From: Desulfovibrio psychrotolerans
GTDB lineage: Bacteria; Desulfobacterota; Desulfovibrionia; Desulfovibrionales; Desulfovibrionaceae
DNA length: 64,000 nucleotides
NCBI RefSeq assembly: GCF_013340305.1
Contig: NZ_BLVP01000008.1
Location: 1 to 64,000 of the forward strand
Direction: 5' to 3'
Each line of letters starts with the position of its first letter. Position 1 is the first letter of the stretch. The notes below the pieces were generated by a model, which saw only the letters and a list, made by a program, of their open reading frames with translations, searched no databases and was not told where the DNA came from. This document shows, piece after piece, positions 1 to 64,000 of this stretch. A program made the position numbers and the translations under genes.

Positions 1-2
1 GC

Positions 3-47
3 GGCGATGGCGGGAATGGCTCTGTTATTCAACACACCATATTGTAG
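3..47 (+). CDS. C-terminal end of a probable tail-fibre gene (partial)
   Basis: An open frame enters from the left edge, is glycine-rich and ends at a TAG nine bases before the next start codon. Position directly ahead of a tail-fibre assembly gene and the Gly-rich end are what suggest a phage fibre. Only 14 residues are visible, so the call is tentative. Confidence 0.3.
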   Translation, partial: GDGGNGSVIQHTIL

Positions 48-55
48 GAGCAACC

Positions 56-817
56 ATGCAATATAAATACAAAGACGGCTCCATCGGCGTAGCACGTACA
101 GTGGTGTACGCCGGTATTGCGTATCCTGCCGCCAGCCTCGCGCAGCAGGCAGGCGAAACAACCGCAGCGTGGGTTATCAGGCTCGCGGCAATCGGCGTGC
201 AGCCGATGCGGGTAGAGCGTCCCGACGTTGATATCAACAGCTACGACTACGGTGCTCCGCTGGAAACGGACGCGGATGGCGTACTGGTGATCAGCTACCC
301 CAATCCCATCGCTAAAACTCCGGTGTGGTCCACGGCAACGCGCGAACGGATGAATATTTCAGCTGGTGCGGACGTGCCACCCGGCTACACAACACAGGAG
401 CCGCCGGATAGCCCGTATGCAATATGGGGGGACGGTGCTGGGTGGCTGGTTGATGTGGATGCCGCAGGCGCAGCCAAACGGCGGGAGATAGTGTCCCGCG
501 CCGATGCGTTTATGTCGGGCCTGACCTCGAATTACTCCGAGCACGAAAAGCTCAGCTGGTCAAAACAGGAGGCGGAGGCCCGCGCGTTGTCCGCTGACCC
601 GGACGCCGCCGCACCGCTGCTCAGCGGCATTGCCGCAACGCGCGGTATTGGCCTGCTGGATCTGCGGGACAGGGTACTGGCTAACGTGGCCACCTATGAG
701 GCGGTGAGCGCGGCAGTGCTGGGCACACAGCAACTCTACGAGGACCAACTGGCCGCTGCCGGGGATGATGCCGGGGCTATTGCAGCCATTGATCCTGTAT
801 ACGTGCTGCCTGATTAG
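56..817 (+). CDS. phage tail fibre assembly protein (253 aa)
   Basis: Probable tail-fibre assembly chaperone of a tailed prophage. The N-terminal half has the short beta-rich pattern of fibre-tip domains (V-Y-A-G-I-A-Y-P). The C-terminal region from about residue 145 is alpha-helical with the RLSWSKQEAEA-type stretch followed by PLLSGIAATRG, which I associate with phage tail-assembly proteins carrying a DUF4376-like tail. An AGGAG Shine-Dalgarno lies 5 bases before the ATG. The gene directly follows a frame that looks like the end of a fibre gene, the usual order in tail modules. The exact family was not confirmed by search. Confidence 0.65.
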   Translation: MQYKYKDGSIGVARTVVYAGIAYPAASLAQQAGETTAAWVIRLAAIGVQPMRVERPDVDINSYDYGAPLETDADGVLVISYPNPIAKTPVWSTATRERMNISAGADVPPGYTTQEPPDSPYAIWGDGAGWLVDVDAAGAAKRREIVSRADAFMSGLTSNYSEHEKLSWSKQEAEARALSADPDAAAPLLSGIAATRGIGLLDLRDRVLANVATYEAVSAAVLGTQQLYEDQLAAAGDDAGAIAAIDPVYVLPD

Positions 818-856
818 TCGTTTGTCTTTGACAATCGATAGGGAGACAAAAGGAAA

Positions 857-876
857 CGGCCCGGATCACTCCGGGC
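857..876. other. perfect GC-rich hairpin
   Basis: GGCCCGG and CCGGGCC arms around a 6-base loop. There is no good T-tract on the plus strand; on the minus strand the downstream sequence is T-rich. It may be a weak terminator for the tail gene or an mRNA structure ahead of com. The interval 818-1051 contains short open frames on both strands that I do not recognise as genes. Confidence 0.4.
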
Positions 877-1051
877 CGCATCATCCTGGTGGAGCAGGCG
901 GAGGACATGTGGTCCTCCACCGGCGCGGTGTTGACCCACCGCACCACGGCCCCGCGAATGGTTGCACCCATTCGAAGAGATACCCCGCTGCTCCTGTGTC
1001 TGATCAGACAGGAAGGGTTGTATCGGGGCAAAACGGACACGGCAAGTTGAA

Positions 1052-1276
1052 ATGCAAGAAATACGGTGCGGTCAATGCAATAGGTTGCTCGCCAAGGGCG
1101 AAGTAGTTGAACTGGAAATCAAGTGTAAACGCTGTCACACAATGAACTACATGCGGATCATGAGTCCCTGCCGAGAGGCCCGAGCGGCCCGCTCGGAGAT
1201 GCTAAGTGATAGAGATAGGACGTGCGAGACTGCACAGAGGCGAGGAGCTGAGCCTCATGATGGCCATGCCGGATGA
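1052..1276 (+). CDS. com: Com-like zinc-finger translational regulator (74 aa)
   Basis: Resembles phage Mu Com, the small zinc-binding protein that activates translation of the overlapping mom DNA-modification gene. Cys residues at 6, 9, 25 and 28 form two CxxC pairs, with the typical I-R-C-G-x-C-N-R-L-L start. The C-terminal third is read from DNA that also encodes the start of the methyltransferase (71-base overlap). Family knowledge: Com binds the com-mom mRNA and opens a hairpin that hides the mom start. The same arrangement is visible here (hairpin at 1180-1196). No strong Shine-Dalgarno precedes this ATG. Confidence 0.75.
   Translation: MQEIRCGQCNRLLAKGEVVELEIKCKRCHTMNYMRIMSPCREARAARSEMLSDRDRTCETAQRRGAEPHDGHAG
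1180..1208 (+). promoter_or_regulatory. mRNA hairpin occluding the methyltransferase ribosome-binding site
   Basis: CCGAGC (1180-1185) pairs perfectly with GCTCGG (1191-1196) around a 5-base GGCCC loop. The right arm contains the first two bases of the GGAG Shine-Dalgarno (1195-1198) that serves the GTG start at 1206. A closed stem would therefore block initiation. This is the logic of the Mu com/mom translational switch. The hairpin is seen directly; Com binding is inferred. Confidence 0.6.
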
Positions 1277-1949
1277 TTCCGTGGATGCGATCCTGACCGA
1301 CCCGCCGTACTCCACTGGCGGCGTTCATGCCAGCCAGCGACAGCAGGCACCCGGCAAGAAGTACCAAAGCTCGCACGCGCAGCGCCGCCATGCCGAGTTC
1401 CACGGAGACAACCGGGACCAGCGATCGTTCACGCTGTGGGCATCGCTCTGGCTCGCGGAATGCTACCGGGTGGCAAAGGATGGCGCTGCCTGCATGGTGT
1501 TTACCGACTGGCGGCAGCTACCGGCCATGACGGACGCCATGCAAATCGGCGGCTGGACATGGCGCGGAATCGTGGTGTGGGATAAGCCCACGGCCCGGCC
1601 CATTCTCGGCGAGTTCCGCCGCCAGTGCGAATACGTGGTATTCGGGGTCAAGGGCAAGCTCACTGCTGCACACAGGCGCTGCCTGCCCGGTGTGTACCGG
1701 CACTCTATCATCGCGCACCAGCGCAGGATGCACATGACCGAGAAACCCTTGCCGCTGATCCACGACCTGCTGGACGTAACCCCTGAAGGCTGCACCGTGC
1801 TCGACCCCTTCATGGGATCGGCCACCACCGGCGCGGTATGCCTCCAGACAGGCCGAAGCTTCATTGGTATGGAACTGTCCCCGGACTACTTCCAGATCGC
1901 ATGCGATCGGCTCAATCTGGTGGCAGATTCAGGAGTTGAGAAACTGTAA
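1206..1949 (+). CDS. phage DNA methyltransferase, beta-type (247 aa)
   Basis: SAM-dependent DNA amino-methyltransferase (N6-adenine or N4-cytosine). Catalytic motif IV DPPY is at residues 32-35, and SAM-binding motif I (DPFMGSATTG) is at 200-209, preceded by TEKP at 178-181. The order IV then X/I is the beta class. It starts with GTG inside com, with GGAG 7 bases upstream sequestered in a hairpin. It replaces Mu mom in position and probably protects phage DNA from host restriction. No restriction partner is adjacent, so it is likely an orphan. The recognition site cannot be deduced. Confidence 0.85.
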   Translation: MIEIGRARLHRGEELSLMMAMPDDSVDAILTDPPYSTGGVHASQRQQAPGKKYQSSHAQRRHAEFHGDNRDQRSFTLWASLWLAECYRVAKDGAACMVFTDWRQLPAMTDAMQIGGWTWRGIVVWDKPTARPILGEFRRQCEYVVFGVKGKLTAAHRRCLPGVYRHSIIAHQRRMHMTEKPLPLIHDLLDVTPEGCTVLDPFMGSATTGAVCLQTGRSFIGMELSPDYFQIACDRLNLVADSGVEKL

Positions 1950-1955
1950 TGAAAG

Positions 1956-1982
1956 ACCCCGGCTTCGGCCGGGGCTTTTCTG
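1956..1982 (+). terminator. intrinsic terminator after the methyltransferase
   Basis: CCCCGGC-TTCG-GCCGGGG stem with a UUCG-type tetraloop followed by CTTTTCT, starting 7 bases after the stop codon. Confidence 0.85.
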
Positions 1983-2167
1983 CAAGATTATGTAACAAAA
2001 TTATGTTGCGCGATGCGCAAAATTGATTTGCGTGCTACAAGCAGCCCCGCCGGAATGGAGGGGGTTCGTTTTTGTGAAAAAAGCAAGGGGGGTGTAGTGG
2101 GGCATGGAATGCAAGAGTGTCCTGAAAAAACACTTCTCTTCGCGCTTTTCGGTGTCGCGCTTCAACC

Positions 2168-2202
2168 AAAAGAAAAGGGGTTTAGATTTTCATCTAAACC
2201 CC
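2168..2202 (-). terminator. intrinsic terminator beside the tRNA-Ser fragment
   Basis: Read on the minus strand, an 11-bp stem (GGGGTTTAGAT / ATCTAAACCCC) with a GAAA loop is followed by TTTTCTTTT. It lies just beyond the 3' end of the tRNA-Ser fragment, where a terminator for the original tRNA would be. Confidence 0.8.
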
Positions 2203-2208
2203 AAAAAA

Positions 2209-2269
2209 TGGCGATGAGGGAGGGATTCGAACCCTCGATACGCTTTTAAGGCGTATACCCGCTTAGCAG
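2209..2269 (-). repeat. left attachment repeat (tRNA-Ser 3' fragment, 61 bp)
   Basis: Identical over 61 bases to 15631-15691. It contains the tRNA-Ser CCA end, T arm, variable arm and anticodon-loop part, but not the 5' half. After base 2269 the sequence diverges, so this copy is not a functional tRNA. Confidence 0.92.
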
Positions 2270-2444
2270 TCGATACGGACTGGTTAATAAAATCTGTGAT
2301 TCAAGGATGTTAGTGGTTTGGCTGCACTCGTGGTCATACCATATACACCCAAATGCACTCAAAATCATCCCAAAGTATGACCAGCGGTATGACTAAAATC
2401 TCCCCGCCACACGCCATGATAGCCGTACATATCTGTATGGGGCC

Positions 2445-4517
2445 TCAAGCTGATCTGGCGCTTGCGAATTCCTGGCCTTGGCTCTCTATCTCCAGCAAAT
2501 CATGGGGTTGGTGAAGTGTTTCTTCGAGTCTGGCCAACTCTTCTTGGAGCGATTTTATTTTTTCCTCATCAATTTCTGCTGATAAATAAAGACGATTCTT
2601 CATCGCTGTCTGTATTTTTTCTTTTGCAGCTTTTATCGTTAGTAATGGGATGATTAGCGCAGCTAGTATTGGTGTAACTATCTGTAGCGTCACTATGTAT
2701 GGCTCGGCTACGCTCCAAGTTGAAGAGAGAAACGTTGCGAGCAGAAATCCTGTTACTAGTATTAAAAGTGTAAAAAGAATTGTAGTTAGTCTAAAATATG
2801 TGATTAACTTTCTGTCAATGTTTTTTTTGTTTGTTTTTAATAATTCTATTTTGTCAGTGGTGTCTCTTAGTTTTCGCTCGTTTCTCTCGTGTTGTATGGT
2901 GAGTAAAAGTTTTTTGTTCTCTTCATTTTTTTTGAGAATTTCTTTATTAAGATTAATATTTTCTTGATCTATTTGCTTTTGCCTGTTTTGAGCTTCGATT
3001 TGAATCGCTTTGTACTCTTCTAATTTGTCTAATTTGCAAAAATTTAAATGCTCTTCGATATTTTGTGAATTAATTTCTTCAGGAAGACGTGTTTGCTCCA
3101 TGAGGCTGATCAGTATGCCTTGAACATCTTCGCGAGACAATCTTTTATCATTGAACTCTTTAACTGTCTTGTTGTAGTCATCACTTACTTTTCTATTTAT
3201 AATAGTAGATAAAACCTCTCTTGCTTTGCAAAGGGCCCTGCCGGATGAAGGGAAGGCTTCACCTCCAAAACCTTTGTTTAGTTTGAACCACATTCTGTTA
3301 GTAAGCCAATCAAGGGAAGTTGCCAGAGGGACAGACTCCTCTCCTTTGATTATAGGTTCCCAAGCTAGTTCATGGGTTAGAGCTGTGCCAGTTAAAAAAT
3401 GGTACTTTATATAATCAAAATTATTAGTTGATGATTCTCCCCGCAGGCAATGAATTTTGTTGAGAAGGGCTAGGGAGTTTAAGCCCTTATCTCCAAATTT
3501 GGCTTCTACAAATTCATGAATCTCGTGATTGAGAATATTGTGCTCGTATTTTGAGTGGTCAAAGACAAAGCTGTTATCCAAAACAATCCCATGATATTCA
3601 AGGTCACGATAAAATTTCATTTTCTTTGTGGCCACATCGCTGGGGGTGTTGCAGCCATCTATGATCCAGCGCATTGCAGGGCTTCCTACCCACATTTCTG
3701 AATTCCCTCTGACGATATCCTCAGCCTTTCTGAAATAACCTTCCACTCCATCCTTCGTTTCTTGAAAGTAGTAGAGCCAGATTTTTCTTTTTTTTCCACT
3801 GGTATTGATTTCTTTCACAAATCGATGGAATTCATCAAAGTATGTTTTGTAGAGTTCTCCGTTTAATCCGCAGCAGTGGAAAAGAATTTCTTGATCCAAA
3901 AAAAGGATCATTTCCGTCGTCCAGCTTCCAACTTCGCTTGGCTTGTTGTTGTAGGTAATTCCTGAGTATAGGATAACGCCCTCGCGAATTTCCTCAATAT
4001 CGTTCTGGAAAGAGTCGTCACTCTCACGTTCTAATATGAAAGAACTAACATAGCGAGAGTATGTTTCGCCATTTGATTCATTTAGCAGAAAGGCGCAAAG
4101 AGATTTTCTAGCATTTATTTCTTCAAGTTCGCTGAGCTGTCTATTTTCTTTACGGCATATGTATGCTATTAAGTCTTTGAATATTTTATCATGTATTGAA
4201 ATTCTAGTTTTATATTTGTTTTGAAGATCTTCAGAGCTCTCAGGCATCATTTTTATAATGTATTTCCCATTTTCTTTAGCGCACCAATCTGTTGACTTTG
4301 TTAAAGAGTGCAGAACAGTGCGTACAACAGCTTCTGGAAGTTTGAATCCATAATATTCAGTCATTAATGAGTTGATTTCATTCGGGTAAAATTCGTATGA
4401 CTTATGAGATGCAATGATCTCGATCACGAATTTTCTCAGGATCTCATGCACTTTGTTATTGCTATCATACAGCTCTCTGAATACAGCTAGAGCTGCCAAT
4501 CTACGATGATCTTCCAT
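2445..4517 (-). CDS. unknown membrane-anchored protein with coiled coil (690 aa)
   Basis: No family recognised with confidence. Residue numbers count from an in-frame ATG at 4535, six codons upstream. Residues 30-95 look like a winged-helix-type helical domain. Residues 205-350 have a pattern of hydrophobic strands with acidic residues (FLDQEILF at 212-219) that could be a PIN-like nuclease fold; this is inference. Residues 490-575 are a charged coiled coil, 577-603 and 612-634 are two membrane helices, and 640-680 is a second coiled coil. I chose ATG 4517 because AGGGAG lies just upstream of it. The gene is markedly AT-rich compared with the chromosome, a sign of transfer. Position at the end of a defence-rich island suggests an anti-phage effector or sensor. 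Confidence 0.6.
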   Translation of the reverse strand: MEDHRRLAALAVFRELYDSNNKVHEILRKFVIEIIASHKSYEFYPNEINSLMTEYYGFKLPEAVVRTVLHSLTKSTDWCAKENGKYIIKMMPESSEDLQNKYKTRISIHDKIFKDLIAYICRKENRQLSELEEINARKSLCAFLLNESNGETYSRYVSSFILERESDDSFQNDIEEIREGVILYSGITYNNKPSEVGSWTTEMILFLDQEILFHCCGLNGELYKTYFDEFHRFVKEINTSGKKRKIWLYYFQETKDGVEGYFRKAEDIVRGNSEMWVGSPAMRWIIDGCNTPSDVATKKMKFYRDLEYHGIVLDNSFVFDHSKYEHNILNHEIHEFVEAKFGDKGLNSLALLNKIHCLRGESSTNNFDYIKYHFLTGTALTHELAWEPIIKGEESVPLATSLDWLTNRMWFKLNKGFGGEAFPSSGRALCKAREVLSTIINRKVSDDYNKTVKEFNDKRLSREDVQGILISLMEQTRLPEEINSQNIEEHLNFCKLDKLEEYKAIQIEAQNRQKQIDQENINLNKEILKKNEENKKLLLTIQHERNERKLRDTTDKIELLKTNKKNIDRKLITYFRLTTILFTLLILVTGFLLATFLSSTWSVAEPYIVTLQIVTPILAALIIPLLTIKAAKEKIQTAMKNRLYLSAEIDEEKIKSLQEELARLEETLHQPHDLLEIESQGQEFASARSA

Positions 4518-5139
4518 TCTTAAGCTCCCTAACATGAAATGTCAGATTTAAAATGATATCATACAGTTGGCTGAAATATAAACAATTCCGCTTGCATAAA
4601 GTAATGGCGCGCCGTTTACCCTTCCAAGGTGCCATTCGTAGCTTGAGTCGATCTTCTTCACTTTGTTGGGGAGGGCGTGTGGTGTTGAATTGGGTAATAT
4701 CAATAGCTAAGTCTATAATCAAACATTCTTTATGGCTAGGATGCTGTCAGCTAACCCGCTGCCAGAGGTTGATGTTTCTGCACAGCGTATTCGGAGGGTA
4801 TCAAATATCCTTTTGGCTCCACCTATTCGGGCCTTTTGGGGGGATTACCTCACCTTCCTATAATCCGTATTCCCGTAAGCGATACGATTGCCAATATCTC
4901 TGCTGCTAATCAGTATTCTCCCTATGTCTGAGTTTAAATATTATCATAATTAATTGTAGGCTGCCTTTCGTAGGTTGATTGGGGCAAATAGGGAATAGTG
5001 CCGATATTAGGCCAAGAATGAGTTGGTGAAATTAGCTTGTGTTGATTGGTTGGTAGTTTTTTATTTATGGTTGATATAATATGTAACAGCCAAACTGGGA
5101 ACGAAGTACGCGCAAATCCACGAATCCCAAAAAGTGGCA
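4518..5139. other. AT-rich intergenic region without a convincing gene
   Basis: About 620 bases between the large unknown gene and the protease-like gene, both on the minus strand. Short open frames exist but lack ribosome-binding sites and family resemblance. It should contain the promoter of the 690-aa gene. No repeat, tRNA or terminator with a clear T-tract was seen. Confidence 0.4.
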
Positions 5140-5661
5140 TTATATCCCTCCTTCCAAAAACAGCATATGAGTCGGGTACACCGTGTACCGTCCTGATGGT
5201 AAGTCGGGTGAAACGCATCCCTTCTTCGTGAGTCGGTGGAAGTCGATACTGTCGAAGAGCGAAACGCTGTGTGGCGTGACGGATCGAATCACCGTCCAGT
5301 GGCTCCAGTTGTCAGTGCCGAAAAGAGTAATGATTGCTCGTTGCTCCTCCGTAAGAAATGCGGTGGCATCATTCCATGCCATCGATAGCACAGCCTTCCT
5401 AAACAAGAAGGGTCGCCGCACTGTGATGTCGGGAAACCGTGGGGCAAACACGGCCTTGTTCATGCTCAGGAGTTGGTTGACGTGTAGCCCTTCATTGGCT
5501 GCTCCCAGCAGTTGGTCGTGCCCATGTAACCATTCGAGGCATTGAGCGAATAGGCTCCGATGTGTGCGTGAGGAAAGGGTTGGATAAATCAGGCGATGCG
5601 CGTTGATCAGCGCATACACCCCACATAGCTGGTCGAACTTGCCCTGTGCGTATGGCTTCAT
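5140..5661 (-). CDS. papain/C39-fold cysteine protease-like protein (173 aa)
   Basis: The start contains a Q-L-C-G-V-Y-A-L-I-N-A motif (Gln11, Cys13), then His121 in HWTVI and Asp137 in LFDSID. Order and spacing match the Gln-Cys-His-Asp arrangement of papain-like peptidases, including peptidase-C39-like and Ulp1-like enzymes. No signal peptide, so cytoplasmic. Its ATG overlaps the stop of the 73-aa gene upstream (ATGA), so it is translated by coupling as the third gene of an operon after DUF2958. Substrate unknown; it might process a neighbour or a phage or host protein. The peptidase call is from motif reading only. Confidence 0.5.
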   Translation of the reverse strand: MKPYAQGKFDQLCGVYALINAHRLIYPTLSSRTHRSLFAQCLEWLHGHDQLLGAANEGLHVNQLLSMNKAVFAPRFPDITVRRPFLFRKAVLSMAWNDATAFLTEEQRAIITLFGTDNWSHWTVIRSVTPHSVSLFDSIDFHRLTKKGCVSPDLPSGRYTVYPTHMLFLEGGI

Positions 5662-5879
5662 GCTGCCCCTTCGTCAGTGCCTTTCGATAGCGTGAGGTGA
5701 AACACGCTGCCATCCGCCAACTCAATACATGCGCCTTCCGATGGTGTGAGTACGCCCGCCTCATCAAGGTGCTGTGCGCTGACAACCTCCAATTCGGCGA
5801 GTAGCGCCGCCTTCTCTTCTATGCCTAGTTGCGGGTCGAACAAAGCCACGACGGTATCTGCGAAATGCCGTGTTTTCAT
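5658..5879 (-). CDS. small acidic hypothetical protein (73 aa)
   Basis: No family recognised. Acidic, with a helical N-terminal half (F-D-P-Q-L-G-I-E-E-K-A-A-L-L-A-E-L) and a C-terminal beta-like segment (CIELADGSVFHLTL). It has ATGA overlaps with both neighbours, so DUF2958, this protein and the protease-like protein form one tightly coupled unit. Such tight coupling often marks subunits of a complex or a substrate/regulator of the enzyme beside it; that is inference. Confidence 0.6.
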   Translation of the reverse strand: MKTRHFADTVVALFDPQLGIEEKAALLAELEVVSAQHLDEAGVLTPSEGACIELADGSVFHLTLSKGTDEGAA

Positions 5880-6196
5880 CGCATCCCCCTCATGATGTCT
5901 TCCACGTCGCAGGCCCGGCGAACATGCCAGTAGGTGTCGTGGTCAACGTGTACCCATGACACTCGCAATTCCTTCAGTTCGGAAAAGGAAATGTAGCCCC
6001 ACTCGGCCATCTCGTAGTCACCGTTCAGAATGGCGAAGCCGAAAAAGGTGTCGTCACCATCGAACTCCGTGATGTACCAGTTGCACAGCCCGATGAAGAA
6101 GTGCAGGTAAATCGGCTTGTCCGTGAGGGCGATTCCCTCGGTTTCATACAGTCGCGGGATGGCATCGAGTTGTGCCTGTGTCGGTTCGTTCCACAT
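5876..6196 (-). CDS. DUF2958 family protein (106 aa)
   Basis: Matches the DUF2958 pattern I know from plasmids and integrative elements: a P-x-L-Y-x-T-E start, K-P-I-Y-L-H-F-F, W-Y-I-T-E-F-D-G-D-D-T-F-F-G-F, then G-Y-I-S-F-S-E-L-K-E-L-R. Molecular function is unknown. I chose the ATG at 6196 because AAGGAGG lies 6 bases upstream; the frame stays open to 6250 without a better site. First gene of a three-gene coupled operon, 68 bases downstream of the recombinase on the same strand. Confidence 0.7.
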   Translation of the reverse strand: MWNEPTQAQLDAIPRLYETEGIALTDKPIYLHFFIGLCNWYITEFDGDDTFFGFAILNGDYEMAEWGYISFSELKELRVSWVHVDHDTYWHVRRACDVEDIMRGMR

Positions 6197-6264
6197 AGTG
6201 GCCTCCTTGTATTTGGGCATGCGAAAAGACCCCGTCGAAACGGGGAGCATGGTTCATGGTTGCG

Positions 6265-6882
6265 CTATTTGATCAGGGATTCTGCCAGACGCTGGTTCGC
6301 TTCGGGTAGGACGTCAGCGTAGTGGGCGGTCATGCTGATGGAAGCATGGCCCAGCTGTTTTTGGACGAAGCGGATGTTGTTCGTCTTCGCCAGCAGCATG
6401 GTTGCATAGGTGTGGCGGCAGCTATGGATGCTGTAACGGCTTGGAAGCCCCGCTTCCCGAAGTACGGCTTTGAATGCCAAGTAAAGAGCCGTGGTGGTAT
6501 ATGGTGTACCGCCACGGCCTCTGAGTAATGGGTCTCCGGCGCTGGTGCCGTGCCCCCACTGCTTCTTGTGCTTAATGAATTTCTTGATGTGATTGGCTAG
6601 GCCTGTGTCGATATAGACATCTCGTCGTTTGCCGCCCTTGCCGCGTTGTACGATCAGGACATTCTCCTGCGTTGAAAGCAGGACATCGCCAAGGCACAAG
6701 TTAGCTATCTCGCTGACCCGCAAGCCGCTGTGCAAAGCTATGTGTGTGAGGATGTGGCGTACTCGCCATGTGGTGATTCCGCTATCGCGCTCAAGCTTGG
6801 CTAGTGCTTCACAGCACGTCAACAGCTTGCGAGCTTGCACCTTGGAGAAGAACATGTCCCGAGTGATTCGGTACTTGTTCAT
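6265..6882 (-). CDS. short tyrosine recombinase (205 aa)
   Basis: Site-specific recombinase. Catalytic residues visible: Arg55 in SGLRVSE, the Lys region at 82-85 (GKGG), His153-x-x-Arg156 in HSCRHT, His179 in LGHAS and the nucleophile Tyr188 in AHYAD. The catalytic domain is complete but there is almost no N-terminal core-binding domain. The length is close to FimB/FimE-type recombinases rather than the usual 330-400-aa integrases. It is separate from the element's own integrase at 14486. It precedes the DUF2958 operon and may mobilise or invert that segment. Confidence 0.85.
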   Translation of the reverse strand: MNKYRITRDMFFSKVQARKLLTCCEALAKLERDSGITTWRVRHILTHIALHSGLRVSEIANLCLGDVLLSTQENVLIVQRGKGGKRRDVYIDTGLANHIKKFIKHKKQWGHGTSAGDPLLRGRGGTPYTTTALYLAFKAVLREAGLPSRYSIHSCRHTYATMLLAKTNNIRFVQKQLGHASISMTAHYADVLPEANQRLAESLIK

Positions 6883-7256
6883 GTGTGTACTCGCTTTTTA
6901 GCATTATAACAGAAGTATGATTTAAATCAATATGTTGAAGCGTGCTGTTTCATCTTGTGTTGGAGTATCCAGCAATTAGGCAGGGTAGTCCAATTCCGAT
7001 GACATTGCTTATTGTGTTATGTGCAGAAATGTACGGACAAGCTGGGCTGAGGGAGACCTTTAGCGGTTAGCCATTGTCGCTGGTGGTGGGCTAGAAATAC
7101 AATACCTTGACAGAGTAAGCCATAACGCTCTACGTATTTTGAACCTGATATTACGCTCTGAGTTACTCAGTGAAATTCATTAGTTAACTTGTTGGAATCT
7201 CCTTTGGCATTTGAGAGATGCCAGTCTAGGGAGGGCTCCACACGAAGAGGGATGCT
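6883..7256. other. intergenic region between divergent recombinase and restriction genes
   Basis: About 370 bases, AT-rich near both genes. It must carry promoters for the minus-strand recombinase operon and the plus-strand restriction endonuclease. No gene, tRNA or clear inverted repeat was recognised. Confidence 0.4.
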
Positions 7257-7820
7257 ATGCTTACGAGGTATGAGGTATTTGATTATAAAAATGCACTTTC
7301 AGTATTGAATGGAAGCTTTTATCAAGAGTTTTCTGAGCTGTGCAATGTTCTTAGTGGATTTCGTTTGTTGTCATCAGATATAGTAGCAGCTGGAGGGAGG
7401 AAGTCTCCAATTGCTGAAAAGTTAGATGGCGCACTGTATAATATGTTGTGGATAGAGAAACAGTTTGAGACAAGTAAGATTATTGATGGTGTTGTGCGTT
7501 CAACTCCAACACATAAAATTGACTGCTATAAAAATAAGGTGGCAATTGAGGTTGAGTGGAACAATAAGGACCCATTTTTTGATAGGGATTTGAACAATTT
7601 TAGATTGCTATATGATTTGGACGCAATTTCAGTAGGGATAATAATCACGCGCTCCGACGAGTTGCAGTTGATTTTCAATGGCCTAGGTAAGGGAGCTTCA
7701 TATGGTGCTTCTACTACTCACATGTCCAAGTTGATACCAAAGATTATAGGTGGTGGGGCTGGTGGATGTCCTGTTCTGGTGATTGGTATTACCTCTCGTT
7801 GCTACGAGTATGATTTGTAG
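7257..7820 (+). CDS. BglII-like type II restriction endonuclease (187 aa)
   Basis: Cleaves double-stranded DNA. The core reads Asp89 in H-K-I-D-C, then I-E-V-E-W with Glu98 and Glu100, followed by N-N-K-D-P-F-F-D-R-D-L-N-N-F. This aligns by eye with the BglII active-site region (D...E-V-Q-F-S-N...P-F) of the PD-(D/E)xK superfamily. The IIITR strand follows. Slightly shorter than BglII. It is strongly AT-rich. The methyltransferase gene ends 6 bases away, convergently, so the two form a restriction-modification system. The recognition site is unknown; BglII relatives cut around GATC. Confidence 0.75.
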   Translation: MLTRYEVFDYKNALSVLNGSFYQEFSELCNVLSGFRLLSSDIVAAGGRKSPIAEKLDGALYNMLWIEKQFETSKIIDGVVRSTPTHKIDCYKNKVAIEVEWNNKDPFFDRDLNNFRLLYDLDAISVGIIITRSDELQLIFNGLGKGASYGASTTHMSKLIPKIIGGGAGGCPVLVIGITSRCYEYDL

Positions 7821-7826
7821 GTGTAG

Positions 7827-9014
7827 CTAGTCATAGCGTTTTGCAATAAGGAGTAATTCTTTTACCTTTCTTGTTCGATCGCCTTGTCTTCCCATAGTCA
7901 TATGATCATGGTCCATGACTCGCTCGGAAAATGAGTATTGGGCCATGCTCTTCTTCATTAATGCTCTTAAATCTTTAAGTTCGATCATGCCAGTATTGCT
8001 ATAGCTTAAAACTAAGTTGCTGTTTGAATGTTTTACACCGTCAAAGAGTTGTTTAAATGCATCTCTAACTTTTGATTTTATACAAAATGGAGACTGGTGC
8101 CTGTCAACGCGATATCTCCCCTTAACGCACTTCCCTCCACGTAGTTGAATTTCTGGATAGTCATACAGGACAAGTGTTTCGATTGCGTGGTAGAATCTGC
8201 TGTAATGAACAAAGCAGTAGGGTGGATCAGCGTAAATGGTGCACTTTGGAAGTGTATTTAGTCTTTCTACATAATCAAGAGAAGTAATTTCGTGATTGTA
8301 AATGGGGGGCGAGTCAGGCAGTGTTGTTATCGATGAATTGTATTTTGTCAAAAAATACGATGAAAATTCCCGTTTTCTATATGTGAGTATGTCGTCCAGC
8401 GAGCTCTTGCTCTTGGCATCGCGGTATTGAGCATAATGGCCAGTCCCTTGGCTGCAGTAGGCCATAGCATACATAACAGATGATAAGATCAAGTTATAAA
8501 AGCTGCTGTTTTGATATCTGTCTGCAACTTCTTTTAATGCATCTATCCACAAACACTGTTCCGCGCTCCACCACGTGCCAGAGTAGTATTTTGTAAATAG
8601 ATGATATGGAGAGTCGTAGTGTTTAGATATAAAATCTCGAGACTGCGATTCGATCGTGTTGAACTGTTTGATTGAGCGGACCTTGTCGTACGTAAAATTT
8701 ATACCATAGCGCTGTGCGTTATTTGCAACCAGCAGTTGTGCTTGCTCGACAAGTTCATGTCCTTGAGGAATTTCAGGCTCTTTCCAGGCGGTTAAGTATG
8801 CATGGCTAATGACTCCAGAATAGGCCTGAATGTCGTTCGACAATATATCTACCTGTCCACGAAGAGCCCCGGACAGACTGCATGATCCTGCAAACAGATC
8901 ACAAATTCCGCCACCATCGTATGCAGTGTTGATAGCTTCAATGACAAAAGAGATTAGTTTGCTTTTTGACCCCATGTACTTAATATACTGCGGGTAGCTT
9001 TGAGGTTGTAACAT
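7827..9014 (-). CDS. D12-class N6-adenine DNA methyltransferase (395 aa)
   Basis: The modification half of the restriction-modification pair. Starts with the D12-type Y-M-G-S-K-S-K-L stretch, then SAM motif I DLFAGS at residues 39-44 and catalytic motif IV DPPY at 263-266 followed by a C-F-V-H-Y-S-R-F-Y-H-type loop. Motif order I to IV is the alpha/D12 class (Dam, EcoRV-type). ATG 9014 has AGGACT 6 bases upstream; the frame stays open to 9089 without a better site. No controller (C) protein gene is visible near either gene. Confidence 0.85.
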   Translation of the reverse strand: MLQPQSYPQYIKYMGSKSKLISFVIEAINTAYDGGGICDLFAGSCSLSGALRGQVDILSNDIQAYSGVISHAYLTAWKEPEIPQGHELVEQAQLLVANNAQRYGINFTYDKVRSIKQFNTIESQSRDFISKHYDSPYHLFTKYYSGTWWSAEQCLWIDALKEVADRYQNSSFYNLILSSVMYAMAYCSQGTGHYAQYRDAKSKSSLDDILTYRKREFSSYFLTKYNSSITTLPDSPPIYNHEITSLDYVERLNTLPKCTIYADPPYCFVHYSRFYHAIETLVLYDYPEIQLRGGKCVKGRYRVDRHQSPFCIKSKVRDAFKQLFDGVKHSNSNLVLSYSNTGMIELKDLRALMKKSMAQYSFSERVMDHDHMTMGRQGDRTRKVKELLLIAKRYD

Positions 9015-9479
9015 TGTAGTCCTGAATTCTTTCAATAGATTTACAGAGACACCTTCTTCATAAAAAAGCCAGAAACTCGAACAGAGCAACTGGCTAATAA
9101 ACCGATTAGGGCGTCACGCTTGTTTATTCTATTATGTAAGTAGATGGTGAAAAAATCAAGCAAATAAAAAATGATTAGAAATTATAGGTTTTTACAGGCG
9201 TGCCTTGGAACTGCCCCTCTCCATAGCCTCAAGGTTATGCAGTCGTATCGCTGGATATAATTTTTCAGCAATGCTTGCCTAAGTGCGCTATTTCTGCTTG
9301 CTGGGTGCTTTCATGCTCGTATTGGATTGCCGCTTGCGATGCCTGTGGCGTTTCCATTCGGATTTAGACTGGCTGCTGGTTGGCGGCCCCCCCCAGTCCA
9401 GGAGTAGTTAGTTTTGGTGTGATTAAAAGTTGACCCTGTGATGTACTCGCAATCAACTGGTTCTCGGCTTAGTAGTTTA
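9015..9479. other. intergenic region, no gene recognised
   Basis: Short region ahead of the IS66 remnant. The first part holds the methyltransferase promoter. The part from about 9300 may be decayed insertion-sequence DNA, but I could not assign it. Confidence 0.3.
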
Positions 9480-9655
9480 TACAAAATCTTAAATCCAAAG
9501 CCGTCAGCCGGGTATGTCCTGGCTTCCAAGTTTGTGGACGGGCTGCCGTTTTATCGCCAAGAGTGCATGTTCGCCAGATTGGGCTTGGATGTTTCCAGGA
9601 GTACCATGTGTGGCTGGGCTTTGCGGGTTGCACAACCTCTGCAACGCAAAACTAT
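9480..9655 (+). pseudogene. IS66-family transposase remnant
   Basis: The translated stretch S-A-G-Y-V-L-A-S-K-F-V-D-G-L-P-F-Y-R-Q-E and the following L-G-L-D-V-S-R-S-T-M-C-G-W match the central part of IS66 TnpC (S-K-Y-x-D-x-L-P-L-Y-R-Q-E). Only about 50-60 residues remain; both flanks lose similarity and no terminal inverted repeats are visible. It shows that an IS66 element was once present between the two cargo blocks. Confidence 0.6.
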
Positions 9656-9797
9656 CGAATTCTCACGAAGCGGGCAGAACGGTTGCCGCATCCTGGATCA
9701 TTTTCGGAGGCGAACCAGGGCCACTAAGCGCGGCCAATGCGCGAAGCATGGGTGGCCAACGTCAGTCCTTTAGCGTGCGTATAAATCAGGGAGGAAT

Positions 9798-12452
9798 ATG
9801 AGCGATCAATACACCTACGCGAGATTTTGGCGCTGCGCGCTACAGGTCAATCCTGTCGGCTACAACGGCACCTACAGAGGAGCCGATCACGGGCTGGATG
9901 AGGGCGGTTACAACCAAGCTCTGCTTCAAAAATGCCTTCAGCTGGATATCAAAGTTGTCGGTTTAGCCGACCACGGCAGCGTGGCCAGCGTCGATGCTTT
10001 GCGTCAGGTGTTACAGCCGCACGGGATCGTGGTGTTTCCCGGCTTCGAGATTGCCTCGAACGACAAGACGCACTACGTCTGTCTCTTCCCCGAGGATACC
10101 ACGGTGCAGCAGCTTGATCGCTACCTTGGCAACCTCAAGCTGTATGACCCAGCGGATGGCATCCGGCCTTCTCGGCTGAGTTCGGAAGAGCTGATCCAAG
10201 AGGTCGATCTACTGGGCGGGTTCATCTACGCTGCACATTGCACACTGGCCAGCGGGCTGCTGAAAAACCGTCTGAACCACGTATGGAAGCATCCCAAGCT
10301 GCGCGCGGCCCAGATTCCGGGGTCGATAGACGGCTTGACAGGCATCGAGGGGGACTTCTATCGCAAGGTGTTCTTGAACAAGGACGACAGCTACTGGCGC
10401 GAGCGCCCTGTGGCAGCGATCAATGCCCAGGATGTAGCCAAACCTGATGACTTGGATCAGCCGAGCGCTACGTGCTTCATCAAGATGACACGGCCCACTT
10501 TCGCTGCGTTCAAGGTCGCCTTCCTCGATCCGGGATCGCGTATCCGGCTCAACTCGCAGCAGGCCCAAAGCCCCATTGGCAAGCTGCTACGCATGACGGT
10601 GGCCGGTGGCTACCTTGATGGCGTCCGGGTGAATTTTTCCGATCATCTCAACACGGTGATCGGCGGCCGTGGAACGGGTAAGTCAACCCTGCTTGAATGC
10701 CTGCGTTTCGCCTTGGACTTGCCGCCCAAAGGAAAACAGGCTCAGAAGCTCTACCAAGAGATCATCAAGGAGAACCTTGGTCGCTCGGCTGGTCGGGTCG
10801 AGCTGACAGTGGTGTCCTCTGCCCAGAACGGCAAGCAGTACACCATCTCGCGCCGTCATGGCGAACCGCCGATGATGCGTGACATGGATGGCAATGTCTC
10901 TACCCTGCTCCCGCGCGACTTGCTGCCGGGTATCGATATCTACGGGCAGAACGAGATTTACGAGCTGGCCCAAGATGAAACCAGCCGGGTTCAGTTGCTG
11001 GATCGCTTTCTTCCTCAATACGGGGAGTACGAGGCGAAGAGCGCCGACGTGCATAAGCGCTTGAAGGACAACCAGCAGAAGCTCACGAAGGCCCTGAACG
11101 ACCTTGACGATCTCAATGTACAGGTTGGGCGCTTGCCCAAGCTGGAAGAACAGCTTCGCGGTTTTGATGAGTTGGGGATCAAGGAGAAGCTGGCCAAGAC
11201 CTCATTGCTTGCGCGCGAGCGAGAAATTGCCAAGACTGCGACCGATGGCGTGCAGAGCTTGCGCGACGCGCTTTCAGACCTGCGTGATGGCTTGCCTGAT
11301 CTCGACTTCATCAACGATGAGGCCCTTGAGGGGTTACCTGATGCTGCCCAGTTGCTCGCTATGCGCTCTACGCTGGATGGACTCAAGCAGGGATTCTCCC
11401 AGCATCTGACCGCCATGCAGGCCATGCTTGATGACAAGGCAGGACAGTTCACCACCCAGCATGGGGCATGGCAGCAGGCGATTCAGGAGCACGAGGCCGA
11501 GTTGGAGAAGGCGCTGCGGACGCTGCCCGCCACTGCTGGAAAGAGCGGGCAGGAGGTCGGCGTTGCCTATCAGAAGTTGCTGGGGGAGCGCGAGCGTATC
11601 AAGCCGATGAAATCGCGATTGACCACCTATGAGTCCCAGCGCGATACTTTGCGTCAGGAGCGGCGCAATTTGTTGGCCGAGTTATCCGATTTACGTGGGC
11701 AGCGCATACAAGCGTTGCAGAAGGCTGCGAAGAAGCTGAGCAGGCGGCTTGAAGGCAAGCTCAAGGTGGAAATCGTGCCGGAGGCTGACCGCACGCCATT
11801 GCTGACGTTCCTGCTTGGTTGTAAGCTGGACGGTGTAGGTGAAAAGCGGCTTGCGTTCATTGAGGACGCCGAGACGATCAGCCCGTTATCGCTGGCCCAG
11901 TCGATTCAGAAAGGGTCTGCCAACGTGCAACTCGATTGGGGTCTCACACAGATGGTGGCCGACGCACTCACCAAGCTCCAGTCGTCGCAACTCATGGAGC
12001 TGGAGGCATTAGAGCTGGAGCATCGTGTGGACATCTTTTTGAACGTCGCTCACGGCCAAGCTGATCCGGTATTCCGTCCGCTCAACAAGCTCTCCACGGG
12101 CCAGCAGTGCACGGCAATCTTGCACATGCTGCTGCTTGAGAACGTCGATCCCCTTCTGATGGATCAGCCGGAGGACAACCTAGACAACGCCTTCATTGCA
12201 GATCGGATCGTCGCCGAGTTGAGGGAGGCAAAAACTAGTCGGCAGTTCTTGTTCGCAACACACAACGCGAACATCCCGGTGTTTGGGGATGCCGAGTGGA
12301 TTGGAGTGTTCACGGCCGCTGAAAACCAAGGGTGTCTCGGGCTGGAAGCACAAGGCTCGATTGACGTTCCTGTGATTCGAGATCAGGTGGCCAGCATTCT
12401 GGAAGGTGGCCGCGATGCCTTCATCCGGCGCAAAGAGAAGTATGAGTTCTGA
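9798..12452 (+). CDS. PHP domain-SMC-like ATPase (TrlF-like, 884 aa)
   Basis: N-terminal PHP phosphoesterase-like domain (1-230): ADHG at 57-60, PGFE at 81-84 and AAH at 145-147 are typical metal-ligand motifs, but the usual HxH of motif I appears as L-Q-V-N-P. Then an SMC/ABC-type ATPase: Walker A GGRGTGKST at 289-297, coiled coil about 420-680, signature LSTGQQ at 765-770, Walker B PLLMDQPED (Asp789) and an ATHN H-loop. GGGAGGA precedes the ATG. Proteins of this build occur in mobile elements and defence loci; a DNA-sensing nuclease role is inferred. GC content is far higher than in the restriction genes. Confidence 0.8.
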   Translation: MSDQYTYARFWRCALQVNPVGYNGTYRGADHGLDEGGYNQALLQKCLQLDIKVVGLADHGSVASVDALRQVLQPHGIVVFPGFEIASNDKTHYVCLFPEDTTVQQLDRYLGNLKLYDPADGIRPSRLSSEELIQEVDLLGGFIYAAHCTLASGLLKNRLNHVWKHPKLRAAQIPGSIDGLTGIEGDFYRKVFLNKDDSYWRERPVAAINAQDVAKPDDLDQPSATCFIKMTRPTFAAFKVAFLDPGSRIRLNSQQAQSPIGKLLRMTVAGGYLDGVRVNFSDHLNTVIGGRGTGKSTLLECLRFALDLPPKGKQAQKLYQEIIKENLGRSAGRVELTVVSSAQNGKQYTISRRHGEPPMMRDMDGNVSTLLPRDLLPGIDIYGQNEIYELAQDETSRVQLLDRFLPQYGEYEAKSADVHKRLKDNQQKLTKALNDLDDLNVQVGRLPKLEEQLRGFDELGIKEKLAKTSLLAREREIAKTATDGVQSLRDALSDLRDGLPDLDFINDEALEGLPDAAQLLAMRSTLDGLKQGFSQHLTAMQAMLDDKAGQFTTQHGAWQQAIQEHEAELEKALRTLPATAGKSGQEVGVAYQKLLGERERIKPMKSRLTTYESQRDTLRQERRNLLAELSDLRGQRIQALQKAAKKLSRRLEGKLKVEIVPEADRTPLLTFLLGCKLDGVGEKRLAFIEDAETISPLSLAQSIQKGSANVQLDWGLTQMVADALTKLQSSQLMELEALELEHRVDIFLNVAHGQADPVFRPLNKLSTGQQCTAILHMLLLENVDPLLMDQPEDNLDNAFIADRIVAELREAKTSRQFLFATHNANIPVFGDAEWIGVFTAAENQGCLGLEAQGSIDVPVIRDQVASILEGGRDAFIRRKEKYEF

Positions 12453-12730
12453 TGCCCTGCTTCACCGCCTCGCGCTGCGAGGCGGCTTGCTTTTCGGGCT
12501 CACAAGAACAGCTCGGAATGCATTTCTGTTATTCAAGGAAGGGGCCTGTGACGCGAAGAGGGGCAATGATGCTCATGGGGGAATCATCCTCTTGTCCCTT
12601 TATCAGGGGTAGTTATTTCAAGTGACCCAATAGCGTTTGGTACCGGAGTGTAATTGGCTGGCTTTTCAAACTTCTTTCTGACGTTTGCCTTTGTTGGATG
12701 CACCTTTTCAGTGAGGAGGGCCGCTAGCCG

Positions 12731-13186
12731 TTAGCGGCTTTTCTCGTTTTTTGATGCCATATGGATGAGCACACGGCATTCACTAGGGGTTCTCGGTGAG
12801 TTGTCCCTCAGTTTGCGCTTGATCTCCTTTCTCACTCCCTCGAAGCTGCTAGTTTCAACCAGTCCCTTGCTCAAGAGATAGCCTTGGGCTTCTTGGACCC
12901 CTTTTTCTCCCATCCTGTCTTTGAGGTGCTCGTAATGCATGCTGTAGACATGTCTTTCGAGGTTTCTCAGTCGTTTTTCCATGCCTTCCGCTTCGGCTGC
13001 TGCTATGCCCTCAATCCCGCCATTCTCAGCTAGGTATTTCGCGTAGTGCACGACGGCCTCGGATACGAAGTCGTTGAGTTTGATGTCGGGCATCGCCTTG
13101 ATTTTATCCAATATGACAATCGCCTTTTGCGAAAACTCGTAGTTGCGTTTGACCCTGACAGGAGCTTTTTTCATAGGTTTTGACAT
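12731..13186 (-). CDS. ribbon-helix-helix-like protein (151 aa)
   Basis: Residues about 10-45 (V-K-R-N-Y-E-F-S-Q-K-A-I-V-I-L-D-K-I, then L-N-D-F-V-S-E-A-V) resemble a CopG/Arc-type ribbon-helix-helix DNA-binding domain. The remainder is charged and helical, with K/R-rich C-terminal segments. I chose ATG 13186 over the TTG at 13198 because GGAAAA lies upstream of it. It is divergent from rep across a 270-base region, so it may regulate rep or act as a replication/transfer accessory factor. No closer family recognised. Confidence 0.55.
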   Translation of the reverse strand: MSKPMKKAPVRVKRNYEFSQKAIVILDKIKAMPDIKLNDFVSEAVVHYAKYLAENGGIEGIAAAEAEGMEKRLRNLERHVYSMHYEHLKDRMGEKGVQEAQGYLLSKGLVETSSFEGVRKEIKRKLRDNSPRTPSECRVLIHMASKNEKSR

Positions 13187-13455
13187 AGATTTTTCCAAGG
13201 TTTATTGATGGTAGGTTTTTCCTATGGAGTTTTCTATGGATACACAATGCGTGAAGTGCGAGCTAGAAAAAATTTGAGGAGGTGGTTCTTTGTTGTCTTA
13301 ACATCTTGAATTAAAGAGTGATTATGTAGTTTTTCGTGTGGGCGAAAATGGAATCGTTTTAACCCGCGAACCGCCGGAGTGGGATCTCGTTTGTTCGAGT
13401 GTGCACCACAGTAAGTGTACGTCACGAAGCTTCGGCAAAGTAGCGAGTTAAGACA
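13187..13455. promoter_or_regulatory. divergent rep/RHH control region, candidate replication origin
   Basis: The intergenic space between a Rep protein and a divergent DNA-binding protein is the usual place for a rolling-circle origin and its operators. The sequence is AT-rich on the left, with several short inverted repeats on the right (around 13360-13430). No nick site could be identified by eye. Confidence 0.3.
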
Positions 13456-14280
13456 ATGACTGAAAAGTACATGCAGGTAACGATTCATGGTGATTGCTGC
13501 ACTTGGCGTGAGGTAGCGATTCGCAAGAGCCGTGAGGACGGCTGCGCGAAGGGGAAAAATAGTAAGAAAGGTGATCTGGAAATCACTGAGAGTGAACGAC
13601 TGGCAAAAAGAGCTCGTCGGCAGAAGGTCGCTTTAATTAGGTTGCTGTCAGCTCTGTCGGAGAAGCCCTACTGGTTCATAACGTTGGGATTTGATCGTTC
13701 GGAATGGCCAGAGATATCCGTGGTCGAAGCTAAACGGATTTTTGACAACTTCGCGCGCGGGGTGCGTCGGAAATTTCCGGCATGCTGGTTCGTGTATAAA
13801 ATGGAATGGTCCCCCACCGCGCGATATCATTTTCATTTGATGGGCAGGTGTAGGGCTAAGATTGGGAAAAGAGAGCTGTATCAGTCGCTGTTCATGCTAT
13901 GGGGTAGGTTGGTCCGCTGGGGCTCTGAAAGTGTCCATATAGTTAAATGTGATTTTTCAAGGCACTTTGGCTATATTACAAAGCGTGAGAAATGGAATAA
14001 TGAGATAAAGCTGATAGGTGATGCAGGTAAATGCCGTACCTTTGGTGTAATCAATAGGGCAAAGCTGCCATTGCTTAAGAAAGAAGGTGTTGTACTGACT
14101 GTTGATCAGTGGAAGTTTGTAAGGAACAGGCTGATCGTGTATCACAAAAAGAATTCCAAAAGTATGAATTATCATAAAAGAGTATTTAACTCATCCGGAA
14201 TTCTCGCATATACTCCCAGAAAAATTATTGAAGAATCAATTGCTCTGGCCGTTGAGCAGTCATATCAAGATGTGAGGTAG
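13456..14280 (+). CDS. rep: HUH-endonuclease replication initiator (274 aa)
   Basis: Rolling-circle-type replication initiator. Motif 1 FITL at 74-77, motif 2 His125-Phe-His127 (HFH, the metal-binding HUH pair), and motif 3 Tyr173-Ile-Thr-Lys176 (YxxK, one catalytic tyrosine) are all present in the right order. A single tyrosine plus YxxK fits small plasmid, filamentous-phage or CRESS-type Reps rather than two-tyrosine PhiX174-type. It is the first gene of rep-xis-int, with the next start 4 bases after its stop. The weak ribosome-binding site at ATG 13456 leaves the exact start open (ATG 13471 is also possible). Confidence 0.75.
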   Translation: MTEKYMQVTIHGDCCTWREVAIRKSREDGCAKGKNSKKGDLEITESERLAKRARRQKVALIRLLSALSEKPYWFITLGFDRSEWPEISVVEAKRIFDNFARGVRRKFPACWFVYKMEWSPTARYHFHLMGRCRAKIGKRELYQSLFMLWGRLVRWGSESVHIVKCDFSRHFGYITKREKWNNEIKLIGDAGKCRTFGVINRAKLPLLKKEGVVLTVDQWKFVRNRLIVYHKKNSKSMNYHKRVFNSSGILAYTPRKIIEESIALAVEQSYQDVR

Positions 14281-14283
14281 GCT

Positions 14284-14673
14284 ATGTCCACCTCGTGCCT
14301 GACGTATAGCGAGCTGGCAGAGCATCTTAAGCTCAGTAATGGCACTGTCAGAAACAATTGGCGAGAGTATCCGCATTACTTTGTCACCCCAAATGGCTGG
14401 ATAGATAGGAATCTAAAGTCAGCTCGGTTTGATTTGAATGAAGTAATAGCGTATTGTAGAGAGAAAAATAACAACGAGGTGTATCATGGCAGTCAGAGAA
14501 TACAAAGGGAAGGGCGGGAATTACAAGGCCTACTTCAAGTTAAAAGGAAAGCAGTACAGCCAAGTTGTCAAAACAAAAAGAGAAGGGGAGGAGTGGATCG
14601 TACAGGAAAGGAAACTGCTGAAAGCGCAATGTCCAGTTCCGAAGCGTTTGATGTACTCCGACGCTGCCCGTAG
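14284..14673 (+). CDS. excisionase-like HTH protein overlapping the integrase (129 aa)
   Basis: Residues 6-62 (L-T-Y-S-E-L-A-E-H-L-K-L-S-N-G-T-V) look like a MerR/excisionase-type helix-turn-helix with a following wing. GAGGTAGG lies just before the ATG. The frame runs 188 bases into the integrase gene; the last 60 residues are basic and low-information, probably a by-product of the overlap. Position between rep and int fits an excisionase or directionality factor. It could alternatively be a repressor. Confidence 0.6.
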   Translation: MSTSCLTYSELAEHLKLSNGTVRNNWREYPHYFVTPNGWIDRNLKSARFDLNEVIAYCREKNNNEVYHGSQRIQREGRELQGLLQVKRKAVQPSCQNKKRRGGVDRTGKETAESAMSSSEAFDVLRRCP

Positions 14674-15556
14674 GTATTTGTGTGATTGCAAAGCGAGGAT
14701 GCAGCCTACAACGGTGGCCGAAAAGTATGCCCATCTTACTGAATTCGGGACTTATACTGGTGGGGATATCGCTGTCGAAGGGGTTACGGTGAGCTTCGCA
14801 AAGAAGTTCATTGCTCATACGCAGGCGGAGAAGGGGAACAAGTCGGCAAACAGGAGGCTGCGAACCATGAAAGCGTGTTGGAACTGGTTCAAGGATGAAC
14901 AGCCAGATAATCCATGGAAGAATATTTCCATGTACCCGGAAGAGGAGGTTGCTAAGTATGTCCCCCCGCCAGAGGACGTAGCTGCCGTTCGTTTGGCAGC
15001 GGCCCCGTGGCAGCAGCAGTTCCTTGATGTTCTGCTAACCACCGGCGCACGGTTGGGGGAGATCATGAATCTCACATGGGAAGACGTAAATTTAGAACGC
15101 AAAAGGCTGTCACTTTGGACCCGAAAGCGTAAGGGAGGTGCCAAGCAGTCACGCATTTTACCCATTTCGCCGAAGTGTTTGCCCATATTCAAGCAGCTTT
15201 GGGAAGAGCGTGATCGGCAGAGCCGATTTGTCTTTACCAATCCAGAGACTGGAGGTCAGTTCACCAAGTTGCAACCACGGCTACGCTACATGCTGGAGCG
15301 GCTATGCCGAAAGGTTGGCGTAAAGCCCTTTGGGTTCCATAGCCTGCGTCATTATGTGTCACAGCGTTTGATGGATAGCGGCAAGGCGACGTTGACGGAT
15401 ATTCAGTTGTTGCTTGGTCATCAGCGGGCGACCACGACTGACATCTACCTGCGAAGCTTGTCATCGAGCATTAGTCATCTTGCTGAAATATTAGATGAAG
15501 AAGTTGTGCCGCAGGCACCAGCCCGTCTAAAAAGTATGACCAGACGGTATGACTAG
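14486..15556 (+). CDS. int: tyrosine integrase of the element (356 aa)
   Basis: Catalyses integration at tRNA-Ser. N-terminal arm-binding domain (1-50), SAM-like core-binding domain (about 60-155) and catalytic domain with Arg189 (GARLGE), Lys216 (KRKGG), His285-x-x-Arg288 (HSLRH), His312 (LGHQR) and nucleophile Tyr321 (DIYLRS). GAGGTG sits 6 bases before the ATG. The gene ends 75 bases from the attachment repeat, the standard location. All catalytic residues are intact, so the element may still be mobile. Confidence 0.93.
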   Translation: MAVREYKGKGGNYKAYFKLKGKQYSQVVKTKREGEEWIVQERKLLKAQCPVPKRLMYSDAARRYLCDCKARMQPTTVAEKYAHLTEFGTYTGGDIAVEGVTVSFAKKFIAHTQAEKGNKSANRRLRTMKACWNWFKDEQPDNPWKNISMYPEEEVAKYVPPPEDVAAVRLAAAPWQQQFLDVLLTTGARLGEIMNLTWEDVNLERKRLSLWTRKRKGGAKQSRILPISPKCLPIFKQLWEERDRQSRFVFTNPETGGQFTKLQPRLRYMLERLCRKVGVKPFGFHSLRHYVSQRLMDSGKATLTDIQLLLGHQRATTTDIYLRSLSSSISHLAEILDEEVVPQAPARLKSMTRRYD

Positions 15557-15580
15557 TTTTTACAGATGGGTGAAAACCAT

Positions 15581-15620
15581 AAAAGAAGGGGTTGCATCGT
15601 TTGACGCAACCCCTTCTTTT
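15581..15620. terminator. bidirectional terminator between integrase and tRNA-Ser
   Basis: A perfect 15-bp inverted repeat (AAAAGAAGGGGTTGC and its complement) around a 10-base loop. A-rich and T-rich flanks give a terminator in both directions: for the integrase on the plus strand and for tRNA-Ser on the minus strand. Confidence 0.88.
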
Positions 15621-15630
15621 ATAAGAAATA

Positions 15631-15691
15631 TGGCGATGAGGGAGGGATTCGAACCCTCGATACGCTTTTAAGGCGTATACCCGCTTAGCAG
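15631..15691 (-). repeat. right attachment repeat (61 bp, within tRNA-Ser)
   Basis: Exact copy of 2209-2269. Crossover must lie in this 61-bp identity block, which covers the anticodon loop to the CCA end of the tRNA. Confidence 0.92.
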
Positions 15692-15724
15692 GCGAGCTCC
15701 TTCGGCCGACTCGGACACCTCACC
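15631..15724 (-). tRNA. tRNA-Ser (anticodon GCT)
   Basis: 94 bases including an encoded CCA. The acceptor stem GGTGAGG/CCTCATC pairs with one G-U. The long variable arm typical of tRNA-Ser and the T arm GGTTCGAATCC are present. The anticodon loop reads CTGCTAA with GCT. Its 3' 61 bases are shared with 2209-2269, so the integrated element restored the tRNA end. Confidence 0.95.
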
Positions 15725-15883
15725 GTAATCCTCAGCCTTGCGGCTGGCGCATGCGGCCACACATGCGAGACAGTGTGTTTACCGGACGCGGTGCTGGCTG
15801 TCAACCTCAAAAGGCAGCGCGGGGGGCGGATGTTTCCGGTGGCCGGCTTCCCGCTCTTCTTCCGCAGCCGCCGCTGTGCGGCA

Positions 15884-17062
15884 TCAGCTCCGGTAATCGG
15901 CGTTGATGTTGATATACTCGTGCGTTAGGTCAGAAGCCAGCAGGGTGTAGCTTCCCGTGCCGTGGCCAAGCTCAATATCCAGCACAATATCCCGTTCCTT
16001 GAGCAGCGGTTCCAGCAGGGTGTCAAAATCCGTATCCGTGGGCTGCCCGTTGCGGAACAGTTCCACCCCGCACATGGTCACCACCACGTCTTCCGGCTGA
16101 AAGGCGGCACCGGAGCGGCCCAGAGCGGCCACTATGCGGCCCCAGTTGGCATCACGCCCGTACATGGCCGTCTTAACAAGCGGCGAATGCCCCACGGTGC
16201 GGGCGGCGCGTTCTGCGTCTGCCGTATGGGCCGCCCCTGTCACGTTAATGTGGATAACCTTGGTGGCCCCTTCGCCATCCTGCACCAGCATATAGGCAAT
16301 CTCGCGCATAACGGCTGTAACTGCCTGCTGCATCCGTTCCCGGTTGGCTCCGGTAACGGTAACGCCGGATGCTCCGTTGGCAAGGCCGAATACGGTGTCG
16401 TTGGTAGAGGTGTCGCCGTCCACGGTAACGCGGTTGAACGATTCTTCCACCCCCGCGCGGAACATCTCCTGCCACAGAGCCGGGTCCACTGCCGCATCGG
16501 TGATGAACACAGAAAGCATGGTCGCCATGTTGGGGCATATCATCCCCGCGCCCTTGGCCACGGCAAGCAGCGAAACGGGCTTGCCGTCCAGTTCCACCGT
16601 GCGGGAAACCAGCTTGGGAAAGGCGTCTGTGGTCATGATGGTGCGGGCAAAGTCTTCCGCCGTGTTGCTCCCCAGCGCGGCGGCAAGCGGGGCGGCTGCG
16701 CTGGTCCACTTCTCCATGTTGAACTGCATGCCTATAACGCCTGTGGAGGCGGGAAGAATCTCTTCCGGCATAAGCCCTGCGGCATCGCCCACCAGCTCCA
16801 GCGTGTGGCGGCAGTTGGCAATGCCCTGCTCACCCGTGCAGGCGTTTGCATTGCCCGCGTTGATGAGCACGGCGCGGGCAAAGGGACGCGCCTCCAGCAT
16901 GGATTTGGCCACCACCACGGGGGCGGCCTGAAACACGTTTGTGGTGAACACGCCTGCTGCGGCTGCGGGCAGGTCGCTCACCAGCAGGGCAAGATCCCTG
17001 CGGCCCGAATATTTAAGGTTCGCCTCAATGGTGGCGAAACGGTAACCTTTTGGGGTGTGCAT
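15884..17062 (-). CDS. argJ: arginine biosynthesis bifunctional protein ArgJ (392 aa)
   Basis: Ornithine acetyltransferase (N-acetylglutamate synthase / glutamate N-acetyltransferase) of the cyclic arginine pathway. The self-cleavage motif M-A-T-M is at 179-182, with Thr181 as the nucleophile that becomes the N-terminus of the beta chain. The oxyanion-hole segment PASTGVIG is at 104-111. I chose ATG 17062 because GGAG lies 7 bases upstream and the protein then starts with H-T-P-K-G-Y; the longer frame to 17209 reads into repeat DNA. Complete, normal length. Confidence 0.95.
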   Translation of the reverse strand: MHTPKGYRFATIEANLKYSGRRDLALLVSDLPAAAAGVFTTNVFQAAPVVVAKSMLEARPFARAVLINAGNANACTGEQGIANCRHTLELVGDAAGLMPEEILPASTGVIGMQFNMEKWTSAAAPLAAALGSNTAEDFARTIMTTDAFPKLVSRTVELDGKPVSLLAVAKGAGMICPNMATMLSVFITDAAVDPALWQEMFRAGVEESFNRVTVDGDTSTNDTVFGLANGASGVTVTGANRERMQQAVTAVMREIAYMLVQDGEGATKVIHINVTGAAHTADAERAARTVGHSPLVKTAMYGRDANWGRIVAALGRSGAAFQPEDVVVTMCGVELFRNGQPTDTDFDTLLEPLLKERDIVLDIELGHGTGSYTLLASDLTHEYININADYRS

Positions 17063-17427
17063 TAACGCTCCGGGATGGGGTGCTTCTGTCAGTTCGGTCA
17101 GGGGGCTGCCAAGTACTTGCCTAACTTTGCCTAATAGATGCCTGAAACTTGTCGAAAACTTGCTGATACTGCCTGTTCGTGCCAGTCGCTGCCTGTTGGT
17201 GCCAGTCACTGCCTGATATTGCCTGATACTGCCTGATATTACCTGATGCAGCCAGTCGCAGCCAGTCGTTGCCGATAGTTCCCGTATGTCAGGCAGCTAC
17301 CTGCCCTCTTCCACCCTGATTCCATCCTTACATCAGGCTGACAGCAGGCTGATATCCGGATGGGGGCAGGCGAAATCAGGCGAAATCAGGCGAGAACAGG
17401 TGAAATCGGGCGAAAATTGGGCGAAAA
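17063..17427. other. repeat-rich spacer between argJ and secA
   Basis: About 365 bases with two arrays of decamer tandem repeats and no gene. A short open frame at 17286-17501 runs into secA on the other strand and is not credible. Confidence 0.6.
17171..17280. repeat. decamer tandem repeat array, about 11 units
   Basis: Consecutive 10-base units: GCCTGTTCGT, GCCAGTCGCT, GCCTGTTGGT, GCCAGTCACT, GCCTGATATT, GCCTGATACT, GCCTGATATT and more. Units start with GCC(T/A)G and alternate between two subtypes. Looser copies extend left to about 17117. No spacer structure, so not CRISPR. Confidence 0.85.

Positions 17428-17430
<3 letters not shown>
17371..17430. repeat. second decamer array at the secA 3' end
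   Basis: Six 10-base units related to CGAAATCAGG, two of them identical, end at the secA stop codon. The last units overlap the final codon region of secA by three bases. Confidence 0.75.
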
Positions 17431-19959
<2,529 letters not shown>

Positions 19960-20207
19960 TCTATCTCCCGAAAAGGCGTATGCTGGCTCCGGGGGTGCCG
20001 GAGGGATGGACGGATGGGTTGAGCTGTCGTCTGCGGCGGGGCGAAACCGTCTTCGCGGTGCCTGACGAATCCGATTGTTCGTACCGGAAAACTACTAACT
20101 ACGCAACGGCGATTGGCAAGAGGCGTGACCCCCGGCAGTTTTTCAGGCACGCCGACAAAGGCCAGTGGCCCGTGCCCCGTGTCCAACTCTCCCGTCCCTT
20201 TTGTCCG

Positions 20208-21392
20208 CTAGGGTTCAAGGCAGTCCAGCCAGTGACCCACGGGCACGGGCAACGCGCCCAGAGCGGGCCGGGAACTGCGCAGTTGCAGGGTGCAGCCGCT
20301 GCATCCGGTAACCACCTGCGTCTGCTCATCCGGTGCCAGTGCCTGCCAGCAGCGTTCTGCCACGGTGCGCGAAAGGGGCTGGTCGCCCAGTTGCAGAATA
20401 CCGCCCATGCCGCAGCACTGCACGCCGCCGGGAGCGGAAAAACGTGCCTGCAGCACGCGGGCAAGCCAGTGCCTGTCCGGGTCTGTGCCGCCCCAGTGGC
20501 AGGGCTGGTGGTAGCGCACCCGTGCCGGGGCGTTTTCGCCTGTACGGAATACGGAGTTGCCCCACAGGGTGGAAAGGGGAACGAGCGATTCGGCGAAGGC
20601 TTGCGCTTCGCCTTCCTGCCAGTTGATGTCCGTGCACTGCGCATAGGCGGTCAACCCATGGTGGCAGGTGGCGCAGAAGGTGGTCATGCGCGGGCGTCCC
20701 GCATTGCGCCACGCATCCACGTTGCGCTGGCGTGCAGTGTGCGCGGCGTGGGGAATGCCCGCGTGATCCAGCGAGAGTCCGCAGCAGGTCATGGCGTTTT
20801 CCGAAAGGACAGAAAACCCCAGTTTCTTGAGTATGGTCAGGGCCTTGGCATGCCACGCCTTCTGTATGCGGCGTGCCGTGCACCCGGCAAAAAGCAGTAT
20901 GGTTTTGCCTTCGCCCGCGCCCCTGTCGTAGCTGTCCACATGCAGCCACGGGGCTATGTCGTTGGCAGGGGCCATGGCGCGGATGGAATCCATGAAGCGC
21001 GAAAAGGTTTGCGGTCCCAGATCCTTGGGCGCCACTTTGCCAAAGGTGGCAAGGGCGGGCCACAGGGCGGCGCCGCGCTCAATCCACTGCTTCCATATCC
21101 ACTGCTGCCAGCCGGGATGCGCTGCGCGAAGCTGCGCCAGTTTTTCCGGCACAGAAAGCCCCTGCGGGCACGCGGCGGCGCACCGCCCGCAGGAAAGGCA
21201 CTTGTCCGCGAGCACGCGGCAGTCCACCACATTCAGGCGTTCCGGCGACCGGGCCAGTGTGCCGAGCATGTGCTGTTTCGCCTTGGGCGACAGTTCCTCG
21301 CGTCCGGTGCCGAGCAGCACGGGACAAACCGAAAGGCAACGCCCGCACAGGATGCATTCCCGTGCGGGCGGATTGGCGGTGCATGGGTTCAT
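20208..21392 (-). CDS. FeS subunit of a 2-hydroxyacid oxidase (394 aa)
   Basis: GlcF/LutA-like electron-transfer subunit. Two 4Fe-4S motifs, Cys13-16-19-23 and Cys65-68-71-75, are followed by two CCG domains (T-C-C-G-L and Q-C-C-G-M-G-G), which bind further FeS cofactors in this family. It should accept electrons from the FAD subunit encoded 0.9 kb upstream (22297-23697) during lactate or glycolate oxidation. Lactate is a main electron donor for Desulfovibrio, which makes lactate likely. The two subunits are separated by a lipoprotein gene. Confidence 0.85.
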   Translation of the reverse strand: MNPCTANPPARECILCGRCLSVCPVLLGTGREELSPKAKQHMLGTLARSPERLNVVDCRVLADKCLSCGRCAAACPQGLSVPEKLAQLRAAHPGWQQWIWKQWIERGAALWPALATFGKVAPKDLGPQTFSRFMDSIRAMAPANDIAPWLHVDSYDRGAGEGKTILLFAGCTARRIQKAWHAKALTILKKLGFSVLSENAMTCCGLSLDHAGIPHAAHTARQRNVDAWRNAGRPRMTTFCATCHHGLTAYAQCTDINWQEGEAQAFAESLVPLSTLWGNSVFRTGENAPARVRYHQPCHWGGTDPDRHWLARVLQARFSAPGGVQCCGMGGILQLGDQPLSRTVAERCWQALAPDEQTQVVTGCSGCTLQLRSSRPALGALPVPVGHWLDCLEP

Positions 21393-21395
21393 GGT

Positions 21396-22166
21396 CTATT
21401 GCGTATCCGTTTTCTGCGCGGGGTGTTCCGTGTGGCGGTTCAGCCGGCTTCGCAAAACCTGCGTTCCCGGGGTATCCACCCTGCCTGCAAGTATTTCGGC
21501 AGGAGTGGTTCCCATGCCGTAATAGTTGCGGTTGCGTTCATGGTTGACGAGTATGCCGCCGCTTTCCAGCGCCATGCTGAAAGCCACCCCCTGCGTGTGG
21601 GCCACATGAATGATACCGCGCGTATGGGTGGCGTAGTCCAGCTGCGCCGAATGGCCCGCCGGACCTGCGGCAGCGGAAATATCCGCGCTGAGGGTAAGGT
21701 TGTCCCGCAGGGCCTTGTCCAGATAGTCTTCATCCATGAGCAGCAGGGCGGCGGTGGTTACCTGCCCGCCTGCCTGAAAGCCGAAGCTCAGGTCGGTGAG
21801 AGTCACAAATGAGGGCGGAGACCATCCGCCGTCGTCGGTGCGTGCCAGCAGGACCCCGTGTCCGCCCTGCAATCCGAAGATGTAGCTGCCCTTGTACAGG
21901 GCGGGAAAGATAATGATGCCTCTGGCGGAGGCAAGATGGTGCGTGAAAGGAGGCACTCCTGGTTCTGCGGCAAGCCGGTCCAGTGCATCTGCGGCACCTT
22001 CCACAAGTTGCTGTTCAGCAGAAGGCACAGAGAATGCCTTGCCGGAATGCTGCCCGCGTCCGCAGCCGTTCAGCAGAACCGCCAAAAGAAGAACCGCCAA
22101 AAGCAGTACCGTCGGGAGAAGGGCGGCGATTCGTGCGGCGGGTATGGTGCGTGCTGCGGGGGACAT
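21396..22166 (-). CDS. SYLF-domain (YSC84-like) lipoprotein (256 aa)
   Basis: The N-terminal membrane segment LLPTVLLLAVLLLAVLLNGC ends in a lipobox-like L-N-G-C, so the mature protein is probably lipid-anchored. The mature part carries the SYLF/Ysc84 pattern: A-R-G-I-I-I-F-P, G-x-Q-G-G-H-G-V-L-L-A-R, F-G-F-Q-A-G-G-Q. SYLF domains bind phosphoinositides in eukaryotes; the bacterial role is unclear. ATG 22166 has GGAG 8 bases upstream. It lies between the FeS and FAD oxidase genes with 3- and 130-base gaps, so it is probably co-transcribed. Confidence 0.75.
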   Translation of the reverse strand: MSPAARTIPAARIAALLPTVLLLAVLLLAVLLNGCGRGQHSGKAFSVPSAEQQLVEGAADALDRLAAEPGVPPFTHHLASARGIIIFPALYKGSYIFGLQGGHGVLLARTDDGGWSPPSFVTLTDLSFGFQAGGQVTTAALLLMDEDYLDKALRDNLTLSADISAAAGPAGHSAQLDYATHTRGIIHVAHTQGVAFSMALESGGILVNHERNRNYYGMGTTPAEILAGRVDTPGTQVLRSRLNRHTEHPAQKTDTQ

Positions 22167-22296
22167 GGGCGTGCTCCGGGAATGTTTTGGGCTGGCTGCA
22201 ATGAATGCTGCCGTAATTGCGGTAATGATGGCTGCGGACAAAATTTGTTGCACGATAGCGTGTTTTGTCCGGCACGGCAACGTGCGCGGCAGCCGT

Positions 22297-23697
22297 TCAG
22301 AATGCCTTGCCGGGGTTGAGGATGCCGTGGGGGTCGAAGGCGGACTTGATGTCGCGCATCAGGCGGCGTTCCTCCTCGCCCAGTTGCCGGTGCACGTAGG
22401 GGGCCTTGGTCAGGCCTATACCGTGTTCACCGGAAAGCGTGCCGCCCAGCGAGAGGATAAGCTCCATGACGGCCAGCTTGGCCTGTCCGGCCCGCTGCTT
22501 TTCGTCTCCGCGTGCGGCATCGTGCATGATGTTCACATGGATGTTGCCGTCTCCCACGTGCCCGAAGGTGAGAATGGTCAGGCCGCAGTGCCCGGAAATG
22601 GCCCGTATGCCCGTCAGGGCGGGCAGCAGGCTGCCGCGCGGCACGGTAACGTCATCGGAAATTTTGTTGGGGGCCACGCGGAACGAGGCAGGGTTGATGA
22701 GGCGGCGGATTTCCCACAGGGGTTCTTCCTCTTGTGCCCCAAGCCCCTGCTCCTGCCATGCCGGACGGTTCTGGGCGGTGTCGTCCAGTGCTGCGCGCAG
22801 GCGTTGCAGGTCTGCGGCAAGGGCAGCCCGGCTGCCGTCCAGCCGGAAAAGAAGCACCGCCTGCACGGTGCCGTCCTGCGGCCACGGCACGGTGCCCAGC
22901 TGCGCGAGGCAGTCCAGCACTTCCTGCCCCATGAACTCCAGCGCCGCAGGCAGTATGCCCGCCCGGAACACCCGGCGCACCGCCGCCATGGCCTGCTCCA
23001 GGGAGGAAAACCCCGCCATGAGCGAAGCCGTTGCCTCCGGCAGGGGCATGAGTTTGAGGGTAATGTCCGTCATGATGCCCAGCGTGCCTTCGCTGCCCAC
23101 CATAAGGCGGGTGAGGTCCAGCCCCACCACGTTCTTGTGGTTTCTGCCGCCGCAGGTGATGGCCTTGCCGCCGGGCAGCACAACGCGGCAGCCCAGAACC
23201 CATTCGCGGGTAACGCCGTATTTCACGGCGCGCATACCGCCCGCACAGGTGGCCACATTGCCGCCTATGGTGGATATGCCAAGGCTGGCCGGGTCCGGCG
23301 GGTAGAACAGACCTTGGGCCTCCACCTGTTTTTGCAGGTCGCCCGTCACAACGCCGGGCTGCACCACGGCCACAAAGTCGTCGGCATGGATTTCCAGAAC
23401 ACGGTTCATGCACAGGGTGGAAACCACCACCCCCGGCCTGTCCGGCACGCACAGGCCCACCACGTTGGTGGCGCGTGCGCGGGGATACAGCGGCATACGT
23501 TCCGTGTGGGCCCAGCGCAGCAGTTCCGTTATCTGTTCCTCGTTGCGGGGGCGCACCACCGCAAGGGGTATGCCTGCAAGGCGGCTGGCGTCTGACTCAA
23601 AGACCAGCATCTCCTCCGGCGTTGTCAGGCAGTCGGTGCCGGGAAAAAGCTCCGCGAGGAACTGCCTGTGCTGCGGAAGGAGTGATGGGTGCGTCAT
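22297..23697 (-). CDS. FAD-linked 2-hydroxyacid oxidase, GlcD/LldD2 type (466 aa)
   Basis: Catalytic subunit of a lactate/glycolate dehydrogenase. N-terminal FAD-binding (VAO/PCMH) domain with P-R-A-R-A-T-N-V-V-G and S-L-G-I-S-T-I-G-G-N-V-A-T-C-A-G-G, and a C-terminal GlcD-type domain with H-V-G-D-G-N-I-H-V-N and E-H-G-I-G (His and Glu ligands). Complete length. It pairs with the FeS protein at 20208-21392; substrate lactate or glycolate is inferred. Confidence 0.88.
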   Translation of the reverse strand: MTHPSLLPQHRQFLAELFPGTDCLTTPEEMLVFESDASRLAGIPLAVVRPRNEEQITELLRWAHTERMPLYPRARATNVVGLCVPDRPGVVVSTLCMNRVLEIHADDFVAVVQPGVVTGDLQKQVEAQGLFYPPDPASLGISTIGGNVATCAGGMRAVKYGVTREWVLGCRVVLPGGKAITCGGRNHKNVVGLDLTRLMVGSEGTLGIMTDITLKLMPLPEATASLMAGFSSLEQAMAAVRRVFRAGILPAALEFMGQEVLDCLAQLGTVPWPQDGTVQAVLLFRLDGSRAALAADLQRLRAALDDTAQNRPAWQEQGLGAQEEEPLWEIRRLINPASFRVAPNKISDDVTVPRGSLLPALTGIRAISGHCGLTILTFGHVGDGNIHVNIMHDAARGDEKQRAGQAKLAVMELILSLGGTLSGEHGIGLTKAPYVHRQLGEEERRLMRDIKSAFDPHGILNPGKAF

Positions 23698-23718
23698 GTG
23701 CTTGCGGGCTGCCGGAGG

Positions 23719-24186
23719 TTACAGGCTGGCCAACTGGCGGGCAACATCGCGCTGGATGTCGCGTGCCTTGATGGTCTCGCGCTGGTCATGCAGTTTCTTG
23801 CCGCGTCCGAGGGCTATATCAACCTTTACGCGGGAGTCCTTGAAATAGAGTGCCACGGGAATTACGGAAAACCCTCGCTGCTCCACCTTTATCGCCCATG
23901 CGGCTATCTGGCGGGCGTGCAGCAGCAGTTTGCGGTCGCGGTCCGGGTCGTGCTGGGCGTAGCCCGCATTCTCGTACGGGGCAATATGCAGGCCCACGAG
24001 CCACGCCTCGCCGTTCTTGAACTGCACGTAGCTGTCGCGGAAGGATACCAGCCCCGCGCGCAGGGATTTCACTTCCGTGCCGCGCAGTTCTATGCCCGCT
24101 TCAAGATTTTCCACAAATTCATAATACCGGCGGGCCTTTTTGTTCTGGGCAATATGGCCGCTGCTCTGTTTTGCTTTCTTGCTCAT
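23719..24186 (-). CDS. smpB: SsrA-binding protein SmpB (155 aa)
   Basis: Partner of tmRNA in ribosome rescue. Contains the N-K-K-A-R-R-Y-Y-E core, G-I[13 protein letters not shown] and the basic C-terminal tail G-R-G-K-K-x-H-D-Q-R-x-T-I-K. ATG 24186 gives the family length; the upstream open frame overlaps ptsI. The tmRNA gene itself is not in the window. Confidence 0.96.
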
Positions 24187-24194
24187 GGTCTTTG

Positions 24195-25970
24195 CTAGTC
24201 GTCCTGGTCGAGCAGGGATGCGAAGAAGGTAAGCTCTTCGGGGAAGCGCTTGAAAATGGTCTGACGCACCTTGCGGTTGATTTTGGAGACGGTGGCATGG
24301 CTGAGGACATCGCGCAGCAGTTGCTTGCACTCTTCCATGTTCACCTGCCGGATGATGCGTTTAATACCGGGAATGGCCTGCGGCGCAATGGAAACCCCGT
24401 CTATCTGCATGCCCATGAGAATGGGGATGCAGTAGGGGTCTGAGGCCACTTCGCCGCACACGCTCACTTCTATGCCGCCCCGGTGGGCGGCGTCCACCAC
24501 ATATTTGATGGACCGCACTATGGCCGGGTGCAGCGGCTGGTAGAGGTAGGAGACATGCTTGTTGGCGCGGTCTATGCCCAGCGAGTACTGAATGAGGTCG
24601 TTGGTGCCTATGGAGAAAAAATCCACTTCCTGCGCCAGCGTTTCCGCTATCATCACGGCGCTGGGCAGCTCTATCATAATGCCCACGGGCATATCGGGGT
24701 TGTACGGAATGCCCTGCTCGTCCAGCTCCTGCCGGACAAGGTTAAGCTGGTAGCGCGCCTGGCGCACTTCCTTGAGTCCGGAAATCATGGGGAACATGAC
24801 TGCCACGTTGCCGTGCACGCTGGCGCGCAGAATGGCGCGCAACTGCATGCGGAACACGTCCTGATGCTTCAGGCAGTAGCGGATGCCGCGCAGCCCGAGG
24901 GCCGGGTTGGGCTCATCCAGTTTCTCCTGCGAATTCATCATCTTGTCTGCGCCCACATCCAACGTGCGCAGCGTGACCTTGGCCGGGGCGAGCCGCTCGG
25001 CAAGGGTAGCGTATTCCCGGTACAGGTCTTCTTCCGTGGGCGGCTGCTTGCGGTTGAGAAAGGCGTATTCCGTGCGATACAGCCCCACACCCTCGCCGCC
25101 GTTGTCCAGCACGCTCTGGAGTTCTTCCGCCAGTTCTATGTTGGCCTGTATCTCCAGCCGGAAACCGTCCACGGTTTCGCCGGGGAGTTTGCACTGGCGG
25201 ATGATGGACTTCTGGTAGTTCTCAAACTGGTATTTAAGGTCGGAATAGGTGGCCAGTTCCTCTTCCGAAGGGTCTATGAGAATACGGCCGCGCAGGGCGT
25301 CTATGATAACCAGTTCGCCATCGCGCGCGCTTTCTTCCAGCCCCTCCACGCCTACAATGGCGGGAATTTGCAGGGAGCGGGCAAGGATGCCGGTGTGCGA
25401 TGTTTTGCCGCCCTCCGAGGTGGCAAAGGACATGATTTTGTCCAGTTCCAGCTCAATGGCGTCCGCCGGGGTCAGGTCGTGCGCCATAAGCACCATGCGC
25501 TCGGCAAGGGCGCGGGTGGAAGAGTAGCCGCCGAGCAGGCGCTGCATGATGCGGTCTGCCACCACGCGCACGTCCTGAATGCGCTCGCGGATGTAAGGGT
25601 CGTCAATGGCGCTGAAGGCCGCGGCGATGGTTTCCACCGACTGCTCAAGGGCCCATTCCGCCGTGATAAGGCGCTCACGGATGCGCGTTGCAGCCGCAAG
25701 CATAAGCTTGGGGTCCTGGCAGATCATAAGGTGCGAGTCTATAATGGCACCGTGCTCACGCAGTTCCACGGGAACCTTTGCGCGGGCGGCTTCAAATTCG
25801 TCGCGCACCATGTCAGAGGCGGCGGTAAGGCGGTCTATCTCCTGCTCTGCCCTGCTGGCGGGAATGGTCTCGCGCGGGATATGCCTGCGGCTGGTGCGGT
25901 TTATGAAAAACGCCTTGCCGATGGATATGCCTGCGGAAACAGCAATTCCGTAAACTACATCGCGTGCCAC
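24195..25970 (-). CDS. ptsI: PTS enzyme I (591 aa)
   Basis: Phosphoenolpyruvate-protein phosphotransferase: takes phosphate from PEP and passes it to HPr. Phosphorylated His192 lies in [12 protein letters not shown]; the C-terminal PEP-binding TIM barrel has the [12 protein letters not shown] motif and the active-site Cys in V-S-V-C-G-E. GTG start directly abuts the HPr stop codon. Complete. Followed 8 bases later by smpB on the same strand. Confidence 0.96.
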
Positions 25971-26279
25971 TTATGCGTCCTCATCCAATGCGCAGGAAAA
26001 GACCTGCATCATGTGCTCAAGGGCGGCGCGGGCATCGCTGCCCCGGCTTTTGAGCGTAATTTCGCTGCCCCGCGCGGCGGCAAGGGACAGGATATCCAGT
26101 ATGGACTTGGCGTCCACCTCCTGCCCCTTTACCTCCAGCCGCAACTCGCAGCGGAATTTCTGTGCCTCCTGCGCAATGCGCGCCGCCGGACGGGCATGAA
26201 GCCCCAGCTCGTTGTTCACGCAGATGCGGGCAAAAAGGCAGTCTTCGTGTTCCTGAATGGTCTGCTGCACCGTGTGCAT
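25971..26279 (-). CDS. ptsH: HPr phosphocarrier protein (about 102 aa)
   Basis: Small phosphocarrier of the PTS. Active-site His28 in GLHARPA and the regulatory Ser59 in D-A-K-S-I-L-D-I are both present. The start is uncertain: ATG 26279 touches the AAAGGA ribosome-binding site, GTG three codons later has better spacing, and ATG 26303 overlaps the EIID stop. Compared with classic HPr the N-terminus carries about ten extra residues. Sits between EIID and enzyme I in one operon. Confidence 0.92.
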   Translation of the reverse strand: MHTVQQTIQEHEDCLFARICVNNELGLHARPAARIAQEAQKFRCELRLEVKGQEVDAKSILDILSLAAARGSEITLKSRGSDARAALEHMMQVFSCALDEDA

Positions 26280-26296
26280 TCCTTTCTGTGCCCCGG

Positions 26297-27106
26297 CTAC
26301 CATGCCGGAACGGATACTCCCTTCAGCATGGGCAAAGCTATTGCCACAAGTGAGAGGAGAAAGAGTAGTATAATTCTGGACAGGTGAAACCGTCCTATGA
26401 GCCAACCCATGAAACACAGCCCGAAACCGGCCGCCCCCCATACCGCCTCGCCTGTGAATCCCCACAGGTGTTGCGGATGCTGGCCGGGCCAGGCAAGATA
26501 CAGTACCAGAACAAGCACCGCCGCGTTGGCGAGCTTGAGGCGTTCTCCCCAGTTTATGAGATTCCATCTCCGGAGCATGTTCAGCACCTTCAGCCCCCCG
26601 CGCACCCCTGCAATAAAGGTAAACAGCTTAAAGGCGTGCAGCAGCACGAACAGCGACAGAGTCCAGAAAAACGCCGCTTTGTCCATGCCCGCCATGAGCA
26701 GGCTTATGGTGGAAAGCGACCAGAAGACCAGAAAACTGCCGCCGAACACAGAATCGCCTATGGCGGAGAGGGTGTAGGTGGTGGTGTCCTTGAGCGTGCC
26801 CAGCATGCTGGCCGGTGCCTTGCCCCGCGCGATCATGGTTTCCAGCGACAGGAAGGTGCCCACCAGCAGCGGCGTCCAGAACGGATGCGTGTTATAGTGC
26901 CGGATGTAGCGCCTGCGTGCTTCGCGGCGTGCCTTCATGTCCGGGTAGATGGCAGCCAGTCCCGGCTCCATGGCGTAGGCTATGCCCACGTTCTGTAATC
27001 CCCGTGTGTTGAAGGCCGAGCCTACAAGGTAGGTGCGCAAGAAGCAGCGAAGCAGTGTGCGTCCGTTCGGCATGCCGTTTCCGTTTCGTAAGGTGTGCGC
27101 TGTCAT
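26297..27106 (-). CDS. PTS mannose-family component IID (269 aa)
   Basis: Membrane component of a mannose/fructose/sorbose-type PTS. R-T-Y-L-V-G-S-A-F-N-T-R-G-L-Q-N-V-G near the start, P-F-W-T-P-L-L-V-G in the middle and several C-terminal hydrophobic helices follow the EIID pattern. Upstream of HPr and enzyme I on the same strand. No IIA, IIB or IIC gene is in the window, so its transport partners are elsewhere or absent. Confidence 0.85.
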   Translation of the reverse strand: MTAHTLRNGNGMPNGRTLLRCFLRTYLVGSAFNTRGLQNVGIAYAMEPGLAAIYPDMKARREARRRYIRHYNTHPFWTPLLVGTFLSLETMIARGKAPASMLGTLKDTTTYTLSAIGDSVFGGSFLVFWSLSTISLLMAGMDKAAFFWTLSLFVLLHAFKLFTFIAGVRGGLKVLNMLRRWNLINWGERLKLANAAVLVLVLYLAWPGQHPQHLWGFTGEAVWGAAGFGLCFMGWLIGRFHLSRIILLFLLSLVAIALPMLKGVSVPAW

Positions 27107-27164
27107 GTGCCGTCTAAGCTGAGCAGGCGCTGTTCCGGCGCATTCGGGCAGGCGCGGCGGCGTG

Positions 27165-27995
27165 TTATCCGCGCCGCATAAGTCCGTAAATTTCGTCCAC
27201 GCTCCAGCCGGGTGCCCGTTCCCGCACCCTGCGGGCTATGTCGCGGGGCTTGCCGCCAGAGGCGGATTCCTCTTCCACAAGGGTGAGCACGTCTTCTTCT
27301 CCGGGTCGTTCTACCTGTTCCGGCGGGCCGATGACCACGGTTATTTCACCCAGCAAGTCCTGCGGCACATCCGCGTGGTTCTCCAAACGCGTAAGAATAA
27401 ACTCCTCGTGGGTCTTGGTCAATTCCCGCGCCACGCACAATTCGCGCGGCCCCAGAACGGCGTGGGCGGCGGCAAGCGTTTCTGCCAGACGGTTCTTGCG
27501 TTCAAAAAAGACCAGAGTGGTGCGCACGGTGCGAAATTCCGCGAAAAACCGTTCCTGATCGTTGCGTTTGCGGGGCGGAAAACCCAGAAAAGTGAACGGC
27601 TGCGGGGCTATGCCGCTGGCAGCCAGCGCGGTGAGCGGGGCACTTGGTCCGGGCACTACGGAAACGCTCAGCCCTTCCTGCCGGGCAAGGCGCACCAGCC
27701 GGTAGCCGGGGTCGGAAAAAAGGGGCATGCCCGCATCAGAAACCAACGCCAGAACGGTACCTTCCTTCATGGCATCCACAAAGGACCGGGCCTTGGCTTC
27801 CTCGTTATGGTCGTGAAAGCTGGCCAGCTTGCGCACGGCAACGCCGGTCTGCTTGAACAGAATGCCGGCGCGGCGAGTATCTTCCGCCAGCACAATATCC
27901 GCCGCCTGCAGCACTTCGCAAGCGCGGGGAGAAAGATCACCAGGGTTGCCAAGCGGTGTTGCCACCACCCACAGGCTCGGAGAGGTCAAAGGCAT
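27165..27995 (-). CDS. rsmI: 16S rRNA 2'-O-methyltransferase RsmI (276 aa)
   Basis: Methylates the ribose of C1402 in 16S rRNA (tetrapyrrole-methylase fold). V-V-A-T-P-L-G-N-P-G-D near the start, A-E-D-T-R, L-V-S-D-A-G-M-P-L-F-S-D-P-G and V-P-G-P-S-A are hallmark motifs. ATG 27995 is chosen because the family starts about 8 residues before V-V-A-T-P. The gene start overlaps the yraN end by 59 bases. Confidence 0.94.
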   Translation of the reverse strand: MPLTSPSLWVVATPLGNPGDLSPRACEVLQAADIVLAEDTRRAGILFKQTGVAVRKLASFHDHNEEAKARSFVDAMKEGTVLALVSDAGMPLFSDPGYRLVRLARQEGLSVSVVPGPSAPLTALAASGIAPQPFTFLGFPPRKRNDQERFFAEFRTVRTTLVFFERKNRLAETLAAAHAVLGPRELCVARELTKTHEEFILTRLENHADVPQDLLGEITVVIGPPEQVERPGEEDVLTLVEEESASGGKPRDIARRVRERAPGWSVDEIYGLMRRG

Positions 27996-28341
27996 TCTCT
28001 GTATGCTCCACAAGGTATGCATCGCCATCGCGGACAACGGCGACAAGATCAAAACGGCTTGGGCTGTTCCACAGGCCGGACGCGGTAAGAAAATGCTGCG
28101 CCGCAAGGACCAGGGTGCGCCGCTTGGCCGGGGTGAGTGCCTCTGCGGGGCTTTGCAGCGCGCCGCGTGACCGGGTTTTCACTTCCACAAACACGATGGT
28201 GGCTTCTTTGCGGCAGATAATATCCAGCTCCAGCCTGCCGTGCCTCCAGTTGCGGTGCACAATGCGGTAACCGCGCGAGGCCAGATGGCGGGCAGCGGCG
28301 TCTTCTCCGTCCGTGCCGGTAACAAGGTGGCGCGCTGTCAT
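27937..28341 (-). CDS. yraN: YraN family (UPF0102) endonuclease-like protein (134 aa)
   Basis: Small protein with a restriction-endonuclease-like fold: G-E-D-A-A-A-R-H-L, then L-E-L-D-I-I and V-F-V-E-V-K-T-R (an E-V-K variant of the PD-(D/E)xK core). Function unresolved; often found beside rnhB and rsmI, as here. Its 3' end overlaps the rsmI start. Confidence 0.9.
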   Translation of the reverse strand: MTARHLVTGTDGEDAAARHLASRGYRIVHRNWRHGRLELDIICRKEATIVFVEVKTRSRGALQSPAEALTPAKRRTLVLAAQHFLTASGLWNSPSRFDLVAVVRDGDAYLVEHTENAFDLSEPVGGGNTAWQPW

Positions 28342-28476
28342 AGAGGTGTTGCCCTGAAAAAGCCCATAAGGGTAAACATGTTGCCGTATTGTCGCAAAAA
28401 ATGAAAGGCCTGTTTATATGGCACCATCCGTGACCCTAGGCAGCGAAGACAGGCCATTATCGCGCCGTGCTTCCCG

Positions 28477-29259
28477 TCATTTCGTAACCGCCTGCGGCGA
28501 TGCTGCCTGCCAGCAGTCGGCCAGCATGCCTTGCGATATCTGCGTACCGGAGGGTTCCGGGCGCACCTTGGCAAAGGTAAGCCGGTGCATGCGGCACGGG
28601 CCGTGCTGCACTATGGTGGCAATGTGGTCCTGTGTGCCGTAGCCTTTATGCCCGGCAAAGCCGTATGCGGGGTAGCGGCGGTCCAGACTGTGCATGAGCC
28701 TGTCGCGGAAGGTTTTGGCAATTATGGAGGCGGCGGATATGGCCGGAACGCGCAGGTCGCCTTTAATAATTGCCGCCTGCGGTACGGCCTTTTGCACAGC
28801 TAGTTGCGCGGTCTGCTGCTGGCCGGAATCCCCCCGGAAGCGAAAACTGCAGGCAAGGTGGTCGGGAATGGCGTGGTTGCCGTCCACGGCCAGAAAGGCC
28901 GGAGGCACGCGCAGGGCGCATATGGCGCGATGCATGGCGAGAAACGTGGCTTGCAGAATGTTCACCCGGTCTATTTCGGCAGGCCACGCAATGCCCAGAC
29001 CCCATGCCAAGGCCTGCTGCCGGATGAGGGGATAAAGGGCTTCGCGCCGTGCCTCTGTGAGCTTTTTGGAATCGGTCAGTCCCTCAAGGGTGTGGTCGGG
29101 GGGCAGAATGCACGCACCGGCCACAACAGGTCCGGCAAGGCAGCCGCGTCCGGCCTCGTCCACGCCTGCAAAGGGAGTGGGCCAGCCCTGCCACGGAATA
29201 TCGTCATGACCTTCCAGCAGAGAGAGGGAAAGGGCGGTGGGGCGTTTTCTCGGAGCCAT
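28477..29259 (-). CDS. rnhB: ribonuclease HII (260 aa)
   Basis: Removes RNA from RNA-DNA hybrids. G-V-D-E-A-G-R-G at 32-39 holds catalytic Asp34 and Glu35; D-S-K-K-L, V-D-G-N-H and S-I-I-A-K-T-x-R-D complete the family pattern. ATG 29259 is the likeliest start; ATG 29304 is also possible and neither has a strong Shine-Dalgarno. A terminator and rplS lie upstream on the same strand. Confidence 0.95.
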
Positions 29260-29388
29260 GCGGGCCTGCTTGTGAGCGTTCCGGTTGGTTTGTCTTGGGG
29301 GCATGCGGGCTGGGCCGATTGTAGCCAGTGTTGCGCAGGAATGGCAAGGCCGCAAGCGACATGGCAGTGCGCCTGTGCAGACACGCAA

Positions 29389-29419
29389 AAAAGGGGCTGG
29401 CAGCGCGCCAGCCCCTTTT
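29389..29419 (-). terminator. terminator downstream of rplS
   Basis: AAAAGGGGCTGGC / GCCAGCCCCTTTT stem of 13 bp; on the minus strand it is followed by a run of Ts. It closes the ribosomal operon before rnhB. Confidence 0.85.
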
Positions 29420-29459
29420 GCAAGCTCGTTTAAGCTCGGAACAACAGCCGGAACGCTGC

Positions 29460-29807
29460 TTACCAGCGGTTCTTGGGCTTGATGCGGGCAGCCTTACCCT
29501 TAAGGTTGCGCAGGTAGTAGAGACGGCTGCGGCGTACGCGGCCTTCCTGCACTACCTCAATACGCTCGATGGAGGGGGAGTGCATGGGGAACACGCGCTC
29601 AACGCCCACGCCGTCGGAGGTCTTGCGTACGGTGAAGGTGGCATCGGTGGTGCCGTTGCTGATGCGGATAACTGCACCCTGGAAAATCTGGATGCGTTCC
29701 TTCTCGCCTTCGATGATGCGCAGGTGAACCTTTATGGTGTCGCCGGAGTTGAACTTCGGCAGGTCAATGCGCATCTGTTCACGTTCAATCTTCTGAATAG
29801 CATTCAT
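29460..29807 (-). CDS. rplS: 50S ribosomal protein L19 (115 aa)
   Basis: Typical L19: [30 protein letters not shown]-x-H-S-P and R-R-S-R-L-Y-Y-L-R. Start ATG 29807 with GGGGA upstream. Last gene of the ffh-rpsP-khpA-rimM-trmD-rplS run. Confidence 0.97.
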
Positions 29808-29889
29808 GGTATAATCCCCTTTGGCCTGATTTTTCGCAACACGGGTTCCGTGGGGTTTGCGTTCGATTGTTCTGTTCCGGAGCGGTTCC

Positions 29890-31167
29890 CTACAAGGCAT
29901 CGCCCAATATCCGATCAATGATGATGGCTGCCGCTGTCCGTACGGAAAGGTGGTTATAGCCATCAAGGTATCGCACGGGTCGCAGTATTCCGTCGCATTG
30001 CTCCAGAACCTGCGGGGCGAGACCGTGGGCCGTACCGAACAGGAGCAGCACCGGGCGGTCGGCCAGCAGGGTGCGCACATCGCCCACATGCATGTTGCCC
30101 GCCCCTCTGGCGCTCGTCGCCACCAGCAACGGGTTTTGCCCGGTACGTTCCGAAATATCCTTCACGGCGTCCTCAATAAGACGGACTCCGCGAATAATCT
30201 GCAAGGCCTCGCCCCTGTCGGGGTTGGCTGCGGTCCCCGGGCCGGTTACCCAGTGGTTCAGCAGCTCGGCCAGCATGCGCTGCTGGTCTTCAATGGGAGT
30301 GGTAATGTAGTACCCTCCCAGACCATAGGTGCATGAACAGCGGCCTATATCGTGGATATCGAGGTTTGTCAAAGAAACAGCGACAGATTTTTTCTCTTTG
30401 TTTACAACAGGATAGTGAACAAGAGCGCAAAAGAGGTTTTTTCCGATGCGTCTGCGGCGTTCTTTCTTCAATATTTCCAGGTCATTGGAATTAAGAGCCG
30501 CTTCGTGCAAAATATCAGGCCTGCTGTGCAGGGTGGTGATGAGCGACTTCTCGCGCCGCCATGCTGCCACGCGCCCGTGGTCGCCGGATTTGAGCACGTC
30601 CGGCACCTCCAGACCCTCAAAAACATCGGGGCGGGTGTAGTGGGGGTATTCCAGCAGACCTGCGGAAAAGCTTTCCTCTTCGCCGGAATCCTCGTGTCCC
30701 ATGAACCCCGGAACAAGTCGGGCCGCCGCCTCCATGACACACAGGGCTGCTGTCTCCCCGCCGTTAAGCACGTAGTCGCCCACAGAAACAGGCTCTATGG
30801 GGAAGAGGCTTTCCAGCCGTGCGTCAAAGCCCTCGTACCGCCCGCAGATGATGGTAACATTCTTCTCCTGCGCCAGTTCCCGTGCAAAGGACTGGGTGAA
30901 GGGGCGCCCTTTGGGGGCCATCATCAGAATACGTCCGGGGCTCTCCACGCTGCGCAGGGCGCGGGCCAGAGGTTCCGGCATCATGACCATGCCGGGTCCG
31001 CCGCCGTAGGGACGGTCATCCACCGTGCTGTGCCGGTCTGCGGTAAAGTGCCGGGGATTGCGAAAATCCACGGAAACAAGTCCGGCAGCACAGCCTTTTG
31101 CCATGAGCCCGCAGGAGAGGGCGGAGTCGAAGAACTCCGGAAAGAGCGAGACAATGGTGAATTGCAT
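29890..31167 (-). CDS. trmD: TrmD fused to a C-terminal RNA methyltransferase domain (425 aa)
   Basis: Residues 1-240 are tRNA (guanine37-N1)-methyltransferase: Y-G-G-G-P-G-M at 54-60, G-R-Y-E-G-F-D at 109-115, and the knot segment G-D-Y-V-L-N-G-G-E at 130-138. Residues 245-425 are a second SPOUT-type domain of the Methyltrn_RNA_4 kind (A-L-V-H-Y-P-V, then D-I-A/G-R-x-x-x-T-Y-x-x-x-x-Y-Y-I-T-T-P). Normal TrmD is about 250 aa, so this is a real fusion. ATG 31167 matches the family N-terminus [10 protein letters not shown]. The second target RNA is unknown. Confidence 0.93.
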
Positions 31168-31177
31168 GTGTGACCGG

Positions 31178-31708
31178 CTACTCGCCGCCGAGGTAAAGTT
31201 CCAGCAGCCCTTCAGGCGGGGCAATGGTGACGAAGCCGCCTTCCACATCTATTTCCGCCACAAATTCTTCCGTGGCGGGAAAGAGCACTTCCTTGCCTTC
31301 CGGCGTGCGGATAACCCACACCTCGGAATCAGCAATAAACTGGAAATCCTCTATGTGTCCCAGCAAGTTTCCGTCTGCAAGGCGCACCGCCAGCCCTTCC
31401 AGCTGGTAGAGATACACCTCGTGGTCGTCCGGTTCCGGCAGGGTGTCTTCAGGTATGAGAACCTGCACGTTGCGCAGGGCTTCCGCACAGTTCCGGTCGC
31501 GGCAGCCTTCCAGCAACAACAGTTCGCGCCCCTGATGGGTGCGCGAAGAGACCACCCCGTGTCGGGCGGGTTTTGCCTTTCCTTTCTGCAGCCACACGGC
31601 ATCTTTGAGAAGTAAAGGGGAGTCTGCGTAGTATTCAACGCAGACTTCCCCCCGTATACCATGTGGTTTGACAATCAGGCCAATCTGTATAAGTCGACTT
31701 TCAGTCAT
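31178..31708 (-). CDS. rimM: 16S rRNA processing protein RimM (176 aa)
   Basis: 30S maturation factor that binds S19. N-terminal G-L-I-V-K-P-H-G-I-R-G-E-V motif and the C-terminal PRC-barrel with L-F-P-A-x-x-E-F-V-x-x-I-D. Located 10 bases before trmD and 15 bases after khpA. Confidence 0.94.
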   Translation of the reverse strand: MTESRLIQIGLIVKPHGIRGEVCVEYYADSPLLLKDAVWLQKGKAKPARHGVVSSRTHQGRELLLLEGCRDRNCAEALRNVQVLIPEDTLPEPDDHEVYLYQLEGLAVRLADGNLLGHIEDFQFIADSEVWVIRTPEGKEVLFPATEEFVAEIDVEGGFVTIAPPEGLLELYLGGE

Positions 31709-31723
31709 CCGCCCTGCAAAGCG

Positions 31724-31957
31724 CTACTCCAGAATTTCCAGAACAGAGCGCTTTTTGGCTTTGGTGGAGGCGGCACCGAGGATGGTGCGCATCGCGCGGG
31801 CTGTGCGCCCCTGCTTGCCGATAACCTTGCCAAGGTCTTCCTTGGCTACCTTGAGTTCAAGAACAGAGGTCTGCTCTCCCTCAACCTCAGCCACGGAGAC
31901 TGCGTCGGGGTTGTCCACAAGCGATTTCGCGATGTACTCAACCAGATCCTTCAACAC
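31724..31957 (-). CDS. khpA: KH-domain RNA-binding protein KhpA (77 aa)
   Basis: Single type II KH domain with the [14 protein letters not shown] signature. Conserved between rpsP and rimM in many bacteria; binds RNA, possibly with a KhpB partner. Complete, typical length. Confidence 0.93.
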
Positions 31958-32034
31958 GGCTCACCTCCAGTCGTTGTTCAGCAGGATGTCAGCAACAGGT
32001 GAGCTGCCCAGGCAGGTTGTCATGAACAGAAGGC

Positions 32035-32271
32035 TTACTTGGCTTGCTTGAGCAGGGCACGAACGGTGTCGGTAGGTTCCGCGCCTTCGTCCAGCCACTT
32101 CTGAATTTTGTCCATGTCAATCTTGATCTCGGCAGGCTCGACCATGGGGTTGTAGAAGCCCAGGTATTCAAGGGGACGTCCATCGCGACGGGACTGATTG
32201 TTCATCGCCACGACACGGTAGAATGCACGCTTCTTGTTGCCCATACGGGTCAGTCTGAGTTTTACGGCCAT
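32035..32271 (-). CDS. rpsP: 30S ribosomal protein S16 (78 aa)
   Basis: Starts [11 protein letters not shown] and contains F-Y-R-V-V-A and G-x-Y-N-P. ATG 32271 with GGGAG upstream matches the family N-terminus exactly. Lies between ffh and khpA. Confidence 0.97.
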
Positions 32272-32369
32272 CTCGGTTACTCCCATTATATGATGTAATA
32301 ATATGGTTTTCTCCGCAAAGCGCAAGCGGAAAGAAAGCTCGCGCTTTCCGGGTGTTGTTCATGCCGGGG

Positions 32370-33959
32370 CTATTTCTTTTTGCGCCCCTGCTTCTTTTTC
32401 ATTTTTTCTTTCTTGCGCGCATCGCGTTTTTTCTTCAGATCGTCCTTGGACATTGCCGGGGCGGCAGAATCTGCGCCCATGCCGGGGTAGCCCATACCGG
32501 GCATTCCCTGCATGGCTTGCAGGGCATCAAGGTTGGACATGCCGCCCATGCCTCCCATTCCACCCATGCCGGAGGCACCGGGCAGACCGGGTTTGCCGCT
32601 CATGCCCGGAATATTGGGCATGTTGGGCATGGCAGGCATTTTGCCTTTTTTGCCTTTCTTTCCGCCCCCCATCATCTGCTTCATCATCATGCGCATCTGC
32701 GCGAAGCTTTTGATGAGGTTGTCAACGTCCTGAACCTGCATGCCACAGCCGCCCGCGATGCGCTTCTTGCGGCTGGGGTTGATGAGGTCCGGATTGCGTC
32801 GTTCCTGATCCGTCATCGAGTTTATTATGGACTCAATGCGGTTCATTTCCTTATCCGGCACGTGCAGGTCGCCGAGCTTGTCGCGCAGCTTGCCCATGCC
32901 GGGGATAAGCTTGAGAATGCCTTCCAGAGAGCCTAGCTTGCGCATGCGGCGCATCTGGGTTCGGAAGTCGTCGAAGTCGAATTCGGCCTTTTGCATCTTT
33001 TGGGCCATGGCTTCGGCTTCTTCCTGCGTGACCTCAGCCTGCGCTTTTTCCACAAGGGTGAGCACGTCGCCCATGCCGAGGATACGCCCGGCGATGCGGT
33101 CCGGGTGGAAGACTTCAAGATCCGAAATTTTTTCGCCCATCCCGACAAACTTCACTGAAGTGCCGGTAACGGTCTTGATGGAAAGGGCTGCGCCGCCGCG
33201 GGCATCGCCGTCCATCTTGGTCAGCACGGCACCCGTGAGGCCGAGCTTGGCGTTAAAGGCTTCCGCCACTGTCACCGCGTCCTGACCAGTCATGGCATCT
33301 GCCACGAACAGGATTTCCTGCGGGTTAAGGGCAGATTTCATGGCCACCAGCTCGTTCATGAGCTGTTCGTCCACATGCAGGCGGCCCGCTGTATCCAGTA
33401 TCACCACGTTGCACTGCTGCTCGCGGGCATCTGCATAGGCGGCTGTGGCTATGTCCACCGGGTTCATCTGCGTGGTGGAGGCAAAGGCCGGAATGCCCAG
33501 CTGTTTGGCCAGCGTGTGCAGCTGGTCAATGGCGGCGGGGCGGTAGACGTCTGCGGGCACAAGGTAGGGCTTCATCTTCTGCTTGCGCAGGTAGTTGGCA
33601 AGCTTGGCGGAAGACGTGGTCTTACCGGAGCCCTGCAGGCCCACCATCATAATCACATAGGGCTGCTTGCCGCGCAGGTCCAGCCCCGTGGTGCCGCCGC
33701 CCAGAAGGTCCACAAGCTCGTCATGGACAATCTTGATGACCTGCTGCGCGGGGTTAACACCCTTGAGCACTTCCTGACCGAGACAACGTTCGCGGACACG
33801 GTCAGTGAATTGCTTCACCACCTTGAAGTTGACGTCCGCTTCCAGCAGGGCAAGGCGAACCTCGCGCAGGCCCTCCTGCACGTTTTCCTCGTTCAGGGTC
33901 TTCTGACCGCTGAACTTCTTGAAGACAGAGTTCAGTCTGTCGGAGAGAGTTTCAAACAT
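32370..33959 (-). CDS. ffh: signal recognition particle protein Ffh (529 aa)
   Basis: Cotranslational targeting GTPase. N domain (1-85), G domain with G-L-Q-G-S-G-K-T-T at 107-115, D-T-A-G-R and T-K-M-D-G-D, and a methionine-rich M domain from about 300. After the usual end (about 440) it carries an unusual tail of about 90 residues: repeated G-M-G-G, P-N-M-P, G-M-P-G-M and then a Lys/Arg-rich end. Longer than the usual 450-aa Ffh. First gene of the ribosomal run. Confidence 0.96.
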   Translation of the reverse strand: MFETLSDRLNSVFKKFSGQKTLNEENVQEGLREVRLALLEADVNFKVVKQFTDRVRERCLGQEVLKGVNPAQQVIKIVHDELVDLLGGGTTGLDLRGKQPYVIMMVGLQGSGKTTSSAKLANYLRKQKMKPYLVPADVYRPAAIDQLHTLAKQLGIPAFASTTQMNPVDIATAAYADAREQQCNVVILDTAGRLHVDEQLMNELVAMKSALNPQEILFVADAMTGQDAVTVAEAFNAKLGLTGAVLTKMDGDARGGAALSIKTVTGTSVKFVGMGEKISDLEVFHPDRIAGRILGMGDVLTLVEKAQAEVTQEEAEAMAQKMQKAEFDFDDFRTQMRRMRKLGSLEGILKLIPGMGKLRDKLGDLHVPDKEMNRIESIINSMTDQERRNPDLINPSRKKRIAGGCGMQVQDVDNLIKSFAQMRMMMKQMMGGGKKGKKGKMPAMPNMPNIPGMSGKPGLPGASGMGGMGGMGGMSNLDALQAMQGMPGMGYPGMGADSAAPAMSKDDLKKKRDARKKEKMKKKQGRKKK

Positions 33960-34230
33960 CAGTGCTCCGCGTAAAAGACATAAGAGCAGGTTCGGTAATA
34001 GAGTCCGGCGTGAAAGTCAAGGGTCCGTTTCTGTTTGTCAAGGGGAAAGGGAGGCGTTGTTGGGGGAAAATGCACGCGCGGCAGCGGGCAGGCGGGTTGC
34101 AGCGCCAAGGCGTTTTCGGGTGCACGTGCCAAAGCGGAGCGACGCGAACCGACACAAATGTGCTCAGGAGCAGGGGTAAGGGCGGGGTGTTCTGGGCGTC
34201 CTCACGGCAGAAGGGCGCCGCGCAGAACCG

Positions 34231-34464
34231 CTACCCGCAGGCCCGGTGTTCGTCAAGCTGGCGGGCTATCCAAACCTTGATGATTGCCTGCCGGGTAATG
34301 CCCAGACGCTGCGCCTCGCGATCCAGTTCTTCCACCATCCATGCGGGGAAATCCACGTTCACCCTGCGTATCTCACGATTGGGGCGGCTTGCCCTGTCCA
34401 GATCAAGGTGTGCGGAGATATCCGCGCCCTCTTCAAAGGCGTTGTCAAATTCATGCGCTTTCAT
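34231..34464 (-). CDS. brnA: BrnA-like antitoxin (77 aa)
   Basis: Antitoxin of a BrnTA type II system. The C-terminal half is a ribbon-helix-helix domain: R-R-V-N-V-D-F-P-A-W-M-V-E-E-L-D-R-E-A, then G-I-T-R-Q-A-I-I-K-V-W. Follows the toxin gene with a 14-base overlap, the normal brnT-brnA order. Family members repress their own operon. Confidence 0.85.
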   Translation of the reverse strand: MKAHEFDNAFEEGADISAHLDLDRASRPNREIRRVNVDFPAWMVEELDREAQRLGITRQAIIKVWIARQLDEHRACG

Positions 34465-34714
34465 ACCACATTACCTCCTGCAACCGGGCACGGCGAACAG
34501 AAATGATGCGGGTTGCCCTGCCCCGTCTGGTGATGACGGCGGACCAGTGCTTCCCGTCCATGCGGCCGATGACAAGGCATCGCGGCTCGTCATCGGTGTG
34601 GGCGGGGATTTCCAGCAGGTCGGGGTCATCCCACAGCGCCTGCGCGGCTTCAAAATCGATGCCGTGCTTGTGCGCGTTTATCCGGCTTTTCTGCTCGTCG
34701 TATTCAAAAAGCAT
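34451..34714 (-). CDS. brnT: BrnT-like ribonuclease toxin (87 aa)
   Basis: DUF497/BrnT toxin, a RelE-like ribonuclease. Hallmarks: F-E-Y-D-x-x-K-S-x-x-N-x-x-K-H-G-I-D-F, D-E-P-R at 43-46, I-G and I-S-V-R-R-A at the end. First gene of the pair. Complete and apparently intact. Confidence 0.88.
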   Translation of the reverse strand: MLFEYDEQKSRINAHKHGIDFEAAQALWDDPDLLEIPAHTDDEPRCLVIGRMDGKHWSAVITRRGRATRIISVRRARLQEVMWYESA

Positions 34715-34763
34715 ATAATTATGGTATATAAACAGCGCAAAGAGTCAAGGGGCATATACCGCT

Positions 34764-34814
34764 AAAAAATATGCGGCTGCATACCATGCTTTGCTCATGA
34801 TGGTACGCAGCCGC
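34764..34814 (-). terminator. terminator after the aminotransferase
   Basis: Long stem GCGGCTGC-x-TACCAT / ATGGTA-x-GCAGCCGC; on the minus strand it is followed by ATATTTTTTAG. It separates the aminotransferase from the BrnTA promoter. Confidence 0.85.
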
Positions 34815-34839
34815 AGAAAAGGCGTTTGGAGCGGGCGGG

Positions 34840-36021
34840 TTATCCCCGGGCCCTGCGGAACCCTTCCGCCGCGCGTTCTATCACGTCCTCGCCCACGCAG
34901 AAGGTAAGACGGAAGTGGCCGGGGCCGCCGAATCCGCTGCCGGGAACGGCCAGAATCTTTTCTTCCATAAGGCGCTGGCAGAAGGCCACATCGTCGCCGC
35001 CGGGGGCCTTGGGGAAGAAGTAGAAGGCCCCCTTGGGCATGAGGAAATCGTATCCCGCATCGCGCAGCACACGGGCCATGACATTGCGGCGTTTTTCATA
35101 AATACCCGCGTCCACCTGCGCGTGCAGTGCCGCTTTGAGCAGGTGCTGGCCGATGACCGGCGGGTTTACAAAGCCGAGGATGCGGTTAGTGAGCATAAGG
35201 CCCGCCATGAGCCTGCCCCGGTCCGGCATACGGGGAGAGAGGCACACATAGCCCACCCGTTCGCCCGCCAGCGAAAGGTTTTTGGAAAAGGAAGAGAGCA
35301 CCACGGCGTAGTCATACAGCGGCAGAACGCTCGGCACCTCCACGCCGTCAAAGGCGAGAAAGCGGTATGGTTCGTCGGAGACAAGGAAAACGGGGCGGCC
35401 GTATTCGCGGCTCTTGGCGTCCAGAAGGGCGGCAAGGGCTTCTATTTCCTGCCTGCCGTATACGGTGCCCGTGGGATTGTTGGGCGAGTTGATGATAACC
35501 GCGCGGGTCTTGGGCGTCATGGCGGCAGCAATGGCGTCCACGTCCAGTTCAAAGGTGTCCGGCTTGGACATGGCCGCCTTGAACGAAACCTGATGGTTGG
35601 AGGTATAGAACCCGTACTCCACAAAATAGGGAGCCACGCCCACCACCTCGTCACCCGGTTCGGTCACGGCGCGGAAAAAGGCATTCATGGCACCGGCGGC
35701 ACCGCAGGAGATGAGGCAGTCATCTGCGGAAACGTCCACGCCCTGTTCCTTTGCCACCAGATCAGCGATTATCTGGCGCGCCCACGGAAACCCGCCGTTG
35801 GGCATGTAGCCGAAGGCGAAGGGCTCTTGCGCGGAATCCGCCAGTTCATGCAGTATGTCGCCCACCTGAGCAGGCGCGGGCACGTCCGGGTTGCCAAGGC
35901 TGAAGTCGCACACCGCGTCTGCGCCGTACTGCTTTTTCATGGCGATGCCGGCTTCGAACATTTTGCGGATCCACGAGGAATTTTCGATGAACCCGGAAAT
36001 CTGCTGGGAAAGAAGCGTCAT
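34840..36021 (-). CDS. class I pyridoxal-phosphate aminotransferase (393 aa)
   Basis: Transaminase of the aspartate/alanine aminotransferase group. N-N-P-T-G at 181-185, D-E-P-Y at 216-219, and the Schiff-base Lys247 in S-S-F-S-K-N-L-S-L-A-G-E-R. ATG 36021 has AGAGG upstream; the open frame to 36306 is upstream noise. Substrate cannot be read with certainty (aspartate, alanine or aromatic). Divergent from the methionine operon. Confidence 0.9.
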   Translation of the reverse strand: MTLLSQQISGFIENSSWIRKMFEAGIAMKKQYGADAVCDFSLGNPDVPAPAQVGDILHELADSAQEPFAFGYMPNGGFPWARQIIADLVAKEQGVDVSADDCLISCGAAGAMNAFFRAVTEPGDEVVGVAPYFVEYGFYTSNHQVSFKAAMSKPDTFELDVDAIAAAMTPKTRAVIINSPNNPTGTVYGRQEIEALAALLDAKSREYGRPVFLVSDEPYRFLAFDGVEVPSVLPLYDYAVVLSSFSKNLSLAGERVGYVCLSPRMPDRGRLMAGLMLTNRILGFVNPPVIGQHLLKAALHAQVDAGIYEKRRNVMARVLRDAGYDFLMPKGAFYFFPKAPGGDDVAFCQRLMEEKILAVPGSGFGGPGHFRLTFCVGEDVIERAAEGFRRARG

Positions 36022-36242
36022 GGAATACCTCTGAAACGGTCTTCTTGGTTGCTGGGGAGGCGGTGCAGGCCGTTGCACGCCGCATGGATGCGTTATGTAT
36101 ATGTTTGGATAGGGCAAGCCGTGCGCAATGTCCAGATGCTCCGCACAAGGATATGCGGTGCGCCTCAGGCGGTGTAATTGCCCCGATGACGGCAATACCC
36201 GTGCTTGACGTGAACGGACGGATAGATTATCAAGAATGAAAA

Positions 36243-36360
36243 TCATTAAGAAGGCGCGAGAGACCTGGCTCGTTGACCGCCTAGCAACCTGACAGCCCGC
36301 CCGCATGTGCGGTGCCGGCCCAAGGTGCTACTGCCAGCCCGGTTCCGGGACCGATGAGGA
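36243..36360 (+). promoter_or_regulatory. SAM riboswitch (S-box class)
   Basis: The core matches the SAM-I layout: outer P2 GGCG/CGCC with a kink-turn (GAGAGA / TGAC), CTGGCTCGTTGACC, conserved GCAACC, a small P3 hairpin, then AAGGTGCTA-x-TGCCAGC and a terminal CGATGAGG. TCATT near the start can pair with GATGA at the end to form P1. The 3' strand runs into GAGGA, the Shine-Dalgarno of the ORF at 36369, so ligand binding would probably block translation. Downstream genes make methionine, the expected target. Confidence 0.82.
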
Positions 36361-36368
36361 AATACGCC

Positions 36369-36608
36369 ATGACCCCTCTCACAGCCTCAATTCTCCCCCT
36401 TGCAGACGCTTCCCTGCCGCATGTGCTGGCCTCTTCACTGGTGGCTGCCGTGCTCGGCCTTGCTGCCGCCGTGCTGGGAATAGCCGCTGCCGCCTCCCGT
36501 CCGCAGGCCCAGCCTGTTCCCGTGCGCGTGCCGCGCCGCAGTGCGCCTTCCCGCCATGAAGGTGGCGGACGTGGCGAAGAATCTCCCTTCGGGCGGCGAA
36601 TGCCCTAA
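36369..36608 (+). CDS. small membrane protein behind the SAM riboswitch (79 aa)
   Basis: Starts at ATG 36369, 9 bases after AGGA, which lies inside the riboswitch 3' end. Residues about 18-42 form one membrane helix rich in Ala, Leu and Val; the C-terminus is Pro/Arg/Gly-rich. No family recognised. It is the first translated frame of the methionine operon and may be a leader peptide or a genuine small membrane protein. Confidence 0.55.
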   Translation: MTPLTASILPLADASLPHVLASSLVAAVLGLAAAVLGIAAAASRPQAQPVPVRVPRRSAPSRHEGGGRGEESPFGRRMP

Positions 36609-36970
36609 GGGCCCCGTGCCCGCATAACGCGCCCTTCCTGCCGGAAGCCCCGGCGCGTTGCTCTCTCCCTGCGCAAACAAATACGCTTCTACGGAATGAC
36701 GCCCATATCTCCCCATGCCGGGAGAAATGGTGTAGGCTGTCCGTATTCCTGTCCGGTCTTGATTGGTCCAGACCGGGCTGGCACGGCGTATCGGGTTTTA
36801 TCCGGCGGCATCCGGTCTTCTCCGGTTCCCGGTACCGATACTCCTGGGCCAGATGCTGGCAGCCAAAACGCCGTATATATGGCCGTATGACCAACCTCGG
36901 CCTGCCACGGCAGCCACGGCCAGCCAAGGATACACAAGGCGGACAAGAACAACCGCATAACGAGAACATC
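36609..36970. other. spacer before metX with a long hairpin
   Basis: Contains a strong stem at 36625-36659 (AACGCGCC / GGCGCGTT with an inner CTTCC / GGAAG). There is no T-tract after it, so it may be a processing or attenuation structure rather than a terminator. The second half is rich in CCGG/GGCC motifs. No gene seen. Confidence 0.5.
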
Positions 36971-38128
36971 ATGATACAACAAACAGATACAGATATTCCC
37001 GCACAGCCGGAGCCCGCCAACGGCGCAAGGCTGTTTGTGCTGCCGGAACCGCTGGTCTTCCGCAGCGGCGCGGTGCTGGACCATGCGCAACTGGCGTATG
37101 AAACCTTCGGCACCCTTTCGCCCGCGCGGGACAACGCCGTGCTCATCTGCCATGCCCTCACAGGCGATTCCCACGCGGCCAACCACACAACGGACAGCGC
37201 GGGAACAGGTGCAGACCGCCCCGGCTGGTGGGATGAATACGTGGGGCTGGGCAAGCCCGTGGACACGGACCGGTTCTTTGTCATCTGCTCCAACATTCTG
37301 GGCAGCTGTTACGGTTCCACGGGACCCGCAAGCGTGAACCCCGCCACGGGCAGATCCTACGGGCTGGATTTTCCCGTGGTGACCATATCAGACATGGTGG
37401 CGGCGCAGCATGCGCTGGTCAGCCATCTCGGCATTCCCCGGCTGCGTGCCGTGCTGGGCGGTTCGCTGGGCGGCATGCAGGTGCTGGAATGGGCTGCACG
37501 GTATCCGCATATGGTGGAGGCCGCCGTACCCATTGCCACCACCACGCGGCATTCGGCGCAGGCCATCGCCTTCAATGAGGTGGCGCGGCAGTCCGTGATC
37601 TCCGACCCCAACTGGAAGCACGGCGACTACTACGGCGGCGCGGCCCCCGATCTGGGACTGGCCGTGGCGCGTATGATAGGGCACATCACCTATCTTTCAG
37701 ACGAGTCCATGCATGTGAAGTTCGGACGCAACCTGCAGGACAGGGAACGGCTTTCCTTCAACTTCGAGACGGATTTTCAGGTAGAGAGCTACCTGCACCA
37801 TCAGGGGCGCAAGTTCGTGCAGCGGTTTGATGCAAACTGCTTCCTGTACGTGACCAAGGCGGCGGACTACTTCGATATGGAACTGGACAACCCGCAGGGC
37901 TATGCCGCGCAGGCCTTTGCCCGCACCCATACGCGGTTTCTGGTGGTCTCGTTCACGTCTGACTGGCTGTATCCCACCTATCAGTCGCGGGAACTGGTGG
38001 CGCACCTGCAAGGGGCGGGTGCGGAAGTGAGCTTCTGCGAGATAACGGAAAAATGGGGGCATGATGCGTTTCTGCTGCCCAACGAGCGGTTCAGCGACAT
38101 ACTGGGAGGATTTTTGCGCCATGTCTGA
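36971..38128 (+). CDS. metX: homoserine O-acyltransferase MetX (385 aa)
   Basis: Activates homoserine with an acyl group in methionine synthesis. Alpha/beta-hydrolase fold with nucleophile Ser165 in G-G-S-L-G-G-M-Q, a C-terminal His364 in K-W-G-H-D, and the family stretch G-S-C-Y-G-S-T-G-P-A-S. ATG 36971 is the best start; an in-frame ATG at 36887 would add 28 unlikely residues. The stop overlaps metW by 8 bases. Confidence 0.95.
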   Translation: MIQQTDTDIPAQPEPANGARLFVLPEPLVFRSGAVLDHAQLAYETFGTLSPARDNAVLICHALTGDSHAANHTTDSAGTGADRPGWWDEYVGLGKPVDTDRFFVICSNILGSCYGSTGPASVNPATGRSYGLDFPVVTISDMVAAQHALVSHLGIPRLRAVLGGSLGGMQVLEWAARYPHMVEAAVPIATTTRHSAQAIAFNEVARQSVISDPNWKHGDYYGGAAPDLGLAVARMIGHITYLSDESMHVKFGRNLQDRERLSFNFETDFQVESYLHHQGRKFVQRFDANCFLYVTKAADYFDMELDNPQGYAAQAFARTHTRFLVVSFTSDWLYPTYQSRELVAHLQGAGAEVSFCEITEKWGHDAFLLPNERFSDILGGFLRHV

Positions 38129-38783
38129 AAACAACGGCAACACGGCACTGCGCTTTGACCAGCAGGTCATCGCCTCGTGGATAGATCCGGGCAGCCGCGT
38201 GCTGGACGTGGGCTGCGGCGACGGTTCGCTGCTGGGCTACCTTGTGCGCGAAAAAGGGGTGCGCGGCAGCGGCATAGAACTGGATGAGGCAGCCGCCGTG
38301 CGGTGCATAGCACAGGGGCTGAGCGTGGTGCAGGGCAACGTGAACGAGGAACTGCCCCACTATCCGGACAACGCCTTTGATTATGTGATCGTAAGCCAGA
38401 CCCTGCAACAGGTGCACCGTCCCTCGCGTATGCTGGAGCACCTGCTGCGCGTGGGCAGGCACGGCATCGTCAGTTTTCCCAACTTCGGCTACTGGCGGGT
38501 GCGGTGGCAGGCCATGTTCGGCGGCAGGGCTCCCAAGACTAAAGAGCTGCCTTTTGAATGGCACGATACCCCCAATATCCGCGTGCTGACGCTGGAAGAT
38601 TTCCGGCATTATGCGCGCGAGATCCCCTTCCGCATCATGCGCGAGGCGGCAGTGACCATGCCCTGCGGAACCCTGTTTCCCCGGCATGTAACGCTGCTGC
38701 CGAATATCCGGGCATCGTACGGGGTGTTCATGATAGAACGTCCGCATAACCACACCGCAAACGACAGGAGCATACAGTCATGA
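38121..38783 (+). CDS. metW: methionine biosynthesis protein MetW (220 aa)
   Basis: SAM-dependent-methyltransferase fold protein that partners MetX. SAM-binding D-V-G-C-G-D-G-S-L-L at about 29-38; the later F-P-N-F-G-Y-W-x-x-R and P-x-T-K-x-L-P-F-x-W-x-x-T-P-N are MetW hallmarks. GGGAGGA precedes the ATG. Overlaps both neighbours, so translation is coupled. Confidence 0.94.
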   Translation: MSENNGNTALRFDQQVIASWIDPGSRVLDVGCGDGSLLGYLVREKGVRGSGIELDEAAAVRCIAQGLSVVQGNVNEELPHYPDNAFDYVIVSQTLQQVHRPSRMLEHLLRVGRHGIVSFPNFGYWRVRWQAMFGGRAPKTKELPFEWHDTPNIRVLTLEDFRHYAREIPFRIMREAAVTMPCGTLFPRHVTLLPNIRASYGVFMIERPHNHTANDRSIQS

Positions 38784-40069
38784 CAACCGGCCATCGTTTC
38801 GAAACCAAGGCCCTGCACGCAGGGTTCACGGCAGACAGCACAAACGCCCGGGCCATTCCCGTGCACCGCACTGCGGCCTACCTGTTCCGCAATACGGAAC
38901 ATGCCGCCAATCTCTTTGCCCTTAAGGAGCTTGGCAACATCTACACCCGCCTGATGAACCCCACGCAGGACGCGCTGGAACAGCGGCTCGCCGCGCTGGA
39001 AGGCGGGGCGGCAGCGGTGGCGCTGGCATCGGGCACCACCGCCGTACACTACACCGTGCTGAATATCTGCCGTGCCGGAGACGAGATTGTTTCCGCCTCC
39101 AACCTGTATGGCGGAACCTACACCATGTTCGATGCCATCCTGCCGCGTCAGGGAATCGTCACCCGCTTTGCGGATTTCAGCGATCCCGATTCCATCCGCA
39201 GGCAGATAACGCCCAAAACGCGCATGCTGTTCACAGAGGTTATCGGCAACCCTGCGCTGGATGTGGTGCGCATACGCGATGTGGCAAAGGTGGCGCAGGA
39301 GTTTCATCTGCCGCTGGTGGTAGATTCCACCTTCACCCCGCCGTGCCTGTTCCGCCCGCTGGAACACGGGGCGCATGTGGTGGTGCATTCTCTTACCAAG
39401 TGGATCGGCGGGCATGGCACGGGGCTGGGCGGCGTGGTTGTGGACGGCGGCACCTTTGACTGGACCGACCCCAAGTTCAGCCTGTTCAATGAGCCGGACA
39501 CCTCATACCACGGGTTGCGCTATGCGCACGACCTCGGCCCGCTTAACCCGGTGGCGTTTGCCCTGCGGCTGCGGCTTGTGCCGCTGCGCAATCTGGGCGG
39601 CTGCATAAGCCCGGACAACAGCTGGCTGTTCCTGCAGGGGCTGGAAACGCTGAGCCTGCGTATGGAACGGCACGGGGCCAATGCCCTGCGGGTGGCAAAG
39701 TTTTTACAGGCGCATCCGCAGGTGGCGTGGGTGCGGTATCCGGGACTGGAGGATGACCCCGGCCATGCGGCGGCGCGCGAGCAGTTTGCCGGAAACGGCT
39801 GCGGCTACGGGGGCATGGTGGTGTTCGGCATCCGTGGCGGCGTGCAGGCAGGGGCGCGGTTCATAGACAGCCTGAAGCTGGTCTCGCACCTTGCCAATGT
39901 GGGCGATGCCAAGAGCCTTGCCATCCATCCCGCCTCCACCACCCATTCGCAGCTTACGGAGGAGCAGCAGCGCGCGGGCGGCATAACCCCCGACCTCATC
40001 CGCCTGTCAGTGGGCATTGAGCATATAGATGATATTCTGGCCGACATGGCGCAGGCGCTGGAGCCATAG
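38780..40069 (+). CDS. metY: O-acetylhomoserine sulfhydrylase MetY (429 aa)
   Basis: Pyridoxal-phosphate enzyme that makes homocysteine from O-acetylhomoserine and sulfide. Lys207 in H-S-L-T-K-W-I-G-G-H-G binds the cofactor; A-S-G-T-T-A at about 83-88 and S-x-N-L-Y-G-G-T-Y are family motifs. Direct sulfhydrylation suits a sulfide-producing organism. ATGA overlap with metW. Last gene of the riboswitch operon. Confidence 0.93.
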   Translation: MTTGHRFETKALHAGFTADSTNARAIPVHRTAAYLFRNTEHAANLFALKELGNIYTRLMNPTQDALEQRLAALEGGAAAVALASGTTAVHYTVLNICRAGDEIVSASNLYGGTYTMFDAILPRQGIVTRFADFSDPDSIRRQITPKTRMLFTEVIGNPALDVVRIRDVAKVAQEFHLPLVVDSTFTPPCLFRPLEHGAHVVVHSLTKWIGGHGTGLGGVVVDGGTFDWTDPKFSLFNEPDTSYHGLRYAHDLGPLNPVAFALRLRLVPLRNLGGCISPDNSWLFLQGLETLSLRMERHGANALRVAKFLQAHPQVAWVRYPGLEDDPGHAAAREQFAGNGCGYGGMVVFGIRGGVQAGARFIDSLKLVSHLANVGDAKSLAIHPASTTHSQLTEEQQRAGGITPDLIRLSVGIEHIDDILADMAQALEP

Positions 40070-40102
40070 CCGTTCCAGAAGCAGGATATTCAGGAAAAGA
40101 AT

Positions 40103-40138
40103 CGGCCCCCGGTGCGTATGCGCCGGGGGCCGTTGTCT
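40103..40138 (+). terminator. terminator of the methionine operon
   Basis: CGGCCCCCGG / CCGGGGGCCG stem with a further inner TGCG pairing, followed by TTGTCTTT. Confidence 0.8.
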
Positions 40139-40206
40139 TTCTGTGCCTCGCGCATAGGCCGTGCGGCAGTGGTGGGGGGGCGTTAACCGCCGCAGGGAGA
40201 GTTTTA

Positions 40207-41565
40207 TCAGTCGTCAGCAGGCTTCAGCAGCGTGCGGTTTGCCCGTACCACAAGGAATGATGCCACGCCCAGTGCCAGCAGTTCTGCCAGCGGAATAGCC
40301 ATCCAAACGCCTGAGATGCCGAAGAATTTCGGAAGAACCGCAACCCCTGCCAGCACAAACACCAGACCGCGCAGCGTTGCGGCAATAATCGAGCTTCTGG
40401 CATCTCCCAGTGCTGTGAAATAGGCGGTGATAAGCACATTAAGGCCGTTCATCAGGAACGCGAAGGCGTAGATAAAAAGGCCTGCCTCCGCAATGCCGAA
40501 CGCGCTGGACTCGCGGCTGTCGAAGAACAGAAGAAGCACAGCATCGCCGAAGAGTTGCAGCACAATGAACACGCAGACGCCGATGCAGGTGTTCACCTTT
40601 GCGGCAAAGCGGAAAATTTGCCTCACCCGCGCGTGGTTCCGTGCGCCGTGGTTGAAGCTCAGCACAGGAATCAGCCCGTCAGAAATCCCCAGAAACAGCA
40701 GCACGCCGGTAAAGTTGATGTAGTTTATGGCGGTGAATGCCGCCACGCCATCCGCCCCCAGCATCCGTACCACCGTCAGGTTGATGATGAGAATGCTCAC
40801 AGAAGCCGCAAAATCCGACATGCCTTCGGAAGAGCCGTTGTAAAGCGCATTGCGCAACAGCGGCAGGCGGAAGCGTCCCTTCAGCATGGAGAGGCGCTGC
40901 TTCCGGTTAAAGGTGATTCTGCCGGAAACCAAAAACCCGGTGCTGAAGGCAATGCCCGTGGCAATGCTGGCACCCATCGTGCCCCACCCAAGGCCGATCA
41001 CAAAAATAAGGCTCAGCAGTATGTTCAGCACAACCGCAGAAGACATGATGGACATGGAAACCTTGGGGTAGCCCAGTGCCTTCAGCATGATGTCGGAATA
41101 GAAGCACAAAATCAGCGGAAGCGTAAAAGGCGCCAGTCCGTAAAGATAGCCCAGTGCGTGGGGCAGCAGCCGCTCGTCCGCGCCCATCAGCCGTGTGAGC
41201 GGTTCGGCAAGCAGTATCAGGAGCAGCGTTGTCAGCAGGCCCACCAGAACCAGCGTCCAGAACCCGGTGGTCATGGCATCCTGAGAACGTGCAATATTCT
41301 GCTCACCCAGCCCCAGACTCACAAGGGTCTGGCTGCCAACGCCCACAACAAGTGCAACCACCAGCATAATGTTGAAGAGCGGCAGAATAATGTTTATGCC
41401 GCCCATGGCGTCCGGGCCTATATGGTTGCCCACAATTACGCCATCAACAATATTCTGAATGCCGAAGAATACAACAGTAACCACGCTTGGCAGCGCGTAT
41501 TTACAAAAGAGCCTGCTTACAGGGCCTTGTTCCAGCAGATGTCTGTCGTCCAGTGTGCTTTTCAT
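40207..41565 (-). CDS. MATE-family multidrug/organic cation exporter (452 aa)
   Basis: About twelve membrane helices in two repeats. N-terminal L-P-S-V-V-T-V-V-F-F-G-I-Q-N-I-V-D-G-V-I-V-G-N-H-like loop and L-I-P-V-L-S-F-N-H-G-A in the second half fit the MATE fold (DinF/MepA-like branch). Probably Na+ or H+ coupled export. No strong Shine-Dalgarno; I chose ATG 41565 (M-K-S-T-L-D-D). The longer frame starts with TTG at 41616. Monocistronic. Confidence 0.88.
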   Translation of the reverse strand: MKSTLDDRHLLEQGPVSRLFCKYALPSVVTVVFFGIQNIVDGVIVGNHIGPDAMGGINIILPLFNIMLVVALVVGVGSQTLVSLGLGEQNIARSQDAMTTGFWTLVLVGLLTTLLLILLAEPLTRLMGADERLLPHALGYLYGLAPFTLPLILCFYSDIMLKALGYPKVSMSIMSSAVVLNILLSLIFVIGLGWGTMGASIATGIAFSTGFLVSGRITFNRKQRLSMLKGRFRLPLLRNALYNGSSEGMSDFAASVSILIINLTVVRMLGADGVAAFTAINYINFTGVLLFLGISDGLIPVLSFNHGARNHARVRQIFRFAAKVNTCIGVCVFIVLQLFGDAVLLLFFDSRESSAFGIAEAGLFIYAFAFLMNGLNVLITAYFTALGDARSSIIAATLRGLVFVLAGVAVLPKFFGISGVWMAIPLAELLALGVASFLVVRANRTLLKPADD

Positions 41566-41898
41566 GGTAAGGTACAGCGCATGTTTTGCGAACATGTGCG
41601 CAGAAGGTATGATCAAAGCGGCGGAAGTTTATGAGGTGCGCGCGGTAACGCGGTTGCTTTGATCTGGTTTTGTCTGGCAGGCTTGCGTGCCTGATGAAGG
41701 TCTGCATGTGCGGCAGCAGTGTGCAGCGGGCAGGTAGGTAAGCGCGTATAATCGTCAGCCATATATGTCAAGTGGCTGCAGGTATGTATGAATACCGATG
41801 CCGGTTGGTGGCGTAACGTTCAAAAGCAAAAACAATAGGGGCCGCTTAGGACCCCGTTTTCATGTTCGGCCCATTGTCACCAATCCCTCACTCCCCTG
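41566..41898. other. intergenic region, with a possible mazEF terminator
   Basis: A GGGG...CCCC hairpin at 41838-41855, followed on the minus strand by TATTGTTTTT (to about 41828), may terminate mazEF. No gene was recognised in the rest. Confidence 0.4.
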
Positions 41899-42237
41899 TT
41901 ACGTCCACCCGACCAAGGCCGCAAGCTTGGCAAGCACGTCGTCAACAACATCTTGCGGGGCTTTGCCCGCCAGCTTGAACATTCGTGCCTTAAGGTCAAG
42001 GCATTTAACCTGATCAGAAAGAATTACCCCCGAAATAGCACACCCGGCAGGGAGCGTTACTTCAAAGGGGTAGTTTTTTTTGTGGCTCGTCACCGGCACA
42101 ACAAGTGCCAAGCCTGTTGCCGCTAAGTAGGCTGCTTCGCTTATCACCAGCGCGGGGCGATGCCCTGCCTGTTCGTGTCCTGCTTGCAGGTCAAAGTTAA
42201 CCCAGATAAGCGACCCTTTCTCCAGAGGCGTTACCAA
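41899..42237 (-). CDS. mazF: MazF/PemK-like endoribonuclease toxin (112 aa)
   Basis: Growth-inhibiting mRNA interferase. W-V-N-F-D (PemK-type start), G-H-R-P-A-L-V-I-S and V-V-P-V-T-S-H are family motifs; L-S-D-Q-V-K-C-L-D holds the conserved S-D-Q. I infer a TTG start at 42237, because GGAGG lies 6-7 bases upstream and the toxin then overlaps the last codons of mazE, the usual coupling. ATG-started longer versions lack a ribosome-binding site. Confidence 0.85.
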   Translation of the reverse strand: MVTPLEKGSLIWVNFDLQAGHEQAGHRPALVISEAAYLAATGLALVVPVTSHKKNYPFEVTLPAGCAISGVILSDQVKCLDLKARMFKLAGKAPQDVVDDVLAKLAALVGWT

Positions 42238-42482
42238 ACCTCGCCTCCTGTTTCCGGCCCCCAATCAACAGCCGAGTGTTGATTCTCCGGCGTGATCTGC
42301 GTAAGCAGCTCCCCAAGGTCATACCGCTTCGCAGGAGACCGGCGACGCACCACAAGCTCATTCTCGCGGGAAAAGACTTCAATAAGGGCGCCCTCATCCA
42401 GTCCTATCTCGGTCGCGAGGTGCTTGGGAATGCGAATGCCAAGGCTGTTACCCCATTTGGCAAGCTTGGTAGTTGTGTGCAT
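42231..42482 (-). CDS. mazE: MazE-like antitoxin (83 aa)
   Basis: AbrB/SpoVT-fold antitoxin: K-L-A-K-W-G-N-S-L-G-I-R-I-P-K at 6-20 is the DNA-binding swapped-hairpin start, followed by an acidic toxin-binding C-terminal half. Precedes the toxin and overlaps it by 7 bases. Likely represses its own promoter through the palindrome at 42517-42541. Confidence 0.9.
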   Translation of the reverse strand: MHTTTKLAKWGNSLGIRIPKHLATEIGLDEGALIEVFSRENELVVRRRSPAKRYDLGELLTQITPENQHSAVDWGPETGGEVW

Positions 42483-42516
42483 GGGTTCCCTCTCAGGTCA
42501 TGGAATAGGTGTAGCG

Positions 42517-42541
42517 CGTGTATATACTATGTATATACACG
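42517..42541. promoter_or_regulatory. 25-bp palindrome, probable mazEF operator
   Basis: CGTGTATATAC-TAT-GTATATACACG: perfect 11-bp arms around TAT, 35 bases upstream of the mazE start. AbrB-fold antitoxins bind such AT-rich palindromes, so this is the likely autoregulatory site. The TATA-rich core may overlap the -10 box. Confidence 0.75.
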
Positions 42542-42702
42542 AATCTGTCGTGTCAAGCAGATGAAGGTCCCCTCATCCCTGAACACGTTCCCATTCTTCC
42601 CGCGCTATCCGGCAGCCGCTCCGCGCACCATGCCGTACCGGCAACATCCGCTCCGGCAGGCGGCGTCTTCCGCCTTCCCTCCTGCCCGTAATGAACAGCC
42701 TG

Positions 42703-43014
42703 TCAGCGGATGTACGAGCAGCAGTAGTCCACAAGGGTTTCCACCACCAGCTTGAACCGTATTCCGGCGGGAACGTCAAAGCTCTCGCCCGCCGTTACGG
42801 TGCGCCATTCGGCTCCGGGCAGCAGCACCTTGAGCGTGCCCTGCATTATCTCCATCACCTCAGCCGCATCAGTGCCAAACTCGTACTCGCCGGGCAGCAT
42901 AATTCCCAGCGTTTTGAAAGAACCGTCCGGGAACACTATCTTGCGGCTTGTAACCTTGCCTTCAAAATAAACGTTCGCCTGTTTAAGAACAGTCACATCG
43001 GCAAATTGAGACAT
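42703..43014 (-). CDS. ppnP: pyrimidine/purine nucleoside phosphorylase PpnP (103 aa)
   Basis: Small cupin-fold enzyme of the UPF0345/YaiE family that splits nucleosides with phosphate. V-Y-F-E-G-K-V-T-S-R, T-L-G-I-M-L-P-G-E-Y-E-F-G-T and F-D-V-P-A-G-I-R-F-x-L are characteristic. ATG 43014 with GGGAGG 5 bases upstream. Lies 63 bases downstream of glmS on the same strand. Confidence 0.92.
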   Translation of the reverse strand: MSQFADVTVLKQANVYFEGKVTSRKIVFPDGSFKTLGIMLPGEYEFGTDAAEVMEIMQGTLKVLLPGAEWRTVTAGESFDVPAGIRFKLVVETLVDYCCSYIR

Positions 43015-43077
43015 GGAGCCTCCCACGGGCATGGTTTCACGTTCGGTTGCAAAGGGCTGCCGCAGGCACCGGCACAG

Positions 43078-44901
43078 CTATTCCACGGTAACGCTCTTTG
43101 CAAGGTTGCGGGGCTGGTCCACGTCCTTGCCCAGATAATCCGCCGCCTCATAACTGAAGAGCTGCAAGGCGGGCAGGGCAAGGAAGGAGCCGAGCGGGCC
43201 CCATGCTTCCGGGATAATCCATGTGTGGTCCACATTCAGGTCGTGTCCGGGGTTGGCAAGGGCAATGATCTTGCCCGAGCGTGCCTGCACCTCTTCCAGA
43301 TTGGATTTAACCTTGGAATACAGGCCGTCGCTCAGCGCCAGCGCAAAGGTGGGGAAGGCCGGGTCTATAAGCGCAATGGGGCCGTGCTTCATCTCGCCGG
43401 AGGCATAGCCTTCCGCATGGATGTAAGAGATTTCCTTGAGCTTCAGCGCGCCTTCCAGCGCCAGCGGGTAGCACTGTCCGCGACCAAGGAAGAAGAAGCT
43501 GCGGGCAGAGGAGTACTGGCGGGCAATGCTCTGCGCCTCAGAGCGCATGCGGGGCAGTTCCATTTCCAACTGGCCGGGAAGTTTGGAAAGGCCCGTCACG
43601 GCGTTCTGGAGAATGTCGTCCGCAAGGCATCCCTTGCGCTTGCCCCATGCCAGTGCCATGAGGGTGAGCACGGTCATCTGCGAGCACATGGCCTTGGTGG
43701 AGGCTACAGAAATTTCCGGCCCGGCCTGCGTGTAAATAACCGTATCGGATTCCCGCGCGATAGAAGACCCCACCACGTTGCACAGGCCTATAACCCGTAT
43801 GCCGCGCTCGCGCGCAATGCGCAGCCCGGCAAGCGTATCTGCCGTTTCGCCGGACTGGCTGATGACAAGAATAACGTCATCCGGGTCAAGAATGGGATTG
43901 CGGTAGCGGAACTCCGAGGCAATTTCCACATTCACGGGAATCTGCGCCCAGTTTTCCAGCAGATGGCGGCCCCACATGCCCGCATGGTAGCTGGTGCCGC
44001 AGGCCACAATATGCAGGCGGCGCGGCACGGGCAGGGCATCCAGTTCCGGCAGCGAAACTTCCTTGCGCTGCCAGTCCACGCGGCCCGTCATGCAGTCGGT
44101 GATAACGCGGGGCTGCTCAAAAATCTCCTTGAGCATAAAGTGCTTGTAGCCCCCTTTCTGGGCGGCCTGCACGTCCCACTGGATGTGGTGCACCTGTTTT
44201 TCAATGGGTTCCAGCGTCTTTACGTCCAGCACCTGCCAGCTGTTGGCCTCTATGCGGGCCATTTCGCCGTTTTCAAGGAACACGGCATCGCGGGTGTAGG
44301 GCAAAAAGGCGGGAATGTCCGAGGCCACAAAGTTTTCACCCTGTCCCACCCCCAGCACAAACGGGCTGGAAAGGCGCGCGCCAAATATAACACCGGGCAT
44401 GTCCAGTGCGTAAACCACCACGGCATACGCTCCTTCCACCCTTTGGAGCGCCCAGCTTATACCCTTGTCCAGCGCGCCTGTCTGCTTGCGTCCTTCCGCA
44501 ATAAGGTTGGCAAGCACCTCGGTGTCTGTTTCCGAGCAGAAGGTGTAGCCCAGCGCCTTCAGTTCGTTCTTGAGCGGCTGGTAATTTTCAATGATGCCGT
44601 TATGGATGATGGCCAGCGAACCATCGCTGCACATGTGCGGGTGCGCGTTGCGTTCCACGGGGATACCATGGGTGGCCCAGCGGGTGTGCCCCATGCCGGA
44701 GGTGGCAATGGAAACGTTCATGCCCATCAGCTTGTTTTCCAGATTGGCAAGCTTGCCTTCCGCCCGGACCGTGACAAGGTCCTTGTGCTGGATAAAGGCC
44801 ACGCCTGCGGAGTCGTATCCGCGGTATTCAAGGCTGCGCAGCCCTTCTATTATGAGCGGAACAGCGGGCCTGTGGCCGGTATAACCAATGATGCCACACA
44901 T
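43078..44901 (-). CDS. glmS: glucosamine-6-phosphate synthase GlmS (607 aa)
   Basis: Makes glucosamine-6-phosphate from fructose-6-phosphate and glutamine for peptidoglycan and LPS. Class II glutaminase domain with nucleophile Cys2 in M-C-G-I-I-G-Y, two SIS sugar-isomerase domains, and the C-terminal K-S-V-T-V-E. AAGGAG precedes ATG 44901. No glmS ribozyme is visible in the leader. Complete. Confidence 0.96.
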   Translation of the reverse strand: MCGIIGYTGHRPAVPLIIEGLRSLEYRGYDSAGVAFIQHKDLVTVRAEGKLANLENKLMGMNVSIATSGMGHTRWATHGIPVERNAHPHMCSDGSLAIIHNGIIENYQPLKNELKALGYTFCSETDTEVLANLIAEGRKQTGALDKGISWALQRVEGAYAVVVYALDMPGVIFGARLSSPFVLGVGQGENFVASDIPAFLPYTRDAVFLENGEMARIEANSWQVLDVKTLEPIEKQVHHIQWDVQAAQKGGYKHFMLKEIFEQPRVITDCMTGRVDWQRKEVSLPELDALPVPRRLHIVACGTSYHAGMWGRHLLENWAQIPVNVEIASEFRYRNPILDPDDVILVISQSGETADTLAGLRIARERGIRVIGLCNVVGSSIARESDTVIYTQAGPEISVASTKAMCSQMTVLTLMALAWGKRKGCLADDILQNAVTGLSKLPGQLEMELPRMRSEAQSIARQYSSARSFFFLGRGQCYPLALEGALKLKEISYIHAEGYASGEMKHGPIALIDPAFPTFALALSDGLYSKVKSNLEEVQARSGKIIALANPGHDLNVDHTWIIPEAWGPLGSFLALPALQLFSYEAADYLGKDVDQPRNLAKSVTVE

Positions 44902-45119
44902 ATGTATGCTCCTTAAGGTGCCGCAGGGGCACCGTGCGTATAGGCTAAAGAAACTGTCTAGCTGTTTTACCCGTGCTGCGCAAGAAGGCGTGAGGCTGGC
45001 ACGGGTTGTAGCGCACATGATATTCCGCGCTGCGGCGCAAAGAATCATTGCCTTTGCCTGTGCGAATCCTCATATTTCGTAGTAGGTGGAAGAGCCTCTT
45101 TTGACGAGGGAGGTGGGCT

Positions 45120-45476
45120 ATGGGATACCGAGTGCCGGAATACCCGGAACACCAGACAGAACAGACACGGCAGGGGCTCACGGCGTGGGGCCGCGACTTT
45201 ATGGTGCTGCGGCAGGGAGACCTTGCCGTGGAGGCCATGGACAGGGCCATTGCCAAGGCAGGCGTGAGCCGCTGTTACCCTTACCGTGACAGGTGGAAGT
45301 GGCTGCGGCGGCTGTATTTGCAGGGGCGCGCCTCTCCCGCGCTGCTCAGGGCATTTACCGCGCGCCTTTCGCGCCACACGCCCCAGTCGCTCAGAACACT
45401 CATGGACCTGCACCTGCGCTCCGGGGTGGACCTTGTCTGCCCGGTCATGGATGAGCGGGGCTGTTTTGATATCTGA
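45120..45476 (+). CDS. hypothetical protein (118 aa)
   Basis: No family recognised. Basic and helical, with W-K-W-L-R-R-L-Y-L-Q-G-R in the middle; no signal peptide or membrane helix. GGGAGGTG lies before the ATG, and codon use matches the chromosome, so it is probably real. Divergent from glmS. Confidence 0.6.
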   Translation: MGYRVPEYPEHQTEQTRQGLTAWGRDFMVLRQGDLAVEAMDRAIAKAGVSRCYPYRDRWKWLRRLYLQGRASPALLRAFTARLSRHTPQSLRTLMDLHLRSGVDLVCPVMDERGCFDI

Positions 45477-45813
45477 TGCTGCCCGCGGCACGCCCGCGCG
45501 TCTCCCTGAACAGGGGGCGCGGTACGGCACGGAATGCGCTGTGTTTTTAGGTTTGGAGGTACCGGAGTTGTTCAGCGCCGGAAACGGCATGGTTGCCCTG
45601 CTGTTCTGACGGAAAATTTTGCACTGCGGGCTGCCCCTGCGCGCAGCCCGGTCACACCCTGCGGTCCGCCGCACGGCAGTAAGCCCGCTGCCGTGTGCGC
45701 GGGCCGCTGTTATTGCGCTGCCCCTGCGCACAGGCGTGACATTACCGGGGGCTGTTGTGGAGCGGGGCGGAGCAGGCTATAGTGCGCGGAGCATATCAAG
45801 GAGTGCAGACCAT
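45477..45813. other. GC-rich intergenic region without a recognised gene
   Basis: About 340 bases before ilvN. Open frames here are accidental in GC-rich DNA. No terminator with a T-tract, tRNA or riboswitch core was recognised; the ilvN promoter should lie near the right end. Confidence 0.4.
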
Positions 45814-46293
45814 ATGAAACATACCATCTCCGCGCTGGTGAAGAATCGTTTCGGCGCTGTTGCCGAAGTAACGGATGTTTTCCGCAGGCACCGGGTGAAC
45901 TTCAAGTCCATTTCCTGTGCCGAGACGGAAGAGTTTGACGTCTCCCGCCTCGTCATAACGGTAGAGAACCATGACGACCAGATAGGAGCCGTGCTGGAAG
46001 AGCTGAAGACGCTGGATTCCATAGCGGAACTGGATGACCTGTCTCGCAAGGAGTTTGTGGACAGGGAGATGGCCCTCATCAAGGTGGGATTCACGCGGGA
46101 AAGCATGGCGCAGGTCATGCAGATATTTGAGGTTTTTCGCGCCAACGTGGTAGGCATGGGGCAGGAAACCATCAGCGTGGAGATAACCGGCGACGAAGAC
46201 AAGGTGGACGGGCTTATCAAGATGCTCCGGCCCCACGGCATACGCAGCCTGTGCCGCACAGGCGTGGTTGCCCTGAAGCGTGGCGATGAGTGA
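45814..46293 (+). CDS. ilvN: acetolactate synthase small subunit, IlvN/IlvH type (159 aa)
   Basis: Regulatory subunit for valine feedback on branched-chain amino acid synthesis. N-terminal ACT domain: S-A-L-V-K-N-R-F-G-A-V-A-E-V, with N and G of the effector site; the C-terminal domain has D-R-E-M-A-L-I-K-V and the final S-G/T-G-V-V-A-L-x-R-G. AAGGAG lies upstream. The catalytic ilvB is not in the window, so this copy is an orphan here. It directly precedes phosphotransbutyrylase, so another regulatory role is possible. Confidence 0.8.
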   Translation: MKHTISALVKNRFGAVAEVTDVFRRHRVNFKSISCAETEEFDVSRLVITVENHDDQIGAVLEELKTLDSIAELDDLSRKEFVDREMALIKVGFTRESMAQVMQIFEVFRANVVGMGQETISVEITGDEDKVDGLIKMLRPHGIRSLCRTGVVALKRGDE

Positions 46294-46306
46294 CGGCGGA
46301 GCGCGC

Positions 46307-47329
46307 ATGACCATACGAACTCTGGAAGGGCTGGTGGAGCGGGTGCTGGGCATGCCCGGTGTCCCGCGGCTGGCGGTGGCCTCCTGCGCCGAGGACTTTG
46401 TCATTCAGGCTTGCCTTGCCGCTCATGAACGGGGACTGGCAGAGCCCATTTTCGTGGGCGACAGGGAGCAGACGGCGCGTGTGTCGGAACGGCTGGGCGC
46501 GGACCTTGCCCCCTTCGAATTCCACCACGCCCCGGAGCCTGCCGCAGCGGTGGAGCAGTGCATACGCCTGTACCGCGCGGGCGATGCCGGAGCCATCATG
46601 AAAGGCAAGGTGAGCACCGATGTGCTGCTGCGCGGCGTGCTGAACAAGGAAACCGGCGTGCCGCCCGCAGGGGTGCTTTCGCACGTGGGCGTGTTTGGCG
46701 CCCCCGGACAGGACAGGCTGATGATTCTGACCGATGCGGGCATCAACATTTCCCCCAACCTGCAACGTAAGGCCGATATCGTGCGCAACGCGCTGGCGGT
46801 GGCGCGGGCGCTGGGCATTTCCGCCCCCCGCGTGGCCATGCTCGCGGCCACGGAAAAAGTCATTTACCCCGCCATGCCCGCCACGCTGGATGCCCAGATG
46901 GTCGCGCGCATGGGTGAGCAGGGCGAGTTCGGAGATGCGCAGGTGGCCGGGCCGTTTGCGCTGGACCTTGCCGTTTCCGCCCGTGCGGTGGAATGCAAGG
47001 GCGTGGACAACCCCGTGGCGGGGCGGGCGGATATTCTGGTCGCCCCGGACATAGAGAGCGGTAACATTCTGTACAAGGCGCTCACCTCCATGATGAACGT
47101 GGACATGGCGGGCATCGTGGCGGGCAGCCGTGTGCCCATTGTGCTGCCTTCGCGCGGAGATACGGACAGGACCAAGTTCTTTTCCATAGCCCTTGCCACG
47201 CTCATGGCCGCTGCTGCGGGAAACAGCGTGTGTGCCGGCCAGAATGATTCCGGCCAGACTGTTTCCGGCCAGATAGCTTCCGGCCAAACAGCTTCTGACC
47301 AGACTGCTTCCGGCGGGAGAGAAACATGA
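46307..47329 (+). CDS. ptb: phosphate butyryltransferase-like enzyme (340 aa)
   Basis: Converts an acyl-CoA and phosphate to acyl phosphate. Matches the Ptb branch of the phosphate acyltransferase family: I-M-K-G-K-V-S-T-D, H-V-G-V-F, L-T-D-A-G-I-N-I and A-G-I-V-A-G-S-R-V-P-I-V-L-P-S-R-like C-terminus. I chose ATG 46307 (GGAG 6 bases upstream); GTG 46280 and ATG 46286 are alternatives. The last 30 residues are a degenerate 5-residue repeat (S-G-Q-x-A) encoded by a 15-bp tandem repeat. Couples with butyrate kinase downstream. Confidence 0.88.
   Translation: MTIRTLEGLVERVLGMPGVPRLAVASCAEDFVIQACLAAHERGLAEPIFVGDREQTARVSERLGADLAPFEFHHAPEPAAAVEQCIRLYRAGDAGAIMKGKVSTDVLLRGVLNKETGVPPAGVLSHVGVFGAPGQDRLMILTDAGINISPNLQRKADIVRNALAVARALGISAPRVAMLAATEKVIYPAMPATLDAQMVARMGEQGEFGDAQVAGPFALDLAVSARAVECKGVDNPVAGRADILVAPDIESGNILYKALTSMMNVDMAGIVAGSRVPIVLPSRGDTDRTKFFSIALATLMAAAAGNSVCAGQNDSGQTVSGQIASGQTASDQTASGGRET
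47233..47315 (+). repeat. 15-bp tandem repeat within the ptb 3' end
   Basis: Five to six units related to TCCGGCCAGACTGTT. The repeat keeps the reading frame and adds a Ser/Gly/Gln/Thr tail to the enzyme. Confidence 0.8.
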
Positions 47330-48525
47330 CACCTGCCCACCAGAGCATCCCCCCCCATGCAGGCGAACGGGCGCAACAGGCCGGTGCCGCTCAGCAAGTC
47401 CGCAATCAGGGCCTGCACATTCTGGCCATAAACCCCGGTTCCACCTCCACCAAGGTTGCCCTGTACGATGCGGAGACCGAACTTTTTTCGCATACGGTGG
47501 AGCACGACAAGGCAACGCTGCGCCGGTACGAAAGCGTGGCGGAGCAACTGCCCCTGCGCCGTGCCGCCATCGTGGATGCGCTGGAATCGCATGGCTACGG
47601 CACTGCGCCCCTTGCCGCCGTGGTGGGACGCGGCGGACTGCTGGCCCCCATGCGCGGCGGTGCGTGGCGGGTCACGCAGCCCATGCTGGACGACCTTGCC
47701 TGCGCGCGGCACGGCGAGCACCCGTGCAATCTGGGCGCTCCGCTGGCAAGGGAATTTGCTCTGCTCCACGGGGTGGAGGCCATAATCGTGGACCCGGTGG
47801 TCACCGATGAACTGGACCCCGTGGCCCGCATATCGGGCCTGCCGGAACTGCCCCGACGCAGCGTCTTTCATGCGCTTTCGCAGCGCGCGGCGGCGCGCAC
47901 CGCTGCCCGGCGGCTGGGCATTGCCTATGAGGCGGGCAAGTTTCTGGTCTGCCACATGGGCGGCGGCATATCCGTTGCCGCGCACCGGCACGGGCGCATC
48001 TGCGATGTGGTGAACGCGCTGGACGGCGACGGGCCTTTTTCACCGGAAAGAACAGGCAGGCTCACCGCGCTGGGTGTGCTGCAACTGGTGCACGAAGGCA
48101 CCTATACCTTCGAGGCGTTGCGGCGCGTGATTCTCAAAGAGGGCGGGCTGTGGGCGCATCTGGGCACCAACGACCTGCGCGAGGTGGAGCGGCGCATGGA
48201 AGCCGGAGATACCGCAGCGGCAGAGGTTTTTGAGGCCATGGCCTATGCCATTGCCAAGGAACTGGTCTCGCTTGCCCCTGCCCTGCTCGACGGGGTGGAG
48301 AACAGCCGGGGACAGGGCGGCGTGGACGCTGTTGTCATAACAGGCGGCATGGCCCGCAGCGTGCGGCTGGTGGAACGGCTGCGCAGGCGGGCGGGGTTTG
48401 TCGCGCCCTTTGTGGTGCTGCCGGACGTGGAAGAAATGCAGGCACTTGCGGCGGGAGCCCTGCGCGTGCTGCGGGGTGAGGAAGTGCCCCGCGAATACAC
48501 GGGAACAGGGCAGGATTTGTTGTAG
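47326..48525 (+). CDS. buk: butyrate kinase (399 aa)
   Basis: Forms ATP and a carboxylic acid from acyl phosphate; an ASKHA-fold acetokinase relative. N-P-G-S-T-S-T-K at 37-44, V-G-R-G-G-L, H-M-G-G-G-I-S-V and T-G-G-M-A-R-S are family motifs. The first about 30 residues precede the conserved start I-L-A-I-N-P-G, so the N-terminus is longer than usual. ATGA overlap with ptb. With ptb it makes ATP from butyryl-like or branched acyl-CoA. Confidence 0.92.
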   Translation: MTPAHQSIPPHAGERAQQAGAAQQVRNQGLHILAINPGSTSTKVALYDAETELFSHTVEHDKATLRRYESVAEQLPLRRAAIVDALESHGYGTAPLAAVVGRGGLLAPMRGGAWRVTQPMLDDLACARHGEHPCNLGAPLAREFALLHGVEAIIVDPVVTDELDPVARISGLPELPRRSVFHALSQRAAARTAARRLGIAYEAGKFLVCHMGGGISVAAHRHGRICDVVNALDGDGPFSPERTGRLTALGVLQLVHEGTYTFEALRRVILKEGGLWAHLGTNDLREVERRMEAGDTAAAEVFEAMAYAIAKELVSLAPALLDGVENSRGQGGVDAVVITGGMARSVRLVERLRRRAGFVAPFVVLPDVEEMQALAAGALRVLRGEEVPREYTGTGQDLL

Positions 48526-48693
48526 TGTTGCGTGTATGCACCTGCGCGTTTGCATTTTGCGGCCCGAAGGTGCACTATGCTGCTGGCGCTGCCCGGCGTG
48601 CGGATGCAACCATATCCGCCTGCCGTATGACGTTGCCCGTTACGAGGCGCGCAACCGGCTGTGCCGCAACGTTTTTACCACAACGAGGCATCC

Positions 48694-49266
48694 ATGGCAT
48701 CATCCAAAGACCTGATATTGGAGAATTCCAAGCAACTTTTCGCGGAGAACGGGTTCAAGGGAACCACCATCGCGCAGATAGCCAAAACGTCCATGGTGAC
48801 GGATGCGGCGATATACAGGCATTACAAGTCCAAACAGCAGATTTTCGACGTGATTGTCGAGAATTTCATGGCAGATTACAGAGATCTGCTGAGCCAGATA
48901 AGAGAACGGCAGAAGTCCGGATATTGTCTCATAGAGACGCTCATCCTTGATCTGTGCGGATTTGTGGATGGCCGGAACACCGAGTTCAAGGTGCTTCTCA
49001 ACACCTATACCACCATAGAAAGCGCCCGCAGGGCTATGCAGGATTTTTACGATTTCCTTGCGGAAACAGTGGTGGCCTGCCTCAAGCGGGGCATTCAGGA
49101 CGGCACCGTGCGTGAAGATGTGCCCGTGCCGGAAACGGCGCTGGTCATCGCCACCCTGCTTGTGGGCGTGAACCGCCGCAGGCTGTTCGGCCCGGACGCT
49201 CCGGGCGTGGAAAACATGTCCAAGGATACCGTGGCGTTCTGTCAGCGGGCCATTAAGAGTTTTTAG
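48694..49266 (+). CDS. TetR-family transcriptional regulator (190 aa)
   Basis: N-terminal helix-turn-helix: N-G-F-K-G-T-T-I-A-Q-I-A, then D-A-A-I-Y-R-H-Y-K-S-K. The ligand-binding half is helical and not recognisable. ATG 48694 with GAGG upstream is the likeliest start. It may control the neighbouring acyl-CoA genes; ligand unknown. Confidence 0.85.
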   Translation: MASSKDLILENSKQLFAENGFKGTTIAQIAKTSMVTDAAIYRHYKSKQQIFDVIVENFMADYRDLLSQIRERQKSGYCLIETLILDLCGFVDGRNTEFKVLLNTYTTIESARRAMQDFYDFLAETVVACLKRGIQDGTVREDVPVPETALVIATLLVGVNRRRLFGPDAPGVENMSKDTVAFCQRAIKSF

Positions 49267-49350
49267 GGCATGTCCGGGTGGAGCGGGCACATGCCTGTTT
49301 CCGTTCACACGGTCAGTATTCTATGGTACCGGCGTTTTTGTTACTGTTTT

Positions 49351-49385
49351 GCGCCCCCGTTGTCATGCGGGGGCGCTTTGTTTGG
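49351..49385 (+). terminator. terminator after the TetR gene
   Basis: GCGCCCCCG / CGGGGGCGC stem with a 7-base loop and TTTGTTT tail. Confidence 0.85.
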
Positions 49386-49517
49386 GCGAGGGTTTTTGTA
49401 CGGGGCGCGGCGTTTGCGTGGGGTATATTCCGGCATCCCGCCGTTCTGGACACCGCCGTGCGCAGAAGCTAAGCTGCACTCGTTTCAGAAATCGGGGTCC
49501 GGCCCCGGAAATGCTCC

Positions 49518-51122
49518 GTGAGGTGTTTTTTGCAACAGGCTCCCCTCTGGCAGCGCAGACCCGCACTGGTCGCCGCCGCCATCATATTTCTCACCACCGC
49601 CGTGCGCCTGTGGTTTGTGGCCAGCGAACAGCTCGACCTCGTGCAGGACGAGGCCCAGTACTGGGACTGGACCCGCAGGTTGCAGCTTTCATACTACTCC
49701 AAGGGGCCGCTCATCGCGTGGGTTATCAAGCTGTGGACAGGCGTGTTCGGCGATACAGGGCTCGGCGTGCGTTTCGGCGCGGTGCTGCATTCCTGCCTTG
49801 CCCAGATGGTGCTCTATTTCGGCGTGGCGCGGCTCATGCGCATGCCCACGGTGGCGCTCTGGACGCTGGTTATCGCCAACACAACGCCCCTGTTCATGGT
49901 TTCCGGCATACTCATGACCACAGACAGCCCCCTGCTGCTGTGCTGGGCCGTTGCGCTGTTTTCGCTCTACTGGGCGGGCGAGCGTGAAGATGCGCCCCTG
50001 CCGTATGTGCTGCTGGCTGTTTCCATGGCACTGGGATTGCTGGCCAAATATATGATGCTGGCCATGTTCGGCGTGGCCGTGCTGTATATGGCGGGCCTGT
50101 ACAGACACCGCATGCTCTCGCGGCGGTTTGCCCTGCGTGCGCTTACGGCCATGGCTGTGGGAGCCGCCGCAGGATTTGTGCCCATTCTCATCTGGAACAT
50201 GCAGCATGACTGGGTGGGCTTCAAACATGTGGGAACACTGGCGGGGGTAACCTCTTCCAAACCGAAGCCGCTTATCCGGTTCGACAGGTTCCCGGAATAT
50301 TTCGGGGCGCAGGTGGGGCTTATCACGCCGTGGTGGTTTGTCTTCATGCTGGCCGGGGCGTGGCGCGCGCTTTCCTTCTGGCGGAGCGGTTCGGCTCCTG
50401 TGGCCGTGCGCGAAGATCTGGCTCATGTGCGTCGCAGCCTGCTGCTGGCGGCCGGGTTCTGGATGCTGTGGCTGTTTTTCATTGTCTGGAGCTTCCATAC
50501 CCGCATCTACCCCAACTGGTCGGCCATGAGCTATGTGGCGGGAATTATCCTTGCCGCCATGGCGGTAGACAGGGGAACGCTCATGGTCCGGCGTGCGGCG
50601 GTTACGGCGCGGGGCAGGCGGTTTGCGTGGCGTCCGGTCTGGGTGGGGCTTGGCATGGCCGTTTTTCTGCTGGTGCATGGTCTTACCTATCTGCCTCTGC
50701 CGGAAAAGCTTAACCCGGCGGTGCGGCTCATGGGCTGGCACGATCTGGGCAACAAGCTGGGCGAGGTGCAGCGCAGCCTGCCGGACCCGGACAAGGTGTT
50801 CTTTTTTTCCAGTGCCTACGATGTAACGGCCTCTCTGGCGTATTACGCGCCGGGGAAGCCATATACGTATTGCGTGGATTTCGGCCGCCGCATGAGTCAG
50901 TACGACCTGTGGCCCGGACCGCAGGACAAGGTGGGCTGGGACGCCGTGTACGTGGGCAAGGAGAATCCGCCCGTGCCGCCCGGCCTTGCGGCGATGTTTG
51001 AGGAATCCTCGTATATCAGGTATGAGACAACGCACAGGGGCAGGAAGGGGCGTACCTTCTACATAGTGACCCTGCGTAATTTTAACGGGCACTGGCCGCG
51101 CCAGAGCTTCGGAGTGTATTGA
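49518..51122 (+). CDS. ArnT-like membrane glycosyltransferase (534 aa)
   Basis: Polyprenyl-phosphate-sugar-dependent transferase of the PMT/ArnT (GT-C) fold. After the first helix comes the catalytic loop D-L-V-Q-D-E-A-Q-Y-W-D-W, with conserved D-E, and Y-Y-S-K-G-P-L; about ten further membrane helices and a periplasmic C-terminal domain follow. Probably transfers a sugar to lipid A or another envelope acceptor. Start uncertain: GTG 49518, or TTG 49530, which has AGGTG upstream. Confidence 0.82.
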   Translation: MRCFLQQAPLWQRRPALVAAAIIFLTTAVRLWFVASEQLDLVQDEAQYWDWTRRLQLSYYSKGPLIAWVIKLWTGVFGDTGLGVRFGAVLHSCLAQMVLYFGVARLMRMPTVALWTLVIANTTPLFMVSGILMTTDSPLLLCWAVALFSLYWAGEREDAPLPYVLLAVSMALGLLAKYMMLAMFGVAVLYMAGLYRHRMLSRRFALRALTAMAVGAAAGFVPILIWNMQHDWVGFKHVGTLAGVTSSKPKPLIRFDRFPEYFGAQVGLITPWWFVFMLAGAWRALSFWRSGSAPVAVREDLAHVRRSLLLAAGFWMLWLFFIVWSFHTRIYPNWSAMSYVAGIILAAMAVDRGTLMVRRAAVTARGRRFAWRPVWVGLGMAVFLLVHGLTYLPLPEKLNPAVRLMGWHDLGNKLGEVQRSLPDPDKVFFFSSAYDVTASLAYYAPGKPYTYCVDFGRRMSQYDLWPGPQDKVGWDAVYVGKENPPVPPGLAAMFEESSYIRYETTHRGRKGRTFYIVTLRNFNGHWPRQSFGVY

Positions 51123-51123
51123 T

Positions 51124-51678
51124 GTGAGCCAGCCGCACACCGGAGGCGACCCCCACGTCTGCGCCCGCTGCGCCACGCAGGGGCCCACCTGCTGTTATGT
51201 GGAGCCGGGAAACGAGGAGTTCTGCTTTCCGCTCTCCCGCTCCGAATGGTCGCGGATAGTGGACTACTGCCGGGAAGAGGGTGGATTTGCCGAGCAGCGC
51301 AACACCCGTCCGTTTCTGGATACCATGCGCCGTCTGTTTCCCCTGCGGGAAAAGCGGGTGGAGGAACTCTTCCCGCCTCAGGGAACCCATCTGCGGCTGG
51401 CTTCCGATGCACGGGGGCAGTGCGTGTTTCTTACTTCAGCCGGGTGCCGCCTGCCCCGCGAGGTGCGCCCGTGGTTCTGCCTGCTGTTTCCCTTCTGGGT
51501 ACGCGGAGAAATGCTGACCATGTTCACCGCATCGGGGTGTCTGGTGTGCCGGGAAACCGCCACCGTGCCGGAATCTCTTGCCCTGCTCGGCGTGTCGGCA
51601 AAAGAAGTGCGCCATATCTTCGGCAGGCTGTTGCTGGCATGGGGGCTGGAACCGGACGAGGGAGATTGCGGAAAGTAA
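51124..51678 (+). CDS. YkgJ-like cysteine-cluster protein (184 aa)
   Basis: Putative zinc/iron-chelating protein (CxxCxxx(x)CC family). C-A-R-C near residue 13-16 and C-C at 23-24, then C-V-F-L, C-R-L and P-W-F-C-L-L-F-P complete the cluster pattern. GTG start immediately follows the glycosyltransferase stop. Molecular function unknown. Confidence 0.78.
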   Translation: MSQPHTGGDPHVCARCATQGPTCCYVEPGNEEFCFPLSRSEWSRIVDYCREEGGFAEQRNTRPFLDTMRRLFPLREKRVEELFPPQGTHLRLASDARGQCVFLTSAGCRLPREVRPWFCLLFPFWVRGEMLTMFTASGCLVCRETATVPESLALLGVSAKEVRHIFGRLLLAWGLEPDEGDCGK

Positions 51679-52025
51679 GGCGAATGGCACTATCCCCCCT
51701 GCTTCGTTATGTCCGCCCGGTGCCGGTCGCGACAGCATCGTGCCGGGAAACGTGGCCGGATAGAGGTGTTCGATTCCTGTTGCCTTGTTCGCGCTCAGGG
51801 ACTACTAGGGGCAACGAAAGGACTGCATAGAACCTTGCACGGCAAATGTCCGGTCAGGCAGTGGGAAGCGTATCCCCTGCGCCGCCGTGAAACATCGAAG
51901 CCGTGAACATGCTCATGCTCCCGCAGCCGTAAAGGGCTATGCGTGTGCATTGATGGTACAAATTCCCGCGAAAACGGCATTGTGCAGCGGGCGAAAACAG
52001 ACGATTACTCTGCAGAGAGTGGAAT
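51679..52025. other. intergenic region before PBP1A
   Basis: About 350 bases with no recognised gene. It must carry the PBP1A promoter. No clear terminator after the YkgJ-like gene. Confidence 0.4.
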
Positions 52026-54452
52026 ATGAAGAAGTTTTTCCTGTATGGCATCATTATGATGATGCTGTGCGTTGCCTTGGGCGCGCTGGGACTTTCCGGC
52101 ATATACTGGTGGGCCTCCAAGGACCTTCCCGGATTTACCAAGATTGCGGACTACCGCCCCCCGCTGGTGACCACCGTATATGCGCGAGATGGCGCGGTGC
52201 TGGGGTATTTCTACCGCGAAAAGCGGTTTCTCGTCTCTCTGAACGACATGGCCTCTTACCTGCCCATGAGTTTTCTGGCGGCAGAAGACGACAGCTTCTA
52301 CAGGCATGACGGCATTGACTTCCGGGCCATTGCCCGCGCCTTCGTGCGCAACATGCAGGCCGGAAGCATCCGGCAGGGCGGCTCCACCATCACGCAGCAG
52401 ATCATCAAGCAACTGCTGCTGACCTCGGAAAAGAAGTACGAGCGCAAGATCAAGGAAGCCATCCTTGCCTACCGGCTGGAACGCTACCTGAGCAAGGATG
52501 AGATCCTCACCATCTACCTGAACCAGATATATCTGGGGGCGGGCGCGTATGGCGTGGAAGCTGCGGCGAGAACGTACTTCGGAAAACATTCCAGCGAGTT
52601 AACCCTTGCAGAATCCGCCATGATGGCGGGGCTTACCCAGTCGCCTTCCAAGTACAACCCGTTGCGCCAGTTCGAATTTGCCAAGGCACGGCAGACCTAT
52701 GTGCTGGGACGCATGCTGAGCCTGCAGTGGATTACGCAGGCGGAGCATGACGAGGCTTTGGCGCAGGAACTGGCGTTCAAAAGCATGGATGATCCCAGCT
52801 GGACCGTGGGCTCATGGTATCTTGAAGAAGTGCGCCGCAGGCTCATCGATTTTCTCAGCGAAGAGAATATGCAGAAGCTGGGCATAACCCTTCCCCGCTA
52901 CGGCGAGGATGCCGTGTACGAATCCGGCCTGCATATTCATACCGCCGTGGACCTGCAGCATCAGGCAGCCGCCGAGCAGGCTCTGCGCAAGGGGCTGGAG
53001 GATTCTTCCAAGAGACGGGGCTGGGATGGTCCGCTGCGCACCGTGCCCAAGGAAGAGTTTGCGGCGTATCTGGAACAGAACGGCGTAGCACCGGAAACGC
53101 TGGCCGACGGGCGGTGGCACAGAGTGCTTGTCACCGCAGTGGATGCTGCCGGGGCCAATGTGCGTATCGGCGGCTACAAGGGATATATCCCGGTTTCCAC
53201 CATGGGCTGGTGCCGGCCGCATAACCTGAAGCTGGCGACCGATCAGGTGCCCTCCATCAAGGACGCGCGGCAGGTGCTGAATGCGGGTGATGTGGTCTGG
53301 GCATCCGTGGCGGTTCCCAAAGACTCCAAGTCCGGGTGGAACCCGCTGGCATTGGGAGAAGGGGATGTTCTTCCCATGGCGCTGGAACAGTACCCTGCGG
53401 TGCAGGGCGCACTGGTTTCCATAGAGCCGGAAAACGGCGATGTGGTGGCGCTTGTGGGCGGCTATTCCTTTGCGGACAGCCAGTTCAACCGCGCCACGCA
53501 GGCCAAGCGGCAGCCCGGTTCCGCCTTTAAGCCCGTGGTGTATGCCACTGCGCTGGACAACGGCTACACCGCCGCCTCCATGCTGCTGGATGCGCCCATC
53601 GTGTACATGGACGCCGCCACTTCCCAGATATGGCGTCCGGAGAACTTTGAAGGTGTGTTCTACGGGCCCACGCTGTTCCGCACCGCGCTGGTCAAGTCGC
53701 GCAACCTGTGCACCATCCGCGTGGCGCAGAAGATAGGCATTCCCGCCATTGCGGAGCGGGCCAAGGCCATGGGGCTGGAAGGGCCGTTTCCTCACAACCT
53801 TTCGGTAAGCCTGGGAGCAACCGCTGTTTCTCCCATCAACCTGACGGAAGCCTATACGTCGTTCGCGCGTGGCGGCACATGGATAAACCACCGCATGATC
53901 AGGTCCATTCAGGATGCATGGGGCGATTCCATAGCCACCTTCCAGTCCGAGCCGCATGAGGCCATGAGCCCGCAGACCGCCTACATCATGTCCAGCATTC
54001 TGAAAGAGGTGGTCAGCGATGGAACGGGGCAGCGGCTCAAGGTGCTTAACAGGCCCATAGCGGGCAAGACCGGCACCACCAACGATGAGCAGGACGCATG
54101 GTTTGTGGGCTTTACGCCTTATCTGGTCACGGTCGCCTACGTGGGGTTTGATCAGGTGGCCCCCATGGGTAAATGGGAAACGGGCGCGCGTGCCGCATCC
54201 CCCATTGTGCGCGATTATCGCATGGCGGTGGAAGAAACGTATCCGCCTATGGATTTTCCCGTGCCGCCCGGTATTGTGCAGGTGCAGATTGACGGAAAAA
54301 CCGGGCAGATTGCCGGTCCCGGCTCTTCGGAGTCCTATTTTCTGCCCTTCAAGCAGGGCAGCCAGCCCTCTGTTGTTTCCGGCGAACCCGTCCGGCGGGG
54401 CGAGCAGGATGACGTAAAGAGCGGCGAAGACCTGCTTAAACAGATGTTCTGA
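52026..54452 (+). CDS. mrcA: penicillin-binding protein 1A (808 aa)
   Basis: Bifunctional peptidoglycan glycosyltransferase and transpeptidase. N-terminal membrane anchor (5-28); GT51 domain with catalytic Glu87 in A-A-E-D-D-S-F-Y and G-G-S-T-I-T-Q-Q; transpeptidase domain with nucleophile Ser499 in S-A-F-K, and K-T-G at 681-683. An OB-like insert lies between, as in class A PBP1A proteins. Complete. Confidence 0.95.
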   Translation: MKKFFLYGIIMMMLCVALGALGLSGIYWWASKDLPGFTKIADYRPPLVTTVYARDGAVLGYFYREKRFLVSLNDMASYLPMSFLAAEDDSFYRHDGIDFRAIARAFVRNMQAGSIRQGGSTITQQIIKQLLLTSEKKYERKIKEAILAYRLERYLSKDEILTIYLNQIYLGAGAYGVEAAARTYFGKHSSELTLAESAMMAGLTQSPSKYNPLRQFEFAKARQTYVLGRMLSLQWITQAEHDEALAQELAFKSMDDPSWTVGSWYLEEVRRRLIDFLSEENMQKLGITLPRYGEDAVYESGLHIHTAVDLQHQAAAEQALRKGLEDSSKRRGWDGPLRTVPKEEFAAYLEQNGVAPETLADGRWHRVLVTAVDAAGANVRIGGYKGYIPVSTMGWCRPHNLKLATDQVPSIKDARQVLNAGDVVWASVAVPKDSKSGWNPLALGEGDVLPMALEQYPAVQGALVSIEPENGDVVALVGGYSFADSQFNRATQAKRQPGSAFKPVVYATALDNGYTAASMLLDAPIVYMDAATSQIWRPENFEGVFYGPTLFRTALVKSRNLCTIRVAQKIGIPAIAERAKAMGLEGPFPHNLSVSLGATAVSPINLTEAYTSFARGGTWINHRMIRSIQDAWGDSIATFQSEPHEAMSPQTAYIMSSILKEVVSDGTGQRLKVLNRPIAGKTGTTNDEQDAWFVGFTPYLVTVAYVGFDQVAPMGKWETGARAASPIVRDYRMAVEETYPPMDFPVPPGIVQVQIDGKTGQIAGPGSSESYFLPFKQGSQPSVVSGEPVRRGEQDDVKSGEDLLKQMF

Positions 54453-54463
54453 TGCAAACCTTC

Positions 54464-54499
54464 AAGCCCCCTCGGTCCGACGGACCGCAGGGGGCTTTC
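54464..54499 (+). terminator. terminator after PBP1A
   Basis: AGCCCCCT / AGGGGGCT outer stem and CGGTCCG / CGGACCG inner stem, followed by TTTCTG. The next gene starts 12 bases later. Confidence 0.75.
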
Positions 54500-54510
54500 T
54501 GCGAGGCGGC

Positions 54511-54867
54511 ATGAAAACGCGCTATGCTTCCGTTCCTTCCTATGTGACCAAAGACGGTTCCGTTATCCGGGAATTGATGCACCCGGCAGTGCACGGCAAT
54601 GCGCATCAATCGCTGGCAGAGGCGCAGGTGCCCGCCGGGGGGCGCACCCTTGCCCATGTGCACGGGCGCACCGAGGAGATATACCACTTCACCTCGGGCA
54701 ACGGTGAGATGACGCTGGGCCCCCGGACCTTTCCGGTTGCGGCAGGCGACACGGTGTGCATTGCACCGGGTGTGCCGCACTGCCTGATAAACACAGGCGA
54801 TACCCCTCTTGTGGTGCTGTGCTGCTGTTCTCCCGCCTATACGCATGACGACACCGAGCTTGTGTGA
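54511..54867 (+). CDS. cupin-domain protein (118 aa)
   Basis: Single cupin barrel: H-V-H-G-R-T-E-E-I-Y-H-F with the metal-binding His/His/Glu, and later P-G-V-P-H-C-L-I-N with the fourth His. Resembles mannose-6-phosphate isomerase-type small cupins. Substrate unknown. Plausible separate transcript after the PBP1A terminator. Confidence 0.82.
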   Translation: MKTRYASVPSYVTKDGSVIRELMHPAVHGNAHQSLAEAQVPAGGRTLAHVHGRTEEIYHFTSGNGEMTLGPRTFPVAAGDTVCIAPGVPHCLINTGDTPLVVLCCCSPAYTHDDTELV

Positions 54868-55045
54868 TACGTTCTTTCTGCAAACCCTGAATATATCCGT
54901 CGGTCTGCCTGCGGGTGCGGAGCCTGAACAGTGAACCTGAACGGGGGCTGAGCAGGAGTCTGAACGGTAAGGCTGCACAGGTCAGCGGCGGAAAGGTTTT
55001 GCAGAGCGGAATCGGTTTCTTTTTCCCGAATACAAGGAGTTTGCC

Positions 55046-56668
55046 ATGTTCCATAGTTCATGCCTGCGCGTGTTCCGTCGTGCTGTTGCAGCGGGTCGCG
55101 CCTTTTTTCTATCATACCCGGCTGTGAGCGCGTTGCCTCTTATGGCGGTGCTGTGCTCGGCGGTGCTTCCTGCGTATGCGGTTGCCAGCACATCCGGCTC
55201 TGCACCTGTTTCGCCTGCCGCCGTCACGCTCTTTCCCGACAGGGCATTGCTGGAATGCGTGCAGACGCTGGAACAGCGGCCCCTTTCTGACGGACAGCGG
55301 GGGGTGGTCATCAGCCTGCCCGCACAGGCGGACCCGGCAACTCTGCGTCTTGTGCCGGATAAGGGCACCCTTGCGGACGTTCGCTGGGAGCGGGTAACTG
55401 CAGAGGAGCAGGAGCCCGTGGTGGCCCTGCGTGCCGAGCTGGACCGCCTGTCGCGTGAACGGGCCTTGGTAACGGGTGAGTTGCAGGCAACCGAGGCGCG
55501 TATTGCCCTGTGGTCAGATTCCGGCATGGCGGAAGTGACGGCGGTGGAACTGGAAAGGGTGGACGCGGCCATGGCGCGGCATCTGGCTTCCCTGCATGCC
55601 GCACGGTATGACATCGGTCGCAGGCAGCAGGAACTGGACGCGGCGGTAAAGCGTGTTGAGGAGCAGTTGGAGCGTGCCAGAGGCGGCGAGGCGCAGACAT
55701 GGACCGTGCAGGCGGTGCTTGCAGATGCTCCGGCAACGGTGGGCATGCGGTATAGCTACGTGCTGGCCGGGAGCGGATGGACGCCTTTGTACCGCTTCGA
55801 CGCCCGCCCCGGAGAGGGCAGGGTGGCAATGAATTTTGAGGCGGAGATAGAGCAGTCGTCCGGCATGGACTGGCAAAATGCCCGCATTGCCCTCGCCACC
55901 ATGGAACGCTTTGTCACCTTGGATCCTCCCTATCTGCATGAGTGGCTGATCGGGCAGCAGCAGCCGGTGCTGCTCCGCGCAGAAGCCGCCATGGAAGGTG
56001 CAGGCATGCGCGCCGCGCCCATGATGAAGGCAATGGATGCCGCCCCCGTGCAGGTGCAGCGGGGCACCTACGCCGTCTGGGATCTGGGCGAGCGAACGGT
56101 GCCTGCGGGCAGGCGCATGCTGCTGCCTGTGGTGGCCGAATGGTGGACCACGCCGTTTGTGTATACCGCGCGGCCCGCCAGCGATGACAAGGCGTATCTG
56201 ACGGCGCGGGTGGCGCTTGCCGAACCGCGTGAAATGCCGCACGGAACGGCCATGTTCCTTGTGGACGGGGCACTGGTGGGCAAGCGGGGATTCGGGCTTT
56301 CCGGCAGCGAGACCGATCTGTATTTCGGCGCAGACCCGCTGGTGACGGCAACCATGCGCCTGCTGGACAAGCAGGGGGGCGAAAAGGGCGTGATCGGCCG
56401 CAGGCAGAGCATGGTATGGGCTTGGGATATCACCCTGCAAAACAACCGCCCGCACCCTGTAGCCCTTGTGGTGGAGGAGCCGGAGCCGCAGCCCGGCCAT
56501 ACGGATATCCGTGTGGAAACGGCCTCGCAGCCTGCCCCGCGCAAAACAGAGGACCGCACCTTCGTATGGGAGCTGGAACTGGCACCGCGGGGGCAGCAGG
56601 TCATCACCCACACGGTCACGGTTTCCGCCCCCAAGGATATGGATGTGGACTTCGGCAGGGGGCGTTAG
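55046..56668 (+). CDS. DUF4139 (MuiA-like) exported protein (540 aa)
   Basis: N-terminal signal peptide (about 1-47, ending A-Y-A), a coiled-coil stretch at about 125-210 (E-L-D-R-L-S-R-E-R and E-L-D-A-A-V-K-R-V-E-E-Q-L-E), then a C-terminal DUF4139 region: S-Y-V-L-A-G-S-G-W-T-P-L-Y and G-M-D-W-Q-N-A-R-I-A-L-A-T. Family members are called mucoidy inhibitor A; biochemical function is unknown. AAGGAG precedes the ATG. Confidence 0.8.
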   Translation: MFHSSCLRVFRRAVAAGRAFFLSYPAVSALPLMAVLCSAVLPAYAVASTSGSAPVSPAAVTLFPDRALLECVQTLEQRPLSDGQRGVVISLPAQADPATLRLVPDKGTLADVRWERVTAEEQEPVVALRAELDRLSRERALVTGELQATEARIALWSDSGMAEVTAVELERVDAAMARHLASLHAARYDIGRRQQELDAAVKRVEEQLERARGGEAQTWTVQAVLADAPATVGMRYSYVLAGSGWTPLYRFDARPGEGRVAMNFEAEIEQSSGMDWQNARIALATMERFVTLDPPYLHEWLIGQQQPVLLRAEAAMEGAGMRAAPMMKAMDAAPVQVQRGTYAVWDLGERTVPAGRRMLLPVVAEWWTTPFVYTARPASDDKAYLTARVALAEPREMPHGTAMFLVDGALVGKRGFGLSGSETDLYFGADPLVTATMRLLDKQGGEKGVIGRRQSMVWAWDITLQNNRPHPVALVVEEPEPQPGHTDIRVETASQPAPRKTEDRTFVWELELAPRGQQVITHTVTVSAPKDMDVDFGRGR

Positions 56669-56810
56669 CCTCCTGCGCCCGTCATGCGGACGAGTTGAGC
56701 TTTGACTCAAGGATCTCCTGCACAAGTGGTCCATGTCTCTGTGCACGTTGACGTTTCTTTCAATTTCAAAAGAACCAGTCGTTCTCTTTTGTTGTCTCTG
56801 CGGAACGAAA

Positions 56811-56850
56811 AAAAGGATTACAGCCAGTTGCTGTAATCCTTTTATCTTTC
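56811..56850. terminator. bidirectional terminator between DUF4139 gene and tRNA-Leu
   Basis: AAGGATTACAGC / GCTGTAATCCTT stem of 12 bp with a 5-base loop; TTTTATCTTT follows on the plus strand and a seven-T run on the minus strand. Confidence 0.88.
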
Positions 56851-56852
56851 CA

Positions 56853-56939
56853 TGGTGCCGAAGAAGGGACTCGAACCCTTACGGGATTTCTCCCACTACC
56901 CCCTCAAGATAGCGTGTCTACCAATTCCACCACCCCGGC
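56853..56939 (-). tRNA. tRNA-Leu (anticodon GAG)
   Basis: 87 bases including encoded CCA. The anticodon stem CTATC/GGTAG with loop TTGAGGG places GAG as anticodon; the long variable arm and the D-arm AATTGGTAGAC are as in tRNA-Leu. T arm GGTTCGAGTCC. Confidence 0.94.
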
Positions 56940-57182
56940 AAGGTCCATGCTGCTGACTTTTTCCGTGTCAGCGCGGAGGCGATATATATGCAAAAGGGCG
57001 GGGCGTTGGCAAGAAGTTTTTTGGATAAGCGGCATTTTGCGACAGGGCCGTGTGTGGTGCATACGCTGTTTGGGCTTTGCAAAACGGCATGATCGCGGTA
57101 ACAATTCCGCGACAAACAATCTATGGCGAATCAGCCTTGCGAGCTTCATACCATGCTTCAGCCCATGACGAGGATTACCCCC

Positions 57183-58226
57183 ATGCCCCGTTCCATATTG
57201 CTGCTGGATATCGGCAGCGGCACTCAGGATGTTCTGTACTACACGCCCGGAAGGGAACTGGAAAACTGCCCCAAGTTCGTCCTGCCGGCCCCTGCGCGGC
57301 TGGTGGCGCAACGGGTGGAAGCCCTGACGCGGCAGGGGGCATCGGTGTACCTGCACGGCAGCAACATGGGCGGTGGTTTTTTCGGCGCGCTGAAGAAGCA
57401 CCTGGAGGCGGGATTGCAGGTGGCGGTGCACCCGGAGGCGGCTTTTGCGCTGCATGATAATCCCGATACCGTTCGCCGGTGGGGATTCACCATAGAGGAA
57501 AGGTGCCCGGGCGGATATTCCCCCGTTGCGCTGGCGGATTATGACGCAGGCTGGTGGAGTGCCTTTCTGGGCATGTGCGGGCTTGCCTATCCGGATCAGG
57601 TGGTCGCGGCGGCACAGGACCACGGCTACCACCCGGATATCCTCTCCGGCGGCAACCGGGTGGGGCGGTTCATGTTGTGGCGCGACCTGCTCACCAGGTA
57701 CGAAGGCGATCCCGCCGCGTTGGTTTACGAGGTGGCTCCGGAACCCATGACGCGCCTTGCCGCCATCCAGAAAGCGACAGGCGGCGGACCAGTGGCGGAT
57801 TCTGCCGCTGCCGCGCTGCTCGGCGCGCTGTTTATGCCGGACATTGTAGCCCGGAGCTATCGCGAAGGAGTGCTGGTGGTGAACGCGGGCAACAGCCATC
57901 TGGTGGCGTTTTTGGTGTACAAGGAGCGCGTGCTGGGCGTGTATGAACACCATACGGGCATGCTCTCGCCAGAGAAGCTCGCGGAAGACCTCACCGAATT
58001 CCGCCGGGGGTGGCTCACCGATGACATGGTGCGCGAATCCGGCGGGCATGGCTGTATGTACCTGCCCCTGCCGGAAGAGGCAGAAGGGTTCCGGCCTGCC
58101 TATATTCTCGGACCCCGCCGCGAGATGCTGCGCGGGCAGGGACAGTTCATCGCTCCGGGCGGCGATATGATGCTGGCGGGCTGCTTCGGGTTGCTCAAGG
58201 GCTGCGGCGGGGCAGAGCGTTCATAA
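57183..58226 (+). CDS. DUF1786 family ASKHA-like protein (347 aa)
   Basis: N-terminal I-L-L-L-D-I-G-S-G-T-Q-D-V-L resembles the phosphate-1 loop of sugar kinase/Hsp70-like ATPases, and V-V-N-A-G-N-S-H the second. DUF1786 proteins occur in sulfate reducers and methanogens and are of unknown function, sometimes named pyruvate formate-lyase activators without proof. ATG 57183 with GAGGA upstream. Upstream of phenylacetate-CoA ligase by 104 bases. Confidence 0.75.
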   Translation: MPRSILLLDIGSGTQDVLYYTPGRELENCPKFVLPAPARLVAQRVEALTRQGASVYLHGSNMGGGFFGALKKHLEAGLQVAVHPEAAFALHDNPDTVRRWGFTIEERCPGGYSPVALADYDAGWWSAFLGMCGLAYPDQVVAAAQDHGYHPDILSGGNRVGRFMLWRDLLTRYEGDPAALVYEVAPEPMTRLAAIQKATGGGPVADSAAAALLGALFMPDIVARSYREGVLVVNAGNSHLVAFLVYKERVLGVYEHHTGMLSPEKLAEDLTEFRRGWLTDDMVRESGGHGCMYLPLPEEAEGFRPAYILGPRREMLRGQGQFIAPGGDMMLAGCFGLLKGCGGAERS

Positions 58227-58330
58227 GGGCTGGCCGTAATCGGCTGTAGCTGTGCATTGATTGACATTGCGGGGCGCGCGGGAGAAACTTTCTTTCTTTG
58301 CATCTTTATAGCGCAACAAGAGGATTTTCC

Positions 58331-59626
58331 ATGGAATGTTTTGACAGGGCAGAGTTCTGGAGTCGTGAAGAGATTGAGCGCGCGCAGTTGGTGCGCCTGC
58401 GCAATGTGGTGGGACAGGCCATGCGCTCGCCCTTTTACGCAAAGCGCCTCAAGGAGGCAGGCATTGCGCCGGAAACGCTGAAATCGCTGGACGATGTGCG
58501 GCGTATTCCCTGTACCACCAAAGACGACCTGCGCTCCCAGTATCCCGACGGGCTGAACACGCTGCCCCAATGCGAAATGGTGCGCATGCATGCCTCCAGC
58601 GGCACCACCGGGTCGCCCACGGTTATCCATTACACGCAGAACGACCTGAATCTGTGGGCGGACCTTATGGCCCGCTGTATGCACATGGTGGGCGTGCGGC
58701 GGGAGGATGTTTTTCAGAATATCACGGGCTACGGCCTGTTCACGGGCGGCTTGGGCCTGCATTACGGAGCGGAGCGGCTGGGGTGCCTGACCATTCCCGC
58801 AGGACCGGGCAACACCACCCGGCAGCTCAAGATAATGCGCGACTTCCGCACCACGGTGGCGCACATCATTCCCTCCTACGCGCTTTATTTCGGCGCGGCA
58901 CTCCGCGACAGCGGCGAGGATGCGAAGAATCTGGCCCTGCGCATCGCCCTTATCGGCGCGGAACCGCACACAGAGGAAACCCGCAAGCGCATTGAGGAAC
59001 TGCTGGACGTAAAGGCGTACAACTCTTACGGCCTGTCAGAGATGAACGGGCCGGGCGTGGCCTTTGAGTGCGTGCAGCAGGCAGGCATGCATGTGTGGGA
59101 AGACGCCTTCATCGCGGAAATTGTGGACCCGGACACGCTGGAGCCTGTGGCAGAGGGCGAGGTGGGCGAACTGGTCATGACCACGCTGTGCCGTCAGGGA
59201 ATGCCCATTCTGCGCTATCGCACCAAGGACCTTACCCGGTTCATCCCCGGCGAATGCGCCTGCGGCAGACACCACCGCCGTATAGACCGCATTCTGGGCC
59301 GTGCGGACGACATGCTTATCATCAAGGGTGTGAACATCTACCCCATGCAGGTGGAGCAGATTCTCATGAGCTTCCCCGAAGTGGGCGAGAATTATCAGAT
59401 CGTGCTGGAGCGCGAGAATTATCTGGATCAGATCCGCGTGAAGGTGGAGATAAAGGAAGAGCATTTCGTGGAAGACATGCGCGTGCTGCGCGACTTGCAG
59501 AAGCGCATCACCAACAAGCTGCGTGACGAGGTGCTCATTACGCCCCGCGTGGACCTTGTGCAGAATAACGGCCTGCCCAAGGCTGAAGGCAAGGCGCAGC
59601 GCGTGGTGGACAGCCGCGAGTCCTGA
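58331..59626 (+). CDS. paaK: phenylacetate-CoA ligase (431 aa)
   Basis: Adenylate-forming enzyme that activates phenylacetate or related aryl acids with CoA and ATP. ATP-binding S-S-G-T-T-G-S at 89-95, Y-G-L-S-E-M-N-G-P-G in the middle, R-T-K-D-L-T, and the C-terminal L-P-K-A-E-G-K-A-Q-R with the catalytic lysine. AGAGGA before ATG 58331. In anaerobes this gene often works in reverse during aromatic amino acid breakdown. Confidence 0.93.
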   Translation: MECFDRAEFWSREEIERAQLVRLRNVVGQAMRSPFYAKRLKEAGIAPETLKSLDDVRRIPCTTKDDLRSQYPDGLNTLPQCEMVRMHASSGTTGSPTVIHYTQNDLNLWADLMARCMHMVGVRREDVFQNITGYGLFTGGLGLHYGAERLGCLTIPAGPGNTTRQLKIMRDFRTTVAHIIPSYALYFGAALRDSGEDAKNLALRIALIGAEPHTEETRKRIEELLDVKAYNSYGLSEMNGPGVAFECVQQAGMHVWEDAFIAEIVDPDTLEPVAEGEVGELVMTTLCRQGMPILRYRTKDLTRFIPGECACGRHHRRIDRILGRADDMLIIKGVNIYPMQVEQILMSFPEVGENYQIVLERENYLDQIRVKVEIKEEHFVEDMRVLRDLQKRITNKLRDEVLITPRVDLVQNNGLPKAEGKAQRVVDSRES

Positions 59627-59686
59627 TGCCGCTTGTAAGGCACCCGCCGGTGCGTACTGTTTTTCAACAACCATGCAGGGGCGTGT

Positions 59687-60196
59687 GTGGAACTGCTTAT
59701 CGGGTCCGTATTCATCATGGTGATGGCCCTTTCTTTGGGTCTGCACCTCTTTTCCCTGCCCGCAAACTGGGTGGTGCTGGGCATATTGGCCCTGTGGCGG
59801 TTCATGTATCCCGCGCAGGCTACAGGCATGGACAGCACCTTCTTCATCATCGCGGGCGGGCTTGCGCTGCTGGGTGAACTGCTTGAGTTCGGCGTGCAGA
59901 TGCTGGGTGCCAAACGCTACGGAAGTACCGGCAAAGGGAACGTGGGCGGCATAGTGGGAGCCATCGCCGGAGCAATCATGGGGGCGCCGTTTTTTTTCGG
60001 GCTGGGTGCGCTGGGCGGAGCACTGCTCGGAGCCTTTGGCGGCTGCCTGATCGTGGAGATTGCGCAGGGCAGGCCCTTTGATGTGGCGGTGCAGTCTGCC
60101 AAGGGCGCGTTCTTCGGCAAGTTTCTGGGCATGGGGGTCAAGTTCGGCATAGGGGTGTGCCTGCTGGTGCTCGGCGCATCACATATCTGGGCCTGA
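59687..60196 (+). CDS. DUF456 membrane protein (169 aa)
   Basis: Four to five membrane helices rich in Gly/Ala, with F-S-L-P-A-N-W-V-V-L, L-G-E-L-L-E-F and G-G-I-V-G-A-I-A-G-A-I-x-G at 86-97. DUF456 function unknown. GTG start 60 bases after paaK; probably co-transcribed. Confidence 0.85.
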   Translation: MELLIGSVFIMVMALSLGLHLFSLPANWVVLGILALWRFMYPAQATGMDSTFFIIAGGLALLGELLEFGVQMLGAKRYGSTGKGNVGGIVGAIAGAIMGAPFFFGLGALGGALLGAFGGCLIVEIAQGRPFDVAVQSAKGAFFGKFLGMGVKFGIGVCLLVLGASHIWA

Positions 60197-60224
60197 ATCC
60201 AGGCAGTGGCACCCGATGCGTTTT

Positions 60225-60250
60225 TCCGGCCCTGCGGGGCCTTTTTTACT
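60225..60250 (+). terminator. terminator after the DUF456 gene
   Basis: GGCCC-TGC-GGGGCC stem followed by six Ts. Confidence 0.8.
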
Positions 60251-60288
60251 CTTCTTCTCTTCCAACATCCAACAGGGCAGTAGGGACA

Positions 60289-61110
60289 ATGTTGAATGAT
60301 CTTGCCGTAGTGCTGGTAAAACCCCGTTTCCCGGAAAATATCGGCATGGCGGTGCGCGCCTGCGTGAACATGGGAGTGCGCGAACTGGTAGTGGTGCGCC
60401 CCGAGCGGTGGGACGATGAAAGAATCCTCGCGCTGGCAACCCCCAAGGGGGCTGAACTGGCCCGCTCCATCCGTGTGGAGGATGACCTTGCCACCGCGCT
60501 TTCCGGTTTCCATCATGTATACGGCACTACGGCACGCACGGGCGGCTGGCGGCGCGAAATCCTTTCGCCGGAAAAGGCGGCTCCGCTCATCACCGGACAG
60601 ATAGGAGAGGGCGCGCGCGTGGCGGTGGTGTTCGGCCCGGAAGACAAGGGCCTGACCAATGAGGAAACGGAGATATGCACGCAGTTGCTGACCATCCCCG
60701 TGAATCCGGAGGCCAGTTCCCTGAATCTGGCGCAGGCCGTGCTCATTGTGCTGTACGAATGCTTCAAGCATGGCGTGCGCACCCCTCTGGTTCCCGGTAC
60801 AAGCGGTGCCCCTTCACCCCTGTGTACCCATGCCGAGCAGGAGACCGTAATCCGCACCCTGCGCGACACGCTGATGCGCATAGACTTTTTGCGCAAGGAC
60901 AACCCGGACTACTTCATGCTGCCGGTACGCCGCTTTTTGCAGAAAATGGCCCTGCGGCGGCACGAGTTCGCCATGCTTATGGGCGTGTGCCGCCAGATAG
61001 GCTGGCTGGCGGACAAGGCCGGTTTGCCCGTAACGGAAAAAGACTCCGCCGCACACGGCCAGAGGCAGAACACTGCCGGTGCTCCTTCGGGCAAGGCGGG
61101 CGGGGATTAG
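60289..61110 (+). CDS. trmJ: tRNA (cytidine/uridine-2'-O-)-methyltransferase TrmJ (273 aa)
   Basis: SpoU/SPOUT knotted methyltransferase acting on position 32 of tRNAs. P-R-F-P-E-N-I-G-M-A-V-R-A at 12-24, F-G-P-E-D-K-G-L-T-N-E-E and the knot motif I-P-V-N-P-E-A-S-S-L-N-L-A-Q-A-V are all present. ATG 60289 with AGGGA upstream. A helical C-terminal tail follows. Confidence 0.93.
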   Translation: MLNDLAVVLVKPRFPENIGMAVRACVNMGVRELVVVRPERWDDERILALATPKGAELARSIRVEDDLATALSGFHHVYGTTARTGGWRREILSPEKAAPLITGQIGEGARVAVVFGPEDKGLTNEETEICTQLLTIPVNPEASSLNLAQAVLIVLYECFKHGVRTPLVPGTSGAPSPLCTHAEQETVIRTLRDTLMRIDFLRKDNPDYFMLPVRRFLQKMALRRHEFAMLMGVCRQIGWLADKAGLPVTEKDSAAHGQRQNTAGAPSGKAGGD

Positions 61111-61179
61111 GCCGTTTGCCCGCGCCTGTCAGGGGGAGGCGGCAGTAGCCGGAAACTGTTGCAAACAGGCCGGACATTT

Positions 61180-62298
61180 TTACCGTTCCGCAGGCTCCCA
61201 CTCCGCCCATTCGTCCCAGGGAGGCGGGCAGGTGGCGCAGAATTCTCCGAACTCTATGTGGTGATGGTGCAGGTAGAGGATGGAGGAGTGGGACGGGGTC
61301 TGTTCTCCGTCCGCAGTCCCGTTCCGGGTGCAATGGCCGGGTTGCGGAGCGGGCACGCCGTACAGCGGGTCGCCCACAATGGGAAAACCCGCATGAGCAA
61401 GGTGTGCCCGTATCTGATGCCGCGCGCCCTTGCGGATGGAAGCCAGTACCAGCGTGCAGTCGGCGGGCGTGTTCACTCGTCCGTCCTGCGGGCACGCTGC
61501 TTCCGGCTGTACCTGAGAGAGCGGCGTAACAGGGCGCACGGGCAGCACGCCGGTATGGCGCAGCGGGTCATCAGATTCCTGCTCCAGCACGCGGGTCTGC
61601 CTGCGGCGGGCCATATCCAGCCCCTGTGCAAGGTGCAACGGGGCGGAAACAGTGCCGTGCACCACCGCAAGATAGAGTTTTTCCACCAATCCCTCATTCT
61701 CCATGCGGCGGAACGTCTCCAGCCGTTCGTTGCCAAAGGCCACGATCACCATGCCGGATGTGAGATAATCCAGACGGTTCACCAGCATGGGGGTGTTCTC
61801 TGCGCCTTTGTCAGGAAAAAGCTGCGGCAGCAGGTCTTCAAGCGACGGCGCGGCTTGGAACGCTGCGGGCACGTCCGGGGCACTGCCCGCAATGCGCGCA
61901 CTGTGCATGCAGCCCGGTTTGAACACGGCGGCATATCCCGCGTGTTCCCGCACAATACGTACCTTCTGCTGCACCGAATCGGCCATAAGGACGTCTCGCC
62001 CGTCCCTCTCGTCCCCTCCGCCTGTGAAAGAGGAAGAGGGGGCGCAGCGCATCTGCTCCTTCCGGGGAGAGAGCGAGAGCACATCGCCTGCCTGCACGGT
62101 TCTTCCTTTGGAGCCGGGTTTTCCGTTCACCAGCACGGTATGCGTCTCAAACAGCCTGCGCCTGTGGCGTACGCCCGTGTGGGGCAGCAGGAGAACTAGC
62201 GCGGCATCCAGCCGCTGCCCGTGCATGGACGGCGGAACCGTTGCGCTGGCAAGGGCGTCCGGCGGGGGGCAATGGTCGGGGGGCGTGTCGGTGGGCAT
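61180..62298 (-). CDS. RluA-family pseudouridine synthase (372 aa)
   Basis: RNA pseudouridylation enzyme. S4-like RNA-binding domain at 25-75 (R-L-D-A-A-L, V-L-V-N-G-K), then the catalytic domain with Asp177 in N-R-L-D-Y-L-T-S-G and G-A-R-H-Q-I-R-A-H-L-A in the C-terminal half. ATG 62298 chosen; the frame continues to a GTG at 62505 through an 18-bp tandem repeat that would add a repetitive L-P-D-A-L segment. Specific target unknown (RluC/RluD type). Confidence 0.85.
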   Translation of the reverse strand: MPTDTPPDHCPPPDALASATVPPSMHGQRLDAALVLLLPHTGVRHRRRLFETHTVLVNGKPGSKGRTVQAGDVLSLSPRKEQMRCAPSSSFTGGGDERDGRDVLMADSVQQKVRIVREHAGYAAVFKPGCMHSARIAGSAPDVPAAFQAAPSLEDLLPQLFPDKGAENTPMLVNRLDYLTSGMVIVAFGNERLETFRRMENEGLVEKLYLAVVHGTVSAPLHLAQGLDMARRRQTRVLEQESDDPLRHTGVLPVRPVTPLSQVQPEAACPQDGRVNTPADCTLVLASIRKGARHQIRAHLAHAGFPIVGDPLYGVPAPQPGHCTRNGTADGEQTPSHSSILYLHHHHIEFGEFCATCPPPWDEWAEWEPAER

Positions 62299-62324
62299 GG
62301 CGTGGGTCCAATGTGTTTGGCCGT

Positions 62325-62440
62325 CCGGTAAGATCAGCGCGTTCGGTAAGGGCAGCGCATCCGGTAAGAGCAGCGCATCCGGTAAGATCAGCGCGTCCGG
62401 TAAGATCAAGATCAGAACGTCCGGCAAGATCGGTGCGTCA
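62325..62440. repeat. 18-bp tandem repeat upstream of the pseudouridine synthase
   Basis: About six units related to CGGTAAGATCAGCGCGTC, one with a 6-bp insertion (AAGATCAAGATC). It lies in the 5' leader or encodes a repetitive N-terminus, depending on the true start. Confidence 0.82.
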
Positions 62441-62579
62441 GGTGATAAAAGGAAGCAGGCTGTCGCCTGCGGGGTGCTGCCGGGGCAGGGGAATTGCTTC
62501 AGCACATCCCCGGTCGGGAATGTGCGCTATTTTGCCCAGACAATCAAGAAGGCGCAGTGTTGCAGAGCGTCCAGCACCT

Positions 62580-63602
62580 TCAGAACCGGCGTTCCAGAAT
62601 GATAATGGACAGGTCGGTGCGGGCGGGGGTGCTGCCCATGAACCGCCGCAGGGCATCCATAACGTGGTGCAGCATGTGCTGCACATCCCCGGCTGCGAAC
62701 CGTTGCATCCAGTCCATCCACAGGGCATGGGGCAGTTTGTCCCCGGCGGGGTTTTCTGCCTCCGTTACGCCGTCTGTATAAAGAACAAGCCTGTCGCCCG
62801 GTTCCATATCCACTGTTGCCTCCCGGTAGTGCCCTGCTCCGAGGGGCAGCCCCAGCGGAATGCCCGAAGTGTTTATCTCGTGCACGGCGCCGTCCCGGAT
62901 GTGCACGGGCAGGGGCAGCCCCGCGTTGGCAAAGGTTGCGCTGCCCTGCCGCAGCCCGGCACAGGCGGCGGTGACAAACCTGCCGGAAGAGGTGAGTCCG
63001 CTGATGTCATCATGCACAAGTTCAAGGAAGTCGCCGGGAGAGCCCACAGACGGCACCGTCTGCATAAGGGCGGCAATGCGTATGGAAAGCAGGGCGGCAG
63101 AAAGGCCGTGGCCTGCCGTATCCGCCAGCAGCAGCGAGACTGCGCCGTCTTCTTCTGTTCTGGAGCACAGAAAGTCGCTGCGGACAGGGTGCGGAGTATG
63201 GTGAAGAATGGCGGCCTCATAGCCGTGCGGGCCGAGCATGGCTTCCACCGCGTGGGCGGAGGTAAGGAAGCGTTCCTGCATGCGGGCACCGGAATCCAGG
63301 TCATCTGCCCGCTGCCTCTCCAGCCGGTGCAGGCGTACCAGCCCTTCCGCATACCGTTGGGCGTGCAGCGAGGGTGGCACGGTACGTTCCCCCGCAACGG
63401 CGGAAAGCAGGTGCGGCGCGTGTGGTGCATCGGGCGTAACGGGGCATCCGCATCCTGCATTGTGCGTTGCATGGCGTGCGTGCCTTCCGCTTGCTGCGCC
63501 GCCTGAAGCATCGGGCGGTGACGCGGCGCGGGTGGATTCGCCCTGTTGGCTGCCCGGGGCGCGCCCCGGTGCCGGTGAGCGGGATTGCAATAAAGACTTC
63601 AT
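62580..63602 (-). CDS. SpoIIE/RsbU-type PP2C phosphatase (340 aa)
   Basis: Metal-dependent Ser/Thr phosphatase of partner-switching pathways. The C-terminal 200 residues carry L-L-L-A-D-T-A-G-H-G-L-S-A-A-L, then F-A-N-A-G-L-P-L-P and V-L-Y-T-D-G-V-T-E-A. The N-terminal 110 residues are Pro/Ala/Arg-rich and likely disordered. AGGGGA precedes ATG 63602. No sensor domain is visible, so it is probably controlled by another protein. Confidence 0.88.
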   Translation of the reverse strand: MKSLLQSRSPAPGRAPGSQQGESTRAASPPDASGGAASGRHARHATHNAGCGCPVTPDAPHAPHLLSAVAGERTVPPSLHAQRYAEGLVRLHRLERQRADDLDSGARMQERFLTSAHAVEAMLGPHGYEAAILHHTPHPVRSDFLCSRTEEDGAVSLLLADTAGHGLSAALLSIRIAALMQTVPSVGSPGDFLELVHDDISGLTSSGRFVTAACAGLRQGSATFANAGLPLPVHIRDGAVHEINTSGIPLGLPLGAGHYREATVDMEPGDRLVLYTDGVTEAENPAGDKLPHALWMDWMQRFAAGDVQHMLHHVMDALRRFMGSTPARTDLSIIILERRF

Positions 63603-63795
63603 GTGCGTTCCCCTGTGGTGACGGACGGGAGGCGCAACGCCGAGGCTGCGGCTTGCGCGGCAGGGAACCAGCCCTGCGAAACAATGCCGCCACCGGAGCG
63701 TGCGGCACGCTTCCGGGGCGGCACTACGCTCCGGCAGGGCAGGGTTGCGCCGAACATTTCTGCGCAAAGGGGGTGTGCGCCCGCACTCTGGTCGG

Positions 63796-64000
63796 CTAAT
63801 CATCCCCCCGGCCGGATGCCCTGCGGGAATCCGAAGGGGTAAGGTTGTAGCCCAACTCGCGCGCCATGAACTCAAGGGCAGATATGTCCTTGGTCACGCG
63901 CATTATTTCAAGCAGCGTGTCGGCACCGAGTTTGGCGGATTGATCATAAGGGTTCAGTTCCCGCATCATGGTCGGGTAGGGCTTGCCTATCTGTTCAGCG
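63796..64000 (-). CDS. CII-like phage-type regulatory protein, C-terminal part
   Basis: The visible 67 residues (A-E-Q-I-G-K-P-Y-P-T-M-M-R-E-L-N-P-Y-D, then K-L-G-A-D-T-L-L and F-M-A-R-E-L-G-Y) match the Phage_CP76/CII regulatory family, DNA-binding proteins common in Desulfovibrio chromosomes. The start lies outside the window. Confidence 0.65.
   Translation of the reverse strand, partial: AEQIGKPYPTMMRELNPYDQSAKLGADTLLEIMRVTKDISALEFMARELGYNLTPSDSRRASGRGDD

Follow-up and report, generated by a model that had tools for sequence, protein, structure and literature searches.

The valuable part of our finding is an RNA element at the level of the Com family, consisting of two tandem mini-hairpins, here called Com boxes, that recur inside com genes. 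In the window, i.e. the whole analysed stretch of 64,000 nucleotides of Desulfovibrio psychrotolerans DNA, a com gene carrying a weak two-box element overlaps a DNA methyltransferase gene. This locus looks like another Com-controlled modification operon and resembles an altered version of the com/mom switch of phage Mu, a classic example of translational control. The covarying two-box element gives predictable candidate binding sites at com loci and makes the general role of Com-like proteins, which the accessible text of PMC6240691 describes as still to be explored, directly testable. If Com gates many enzymes, it would amount to a ready-made switch for translation that is portable, and it would serve as a marker in searches for phage DNA-modification genes.

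Overlapping com and methyltransferase genes

The com gene (positions 1052-1276, forward strand, as all features of this locus) encodes a zinc-ribbon protein of 74 aa. It matches the Pfam family Zn_ribbon_Com (PF10122) with 59.5 bits at a cut-off of 22.9 and PHROG 6417 ('translational regulator') with an E-value of 3.9e-16. Its CxxC...CxxC pattern is made up of Cys6-x2-Cys9 and Cys25-x2-Cys28, and the four Cys columns showed no variation in an alignment of 15 chosen sequences (A1). The window protein has CKRC where the majority of other Com proteins have CPRC.

The downstream gene (1206-1949) starts with GTG. Its product matched PF01555 (N6_N4_Mtase) with 98.5 bits, and this was the only family found in Pfam up to an E-value of 1, without any match to a Mom family. 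The protein has DPPY at residues 32-35 and, close to the C-terminus, DPFMGSATTG. With DPPY ahead of the SAM-binding motif, the order is that of the beta class of N6_N4 methyltransferases. Since DpnA (71.4 bits) and CcrM are among the nearest solved structures and N4-cytosine enzymes match more weakly (41.7 bits), the target base is probably adenine (N6).

Both reading frames share 71 nt (1206-1276). The Shine-Dalgarno sequence GGAG (1195-1198) lies 7 nt before GTG 1206 and is part of the motif CTCGGAG, which the window has in common with the loci L206, L103, and L010. At the same position after this motif, L206 has GTGATACAG, L103 GTGATTCAG, and L010 ATGATCAAG, and this recurrence of (A/G)TG supports GTG 1206 as the start. 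ATG 1257, chosen by script as the enzyme start for the window and L206, was rejected as the relatives favour GTG 1206, to which the window start was manually fixed for the box-forcing, accessibility, and Shine-Dalgarno pairing analyses described below. The initial annotation of a CxxC...CxxC protein overlapping a GTG-start methyltransferase by 71 bases is thus borne out by the ORFs, PF10122, PF01555, and the starts of the relatives.

Com boxes in com loci

The conserved element in com genes comprises two tandem mini-hairpins, each with a 4-bp stem and a loop C-N2-3-GA followed by G. This agrees with CC(N)2-3GAG, the target of Mu Com, which according to the accessible text of PMC6483171 is bound in a hairpin loop close to the structure holding the mom GUG. 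A collection of 212 loci was reduced to 201 by excluding 11 without com by pattern, and to 131 non-redundant loci after removal of 2 that were too short and then of redundant ones. A hairpin fitting NNNC-C(N)2-3GA-GNNN was located no more than 110 nt past the second CxxC codon in 136 of the 201 com loci, usually 19 nt from the second CxxC for box 1 and 41 nt for box 2. Among the non-redundant loci, 84 of 131 carried one or more perfect 4-bp boxes, 36 of them two, while 47 lacked a strict 4-bp box. In the controls, a box occurred in 42 out of 2681 windows taken elsewhere in these loci (1.6%) and in 0 out of 131 antisense regions.

A further set of 160 loci, searched with the box rule fixed beforehand, left 46 non-redundant loci after removal of 2 without com and 112 that were redundant or short. 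Here, 45 out of 46 loci had a box and 29 had both, compared to 19 of 1136 control windows (1.7%). These loci were retrieved with six Com queries, all from box-bearing loci, and as the query Com genes themselves carry boxes, 45 out of 46 is not an unbiased rate for the family.

Distribution of the element was uneven. Strict box 2 was missing in all 3 ParB-type loci and in 18 out of 22 C5 loci, named here after the product of the gene following com, and in the phage Chuche (L043), Com and a methyltransferase occur without a strict box. A model of the two-box element, R1, was built from 33 two-box sequences with the window and L206 excluded. At an E-value of 5 it found no match in 5 of 13 chosen loci, Chuche included. 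Rfam, searched at the gathering threshold, contained no family for the element in Mu, AP3, B3, L029, L142, L206, or L003.

Conservation at the RNA level

Alignment A2 of the com loci comprised 130 rows, one of the 131 being dropped and the Mu row being misplaced in its first half. Against shuffles that, like the permutations used below, take no account of kinship among the loci, 81.7% of the pair cells were paired versus 67.2%, and 165 cells were changed on both sides versus 62.6. Structures slid along the alignment paired in 18-57% of cells, far below the unshifted structure. One of the five covariation measures, which counts the pairs having at least one double change, displayed no excess (8 versus 7.4 in shuffles; 258 of 500). 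Independent pairs on the Com tree, one on starred branches and six on the whole tree, were too few to give support, and RNAalifold, when unaided, recovered box 1 only.

For box 2, a codon control was available, in which the first base of codon 42-44 is compared with the wobble base of an Ala codon. Changing the former alters the amino acid, and the third base of Ala is silent. The two bases formed a Watson-Crick pair in 44 of 64 loci; permutations gave a mean of 19.3 and reached this value in 0 of 20000 cases. A stricter set yielded 20 of 28 versus 9.5. Box 2 was also found in all three frames of com, in 73, 17, and 1 loci, respectively, and there encodes unrelated peptides, e.g. ERPRAS and SPSSDV. 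The further set of 46 loci served as hold-out; its first base was C in 16 out of 16 loci, so that the codon test met no variation. The three outer box 2 pairs of this set, compared with permutations, showed an unclear excess for pair 1 (113 of 3000) and pair 2 (672 of 3000) and were not equalled for pair 3 (0 of 3000).

Conservation of the boxes solely through the Com peptide is ruled out for the family by the codon control and the three frames, both of which concern box 2. Box 1 is mostly in one frame, and therefore its case rests on covariation. Judged from the sequences, the stems covary in the family and box 2 is independent of the reading frame. The initial annotation had suggested looking for covariation in relatives in which Com overlaps a methyltransferase; it is the stems of the Com boxes that covary, and the hairpin it named is not the conserved element.

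Link to translation of the downstream gene

A downstream start could be assigned, by Shine-Dalgarno strength, in 98 of the 131 loci, of which 96 entered the box-forcing, 85 the downstream-accessibility, 78 the com-start control, and 60 the Shine-Dalgarno pairing analysis. The scored start was located inside com in 86 of the 98 loci and at or past the end of com in the other 12. Of 8 phage methyltransferases that are related to that of the window, have no Com annotated before them, and come from records not retrieved by the Com search, none had a box within 160 nt of its start. In phages with Com, a box was present in 10 out of 11, four of these phages being close Burkholderia relatives.

Across the family, the downstream start is less accessible than in shuffled sequences. 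From the Shine-Dalgarno sequence to the start codon, accessibility in the 85 loci had a mean percentile of 0.24 among shuffles of the RNA upstream, with 35 loci at or below 0.1 and 3 at or above 0.9. For com's own starts, which served as control (n=78), the mean was 0.45, with 15 and 7 loci in these classes. The start in the window is ordinary in this respect (40th percentile), and so is that of Mu (47.5th percentile), although the switch is established there. The segments of the boxes, making up 20% of the length, accounted for 54% of the predicted Shine-Dalgarno pairing in 60 loci.

When one box, in most cases that on the 3' side and in a few loci box 1, was forced to form, the Shine-Dalgarno sequence opened by over 0.2 in 17 out of 64 loci and closed in 3; hence, opening is not a general outcome of this simple folding model. 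L029 has a 12-bp stem that covers the start and shares bases with box 2. Thus, Com-bound box 2 and this stem would be mutually exclusive. L021 provides a separate observation, a 14-bp hairpin right after a short com that covers the Shine-Dalgarno sequence and ATG of a D12-like methyltransferase gene.

The window copy of the element

In the window, box 1 (GGAU-CAUGA-GUCC, 1155-1167) has 4 bp with one G.U pair and aligned to box 1 of the relatives. Box 2 (GGCC-CGAGC-GGCC, 1177-1189), also with 4 bp, aligned to GGCC-CACGA-GGCC of L206 and has a C replacing the final A of GA in its loop. Each box therefore shows one departure from the motif, while the stems are at the expected place. Both boxes are included in the best R1 match in the 64 kb (1153-1192, 17.5 bits, E-value 0.11), the next match reaching 7.3 bits. 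On the scale of the genome, the site is not significant (E-value 6.6) and not the best. The best genome-wide match, an unrelated site of 24.8 bits (L213), was rejected as a second element as it lies inside a long ORF on the opposite strand, which by eye was taken for a ribonucleotide reductase gene. R1 scores elsewhere were 32.5 bits in L206 and 32.1 bits in L103.

The closest relative found is L206, a contig from IMG/VR with an identity of 93% for the methyltransferase and of 88% for the DNA over 825-1921. Identity drops to 62.7% in the DNA encoding the zinc finger of com (1052-1150), compared to 89.8% upstream and 91.8-95.5% in the methyltransferase gene. The sequences look as if the regulator and its boxes had been exchanged, or had evolved jointly and fast.

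The initial annotation had placed a perfect 6-bp hairpin inside com, including the first bases of the Shine-Dalgarno sequence. The stem exists and is 7 bp long (CCGAGCG-GCC-CGCTCGG, 1180-1196), with arms at 1180-1186 and 1190-1196 and a GCC loop at 1187-1189. It takes in the GG of GGAG, as had been noted, and is exclusive with box 2. It was dismissed as a conserved regulatory element, as it has no counterpart in L206 and comparable stems are common. With stems counted at their maximal length, the window (58% GC) has 39 perfect ones that reach 7 bp or more and close a loop of 3-8 nt; in 6 of these, the loop is 3 nt long.

Whether this hairpin is a chance or lineage-specific stem without regulatory function is about evenly balanced in our assessment, and such a stem would be compatible with a Com switch. 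In addition to its absence from L206 and the 39 comparable stems, the folding of 1150-1235 is unexceptional, 17 of 200 shuffles folding at least as well (z -1.35). The proposed structure prediction of this RNA gave a divided picture. The hairpin is contained in the minimum-energy folds of 1150-1235 and 1165-1215, whereas box 2 is slightly preferred in that of 1150-1215 (-21.8 kcal/mol versus -20.3 with the hairpin forced, a difference of 1.5). In the latter fold, an outer helix of CCGAG (1171-1175) and CTCGG (1192-1196) encloses box 2 (1171-1196 in all) and pairs the GG of the Shine-Dalgarno sequence. CTCGG, and with it the GG of GGAG, is paired in all three folds of the window. Sequestration of this GG by the hairpin and its presence in two of the best folds speak against a chance stem, as does L029, whose 12-bp stem over Shine-Dalgarno sequence and start makes a window-specific inhibitor stem possible.

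Proposed switch and alternative explanations

On the strength of these comparisons, we consider it rather probable that the locus is a translational switch on the methyltransferase, activated by Com through binding to its own boxes. In the proposed mechanism, com and the methyltransferase gene would form a prophage operon in which the methyltransferase start lies within the com mRNA and its Shine-Dalgarno sequence is partly held in structure, largely by segments of the Com boxes. We infer that Com may bind its own two boxes, recognizing the loop motif around GA, and that this would free the Shine-Dalgarno sequence and GTG. The methylase, putatively acting on adenine, would then be made only late, once Com has accumulated, when phage DNA may need protection against restriction. 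The initial idea of a Mu-like com switch on a methyltransferase is well supported in its core by PF10122, the Cys pairs, the overlap in 86 out of 98 loci, the covarying element, and the accessibility data, while the hairpin named for it is not. Among homologues, the overlap and the Cys pairs hold and only this hairpin is missing in L206, so that the findings named in the initial annotation as refuting the idea were not made.

Plain translational coupling would dispense with Com binding, ribosomes translating com melting the structure and exposing the start. The overlap of 71 nt here and its recurrence in the family speak for it, as does local structure over the Shine-Dalgarno sequence in the family. 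It leaves unexplained a protein-recognition motif with covarying stems and the frame independence of box 2. The lack of boxes before all 8 methyltransferase relatives without annotated Com and the 12 loci whose next gene starts at or beyond the end of com also argue against it, and we regard coupling as an unlikely explanation. Similarly improbable, in our view, is a decaying or re-tuned switch in the window, with drifted boxes on which Com is inactive or has altered specificity. Both boxes are off the motif, the R1 score is about half of those in L206 and L103, and the diverged zinc-finger DNA between flanks of 90-96% identity as well as CKRC instead of CPRC point in this direction. However, both ORFs are open, all four Cys and DPPY are present, both 4-bp stems are kept, and R1 ranks the site first in 64 kb. 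The weak boxes and the diverged zinc-finger DNA are the reason why the Com-activated switch is put no higher than rather probable and decay or altered specificity is kept as an alternative.

Relation to known systems

As in the Mu com/mom system, the window has a Com zinc finger and a modification gene beginning inside com. In Mu, the overlap is 80 nt as annotated and 50 nt when the GUG preceded by GGAG is used. The Mu Com-site hairpin AUGC-CUGCGA-GCAU has the same design (PMC6483171) and is located in the same region of com. In contrast to the window, the Mu enzyme is Mom, and Mu combines a single strict box with a separate stem containing the GUG, scoring just 7.9 bits with the two-box model R1.

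Control of a methyltransferase in place of mom had been put forward as a difference from Mu. The gene pairing is confirmed but not new, since the annotations of B3, KS5, AP3, Smp131, and Chuche already have com immediately 5' of a DNA methyltransferase gene and overlapping it. In phage B3 (NC_006548), com ('similar to phage Mu Com') overlaps the next gene by 31 nt and both boxes are present, but the methyltransferase is Dam/D12-like by motif, unlike that of the window. Com and DNA methyltransferase genes also overlap in the Peduoviridae KS5 (23 nt) and AP3 (23 nt) from Burkholderia and Smp131 (83 nt) from Stenotrophomonas, the KS5 and AP3 enzymes being 44-47% identical to that of the window. 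Boxes are present in all three, in KS5 box 2 only, and fit the motif, unlike those of the window. Drozdz et al. 2012 reportedly found Hia5, Hin1523, and Nma1821 to be non-specific adenine methyltransferases in the mom position of Mu-like prophages. For adenine methyltransferases of the Hia5 type, short targets are described in the accessible text of PMC5399793. The KS5 pair of com and methyltransferase was tabulated in 2010, as far as the accessible part of that paper goes (PMC3091744). The pairing of Com and methyltransferase appears to be known already, whereas the tandem covarying Com boxes appear to be undescribed. No account of them was recognised in the open-access literature searched.

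Com genes also precede genes of other kinds. Pseudomonas genes for lectin-like bacteriocins and levansucrase have a PF10122 Com gene immediately 5', according to the accessible text of PMC6240691; unlike in the window, these downstream products are not DNA-modifying. We found both boxes before a levansucrase gene (L295) and box 1 before that of a B-lectin protein (L330). Based on short motifs and, for 12 loci, on reassignment by eye, the downstream products of 113 of the 131 loci were classified as N6/N4 (34), Dam-like (26), C5 (25), Mom-like (16), ATPase (9), and ParB-type (3). Boxes recur before C5, Dam-like, Mom-like, ATPase, levansucrase, and lectin genes. A rough tree of the very short Com stretch, without a shuffled control, implied 50 class changes.

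These data are consistent with a broader proposal, to which we give about equal chances of being right or wrong. The tandem Com boxes would be the RNA element that defines a Com regulon in phages and prophage-derived loci of Pseudomonadota and Desulfovibrionaceae. Com would gate interchangeable late or costly products, namely N6/N4, C5, and Dam-like methyltransferases, Mom, an ATPase-GNAT protein, levansucrase, and lectin-type bacteriocins. The recognition hairpins would themselves act as anti-Shine-Dalgarno structures, making binding and release a single event.

Further genes next to com and the window prophage

In L036 (2304-3425) as well as in L006, L011, and L012, the protein encoded after Com weakly matches ABC-type ATPase and GNAT families. 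By motif, a gene of this ATPase/GNAT type is located 3' of Com in 9 of the 131 loci, and in phage Komp_PAO1_1 it is followed by an annotated formyltransferase gene. The protein possibly is an undescribed DNA-modification enzyme. In three loci from the taxonomic family of the window (L024, L112, and L116), a Com-like gene without strict boxes precedes a TrbC/VirB2 pilin-like gene, which in L024 matched PF04956 with 56.6 bits and in L112 and L116 looks alike. These Com-like proteins perhaps belong to conjugative elements.

Downstream of the methyltransferase gene in the window, a stretch of 70 bp (2204-2273) shares 97% identity with a portion of the tRNA-Ser(GCT) gene (15631-15724), beside which an integrase gene is located (14486-15556). 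The region between the attachment sites 2204-2273 and tRNA-Ser(GCT) is probably an island of approximately 13 kb directly past the end of the prophage. At 7257-9089, the same island carries a gene for a BglII-type restriction endonuclease (PF09195, 132.6 bits), with an adjoining D12 methyltransferase gene (PF02086) on the opposite strand.
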